Assembly: GCA_903930515.1 (NCBI GenBank)
Contig: CAIYYW010000292.1
Span: forward strand, 1 to 17,533
Reading direction: 5' to 3'
DNA: 17,533 bases
Source of the DNA: an uncultured delta proteobacterium
GTDB lineage: Bacteria > RBG-13-61-14 > DRUE01
Below the pieces are notes generated by a model, which was given only the letters and a program-made list of their open reading frames with translations, did not search any database and was not told the DNA's origin. The translations under genes and the position numbers were made by a program. This document shows, one piece after another, positions 1 through 17,533 of the stretch. Every line of letters starts with the position of its first letter. Within the stretch, counting starts at the first letter, position 1.

Positions 1-576
1 ACCCAGGCGAAATTGCTATATCAATCATTGCTGGAAAAAGGAATTCCGGTGGAGCTGACCGCGGAGCCGAGCGAGGGAGTGATCGGGAAACTGATCCGAG
101 CCTATCTCAAGGGCGAGCTGGAATTCCCGGACCGGCTCCTGTCCGGCCCCGGTTTGGCGCTGCTGTTCGCCGCGGACCGGCTGGAGCATCTGGCGCGGGA
201 GATCAACCCCTGGCTGGACCAGGGGGAGATGGTGATCTCGGACCGGTATCTGCTTTCCAGCCTGGCCTATCAATCATTGGACTGCGATCGGGAATGGATC
301 AAACTGATCAACCAAGAAGCCCCGCCCCCGGATTTGACCGTCCTGCTGGATTTGCCGGTGGAAATATCCCTGAAGAGGGTTTCGCAAAGACCGCTCTGGC
401 CCGAGTTGTTTGAAAAAGCGGAAATCCAGAAAAAGGTGCGGGAAAACTATCTGAAACTGGCGCGTGAACTGTATTCCGACCAGCGAATCCTGGTGATTGA
501 TTCCACCAAGCCGATCGCGGAGCTTGCCGGCCAGATTCTCAAAGCAGTGACCAGCTATCTCCAATTCCCGGGTTGA
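1..576 (+). CDS. tmk: Thymidylate kinase (dTMP kinase), 5' end missing
   Basis: Phosphorylates dTMP to dTDP in the cytoplasm, the step that commits thymidine nucleotides to DNA synthesis. The frame is open from base 1 and begins with Thr-Gln-Ala-Lys, the residues that follow the Walker A P-loop (GxxGxGKST) in this family, so the start codon and P-loop lie upstream of the window; the TTG at 13 is internal. Visible motifs are EPSEG (usually REPGG in better-known Tmks), the DRY-xx-S-xx-AYQ motif (ISDRYLLSSLAYQ) and a DLPVEISLKRVSQRP segment leading into the LID region. About 191 residues are present, as expected for a roughly 205-residue protein lacking its first 10-15. The next gene lies 97 bp downstream behind its own candidate promoter. 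Family assignment is firm. Confidence 0.95.
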   Translation, partial: TQAKLLYQSLLEKGIPVELTAEPSEGVIGKLIRAYLKGELEFPDRLLSGPGLALLFAADRLEHLAREINPWLDQGEMVISDRYLLSSLAYQSLDCDREWIKLINQEAPPPDLTVLLDLPVEISLKRVSQRPLWPELFEKAEIQKKVRENYLKLARELYSDQRILVIDSTKPIAELAGQILKAVTSYLQFPG

Positions 577-636
577 AGGGGCGCAAACACTCCTGCTTGC
601 CTGCCGTAGTCCCGCCTTAATTAAAGCGCGCGCCGG

Positions 637-665
637 TTGAGTAAAGGAGGGAATTTGGATAGAAT
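637..665 (+). promoter_or_regulatory. Candidate sigma70 promoter for the CxxCxxCC gene
   Basis: TTGAGT (637-642) and TAGAAT (660-665) are separated by 17 bp, with a 5/6 match at the -10. The predicted transcript start, about 7 bp after the -10, falls near 672, only two bases before the ATG at 674, so the mRNA could be essentially leaderless. A strong Shine-Dalgarno-like AAAGGAGGG (643-651) lies between the two boxes, too far (22 bp) from that ATG. If transcription starts further upstream it would instead serve a different start, for example in-frame ATA at 659 or out-of-frame TTG at 655. The rest of the 577-673 gap shows no gene or clear terminator. Confidence 0.4.
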
Positions 666-673
666 TCGGGCGG

Positions 674-1474
674 ATGGAGGGATCTAAATATTGCCAGCCG
701 GAATCGGGATGCGCGTCGTGCGGGGCGTGTTGCGGGATGTATAACTGGGTCGGGTATTCGCGGGGAATGGTGGAAGAGGTTTTGGAAATTCAGACCGGGC
801 AATTTTTACGATCCGACCGCACAGAGAGGGATTTGCGGCGTTTGAAGAAGGTGATTTCCGAAAACCGCCCGGCGCCCCTATACCCGGTGATATACAATTG
901 CGAGTTTCTGGGATTCATCGGGAATGGGAACAAGCGGGTCGGGTGCCTGTTGCATCCGGGGCTGAACGGAGGGAATAATCTTCGGGGGATTTCGGATCAC
1001 GGGAGGGAGACTTGCGACGAGTCCCGATGCACGGCCTGTATATATCTGAGCGGGGCGGAAGCCGGTCTGGTGGCGGAAACCACCGATGACTGGTATCTTT
1101 ATGGACTGTGCCTGACCGACCTGGATTTGACCAGGGAATTCTTCCGGATCGCCAGCGAGCGGGTATCCGCAACGGTGAGCGCGGAACAGGTCGGGGCGGG
1201 ACCGGAGCTGAAGGATATTTTCCGGCGATATCTTTTGCTCAAGGAGCAATGGCCGTTTGCGGAAAAGGGGAATCGGTTCGGGAAGTATTATTTTCAGGAT
1301 GGCAAATATTTGATTCACCGGATTGACTATCAAGGATTATCCGCGCCGGAAAGCGGGTATGATCGGATTTTGAATTCGCTCGGGTCGGAGTTCCGGAGCA
1401 AGGCCGAGCTTGGGGAAGCGGAGGAAAGGCTGGACCGGATTTTTGAAGAATTTTCCCGGAGCCTGCCGGGATGA
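674..1474 (+). CDS. Cysteine-rich CxxCxxCC (YkgJ-like) family protein, function unknown
   Basis: A 266-residue soluble protein with 11 cysteines. Near the N terminus C13-x2-C16-x2-C19-C20 (CASCGACC) forms the CxxCxxCC signature of the YkgJ family of putative zinc or iron chelators. Further cysteines are C75, C90 (in GCLLHP, a C-x2-HP element also typical of the family), a C113-x4-C118-x2-C121 cluster and C145. These could bind a metal or Fe-S cluster; which one is not evident. No signal peptide or membrane segment is seen. The start is uncertain: the ATG at 674 has no well-spaced Shine-Dalgarno, so either the mRNA is leaderless or translation begins slightly upstream. The stop overlaps the next gene's ATG by 4 bp (ATGA), implying coupled translation with the membrane TPR protein. 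The family call is fairly sure; the function is unknown. Confidence 0.75.
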   Translation: MEGSKYCQPESGCASCGACCGMYNWVGYSRGMVEEVLEIQTGQFLRSDRTERDLRRLKKVISENRPAPLYPVIYNCEFLGFIGNGNKRVGCLLHPGLNGGNNLRGISDHGRETCDESRCTACIYLSGAEAGLVAETTDDWYLYGLCLTDLDLTREFFRIASERVSATVSAEQVGAGPELKDIFRRYLLLKEQWPFAEKGNRFGKYYFQDGKYLIHRIDYQGLSAPESGYDRILNSLGSEFRSKAELGEAEERLDRIFEEFSRSLPG

Positions 1475-3480
1475 GCAAAAAATATTTATGGGCCGTTTTT
1501 TTCGCGGCGTATTTTGCCGGGTACTGGGCGGTCTTTCCGGGCAATTTTTATTATGACGACTATCATTCAATCCGGAACAACAGTTGGCTCGCCAGCCTGA
1601 AAAATGTTCCGAGATTTTTTGTTGACCCGACCACCTTTTCGGCGCGGCCCAGGGCGGCGATGTACCGGCCGTTGCTGCTGGTGACTTACGCCCTGGATTA
1701 CCAGGCATATCACTGGAGGGTCTGGGGATGGCATCTGACCAATCTGATCCTGCACCTGATCAACGCGGTCCTGGTCTGGATCCTGGTCAAGCGGACCTTC
1801 AACCGGGAACGACTCGCCTGGCTCGCCGGCCTGATTTACGCGTTCCATCCCGCGGCCGCTGAAGTGATCAATTATATCAACTGCCGGTCGTCAATTTTGT
1901 TCACCATTTTTATCCTGGCCGGGTTGGTCGCGGTTTCGGGAATAATCCGGTCGGAAGAAACCGGGAAACGCGGGATCGGCTGGATGGTTCTGGCGAACCT
2001 GTTTTTCGTTCTCGGGGTATTGAGCAAGGAAAGCGCGGCCACTTTTCCGGCCGTGGCTTTCCTGTATTACTGGATTTTTTCCCCACAGGACATCCGGCGG
2101 AAGCTTGGGAGGTGCGCCTCTCTGCTCCTGCCGATGCTGGTTTTGCTGGGCGGGTATTTATATCTGAGGCAGATTTTCTTCGGGCGGATCATCAGCGGCC
2201 CGTTTTTGCCCAGGCCGCAACTGGTGAATTTTTTCACCGAGTTGAAATCCTATTTCTGGTATCTGGGGCTGTTCCTCTGGCCCAGCCGGCTCAGCATTGA
2301 GCACAGCGTCAGCACCGAAACCAGCCTTTGGAATATCCGCGCGCTCGGAAGCCTGCTCGGGATTTTGCTCCTGGGGTCCGTGGTGATCTTTTCCTTGATC
2401 CGGACGAAATCAAAAATCGCCGGGTTAGGCTTTTTGGCCGGATTTTATTTTCTGGTCCTGGCCCCGACTTCCAGCATCATCCCGCTCAATGTGCTGGTGA
2501 GCGAGCGGGCCTTTTATCCGGCGTTGTTCGCGCTCGCCGCTCTCACCGCGGGGTTGGCGGAAAGCGCCTGGGGATTCAGCGGCCGCGTCGCGCCGGCCGC
2601 GCTGGCGATGATGCTATTGAGCTATCTGTCCATCATCTCTGCTCGCGGCCGGGTCTGGCAGGACGGCGGAAAACTTTGGAGGGACGCCTTTGAAAACGCG
2701 CCGGATCAGGCCCGGGTGGCGGGCGAGTTGGGGAATGAGTATGCGCGGAGAGGAGAGGATGATAAAGCGGTGAAATTTTTCCTGCTCTCGGACCGGCTCA
2801 ACTCCGGCCAGACGGCCACGGTTTATAATCTCGGGGCGATATATATGGACCTGGGAAAACTGGATTTGGCCGAGAAATACCTGGCGCAGGCGGTGGAGCA
2901 GGAGCCGGAGGATGTGGAGGCGCGGGTGAATTTGGCCGCGGTTTACAAGGCGGAGGGCAAGCTGGAATTGGCCAGGTATCATCTGGAATACGCCCTTGCG
3001 CAGGACCCAAAATCCGCGCTCGCGCATAACAACCTGGGCGATTTATATTTTTCAACGGGAGATCTTTCCCGGGCCGAGGAGCAATTCTTGAGCGCGGTCC
3101 ATCTGGACCCGAAGCTGGAAATGGCTCATTACAATCTGGGCCTGATCTATGACCGGGCCGGTTTATCTCAGGAGGCGCTTAAGGAGTTCCAGAAGGCTTA
3201 CGGCTTAAACCCGGGTGCGCCGGACCATTCGCTTCAGGCGGGAATGATGTTGCTCAAGCTGAACCAGCCGAAAGCGGCTGAGGACTGGATCGAAAAAACC
3301 CTGGCGCTGGATTCACAATATGCGATTGCCTGGTACTATCTGGGATTGGCGAAAATACAGGCCGGGGATCAGGGCGGCGCGCGGGCGGACCTGGAGAACG
3401 CGCTCAAGTGGATCCGGCCGGAGGAGACGGGACTGAAGGCGGAAATCGAGCAATTGATTTCACGGCTCGGGCAAAAATAA
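1471..3480 (+). CDS. TMTC-like membrane glycosyltransferase with C-terminal TPR repeats
   Basis: A 669-residue polytopic membrane protein. The first ~400 residues contain many hydrophobic segments; the first external loop carries an acidic pair in NFYYDDYHSIRNN (D29-D30), where GT-C protein O-mannosyltransferases keep their catalytic acids, and the later motif HPAAAEVINYINCRSSIL (H126-P127...E131...R139) matches the HPxxxEAVxxIxxRxxxL signature of TMTC/PMT-type proteins. From about residue 410 to the end come seven TPR units of ~34 residues (for example the repeats beginning VYNLGAIYMDLG, ARVNLAAVYKAEG, AHNNLGDLYFSTG, AHYNLGLIYDRAG). Eukaryotic TMTC proteins O-mannosylate secreted proteins; for bacterial relatives the sugar donor and substrate are mostly unknown, so glycosyl transfer is inferred. 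The start ATG overlaps the preceding stop. The TPR array may select protein substrates or partners. Confidence 0.8.
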   Translation: MSKKYLWAVFFAAYFAGYWAVFPGNFYYDDYHSIRNNSWLASLKNVPRFFVDPTTFSARPRAAMYRPLLLVTYALDYQAYHWRVWGWHLTNLILHLINAVLVWILVKRTFNRERLAWLAGLIYAFHPAAAEVINYINCRSSILFTIFILAGLVAVSGIIRSEETGKRGIGWMVLANLFFVLGVLSKESAATFPAVAFLYYWIFSPQDIRRKLGRCASLLLPMLVLLGGYLYLRQIFFGRIISGPFLPRPQLVNFFTELKSYFWYLGLFLWPSRLSIEHSVSTETSLWNIRALGSLLGILLLGSVVIFSLIRTKSKIAGLGFLAGFYFLVLAPTSSIIPLNVLVSERAFYPALFALAALTAGLAESAWGFSGRVAPAALAMMLLSYLSIISARGRVWQDGGKLWRDAFENAPDQARVAGELGNEYARRGEDDKAVKFFLLSDRLNSGQTATVYNLGAIYMDLGKLDLAEKYLAQAVEQEPEDVEARVNLAAVYKAEGKLELARYHLEYALAQDPKSALAHNNLGDLYFSTGDLSRAEEQFLSAVHLDPKLEMAHYNLGLIYDRAGLSQEALKEFQKAYGLNPGAPDHSLQAGMMLLKLNQPKAAEDWIEKTLALDSQYAIAWYYLGLAKIQAGDQGGARADLENALKWIRPEETGLKAEIEQLISRLGQK

Positions 3481-3483
3481 ATT

Positions 3484-3511
3484 TTGCCCCGCGCCGTAAT
3501 TGTGCTAGGCT
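3484..3511 (+). promoter_or_regulatory. Candidate extended -10 promoter for the deacetylase operon
   Basis: TTGCCC (3484-3489), a 16-bp spacer ending in an extended-10 TGC (3503-3505), and TAGGCT (3506-3511) lie between the TPR gene stop (3480) and the deacetylase ATG at 3519. The predicted start of transcription, about 3518, is one base before the ATG, so the message would be leaderless or nearly so. A GGGAG at 3512-3516 could be a Shine-Dalgarno but is only two bases from the ATG. The -10 match is modest (3/6 plus TGn), so the operon might instead be read through from upstream. Confidence 0.35.
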
Positions 3512-3518
3512 GGGAGCG

Positions 3519-4649
3519 ATGAAGTACGGGTTGATCTACAACCATGAGTTCGCCCAGTTCAGTTTCGGGGAAAACCATCCATTCAAGCTGGCGCGGGGCG
3601 AGCGTTTTTATCAGCTCCTGGAGCGGAACCAGCTCTTGTCCGATCCCGAGATTGATCTGATCCGGTCGGGGCCGGCTCCGGAGGAATTGCTGCTGGTGGC
3701 TCACAGCCCGGCCTACCTCAAGGCATTGAAAGAAGCGGACTCCGGGGAGTTCAAGCTGGAGATGCTCCAGTTCGGCCTGGGCAGCGAGGACTGCCCGGTT
3801 TTTCCGGGGGTTTATCAATTTTCGCGGCTGGCCTGCGGCGCCAGTTTTGAGGCCGCATATCGGGTGATGGAGGGCCGGCATAATTTTGTCTTCAATCCCA
3901 TCGGCGGGTTCCATCACGCCCAGCGCTCGTTCGCCGAGGGCTTCTGCTATGTCAACGACATCAACCTGATCGCGCGGCTGATCCTGTTGCAGGGATATAA
4001 AATCGCCTACCTGGATTTTGACGCCCATCACGGCAACGGGGTCCAGGACGAGTTTTATTCCGATCCGAATTTCCTGTTTGTGTCTTTCCACGAGAACGGC
4101 AAGTATTTATATCCCGGCACCGGGTTTGAAACCGAGATCGGCCAGGGGCTGGGCGAGGGCTTAAAGGTCAATGTGCCGATGGAGCCGGGCGCGGACGACG
4201 AGGTTTTTTCCTACCTCTACAAGGAGACCGTCCCGCCCCTGCTGGACGCGTTCAAGCCTGATTTCGGGATCGTGCTGTTCGGGGCGGACCCGATGCTGGC
4301 CGACCCGCTCACCCATCTCAGGCTGTCCAATAACTCCTTCGCCGATGTCGCGTATGATCTGAACCAGCGGTTCAAATCCTGGATCGGCCTGGGCGCCGGC
4401 GGGTACAACCTGGAGGAGACCGCCCGGACCTGGGCCTTGATCTGGGCAACCATCACCGGCCAGGAGAATGAATCCGATCTGGCCGCCCTGGGAGGGGTGT
4501 TCCGGGGAAGTTCCGAGTTGGGGGCGTCCGGCTTTCGCGATATGCGCGGATATTCCAGCGGGCCGGAAAAGGACCGGGCGATGGAAGAGGCGAGAAGAGT
4601 GGCCGGATATCTCAAGCGGAACATTTTTCCCAAGGTGGGCGCTAAATGA
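3519..4649 (+). CDS. HDAC/AcuC-like zinc deacetylase (arginase-deacetylase superfamily)
   Basis: A 376-residue hydrolase of the class I/II histone-deacetylase family, expected to remove acetyl or other acyl groups from lysines or small amines. All active-site elements are visible: the H132-H133 dyad in GGFHHA, zinc ligands D168 and H170 in DFDAHHGNG, the third ligand D257 in FGADPMLADPL, and the catalytic tyrosine Y296 in GAGGYNLEETARTW. Every one sits exactly 10 residues before its counterpart in human HDAC8 (142/143, 178, 180, 267, 306). The ATG at 3519 is chosen because MKYGLIYNHE is a typical family N terminus; the frame is open back to 3408 but that part overlaps the TPR gene. The stop overlaps the next start (ATGA at 4646), so it is probably co-made with the CoA-transferase-GNAT protein. 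In Bacillus, the related AcuC deacetylates acetyl-CoA synthetase. Confidence 0.92.
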   Translation: MKYGLIYNHEFAQFSFGENHPFKLARGERFYQLLERNQLLSDPEIDLIRSGPAPEELLLVAHSPAYLKALKEADSGEFKLEMLQFGLGSEDCPVFPGVYQFSRLACGASFEAAYRVMEGRHNFVFNPIGGFHHAQRSFAEGFCYVNDINLIARLILLQGYKIAYLDFDAHHGNGVQDEFYSDPNFLFVSFHENGKYLYPGTGFETEIGQGLGEGLKVNVPMEPGADDEVFSYLYKETVPPLLDAFKPDFGIVLFGADPMLADPLTHLRLSNNSFADVAYDLNQRFKSWIGLGAGGYNLEETARTWALIWATITGQENESDLAALGGVFRGSSELGASGFRDMRGYSSGPEKDRAMEEARRVAGYLKRNIFPKVGAK

Positions 4650-6514
4650 ATCAGAAATTGACGGAGTTGTATCATTCAAAATTGTTAAGCCCGGAAGCGG
4701 CGATTGACCGGATCCAGCCGGGCGCGCACATCTTTATCGGAACCGCTTGCGGGGAGCCCCAGGCACTGACCCGGGCGCTGGTGGAAAAAGGGGAACGGAT
4801 TGAAGACGCGATGCTGTTCCATTTCCTGACCCTGAGCCAGGCTCCCTATGCCCAGGCCCAGTTCGCGTTCCGGTTCCGGCCCAACACCTTTTTCATCGGG
4901 CCCGGCACCCGGGAGGCCCTGGCCGAGGGCCGCGCCGACTATATCCCGATTATGCTGAGCGAGATTCCGAGGTTGATCAAATCCGGCAGGCTCAGAGTGG
5001 ATGTGGCCTTGATCCAGCTCTCGGCCCCGGACGAGCACGGGTTTTGCTCGCTCGGCGTGAGCGTGGACATCACCAAGGCGGCGACCGAGGCGGCCGGCCT
5101 GGTGATCGCCCAGCTCAACCCGAAAATGCCGCGAACCCTCGGAGACGGTTTCGTGCATCTGGACGACCTGGATTTGATCGTGGAATGCGACGAGCCGATC
5201 CTGGAATATTCTTACCCGGCCGCGGACGCGGTGCAGATGAAGGTTGCGGAGAACATCGCCAAGCTGGTGGAAAACGAATCCACCCTGGAAATGGGGATCG
5301 GAACCATCCCGGACGCCGTGCTCAAGTTCCTGGTTGACCGCAAAGACCTGGGGGTCCATACCGAAGTTTTCTCCGACGGGATCATGGACCTGATTGAAAA
5401 AGGCGTGATCAACAACCGCAAGAAAACCATTCATCCCGGCAAGATCATCTCCAGCTTCGCGATGGGCTCGGCCCGTCTTTATCAGATGCTCAACAACAAC
5501 CCGCGCTTTGAATTCCATCCCGCGGACTATGTCAACGACCCGTTCGTGATCGCCCGGAACCATAAGATGGTCGCGATCAATGTGGCGCTGGAAGTGGACT
5601 TGACCGGGCAGGTCAACGCCGATTCCATCGGCACCAAGTTTTATTCCGGCATCGGCGGCCAGGCCGATTTCATCCGGGGAGCCGCGCTGTCTAAAAACGG
5701 CAAGCCGATCATCGCGCTCCCGAGCACGGCCAAGGGAGGCAAGGTCAGCCGGATCGTTCCCCGCCTGGCCGAAGGCGCCGGGGTGATCACCACCCGCGGG
5801 GATGTGCATTATGTGGTGACCGAATACGGGATCGCATATATCCACGGCAAGAGCATCCGCGAGCGGTCCCTGAACCTGATCAATATCGCGCATCCGGATT
5901 TCCGGGAGGGTCTGCTCAAGGCCGCCAAGGGAATGAACTATGTTTACGCGGACCAGAAACTGCCGCCGCCCGGGGCGATCTATCCGGAGGACCTGGAGAC
6001 TTTTTTCACCAACCGGACCGGGCTTAAATATTTGATCCGGCCGATCCGGGTGGACGACGAGGAATTTCTGAGGGAGATGTTTTACGATTTGTCCGACCAG
6101 AGCAAATATCTTCGTTTCTTCTCCGCAATGCGCGCGCTCCCTCATTTGAAGGCCCAATTGCAGGTCCTGATTGACTATGACGAGCGGATGGCCATCGGCG
6201 CCTTTCAGGGGGAACGGCCCGGGGAGAAGCTGCTGGGGGTGGCGAGATACATCCTGGACCGGAGGACCAATATGGCGGAGGTGGCGGTGGAGGTCCCGGA
6301 CCAGTGGCAGGGACAGGGGATCGGGACCTTCCTGCTCAATTACCTGATCCAGATCGCCAAGACCAAAGGCCTGACCGGGTTCACCGCGATGGTGTTGGTG
6401 GAGAACCGGAAGATGATGCGGATCCTTCATGAAACCGGCTATAAGATGAAAACCAAATTTGAGGAAGGGGCCTACGAGGTTGAGTTCAGGTTTGACGACC
6501 TGGCGGAAAAATAA
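4646..6514 (+). CDS. Acetyl-CoA hydrolase/CoA-transferase fused to a GNAT acetyltransferase domain
   Basis: A 622-residue fusion. Residues 1 to about 435 are a family I CoA-transferase of the acetyl-CoA hydrolase/4-hydroxybutyrate CoA-transferase type: FIGTACGEPQAL near the N terminus, the LGVHTE motif with E240 as the likely catalytic glutamate (the position that forms the glutamyl-CoA thioester in this family), and SGIGGQADF around 334-342. Residues ~463-615 are a GNAT domain beginning YLIRPIRVDDEEF and carrying acetyl-CoA-binding motif A, QWQGQGIGT (553-561, fitting Q/RxxGxG), then a VLVENRKMMRILHETGYK segment typical of the GNAT C terminus. The fusion could couple acyl-CoA formation to acylation of a protein, much as Pat joins an acyl-CoA-synthetase-like domain to GNAT. 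The acid substrates and the acylated target cannot be told from sequence. It starts inside the deacetylase stop codon. Confidence 0.92.
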   Translation: MNQKLTELYHSKLLSPEAAIDRIQPGAHIFIGTACGEPQALTRALVEKGERIEDAMLFHFLTLSQAPYAQAQFAFRFRPNTFFIGPGTREALAEGRADYIPIMLSEIPRLIKSGRLRVDVALIQLSAPDEHGFCSLGVSVDITKAATEAAGLVIAQLNPKMPRTLGDGFVHLDDLDLIVECDEPILEYSYPAADAVQMKVAENIAKLVENESTLEMGIGTIPDAVLKFLVDRKDLGVHTEVFSDGIMDLIEKGVINNRKKTIHPGKIISSFAMGSARLYQMLNNNPRFEFHPADYVNDPFVIARNHKMVAINVALEVDLTGQVNADSIGTKFYSGIGGQADFIRGAALSKNGKPIIALPSTAKGGKVSRIVPRLAEGAGVITTRGDVHYVVTEYGIAYIHGKSIRERSLNLINIAHPDFREGLLKAAKGMNYVYADQKLPPPGAIYPEDLETFFTNRTGLKYLIRPIRVDDEEFLREMFYDLSDQSKYLRFFSAMRALPHLKAQLQVLIDYDERMAIGAFQGERPGEKLLGVARYILDRRTNMAEVAVEVPDQWQGQGIGTFLLNYLIQIAKTKGLTGFTAMVLVENRKMMRILHETGYKMKTKFEEGAYEVEFRFDDLAEK

Positions 6515-6528
6515 ACCGGAGGGAAAAA

Positions 6529-7644
6529 ATGTCGGTGAAGATAAGAAAAGTGGAAACCAAATCAGATTTGGATCAGTTCCTCAACCTGGACCATAAAATT
6601 TACGCCGGCGATCCCTTCTGGGTGCCGCCGCTTTTGTTTGATCTCAAGCGGAGATTGGACCGGAAGGCCAACGCCTATTTTGAGCACGCCCGGGCCGAGT
6701 ATTTCCTGGCCGAGAAAAACGGGCAGCCGGCCGGCCGGATCAGCGCGCAGGTGGACGATCATTACTTTCAGCATTGGAACGAAAAGGTCGGCCATTTCGG
6801 TTTTTTTGAAACGATCAACGACCCGGAAGTCGGCGCCGCGCTTCTGGATACGGCCGCGGACTGGCTGAAAAAACAGGGGCAGGTCAAGATGCACGGCCCG
6901 TATAATTTCACGGTCAACGACGAGTGCGGCCTGTTGGTGGACGGCTTTAAACTTCCGCCGATGATGCTGATGACTTATAACCCGAAGTATTACCAGACCT
7001 TGGTGGAATCATTCGGAATGACCAAGGCCATGGACCTGCTTGCATATCGCACCGAAGCGAACACCGACCCGGACCCGGCAGTGGTCAATTTCGCGGAACT
7101 GCTCAAGCAAAGACATGACATTACCGTCCGGAATATGAGTTGGCTGAACTTTGACCAACAACTGGACTGGTTCGTGGAAATTTATAATTCCGCCTGGGAG
7201 AAAAACTGGGGTATGGTTTCGCTCACCGAAAAAGAACTGCGCGCCCATTCCGCGGAACTCCGGTTTCTCGCCTTCCGCTTCCCCGAGCTTAATTTCTTCG
7301 CCCTTTCCCGCGGAAAGCCGGTCGGGATGAGCATCACCATCCCCAATCTGAACGAATTGATCATCAAGATGAAAGGGAAACTGCTCACCCCCCAGGCCCT
7401 CGGCATATTCACCCACAAGTTTGAATCCTGCCGCGTGTTCGCGCTCGGGGTCAAGGAAGAATATCGCCGCTTCGGGGTCGGAGCGATCTTCTATGTGGAA
7501 ACCCTGAAGGCCGCGCGCCGGATGGGCTTCAAATGGGGGGAGATGAGCTGGATCCTGGAAAACAACGGCCCGATGAGACGCGCCATTGAGCGGATGGGCG
7601 GGGTGGTCTATAAAACCTACCGCATCTACGAAAAAAACCTCTGA
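6529..7644 (+). CDS. GNAT-superfamily protein, YghO-like, function unknown
   Basis: A 371-residue soluble protein, third gene of the acylation operon, 14 bp after the CoA-transferase-GNAT gene with a GGAGGG Shine-Dalgarno (6518-6523) five bases before the ATG. The C-terminal part has a GNAT core: VGMSITIPNL strand region, then FALGVKEEYRRFGVGAIFYVETL with RRFGVGA as the acetyl-CoA pyrophosphate loop, then a WILENNGPMRRAIERMGG helix. The N-terminal half (FLNLDHKIYAGDPFWVPPL... and MHGPYNFTVNDECGLLVDGF) resembles the large GNAT-like proteins related to E. coli YghO, probably a second degenerate GNAT fold. The substrate is unknown: it could acylate a protein, an amine or a lipid intermediate. 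Its place in the operon suggests it uses or controls acyl-CoA made by its neighbour; that is inference. Confidence 0.75.
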   Translation: MSVKIRKVETKSDLDQFLNLDHKIYAGDPFWVPPLLFDLKRRLDRKANAYFEHARAEYFLAEKNGQPAGRISAQVDDHYFQHWNEKVGHFGFFETINDPEVGAALLDTAADWLKKQGQVKMHGPYNFTVNDECGLLVDGFKLPPMMLMTYNPKYYQTLVESFGMTKAMDLLAYRTEANTDPDPAVVNFAELLKQRHDITVRNMSWLNFDQQLDWFVEIYNSAWEKNWGMVSLTEKELRAHSAELRFLAFRFPELNFFALSRGKPVGMSITIPNLNELIIKMKGKLLTPQALGIFTHKFESCRVFALGVKEEYRRFGVGAIFYVETLKAARRMGFKWGEMSWILENNGPMRRAIERMGGVVYKTYRIYEKNL

Positions 7645-7650
7645 AGAGCG

Positions 7651-7681
7651 GTTCCGGGTTCCGAGTTGTCAACCCCGGAAC
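7651..7681. terminator. Hairpin between convergent genes, probable bidirectional terminator
   Basis: GTTCCGGGTT (7651-7660) pairs with AACCCCGGAAC (7671-7681), ten base pairs with one bulged C and a 10-base loop, in the 51-bp gap between the stops of the GNAT-like gene and dnaE2. On the plus side the tail is only moderately T-rich (TCTAATAAGTATCTTT). On the minus side a run of seven T (complement of 7631-7637) follows a second small hairpin (7636-7653), so dnaE2 has the more convincing intrinsic terminator. Confidence 0.55.
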
Positions 7682-7695
7682 TCTAATAAGTATCT

Positions 7696-10600
7696 TTAAT
7701 TCGGGCAGGATGCCGGATGCGCGCGAATGGATTCCGTGGGCAGGGGTTTGCGCGGAAGATTTCTGGAAAGGGGCTGGAGCCGATCCACCTGGATGGAGAT
7801 CGCGCCCAAATCGGAAGTGACGGTCCCGAAGATCAGATGCGCGCTGTCGCTCCGGAGCAGGTGGCAATACCTGCGGTAAGCCTCCGGGAAGAAAACCGTT
7901 TCGTAAATATCGGTTTCGTCTTCAAACGAAACGAATTCCATCGGCTCGCCTTCTCCGGTTTCGGTGAGCTTGCCCGTGACGCATACGCCCGCGGCGACAA
8001 TCCTTTCCCCGATCCGGTTCCGGAAATCCCCGGCCGGGGTGATCCGGAATTTTTTTATCTGATCCCGGTATAAGGAGAGCAGGGGGCAAGAGATCAAAAA
8101 TCCCAAACCCTCTTCCTCCTGCCGGAGCCGGTCGGATTCCGCGAGCTTCCGGACCGATCCCGGAACTTTAGCCGCATCCTGGAATAAACCGGACTGTCCC
8201 CGGGGCCGGGACCGGGACCAATGATTGATGATCCAGAACAGTTGGGGCCGATTCTCCGCGCCAAAAAGATCGTCAAAGCATCCGGCCTTGACCAGAATCC
8301 CGGCCTGCTCCGGGGCCGGGTCCACCCGGTCCAGAAATTCCAACAGGCTCCCATACCGGCCGTTTTTTTCCCGCTCCGCGATCAGGCGTTCCGCGAATTT
8401 TTTCTCCAAACCCTTGACCTGCATCAGCCCCACCCGGATCGCGTCCCCTTCCGCGGTATATTCAAAACGGCTCCCGTTGATCTCCGGCATTCTGATGGAA
8501 AGCCCCATCCGCCTGGCCTCGGAAAGATAGGCGGAGGCGGAATAATATCCGCCCTGGTTGGAGATCACGCCGGCGATGAATTCCGCGGGATGATGGGCTT
8601 TGAGGAAAGCGCTTTTGAACGAGACCAGGGCGTAGCTCGCGGAATGGGGCTTGCAAAAGCTGTATCCCTGAAAGGATTCAATCATCTCCCAGACGCTTTC
8701 CGACTGCTCTTCGCTCAGGCCGTTTTTGACCGCGCCGACCTGGAATTTTCGCTTAAGCTCCGAAAGCTTTTTCGCCCGGTGTTTCTTGCTCAGCGACCGG
8801 CGGAGCTCATCCGCCTCTTCCACCCTGAACCCGGCCAACTCAATCGCGGCCTTCATCACATCCTCCTGGTAAACCATAATCCCATAGGTCTCGGAAAGAA
8901 GTTGGTCCAGCCTGGGATGGATCGGCTCCCATTTTTCTCCCCGCAATCGCTTAACATATTCGGCGATCCATTTATGCGCGGCCGGACGGATGATACTGCT
9001 GTGGATCACGATATGCTCAAAATCCCCGGCCTTGGTTTTTTCCTGGAGCTGGCGCGTGGCCGGGGACTCAAGATAAAAAACCCCCATCGTTTTGCCCGCG
9101 GCGATCAGTTGTTTTGTCTTTGGGTCGTCCAGCGGATTGAGCCGGGTGTAGTCCAGCCCCAGCCCTTGCTTTTTATTCAACCGGTTAATGCCGTCCCGGA
9201 TCACGGCCAAAGACCGGTTCCCGAGCAGGTCCAGCTTGATCAATCCCGCGTCCTCGGTCTGGTCCTTTTCCCACTGGATAATGTTCACGCCCTTGGCCGC
9301 GACCTGGACCGGGACCCGGTCCTGGATCCGCTCCGCGATCACCACCCCTCCGCAATGCACGGACATTCCGCAAGGAAGCCCTTCCAGCTTAAGCGCGAGT
9401 TCAATGATTTGGTCCCAGGGCGGGTCAAAATGAACGCCCCGGAAGAGCGGGTTCTTTTTCATCTCCCCGGTCGGCAAGAGCAGATCCAAAAAACCGCGCA
9501 TCCTTTCGGTCACCCGGGAAATTTCCGCCTCCGTCATCCCGAACACCCGGGCAACCTGACGGATCGCGGCCCGGCTCTGGAAGCAGAGGTGGTTGGAAAC
9601 CATTGCCGCCCGCTCCGATCCGTAGCGGTTGAACACATAGGCCAGGGCGGCGTCCCGCTCGTCCCACGGGAAATCCAGATCAATATCCGGAGGGTCCTTC
9701 CGGCCCGGGGAGAGGAACCTTTCAAAGAACAGGTTGTGACGAATCGGGTCCACCTGGGTGATGAACAGGCAGTAGCTGACGATGCTCGCGGCCGCGCTGC
9801 CCCTTCCGCAGGTGATCGGGAAGCGCCGGACAATGTCGTCAATGATCAGGAAATATGACGCGAACCCTTTGTCCCGGATCAGCCGCAATTCTTTTTCCAG
9901 CCGGGACTGAATCTCGGCCGTGAATTCGCCATATCTTTTACGCGCCCCCTCCCGGGCCTTTAGCGAGAGCAGAAGAAAACCGTCCTCCCGGCTCATCCCG
10001 CCGAAATCAAAAAGCACCGTCTCCCCCCAGGGAGCCTTGGGCAGGGCGCATTTCTCCATCAGCTCGTCAAGGTTTTGGAGCGGGGACGGGAAGGCGCGAT
10101 ACCAATTTTTAAATTCTTCCGGCGTCGGCATCCAGGCCGGATCAGTGACCAACTGCTCCGGCTTCACCCCGGAGACGCTCTGGTTCAGGCCGATCGCGCG
10201 GAGCAGATGATGCAAAGACCGGTCTTCTTTTTTCAGGTAGTAAACCGGGTTGCCGGCCACCGGCTTCAAATGATGGCTGGCCGCGAACCGGCCGGAGCGG
10301 TGAAGCTGATCCGGGGTGATGATGAAATAAAAATCCAGGCCCGGGACCGGAGCGAGGAACAGCGCGAGCGGTTCCTGGTTGGTGAGCGCGCAAAGGCCGT
10401 CGCAGGGTTGGGAAAGCTCGGCGCGCAGGGAAAAGTTTTCTTCCAGATGCCGGCGGGATAAAATCCGGCAAAGTTTTTTATAGCCCTCTTTGCTCTTCAC
10501 CAGCAGGACCGCGGACTCTCCGGATTCGTCCCTCAACTCCGCTCCCAGGATCGGCCGAATCCCAGCCTCTTCAGCCATCTGCCGGAACCAGACCGATCCG

Positions 10601-10731
10601 TAAATCCCGTTCCAGTCCGTGAGCGCAAGATTTTTCCAGCCCATGCTCGCCGCGGATTCCACCAGTTGTTCCAGCCCAGCCGTTCCCTGGTGGAAGGAAT
10701 ACCCGGAATGAACCCAGATCAGGCCGGACAT
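7696..10731 (-). CDS. dnaE2: Error-prone DNA polymerase III alpha subunit, DnaE2/ImuC type
   Basis: A 1011-residue C-family DNA polymerase that extends past lesions in the SOS response. The N-terminal PHP domain begins WVHSGYSFHQG and contains LALTDWNGIYG. The palm contains GRGSAAAS (~309-316), PPDIDLDF with catalytic D349 and D351, and IKLDLLG with the third acid D501, matching the D401/D403/D555 triad of E. coli DnaE. A late OB-fold region reads MEFVSFEDETDIYETVFFPEAY. It is shorter than replicative DnaE (~1160 residues) and slightly shorter than typical DnaE2 (~1050-1080). The first His of the PHP HxH motif is replaced by Trp (W6-V7-H8), so this PHP domain is unlikely to act as a metal-dependent nuclease. 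Its ATG lies 13 bp inside the end of imuB, and the context (lexA, imuB) supports DnaE2 over a replicative enzyme. Confidence 0.92.
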   Translation of the reverse strand: MSGLIWVHSGYSFHQGTAGLEQLVESAASMGWKNLALTDWNGIYGSVWFRQMAEEAGIRPILGAELRDESGESAVLLVKSKEGYKKLCRILSRRHLEENFSLRAELSQPCDGLCALTNQEPLALFLAPVPGLDFYFIITPDQLHRSGRFAASHHLKPVAGNPVYYLKKEDRSLHHLLRAIGLNQSVSGVKPEQLVTDPAWMPTPEEFKNWYRAFPSPLQNLDELMEKCALPKAPWGETVLFDFGGMSREDGFLLLSLKAREGARKRYGEFTAEIQSRLEKELRLIRDKGFASYFLIIDDIVRRFPITCGRGSAAASIVSYCLFITQVDPIRHNLFFERFLSPGRKDPPDIDLDFPWDERDAALAYVFNRYGSERAAMVSNHLCFQSRAAIRQVARVFGMTEAEISRVTERMRGFLDLLLPTGEMKKNPLFRGVHFDPPWDQIIELALKLEGLPCGMSVHCGGVVIAERIQDRVPVQVAAKGVNIIQWEKDQTEDAGLIKLDLLGNRSLAVIRDGINRLNKKQGLGLDYTRLNPLDDPKTKQLIAAGKTMGVFYLESPATRQLQEKTKAGDFEHIVIHSSIIRPAAHKWIAEYVKRLRGEKWEPIHPRLDQLLSETYGIMVYQEDVMKAAIELAGFRVEEADELRRSLSKKHRAKKLSELKRKFQVGAVKNGLSEEQSESVWEMIESFQGYSFCKPHSASYALVSFKSAFLKAHHPAEFIAGVISNQGGYYSASAYLSEARRMGLSIRMPEINGSRFEYTAEGDAIRVGLMQVKGLEKKFAERLIAEREKNGRYGSLLEFLDRVDPAPEQAGILVKAGCFDDLFGAENRPQLFWIINHWSRSRPRGQSGLFQDAAKVPGSVRKLAESDRLRQEEEGLGFLISCPLLSLYRDQIKKFRITPAGDFRNRIGERIVAAGVCVTGKLTETGEGEPMEFVSFEDETDIYETVFFPEAYRRYCHLLRSDSAHLIFGTVTSDLGAISIQVDRLQPLSRNLPRKPLPTESIRAHPASCPN

Positions 10732-11870
10732 AACTGATCCCCAAACCGGATCGCGTTCTCGCCATACCGGTTCCGGACCCGGTCCAGGGCCTGATAGAGC
10801 CGGGCCTGATGTTCGGTTTCGCCGAATAAATCCGGCTGATACCCGGGCGCCAGGCGCGATGCCCGCAACCCGAGATAGATCACCTGGACCCGGCGGTAAA
10901 GCGCGCTTTCCAGCAAACCCAGCGCGCTTTGGTAAATCTCGCGGTCAAACGCGGTGGGCCTCCGCAGGCGCATCCTCCTCTCCGCTCCTTTGCCGTCCCG
11001 GAAAACCAGGAGCAACCTGAGCCGGCTCGCGCTCAATTTTCTTTCCCGCAAACTTTTTCCCAGCTTGATGGAAAACCGCCGGAGCAGGTCCCGGATCAGA
11101 TCAAGGTCATTGGTCGCCTGCGCCAGACTCTCTCCCTGTTCCAGTTCCGGGCTGGATTCCTGAGGGGTCACCGGCGAGAAATCAACCCCCTGTGCCAGCA
11201 GATGGAGCCGGGATCCGTCCCGGCCGAATGCCGAGACCAACTCGGAAGAAGAAAGCGCCTGCAGGTCCGAGACCAGCTCCAGGCCGAGTTCGGAAAGGCG
11301 CTCGGATAAATCGCGCTCCCGGCTCAGGATTTTTCTGAGCGGAAAGGGCTTGAGAAAAATGGCCTCCTGGTCCGGCATCACCTGGGCCAAGCCCGGAACC
11401 CCGGCTATGGAGCAGACCGTTTTCCCCACCAGCTTGCTCGCGCCGATCCCGGCCGAACTCACCAGCCGATAGCGCCGATCCAGCCCTTGCAGGAGTTGGT
11501 CCGCAACCTCCAAACCCGGCCCGAGCAATCTTTCCGTGCCGGAAAGGTCTATGAAGAACCCGTTTTGGGTTTGCTCCACCAGCGGGCTCAGGTCGGAAAG
11601 GAATTCTTTAACTTGAACCTTTGCCCGGTAAAACAGCTCGGGACGGGGAGTGAAAACCTCCAACCCTTTGCAAAAACGTCTCGCCTCGGCCAGGATCATC
11701 CCCGGCCGGATTCCCTCGGTTTGGGCCCGGGGGTTGGCGGATAAAATACGGCTGGCCGATGAATCCATCCCGCAGAGCGCCGCGGGCCGGTCCAGGAATT
11801 TGCCCCGGTTGCCGATCAACACCTGGAGCGGAAACGACGGGAATAACAGATGCAAAATCTCTCGCTTCAT
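10719..11870 (-). CDS. imuB: ImuB-like Y-family polymerase homologue, catalytically inactive scaffold
   Basis: A 383-residue DinB/UmuC-fold protein. Recognisable Y-family parts are the GIRPGMILAEAR helix, the SAGIGASKLVGK segment, the little-finger region and a C-terminal ALDRVRNRYGENAIRFG. The catalytic carboxylates are missing: the first motif (HxDMDxFFA in DinB) reads HLLFPSFPL, with L9 at the Asp position, and the DE pair before the LDLTG strand is replaced by N103-G104 ahead of FFIDLSG. This is the hallmark of ImuB, which does not polymerise but recruits DnaE2 to the sliding clamp. A clamp-binding-like QPDLF lies at 345-349, where ImuB proteins carry it. It starts 15 bp after lexA with a GGAG ribosome-binding site and overlaps dnaE2 by 13 bp. 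No imuA lies between them. Confidence 0.88.
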   Translation of the reverse strand: MKREILHLLFPSFPLQVLIGNRGKFLDRPAALCGMDSSASRILSANPRAQTEGIRPGMILAEARRFCKGLEVFTPRPELFYRAKVQVKEFLSDLSPLVEQTQNGFFIDLSGTERLLGPGLEVADQLLQGLDRRYRLVSSAGIGASKLVGKTVCSIAGVPGLAQVMPDQEAIFLKPFPLRKILSRERDLSERLSELGLELVSDLQALSSSELVSAFGRDGSRLHLLAQGVDFSPVTPQESSPELEQGESLAQATNDLDLIRDLLRRFSIKLGKSLRERKLSASRLRLLLVFRDGKGAERRMRLRRPTAFDREIYQSALGLLESALYRRVQVIYLGLRASRLAPGYQPDLFGETEHQARLYQALDRVRNRYGENAIRFGDQLCPA

Positions 11871-11885
11871 GATCGTCTCCGGGAA

Positions 11886-12470
11886 TCAATAGCTTCGGAA
11901 CAGCGCCACCACCACGCCCAGAATTTTTACCCGGTTCTCTTTTGATACAATCGGCTGATACGCGGGATTGGCAGGGATCAACTCTATCTTTGAGCCGGTC
12001 CTCCGATACTTCTTCACCGTGGCCTCCCCGTCCACCAACGCCACCACCACTTCCCCGTTCTCCGCGGCCTCCTGCTTCCGCACCACGATCAAGTCCCGGT
12101 CCATAATGCCTTCCCCGGTCATTGATTCCCCGCGCACCCGCAAAGCGAAATGGTTCTCCGGATCAAAAATCCCGCTCGGAAGCTCAACCGGCTCCGGCAC
12201 TTCATACGATTCCACCGGGAACCCGGCCTGAACCTCGCCCAGAAGCAAAAGACCGGCCGGCCGGCTCAACAACGAAAGCGACCGCTTCTGGTTGCTAAAA
12301 CTTGAGCGCAAATATCCCTTGGCCGAAAGCTGGTGCAGGTGATAGGAAACCGTGTTCAGGCTGTTCAGGCCCAGCCCCTCCCGGATCTCCTGATAGCTCG
12401 GCGCGTAGCCCTTCCGCTCCACAAAACGCCGCAGCCATTCATAAACCTGCTTCTGCTTTTTGCTCAGCAT
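11886..12470 (-). CDS. lexA: LexA SOS repressor
   Basis: A 194-residue repressor and self-cleaving serine protease. Residues 1-65 are the winged helix: MLSKKQKQVYEWLRRFVERKG, recognition-helix region SLNTVSYHLHQLSAKG. The protease half has the A82-G83 cleavage site in VQAGFPVES, nucleophile S116 in RGESMTGEGI and the general-base lysine K153 in ATVKKYRR; spacing agrees with E. coli LexA (84/85, 119, 156). RecA-filament-stimulated cleavage should derepress this operon. The ATG at 12470 is the only start consistent with the family N terminus, because the frame upstream soon meets a stop. It heads lexA-imuB-dnaE2 and probably represses its own promoter through the palindrome just upstream. The recognition-helix residues differ from E. 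coli, in line with a different operator. Confidence 0.95.
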   Translation of the reverse strand: MLSKKQKQVYEWLRRFVERKGYAPSYQEIREGLGLNSLNTVSYHLHQLSAKGYLRSSFSNQKRSLSLLSRPAGLLLLGEVQAGFPVESYEVPEPVELPSGIFDPENHFALRVRGESMTGEGIMDRDLIVVRKQEAAENGEVVVALVDGEATVKKYRRTGSKIELIPANPAYQPIVSKENRVKILGVVVALFRSY

Positions 12471-12472
12471 AC

Positions 12473-12485
12473 CTATATCATATAG
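12473..12485. promoter_or_regulatory. Perfect 13-bp palindrome over the lexA -10: candidate LexA operator
   Basis: CTATAT-G-ATATAG (minus-strand reading) is a perfect inverted repeat of 6-bp arms around one central base. It covers the -10 box and ends 3 bp before the lexA ATG, where a LexA dimer would block transcription. It does not match the LexA boxes known to me from E. coli (CTGT-N8-ACAG), Bacillus (GAAC-N4-GTTC) or Geobacter-type (GGTT...ACC) bacteria. That LexA binds it is inference from position and symmetry. Confidence 0.45.
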
Positions 12486-12504
12486 AAAGTTTATAGAAAG
12501 TCAA
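12477..12504 (-). promoter_or_regulatory. lexA promoter (sigma70-like), likely leaderless transcript
   Basis: Read on the minus strand, TTGACT (12504-12499) and TATGAT (12482-12477) are separated by 16 bp, close to sigma70 consensus (5/6 at each box). The expected start, 7 bp beyond the -10, is base 12470, the A of the lexA ATG. There is no room for a Shine-Dalgarno, so the mRNA would be leaderless unless a weaker upstream start is used. Confidence 0.6.
12481..12501. repeat. Tandem 10-bp direct repeat TATAGAAAGT in the lexA promoter
   Basis: TATAGAAAGT occurs at 12481-12490 and 12492-12501, an 11-bp period or about one helical turn. The first copy shares five bases with the right arm of the palindrome at 12473-12485. 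It may be a second half-site contact for LexA or another regulator, or a simple duplication. Confidence 0.5.
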
Positions 12505-12513
12505 GCGCCGCCG

Positions 12514-12542
12514 GTCTTTTGTCCGGCCCGGACCAAAAGGAC
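12514..12542. repeat. Imperfect inverted repeat in the lexA-thrS divergent region
   Basis: GTCTTTTGTCC (12514-12524) pairs with GGACCAAAAGGAC (12530-12542), 11 base pairs with two single-base bulges and a 5-base loop. It lies just upstream of the lexA -35 and 62 bp before the thrS -35. No T-run follows on either strand. Role unknown; possibly an operator. The rest of 12471-12659 shows no gene and no T-box-like element for thrS. Confidence 0.35.
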
Positions 12543-12603
12543 ATAAAAACGGCCGGGGAAATTGGTCTCAAAAAATCAGGGACGGCCCAGCGGATTGATC
12601 TTA

Positions 12604-12632
12604 TTGACAATTTGGCTTTCCGGTCATAACTT
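12604..12632 (+). promoter_or_regulatory. thrS operon promoter
   Basis: A perfect -35 TTGACA (12604-12609) is followed after 17 bp by TAACTT (12627-12632), a weaker -10 with the key first, second and last bases. CATAAC two bases upstream is an alternative -10. The predicted start near 12639 leaves a ~20-base leader with GGGG and CAGG purine stretches before the ATG at 12660. Confidence 0.5.
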
Positions 12633-12659
12633 ATATGGGATTTTCAATGGGGTATCAGG

Positions 12660-14600
12660 ATGATTGAGTTAAAGGGAAAGAACGGAGAAGCGGTCCAATT
12701 GGAGTCCGGAGCGAGCGGTTTTGAGTTGTTGAAAAAAACCGGCGTCCAGGACCCGAAGGGGATCGTCGCGCTCAAGCTGAACGGCAAGCTCCAGGATTTA
12801 TCCCGGCCGATCCACGAGCCGGGCGAGTTTGAACTGATCGGCATAAAAAGTCCGGAGGGCGAAGCAATCCTCCGCCATTCCACTTCCCATATTATGGCCG
12901 ACGCGGTAAAGAAGTTGTTCCCATCCGCCAAGGTCACCATCGGTCCGGCGATTGAGAACGGGTTTTACTATGACTTTGAATATCCGCCCGGGTTCAGCGA
13001 CCAGGACCTGGCCGGGATTGAAGCCCGGATGAAGGAGATCATCAAGGGCGATCACCCGTTCAAGCGGCAGGAGCTTTCGCGCGCGGACGCCTTGAAATTA
13101 TTCCAGGACAAGGGAGAGAGCTACAAGGTTGAGCTGATCAACGGCTTGCCCGAAGGCGAGCCCATTTCCACATATCAGCACGGCGATTTCATTGATCTTT
13201 GCCGCGGCCCTCATCTCCCCTCCACCCGCTACCTCAAGGCCTACAAACTCCTCCATACCGCGGGAGCGTATTGGCGGGGAGACGAGCGGAACCCGCAGCT
13301 CCAGCGGATTTACGGGACCGCGTTCGCGGACCAGGGGGACCTGGACGCATATTTGAAGCGTTTGGAAGAAGCGAAAAAGCGGGACCATCGGAAACTGGGG
13401 CGGGAACTGGATTTGTTCAGCCTGCACGAGGAAGTCGGACCCGGGTTTGTGATCTATCATCCCAAGCTGGGGCTGGTCCGGGCGGTCCTGGAGGAATTCC
13501 TGAAAAAGGAACATCTCAAGCGCGGCTATCAGATCGCTTACGGGCCGACCCTGCTCAAGTCCGAACTCTGGAAACGCTCCGGGCATTACGATCATTACCG
13601 GCAGAATATGTATTTCACCCAGATTGACGAGGACCAATACGGGATCAAGCCGATGAATTGTTTGTCGCATATGCTCATTTACAAAAACGGCCTCCGGTCC
13701 TATCGCGAACTACCGCTCCGATATTTTGAACTGGGGACCGTGCATCGCCACGAAAAAAGCGGCGTGCTCGCCGGGCTGTTCCGGGTGCGGGCCTTTACCC
13801 AGGATGACGCCCATATCATTTGCACCCCGGACCAGCTTCAGGGCGAGGTGCTCGGGGTGATGAGCTTTGTCCTGGAAGTGATGGACCTGTTCGGTTTCCC
13901 GGTAGAGATGGAGCTGTCCACCCGGCCGGCCGATTCCATCGGCGCCGACCAGGACTGGGAGCGCGCCATCTCCGCGCTGGACACCGCGCTCAAGCAGAGC
14001 GGGTTCCCCTACCAGGTCAATGAGGGCGAGGGCGCTTTTTACGGTCCCAAGATAGACATTAAACTCAAGGACGCCCTTGACAGGAAATGGCAGTGTGCTA
14101 CAATCCAATGTGATTTTACATTGCCTGAGCGCTTTGATCTTTCTTATATGGGCAAAGACGGAGAAAAGCATCGGCCGGTGATGATCCACCGGGTGGTGTT
14201 GGGGTCTATTGAACGGTTCCTGGGAATACTGATTGAGCATTTTGCCGGAGCCTTTCCGACCTGGCTGGCTCCGGTCCAGGCGAGGATCCTGCCGATCGCG
14301 GACCGGCATCATAATTATGCCGGCCAAGTGGCGGACCGCCTGCTGGAAAAAGGGGTCCGGGTGGAATTGGATTTGCGGAACGAGAAGTTGAACTATAAAA
14401 TACGCCAGGCCGAGTCGGAAAAGATCCCATTTATGCTGGTGGTGGGAGACCAGGAAGAACAGGAACAGAGCGTCTCGGCGCGGATCCGGGGAAGGGAAGA
14501 TTTGGGAAAAATGACACTGGAGCAGTTGGAGGGACGGATACTCGCGGAAGCGAGGATGCCGGAAACTAAGTCAAAACCGACAAGGAGGGAAGTCCCATAA
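12660..14600 (+). CDS. thrS: Threonyl-tRNA synthetase
   Basis: Attaches threonine to tRNA-Thr in the cytoplasm and edits mischarged serine. The 646-residue length and domain order are standard: TGS domain (1-62), editing domain with H73-x3-H77 (HSTSH) and C181/H185 (CRGPH), class II catalytic core, and a C-terminal anticodon-binding domain from about [15 protein letters not shown]. The editing HxxxH falls at the same numbers as in E. coli. Zinc ligands are seen as Cys in KPMNCLSHM, His in DDAHIIC and His in [13 protein letters not shown], with motif 2 in [18 protein letters not shown]. It is the first gene of the operon and has its own promoter. Its TAA stop overlaps the infC start, with the infC ribosome-binding site inside the thrS coding end. 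Confidence 0.97.
14583..14599 (+). promoter_or_regulatory. infC ribosome-binding site and rare AUA start codon
   Basis: AGGAGG (14583-14588) is 8 bases from ATA at 14597-14599, ideal Shine-Dalgarno spacing; a second ATA follows at 14600. The next conventional start in frame, GTG 14621, is 32 bases from the AGGAGG and has none of its own. IF3 rejects non-AUG/GUG/UUG starts, so an AUA start gives negative feedback, as known for AUU in E. coli infC. Confidence 0.75.
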
Positions 14601-15265
14601 TAAATAAGTCGGATTATCGGGTGAATTGGCAGATTAGAGTGCCCAGGGTGCTGGTGATAGACGATCAGGGAAACAAAATCGGCATTATGCTTACCAAGGA
14701 CGCGATCAATTTGGCCGAGGAGCGCGGATTGGACCTGGTGGAAGTGGGAGAGAGCGCGGATCCTCCGGTGACCAAATTGATGGATTACGGCAAGTTCGTT
14801 TACCAGAAGCATAAGCAGGAAAAAGACGCCCGGAAGAAAACCTCCAGCCAGAAGCCGATCAAGGAAATCAAGCTGGGGATTAAAACCGACGAGCACGACC
14901 TTCAGACCAAGTTCCGGCATATCCGGGAGTTTATGGAAAAAGGATCCAAGACCAAGTTGATCGTAATGTTTCGGGGAAGGGAAATGGCTCATCCGGAATT
15001 GGGACGCGAGTTGATGCAGCGGGTGATTCAGGAGTTGGCCGATTTCGGGGCGCCCGACTATTTCCCCAAGCAGGAAGGGAGGAATCTGGTGGCCGTGATT
15101 TCTCCGCATTCCAAGCAACTGATAGAAAAGATTCAGAAGCAAAAAGAATTGGAAAAACAAAACCCGGGATCGGCTCCGGCGAGGCAGCCGGTTCCAACGG
15201 TTGCCGCGAAACCGGCTCCCAAACCGGCGGTTACCAAGGAGGAAGAGAAAGTTGGGCAAAAATAG
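14597..15265 (+). CDS. infC: Translation initiation factor IF-3, AUA start, with C-terminal tail
   Basis: Binds the 30S subunit, prevents premature 50S joining and checks the start codon. With the ATA at 14597 the protein has 222 residues and begins [18 protein letters not shown]; the Asn-Lys...Asn-x-Gln-Ile-Arg-Val run is normal IF3 N-terminal sequence, and beginning at GTG 14621 would cut it off. The N-domain ([35 protein letters not shown]), a lysine-rich linker (QEKDARKK) and the C-domain ([29 protein letters not shown]) are complete. The last ~35 residues form a Pro/Ala/Lys-rich tail not found in the typical 175-180-residue IF3; Myxococcus IF3 (Dsg) has a longer C-terminal extension needed for development. 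The start overlaps the thrS stop (ATAA), and the end overlaps rpmI by 14 bp. Confidence 0.93.
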
Positions 15266-15455
15266 TATTAAGACCAGCAAGAGCGCGGCCAAGCGCTTCA
15301 AGATCACGGGCAAAGGCAAGATCAAATTCCATCGCGCCGGCAAGAGTCATCTCTTGGCCAAGAAAAATCAGCGCCGGAAGCGGAGCCTCAGGGTAGCCGC
15401 GCTGGTGTCCAAAAGCGATGCCCGGAGAGTCGGAAGAGCGCTGGCTATACGTTGA
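15252..15455 (+). CDS. rpmI: Ribosomal protein bL35, UUG start
   Basis: A small basic protein of the 50S subunit. Beginning at TTG 15252 it has 67 residues, [20 protein letters not shown] then AGKSHLLAKKNQRRKRSLR, which matches the KSAAKRF and AGKSHLL signatures and usual length of L35. AAGGAGG at 15236-15242 lies nine bases upstream, supporting the TTG. The frame remains open to an ATG at 15201, but that would add 17 residues lying wholly within infC and foreign to the family. It overlaps the infC end by 14 bp, so its translation is probably coupled to IF3. Confidence 0.93.
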   Translation: MGKNSIKTSKSAAKRFKITGKGKIKFHRAGKSHLLAKKNQRRKRSLRVAALVSKSDARRVGRALAIR

Positions 15456-15473
15456 GATAGAAGGAGTATAAAA

Positions 15474-15839
15474 ATGACCAGAGCAAGAGGGATCCCGGCC
15501 AGCCGGAGGAAGCGCAAGAAGATTTTAAAACTGGCCAAAGGCTACTTTGGAATGCGCAAGAACGCGATCAAGATCGCGCGCAACCAGGTACGGAGGGCAT
15601 TGCAAGCGGCCTATTCCGGCCGCAAGGAGCGCAAGCGGAATTTCCGCAGCCTCTGGATCGAGCGGATCAACGCCGCGGCCAGAATCCACGGCCTGAATTA
15701 CCGCGATTTTATCCACGGGCTGAACCTGGCCAAAATTCAAATTGACCGAAAGATGCTCGCCGACCTCGCCGTCAAAGACCCGCGCGGGTTTGAGGCGGTG
15801 GTGGAAAAAGTGAAAGCCGGACTGGCTTCCGTCAATTGA
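15474..15839 (+). CDS. rplT: Ribosomal protein bL20
   Basis: A 50S assembly protein that binds 23S rRNA and, in E. coli and Bacillus, represses its own operon by binding mRNA. The 121 residues are full length: basic N-terminal arm [25 protein letters not shown]-type sequence, then the globular part with [19 protein letters not shown] and [27 protein letters not shown] (15461-15466) is seven bases before the ATG, 18 bp after rpmI. No obvious L20 mRNA target resembling the rRNA site was recognised here, but such structures are hard to see by eye. Confidence 0.96.
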
Positions 15840-15861
15840 TTTTTGCGGAAAGGGCGATCTG

Positions 15862-16878
15862 GTGCTGAACGACCTTGAGCAACTATCCGCGGCGGCCCGG
15901 GCCGAACTCAAGGACGCGGCCGACCTTGACCGCCTCAATCAGTTCCGGGTCAACTATCTGGGCCGGAAAGGAGTTCTGACCCAGAAGCTCAATTCCATCA
16001 AGGACCTCCCGCCCGAGGACCGGAGGCAGGCCGGGCAGGCCTTGAACCGGGTCAAGAAAGAATTGGAAGAACTGTTCGCGCAAAAGGAGCAGGAGCTTCA
16101 ATCCGGGGCGCAAGCCAAAGAGCGCGGGCAAAAAATAGATGTCACCATCCCCGGGTTCGGGCTTCAGCGCGGAAGCAGGCATCCCCTGAGCATCATTTTG
16201 GAGGAGATCGTGGATATTTTCCAGGGGATGGGGTTCCAGGTGGAAGAAGGACCGGACGCCGAGGACGAGTATCATAATTTCGGCGCGCTAAATTTTCCCG
16301 ATGAGCATCCGGCGCGCGATATGCAAGCCACTTTTTATCTGGACGGCGGCCTGATCCTGCGCACCCACACCTCCCCGGTCCAGATCCGGGCGATGAGCAA
16401 GCTTAAGCCCCCGCTCCGGGTGATCTGCCCGGGCCGGGTTTACCGCTGCGACGCGGACACCAGCCATTCTCCGATGTTCCATCAGTTGGAAGGGTTTATG
16501 GTGGACACCCGGATCACCTTCGTCCATCTCAAGGGCGTGCTGATGGAATTCGTGAAGGAATTTTTCGGCTCCGAAGTCAAGACCCGGTTCCGTCCCAGTT
16601 TTTTTCCCTTCACCGAGCCGAGTGCGGAGGTTGACATCGGCTGCATGATCTGCGGGGGCAAGGGATGCTCGGCCTGCAAGCAGAGCGGCTGGATGGAAGT
16701 GCTCGGGTCCGGGATGATCCATCCCAATGTCCTGAAAAATGTCGGGTACGACCCGGAAGCGGTCAGCGGGTTCGCCTTCGGACTGGGAGTGGAGAGGCTC
16801 GCGATGTTGCGCTTTCGGATTGATCATATCCGGATTTTTTTTGAAAACGATCTCAGGTTTTTGAAACAATTTTATTAA
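15862..16878 (+). CDS. pheS: Phenylalanyl-tRNA synthetase alpha subunit
   Basis: Catalytic subunit of the (alpha-beta)2 class II synthetase that charges tRNA-Phe. The 338-residue length is standard. Residues 1-85 are a charged coiled coil (LNRVKKELEELFAQKEQEL) that contacts tRNA; the catalytic domain starts near GFGLQRGSRHPLSIILEEI, with motif 2 region LRTHTSPVQIRAM, SHSPMFHQLEGF, FRPSFFPFTEPSAEVDI, and motif 3 GFAFGLGVERLAMLRFRIDHIR. A cysteine group, CMICGGKGCSACKQSGW, is common in PheS of many bacteria. The start is GTG with GGAAAGGG (15847-15854) well placed. It is followed by pheT after 72 bp. Confidence 0.96.
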   Translation: MLNDLEQLSAAARAELKDAADLDRLNQFRVNYLGRKGVLTQKLNSIKDLPPEDRRQAGQALNRVKKELEELFAQKEQELQSGAQAKERGQKIDVTIPGFGLQRGSRHPLSIILEEIVDIFQGMGFQVEEGPDAEDEYHNFGALNFPDEHPARDMQATFYLDGGLILRTHTSPVQIRAMSKLKPPLRVICPGRVYRCDADTSHSPMFHQLEGFMVDTRITFVHLKGVLMEFVKEFFGSEVKTRFRPSFFPFTEPSAEVDIGCMICGGKGCSACKQSGWMEVLGSGMIHPNVLKNVGYDPEAVSGFAFGLGVERLAMLRFRIDHIRIFFENDLRFLKQFY

Positions 16879-16880
16879 AA

Positions 16881-16949
16881 ATGAGCAGGCCCGGCGCTTC
16901 GGTCGGGCGACAAATAGCGCGCAGCCAAGAAAGGCTTCGCCAAGAATAA
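16881..16949 (+). CDS. Possible 22-residue reading frame between pheS and pheT
   Basis: An ATG two bases after the pheS stop opens a 22-codon frame (MSRPGASVGRQ...), Arg-rich, that ends one base before the pheT ATG. No Shine-Dalgarno precedes it, so it could be translated only by re-initiation from pheS and would pass ribosomes to pheT, which itself lacks a good ribosome-binding site. It contains no phenylalanine, unlike attenuation leader peptides. It may equally be chance. Confidence 0.2.
   Translation: MSRPGASVGRQIARSQERLRQE
16889..16908 (+). other. Intercistronic hairpin with a UUCG tetraloop
   Basis: GCCC at 16889-16892 pairs with GGGC at 16905-16908, continuing inward through two single-base bulges to a C(UUCG)G tetraloop (16897-16902), about seven pairs. 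No T-run follows, so it is not an intrinsic terminator; it may stabilise the pheS mRNA end or tune pheT translation. Pairing was judged by eye. Confidence 0.35.
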
Positions 16950-16950
16950 A

Positions 16951-17533
16951 ATGGACATATTATATAGCTGGCTTAAAGAATATCTCCCGGTGGAACTCTC
17001 CGCGACCGAGGCCGCGGACCTGCTCACCAATATCGGACTGGAAGCCACTGCGCGCGGAGCCGTCCCGCAAGAGGCGATGAAATATCTTGAGCAGGTGGTG
17101 ATCGGCCGGATCGAAAAAATAGAGAAGCATCCCAACGCGGACAAGCTCACTTACTGCCAGGTCCGGCCGGCGCCGGATGCCGAGCCGCTCCCGGTTGTCT
17201 GCGGCGCGCCCAATATCAAGGAGGGAGACCTGGTGCCGCTCGCGCTGGTCGGAGCGAAACTTGCAATCGGGACCTTGAAAGAAACCCTGATCCGGGGCTC
17301 GGTGAGCAAGGGGATGATGTGCGCCGCGGATGAGCTGGGCCTGGGGGACGACCATTCCGGGATTATCATCCTGCCTCCCGACGCCCCGCTGGGAGGGAGC
17401 TTCAAGGACTGGCTCCTGAAAAAGGATCTGATCCTATCGGTGGAGCCGACCCCCAACCGCGGCGACCTGCTTTGCATCCTCGGGGTGGCGCGCGAACTCG
17501 CGGCCGCGACCGGGACCAGGGCGATCCCTCCTG
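16951..17533 (+). CDS. pheT: Phenylalanyl-tRNA synthetase beta subunit, 3' end missing
   Basis: The beta subunit recognises tRNA-Phe and edits mischarged tyrosine. The frame opens at ATG 16951 (MDILYSWLKEYLPVELS, a typical PheT N terminus) and runs without a stop to the window edge, giving 194 of the usual ~800 residues. Visible parts are the EMAP/tRNA-binding-like domain (VVIGRIEKIEKHPNADKL, VVCGAPNIKEGDLVPLALVGA, MMCAADELGL) and the start of the next core domain (VEPTPNRGDLLCILGVARELAA). The ribosome-binding site is poor: the nearest purine run, AAGAAAGG, ends 16 bases upstream, so pheT probably depends on coupling to what is translated before it. Confidence 0.95.
   Translation, partial: MDILYSWLKEYLPVELSATEAADLLTNIGLEATARGAVPQEAMKYLEQVVIGRIEKIEKHPNADKLTYCQVRPAPDAEPLPVVCGAPNIKEGDLVPLALVGAKLAIGTLKETLIRGSVSKGMMCAADELGLGDDHSGIIILPPDAPLGGSFKDWLLKKDLILSVEPTPNRGDLLCILGVARELAAATGTRAIPP

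Follow-up and report, generated by a model that had tools for sequence, protein, structure and literature searches.

Reversible acetylation of acetyl-CoA synthetase (Acs) is the best-known case of bacterial metabolic control through lysine acetylation. In Bacillus, a GNAT writer and the deacetylase AcuC are encoded together in the acuABC operon, divergent from acsA. In the type I/II Pat proteins the GNAT domain is joined to a synthetase domain that is catalytically dead, yet binds acetyl-CoA (PMC8556138). Five types of GNAT are distinguished in reviews, and a CoA-transferase domain occurs in none of them (PMC8556138). Our search of open-licence papers found neither a CoA-transferase/GNAT fusion nor an acetyltransferase and a deacetylase in one chain described, and no activity was reported there for any CoA-transferase/GNAT fusion.

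Here, we analyzed a stretch of 17,533 nucleotides from an uncultured delta proteobacterium (the window), which is the whole of contig C292 of a metagenome assembly (3.65 Mb, 401 contigs). An earlier note, made from the sequence alone, had described three genes in it as an acylation operon. All three genes are real, with the overlap of 4 bp and the spacing of 14 bp given in that note. The features are as follows.

3519 to 4649, + strand: HDAC, an AcuC-like zinc-dependent lysine deacetylase and probable eraser (376 aa; PF00850, 6e-76)
4646 to 6514, + strand: CoA-transferase/GNAT fusion, the probable writer (622 aa)
4670 to 5926, + strand: CoA-transferase domain of the fusion, 4-hydroxybutyrate CoA-transferase type (residues 9-427; matches to 9vag and 3gk7)
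5363 to 5365, + strand: codon of E240, the catalytic Glu of the CoA-transferase, in LGVHTE
5981 to 6487, + strand: Pat-type GNAT domain of the fusion (residues 446-614; matches to 4nxy and 4u5y)
6529 to 7644, + strand: third gene, encoding a YghO-family GNAT-fold protein (371 aa; PF00583, 2e-8)

We consider it likely that acyl-CoA synthetases are controlled by a reversible lysine-acetylation switch, with the HDAC as eraser, the fusion as writer and the CoA-transferase domain as a coupler.

Gene structure and domain content of the locus

The HDAC starts with the ATG at 3519, and its stop codon has the 4 bp ATGA in common with the start of the fusion. The third gene starts 14 bp past the fusion and has a GGAGG ribosome site. 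For comparison at the phylum level, three genomes were used (the window's own genome, G001 and G002). The sister genome G001 has HDAC, fusion and third gene in the same order, spread over two broken contigs. On the first contig the HDAC (L018:232-1362; 84% identity to the window HDAC) runs into the fusion, and on the second the fusion (82% identity) is followed by the third gene (73%). The ATGA overlap is retained in G001, and the outer neighbours differ from those in the window. Thus, the adjacency of the three genes is not due to chance, and an explanation by chance neighbours is also ruled out by the link between HDAC and fusion in other phyla. In G002 (Deltaproteobacteria bacterium RBG_13_61_14), which belongs to the same order, two solitary fusions were present and a relative of the third gene was located elsewhere. 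The second of these fusions (L014:6564-8471) no longer has the catalytic Glu (HTE to HSP), a further sign that the CoA-transferase domain can become non-catalytic.

The operon had been called self-contained. Its order is indeed kept in the sister genome, but a TPR gene on the same strand ends 38 bp upstream of the HDAC in the window and makes self-containment less sure; this gene is absent from that position in the sister genome. The TPR gene is overlapped by a gene for a cysteine-rich protein of 266 aa (674-1474), for which no Pfam or NCBIfam match was obtained. At 7696-12470 on the - strand of the window, LexA, an ImuB-like polymerase and a DnaE-type polymerase form an SOS mutagenesis cassette with no visible imuA.

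The six catalytic residues of the HDAC named in the earlier note (H132, H133, D168, H170, D257 and Y296) are all present, and the zinc and proton-relay residues of the Hist_deacetyl domain are complete. The zinc ligands D168, H170 and D257 correspond to D170, H172 and D259 of Geobacillus AcuC (PMC13039410). In our tree, the annotated Anoxybacillus AcuC, which comes from an acsA/acuABC locus and is 37% identical to the window HDAC, falls into one clade (100/100) with the window HDAC and every linked HDAC. This AcuC clade does not include the second HDAC encoded in the window's own genome. A search of NCBIfam returned no equivalog for the HDAC. Judged by these comparisons, the protein is probably an AcuC-like lysine deacetylase and the predicted eraser.

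In the fusion, Pfam detects PF02550 and PF13336 over residues 9-427 and PF00583 over residues 502-598. The best PDB match of the CoA-transferase domain was 9vag (1e-153). A model of the fusion was built from 25 sequences (pLDDT 84.6); its N-terminal part matches 4-hydroxybutyrate CoA-transferases (fold match 3gk7, TMt 0.92). The top GNAT match of the C-terminal part was 4u5y (TMt 0.91, 34% identity), which is the S. lividans Pat GNAT in complex with the C-terminal domain of acetyl-CoA synthetase. Also by sequence, the best solved relatives of the GNAT are S. lividans Pat, E. coli PatZ and mycobacterial Pat (4nxy at 1e-18), all of them lysine acetyltransferases, and comparison with AcuA gave no significant match. 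Motif A (QGQGIG) is intact, and E545 in MAEVAV presumably serves as catalytic Glu. The fusion shares with Type I Pat a C-terminal Pat-type GNAT with catalytic Glu and acetyl-CoA motif, but its other domain is a CoA-transferase. We conclude that its GNAT is Pat-type and the probable writer. E240 in LGVHTE was confirmed as well, as was motif A, and does not vary among 25 aligned fusions without an attached HDAC. As E240 is intact, the transferase is probably active in the window copy.

Linkage of HDAC and fusion across phyla

The fusion was surveyed with its linker and GNAT part as query against 84,980 species genomes, which revealed at least 570 related stretches. The best 80 of these came from Deltaproteobacteria, Smithella, Bipolaricaulota, Methanothrix, Thermoplasmata, Phycisphaerae, Latescibacterota and others. 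It has a wide distribution among anaerobes, syntrophs and archaea, in which control of acyl-CoA activation bears on energy balance. An HDAC was found in three of the best 80 loci (L083, L091 and L102), all from Planctomycetota, and was absent from the other 77 within the stretch fetched.

Among 294 Planctomycetota genomes, 14 encode a close match to the window HDAC (E at most 1e-60) and 36 encode the fusion. Both occurred together in 10 genomes, versus 1.7 expected (Fisher p = 1.6e-7, with shared ancestry ignored). In seven of the 14 HDAC-bearing genomes the fusion adjoins the HDAC or is joined to it. An eighth linked genome (G186) has the order HDAC, Acd (NDP-forming acyl-CoA synthetase), fusion, with Acd as the one gene between, and in two further genomes the HDAC runs directly into Acd. 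Such an HDAC was also detected in 7 of 282 Myxococcota and 83 of 345 Desulfobacterota genomes. At the 30 Desulfobacterota HDAC loci looked at, no fusion was found within 1.5 kb of the HDAC; Acs is divergent to one of these HDACs and upstream of another. Latescibacterota, a phylum with a close relative of the fusion, had this HDAC type in none of 64 genomes. In Methanotrichaceae (L146:6139-7820), an AcuC-clade HDAC is convergent with a free-standing Pat-type GNAT that is 38% identical to the GNAT of the fusion.

In a tree of 56 fusions, the HDAC-linked state requires four changes, and the triple fusions (described below), the window and the Planctomycetota lie apart. The HDAC trees (77 and 48 rows) likewise contain at least three changes of the linked state that are forced by starred branches. 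Because linked members are scattered on both trees, the link does not go back to one recent event, with gain and loss being indistinguishable. The HDAC-fusion pair is a recurring unit. The earlier note had proposed co-occurrence of all three families as a check; HDAC and fusion do co-occur, but the third gene rarely accompanies them.

A GNAT domain is all that Pfam finds in the third gene product, and NCBIfam gave no equivalog for it. Over its full length it is 35-37% identical to plasmid-encoded YghO proteins. In Pseudomonas veronii, a plasmid-borne YghO gene clusters with an AOS-family synthase annotated as 8-amino-7-oxononanoate synthase, and relatives of the third gene in three other genomes (G013, G064 and G150) each adjoin a similar synthase. 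We take such clusters to be sphingolipid-making, with the GNAT-like acyltransferase presumably serving as ceramide synthase. The acyltransferase bCerS has been confirmed as a member of the sphingolipid pathway in a paper that does not name YghO. YghO-family genes beside serine-palmitoyltransferase-like genes were observed in Eisenbacteria and Planctomycetota (L224, L225 and L226), and sphingolipid synthesis may extend to these groups. In the window's own genome (93% complete) no serine palmitoyltransferase (SPT) was found, the sole SPT-like match being BioF in a biotin operon, and ceramide synthesis by the third gene in this organism is therefore unsupported. A function as second lysine acetyltransferase was rejected as the default, since the relatives are YghO proteins encoded beside serine-palmitoyltransferase-like genes. 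The family of the third gene was present in none of the best 80 fusion neighbourhoods, so that the three families do not form one conserved set, and beyond the genus no locus was found that combines it with HDAC or fusion. Thus the third gene, which had been counted as a member of the loop, probably stands outside it; position within one genus, and nothing else, ties it to protein acetylation.

Neighbouring synthetases and candidate targets

Acd is the commonest neighbour of the fusion. It was found nearby in 31 of the best 80 loci, mostly directly downstream and often overlapping the fusion. In 14 of these 31 loci Acd is followed by a DRTGG/AAA_26 protein. This arrangement is conserved from Bipolaricaulota to archaea and is apparently uncharacterised; in the sister genome (L019), too, a paralogous fusion is followed by Acd and then by the DRTGG/AAA_26 protein. 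In six Thermoplasmata loci (L025, L026, L027, L030, L035 and L044), an endonuclease IV-like gene lies less than 50 bp after the fusion and a small conserved gene of about 100 aa precedes it.

The three Planctomycetota loci with an HDAC have the order Acd, fusion, HDAC, together with a convergent transporter gene and an AMP-forming Acs. The Acs genes convergent with these blocks keep the PKTRSGKIMRR sequence. The window's own genome encodes two true Acs, and the acetylatable PKTRSGK motif is found in each. In one of them (L104, 632 aa), Lys589 of this motif is the predicted site. Both Acs genes are located on other contigs, and neither Acs nor Acd is found near the HDAC-fusion pair in the window. 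The assignment of a target is therefore carried over from other phyla.

We infer the biochemistry of the switch, that is its target, the direction of control and the sensor role, from these comparisons. With acyl-CoA as donor, the GNAT would place an acetyl (or short acyl) group on the conserved catalytic lysine of acyl-CoA synthetases, with AMP-forming Acs as the likeliest target. At high acetyl-CoA, acetylation of Acs-type enzymes by the GNAT would turn acid activation off. The AcuC-like HDAC would strip the acyl group and bring the synthetases back on. The CoA-transferase domain would tie the writer to the acyl-CoA/acid balance, most likely as a sensor or scaffold, by analogy with the dead NDP-forming synthetase domain of type I/II Pat.

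The frequent and often overlapping Acd could also be read differently. The fusion might be mainly a metabolic CoA-transferase under feedback from its own GNAT, which would acetylate the transferase or the partner Acd. The HDAC would then be the dedicated deacetylase of the fusion, and Acs would not be the main target. Acd retains its catalytic SHTG His, and in the window's own genome Acd lies downstream of a paralogous fusion, in an arrangement divided between contigs C145 and C288 (L015 and L016); both observations speak for such feedback. We nevertheless regard it as unlikely, because the GNAT resembles Pat, an acetylator of AMP-forming synthetases, and because in two Planctomycetota loci (L171 and L172) the HDAC is found beside a transporter and Acs while the fusion is located elsewhere.

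One-chain proteins and comparison with known systems

Six genomes, two from Planctomycetota and four from Myxococcota, encode CoA-transferase, GNAT and HDAC in one open frame of about 1000 aa (triple fusions).

L162:7835-10858, - strand: triple fusion of G077, Planctomycetota (1007 aa)
L163:3168-6176, + strand: triple fusion of G249, Planctomycetota (1002 aa)
L227:5199-8216, + strand: triple fusion of G726, Myxococcota (1005 aa)
L228:5631-8939, + strand: triple fusion of G921, Myxococcota
L229 and L230: triple fusions of G966 and G951, Myxococcota, both cut by contig ends

Three of these chains were analyzed with Pfam. Each gave matches for the CoA-transferase and HDAC domains, and two of them also for the GNAT. 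In the G077 protein the GNAT was missed by Pfam and found by tblastn and alignment. All six triple fusions retain a full set of HDAC residues together with the GNAT Glu. In each of the six, the CoA-transferase Glu is replaced (by D in five, by M in one). The pair apparently needs no transferase chemistry, as this residue is replaced throughout. Transferase chemistry has probably been given up where writer and eraser became physically joined, and a sensor role for the CoA-transferase domain fits better than recycling. In the window copy with its intact E240, CoA exchange may persist, and in the triple fusions the domain would serve as sensor or scaffold.

Recycling had been the core of the earlier note's proposal, in which the HDAC frees acid, an active CoA-transferase re-forms acyl-CoA and the GNAT re-modifies a target, perhaps the transferase itself. 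The catalytic Glu in the window and in 25 of 25 aligned fusions not joined to HDAC is in line with such a cycle, and CoA-transferases of syntrophs are heavily lysine-acylated (PMC9676460). However, it is in the triple fusions that the tightest coupling would be expected, and these have lost the Glu while keeping the HDAC and GNAT residues. Moreover, the acid from one deacetylation would be negligible against the cellular acetate pool, and in many loci the fusion is accompanied by Acd and not by HDAC. The recycling step is therefore not supported, and the cycle as a whole appears improbable. Certain bacterial HDAC-fold enzymes use acetylpolyamines, but it is most improbable that the HDAC is a hydrolase of acetylpolyamines or other small amides, brought close to the GNAT fusion by general acetate metabolism without a protein-acetylation switch, since it groups with AcuC apart from the other HDAC encoded in the genome, carries the class-I Asp clamp (D91) and a Leu instead of Glu at the gatekeeper position (positions whose significance we presume from work on HDAC8 and HDAC10), and is joined to a Pat-type GNAT in the triple fusions.

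A reversible acetylation switch thus remains our preferred reading. The earlier proposal of a different build of the loop known from Pat and AcuA/AcuC holds up in this respect: the GNAT is Pat-type, the HDAC belongs to the AcuC clade, the pair lies near Acd or Acs in other phyla, and all three domains occur in single proteins. Whether this amounts to an undescribed class of switch, with a Pat-type writer and an AcuC-type eraser as a unit under a CoA-transferase-derived sensor, and with one trifunctional protein writing and erasing the same mark in some Planctomycetota and Myxococcota, is in our judgement evenly balanced. If true, the joining of writer and eraser in a single chain would make a switch of an unusual kind, similar to bifunctional kinase/phosphatases. 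One could then test how a mark's two opposed activities are prevented from interfering with each other, and what is sensed by the synthetase-like domain of Pat and by the transferase domain here.

Among known proteins, the third gene product resembles YghO and bacterial ceramide synthase-like proteins, but it is encoded next to HDAC and fusion, whereas its relatives adjoin serine-palmitoyltransferase-like genes. The N-terminal 427 residues of the fusion are about 40-50% identical to 4-hydroxybutyrate and butyryl-CoA:acetate CoA-transferases, with the catalytic Glu kept. In contrast to these enzymes the fusion has an extra C-terminal GNAT, and it reaches 298 bits against the butyryl-CoA transferase equivalog model (cut-off 675). 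The HDAC-fusion loci mirror the acsA/acuABC layout of Bacillus (PMC13121692, PMC13039410). In both, the writer is a GNAT whose gene belongs to the same operon as an AcuC-clade HDAC, neighbouring genes share an ATGA overlap, and in other phyla the pair is also found beside Acs. Unlike in Bacillus, AcuB (CBS-ACT) is missing from the window, Acs is not adjacent in the own genome, and the GNAT is Pat-like rather than AcuA-like and fused to a CoA-transferase. With type I/II Pat (S. enterica Pat, E. coli PatZ and S. lividans PatA), the fusion shares the attachment of a Pat-type GNAT to a large acyl-CoA-metabolising domain, and the triple fusions share the loss of the catalytic residue in this partner domain. 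The partner in Pat is an NDP-forming acyl-CoA synthetase, whereas here it is a CoA-transferase (PF02550/PF13336) and the HDAC is adjacent or fused.
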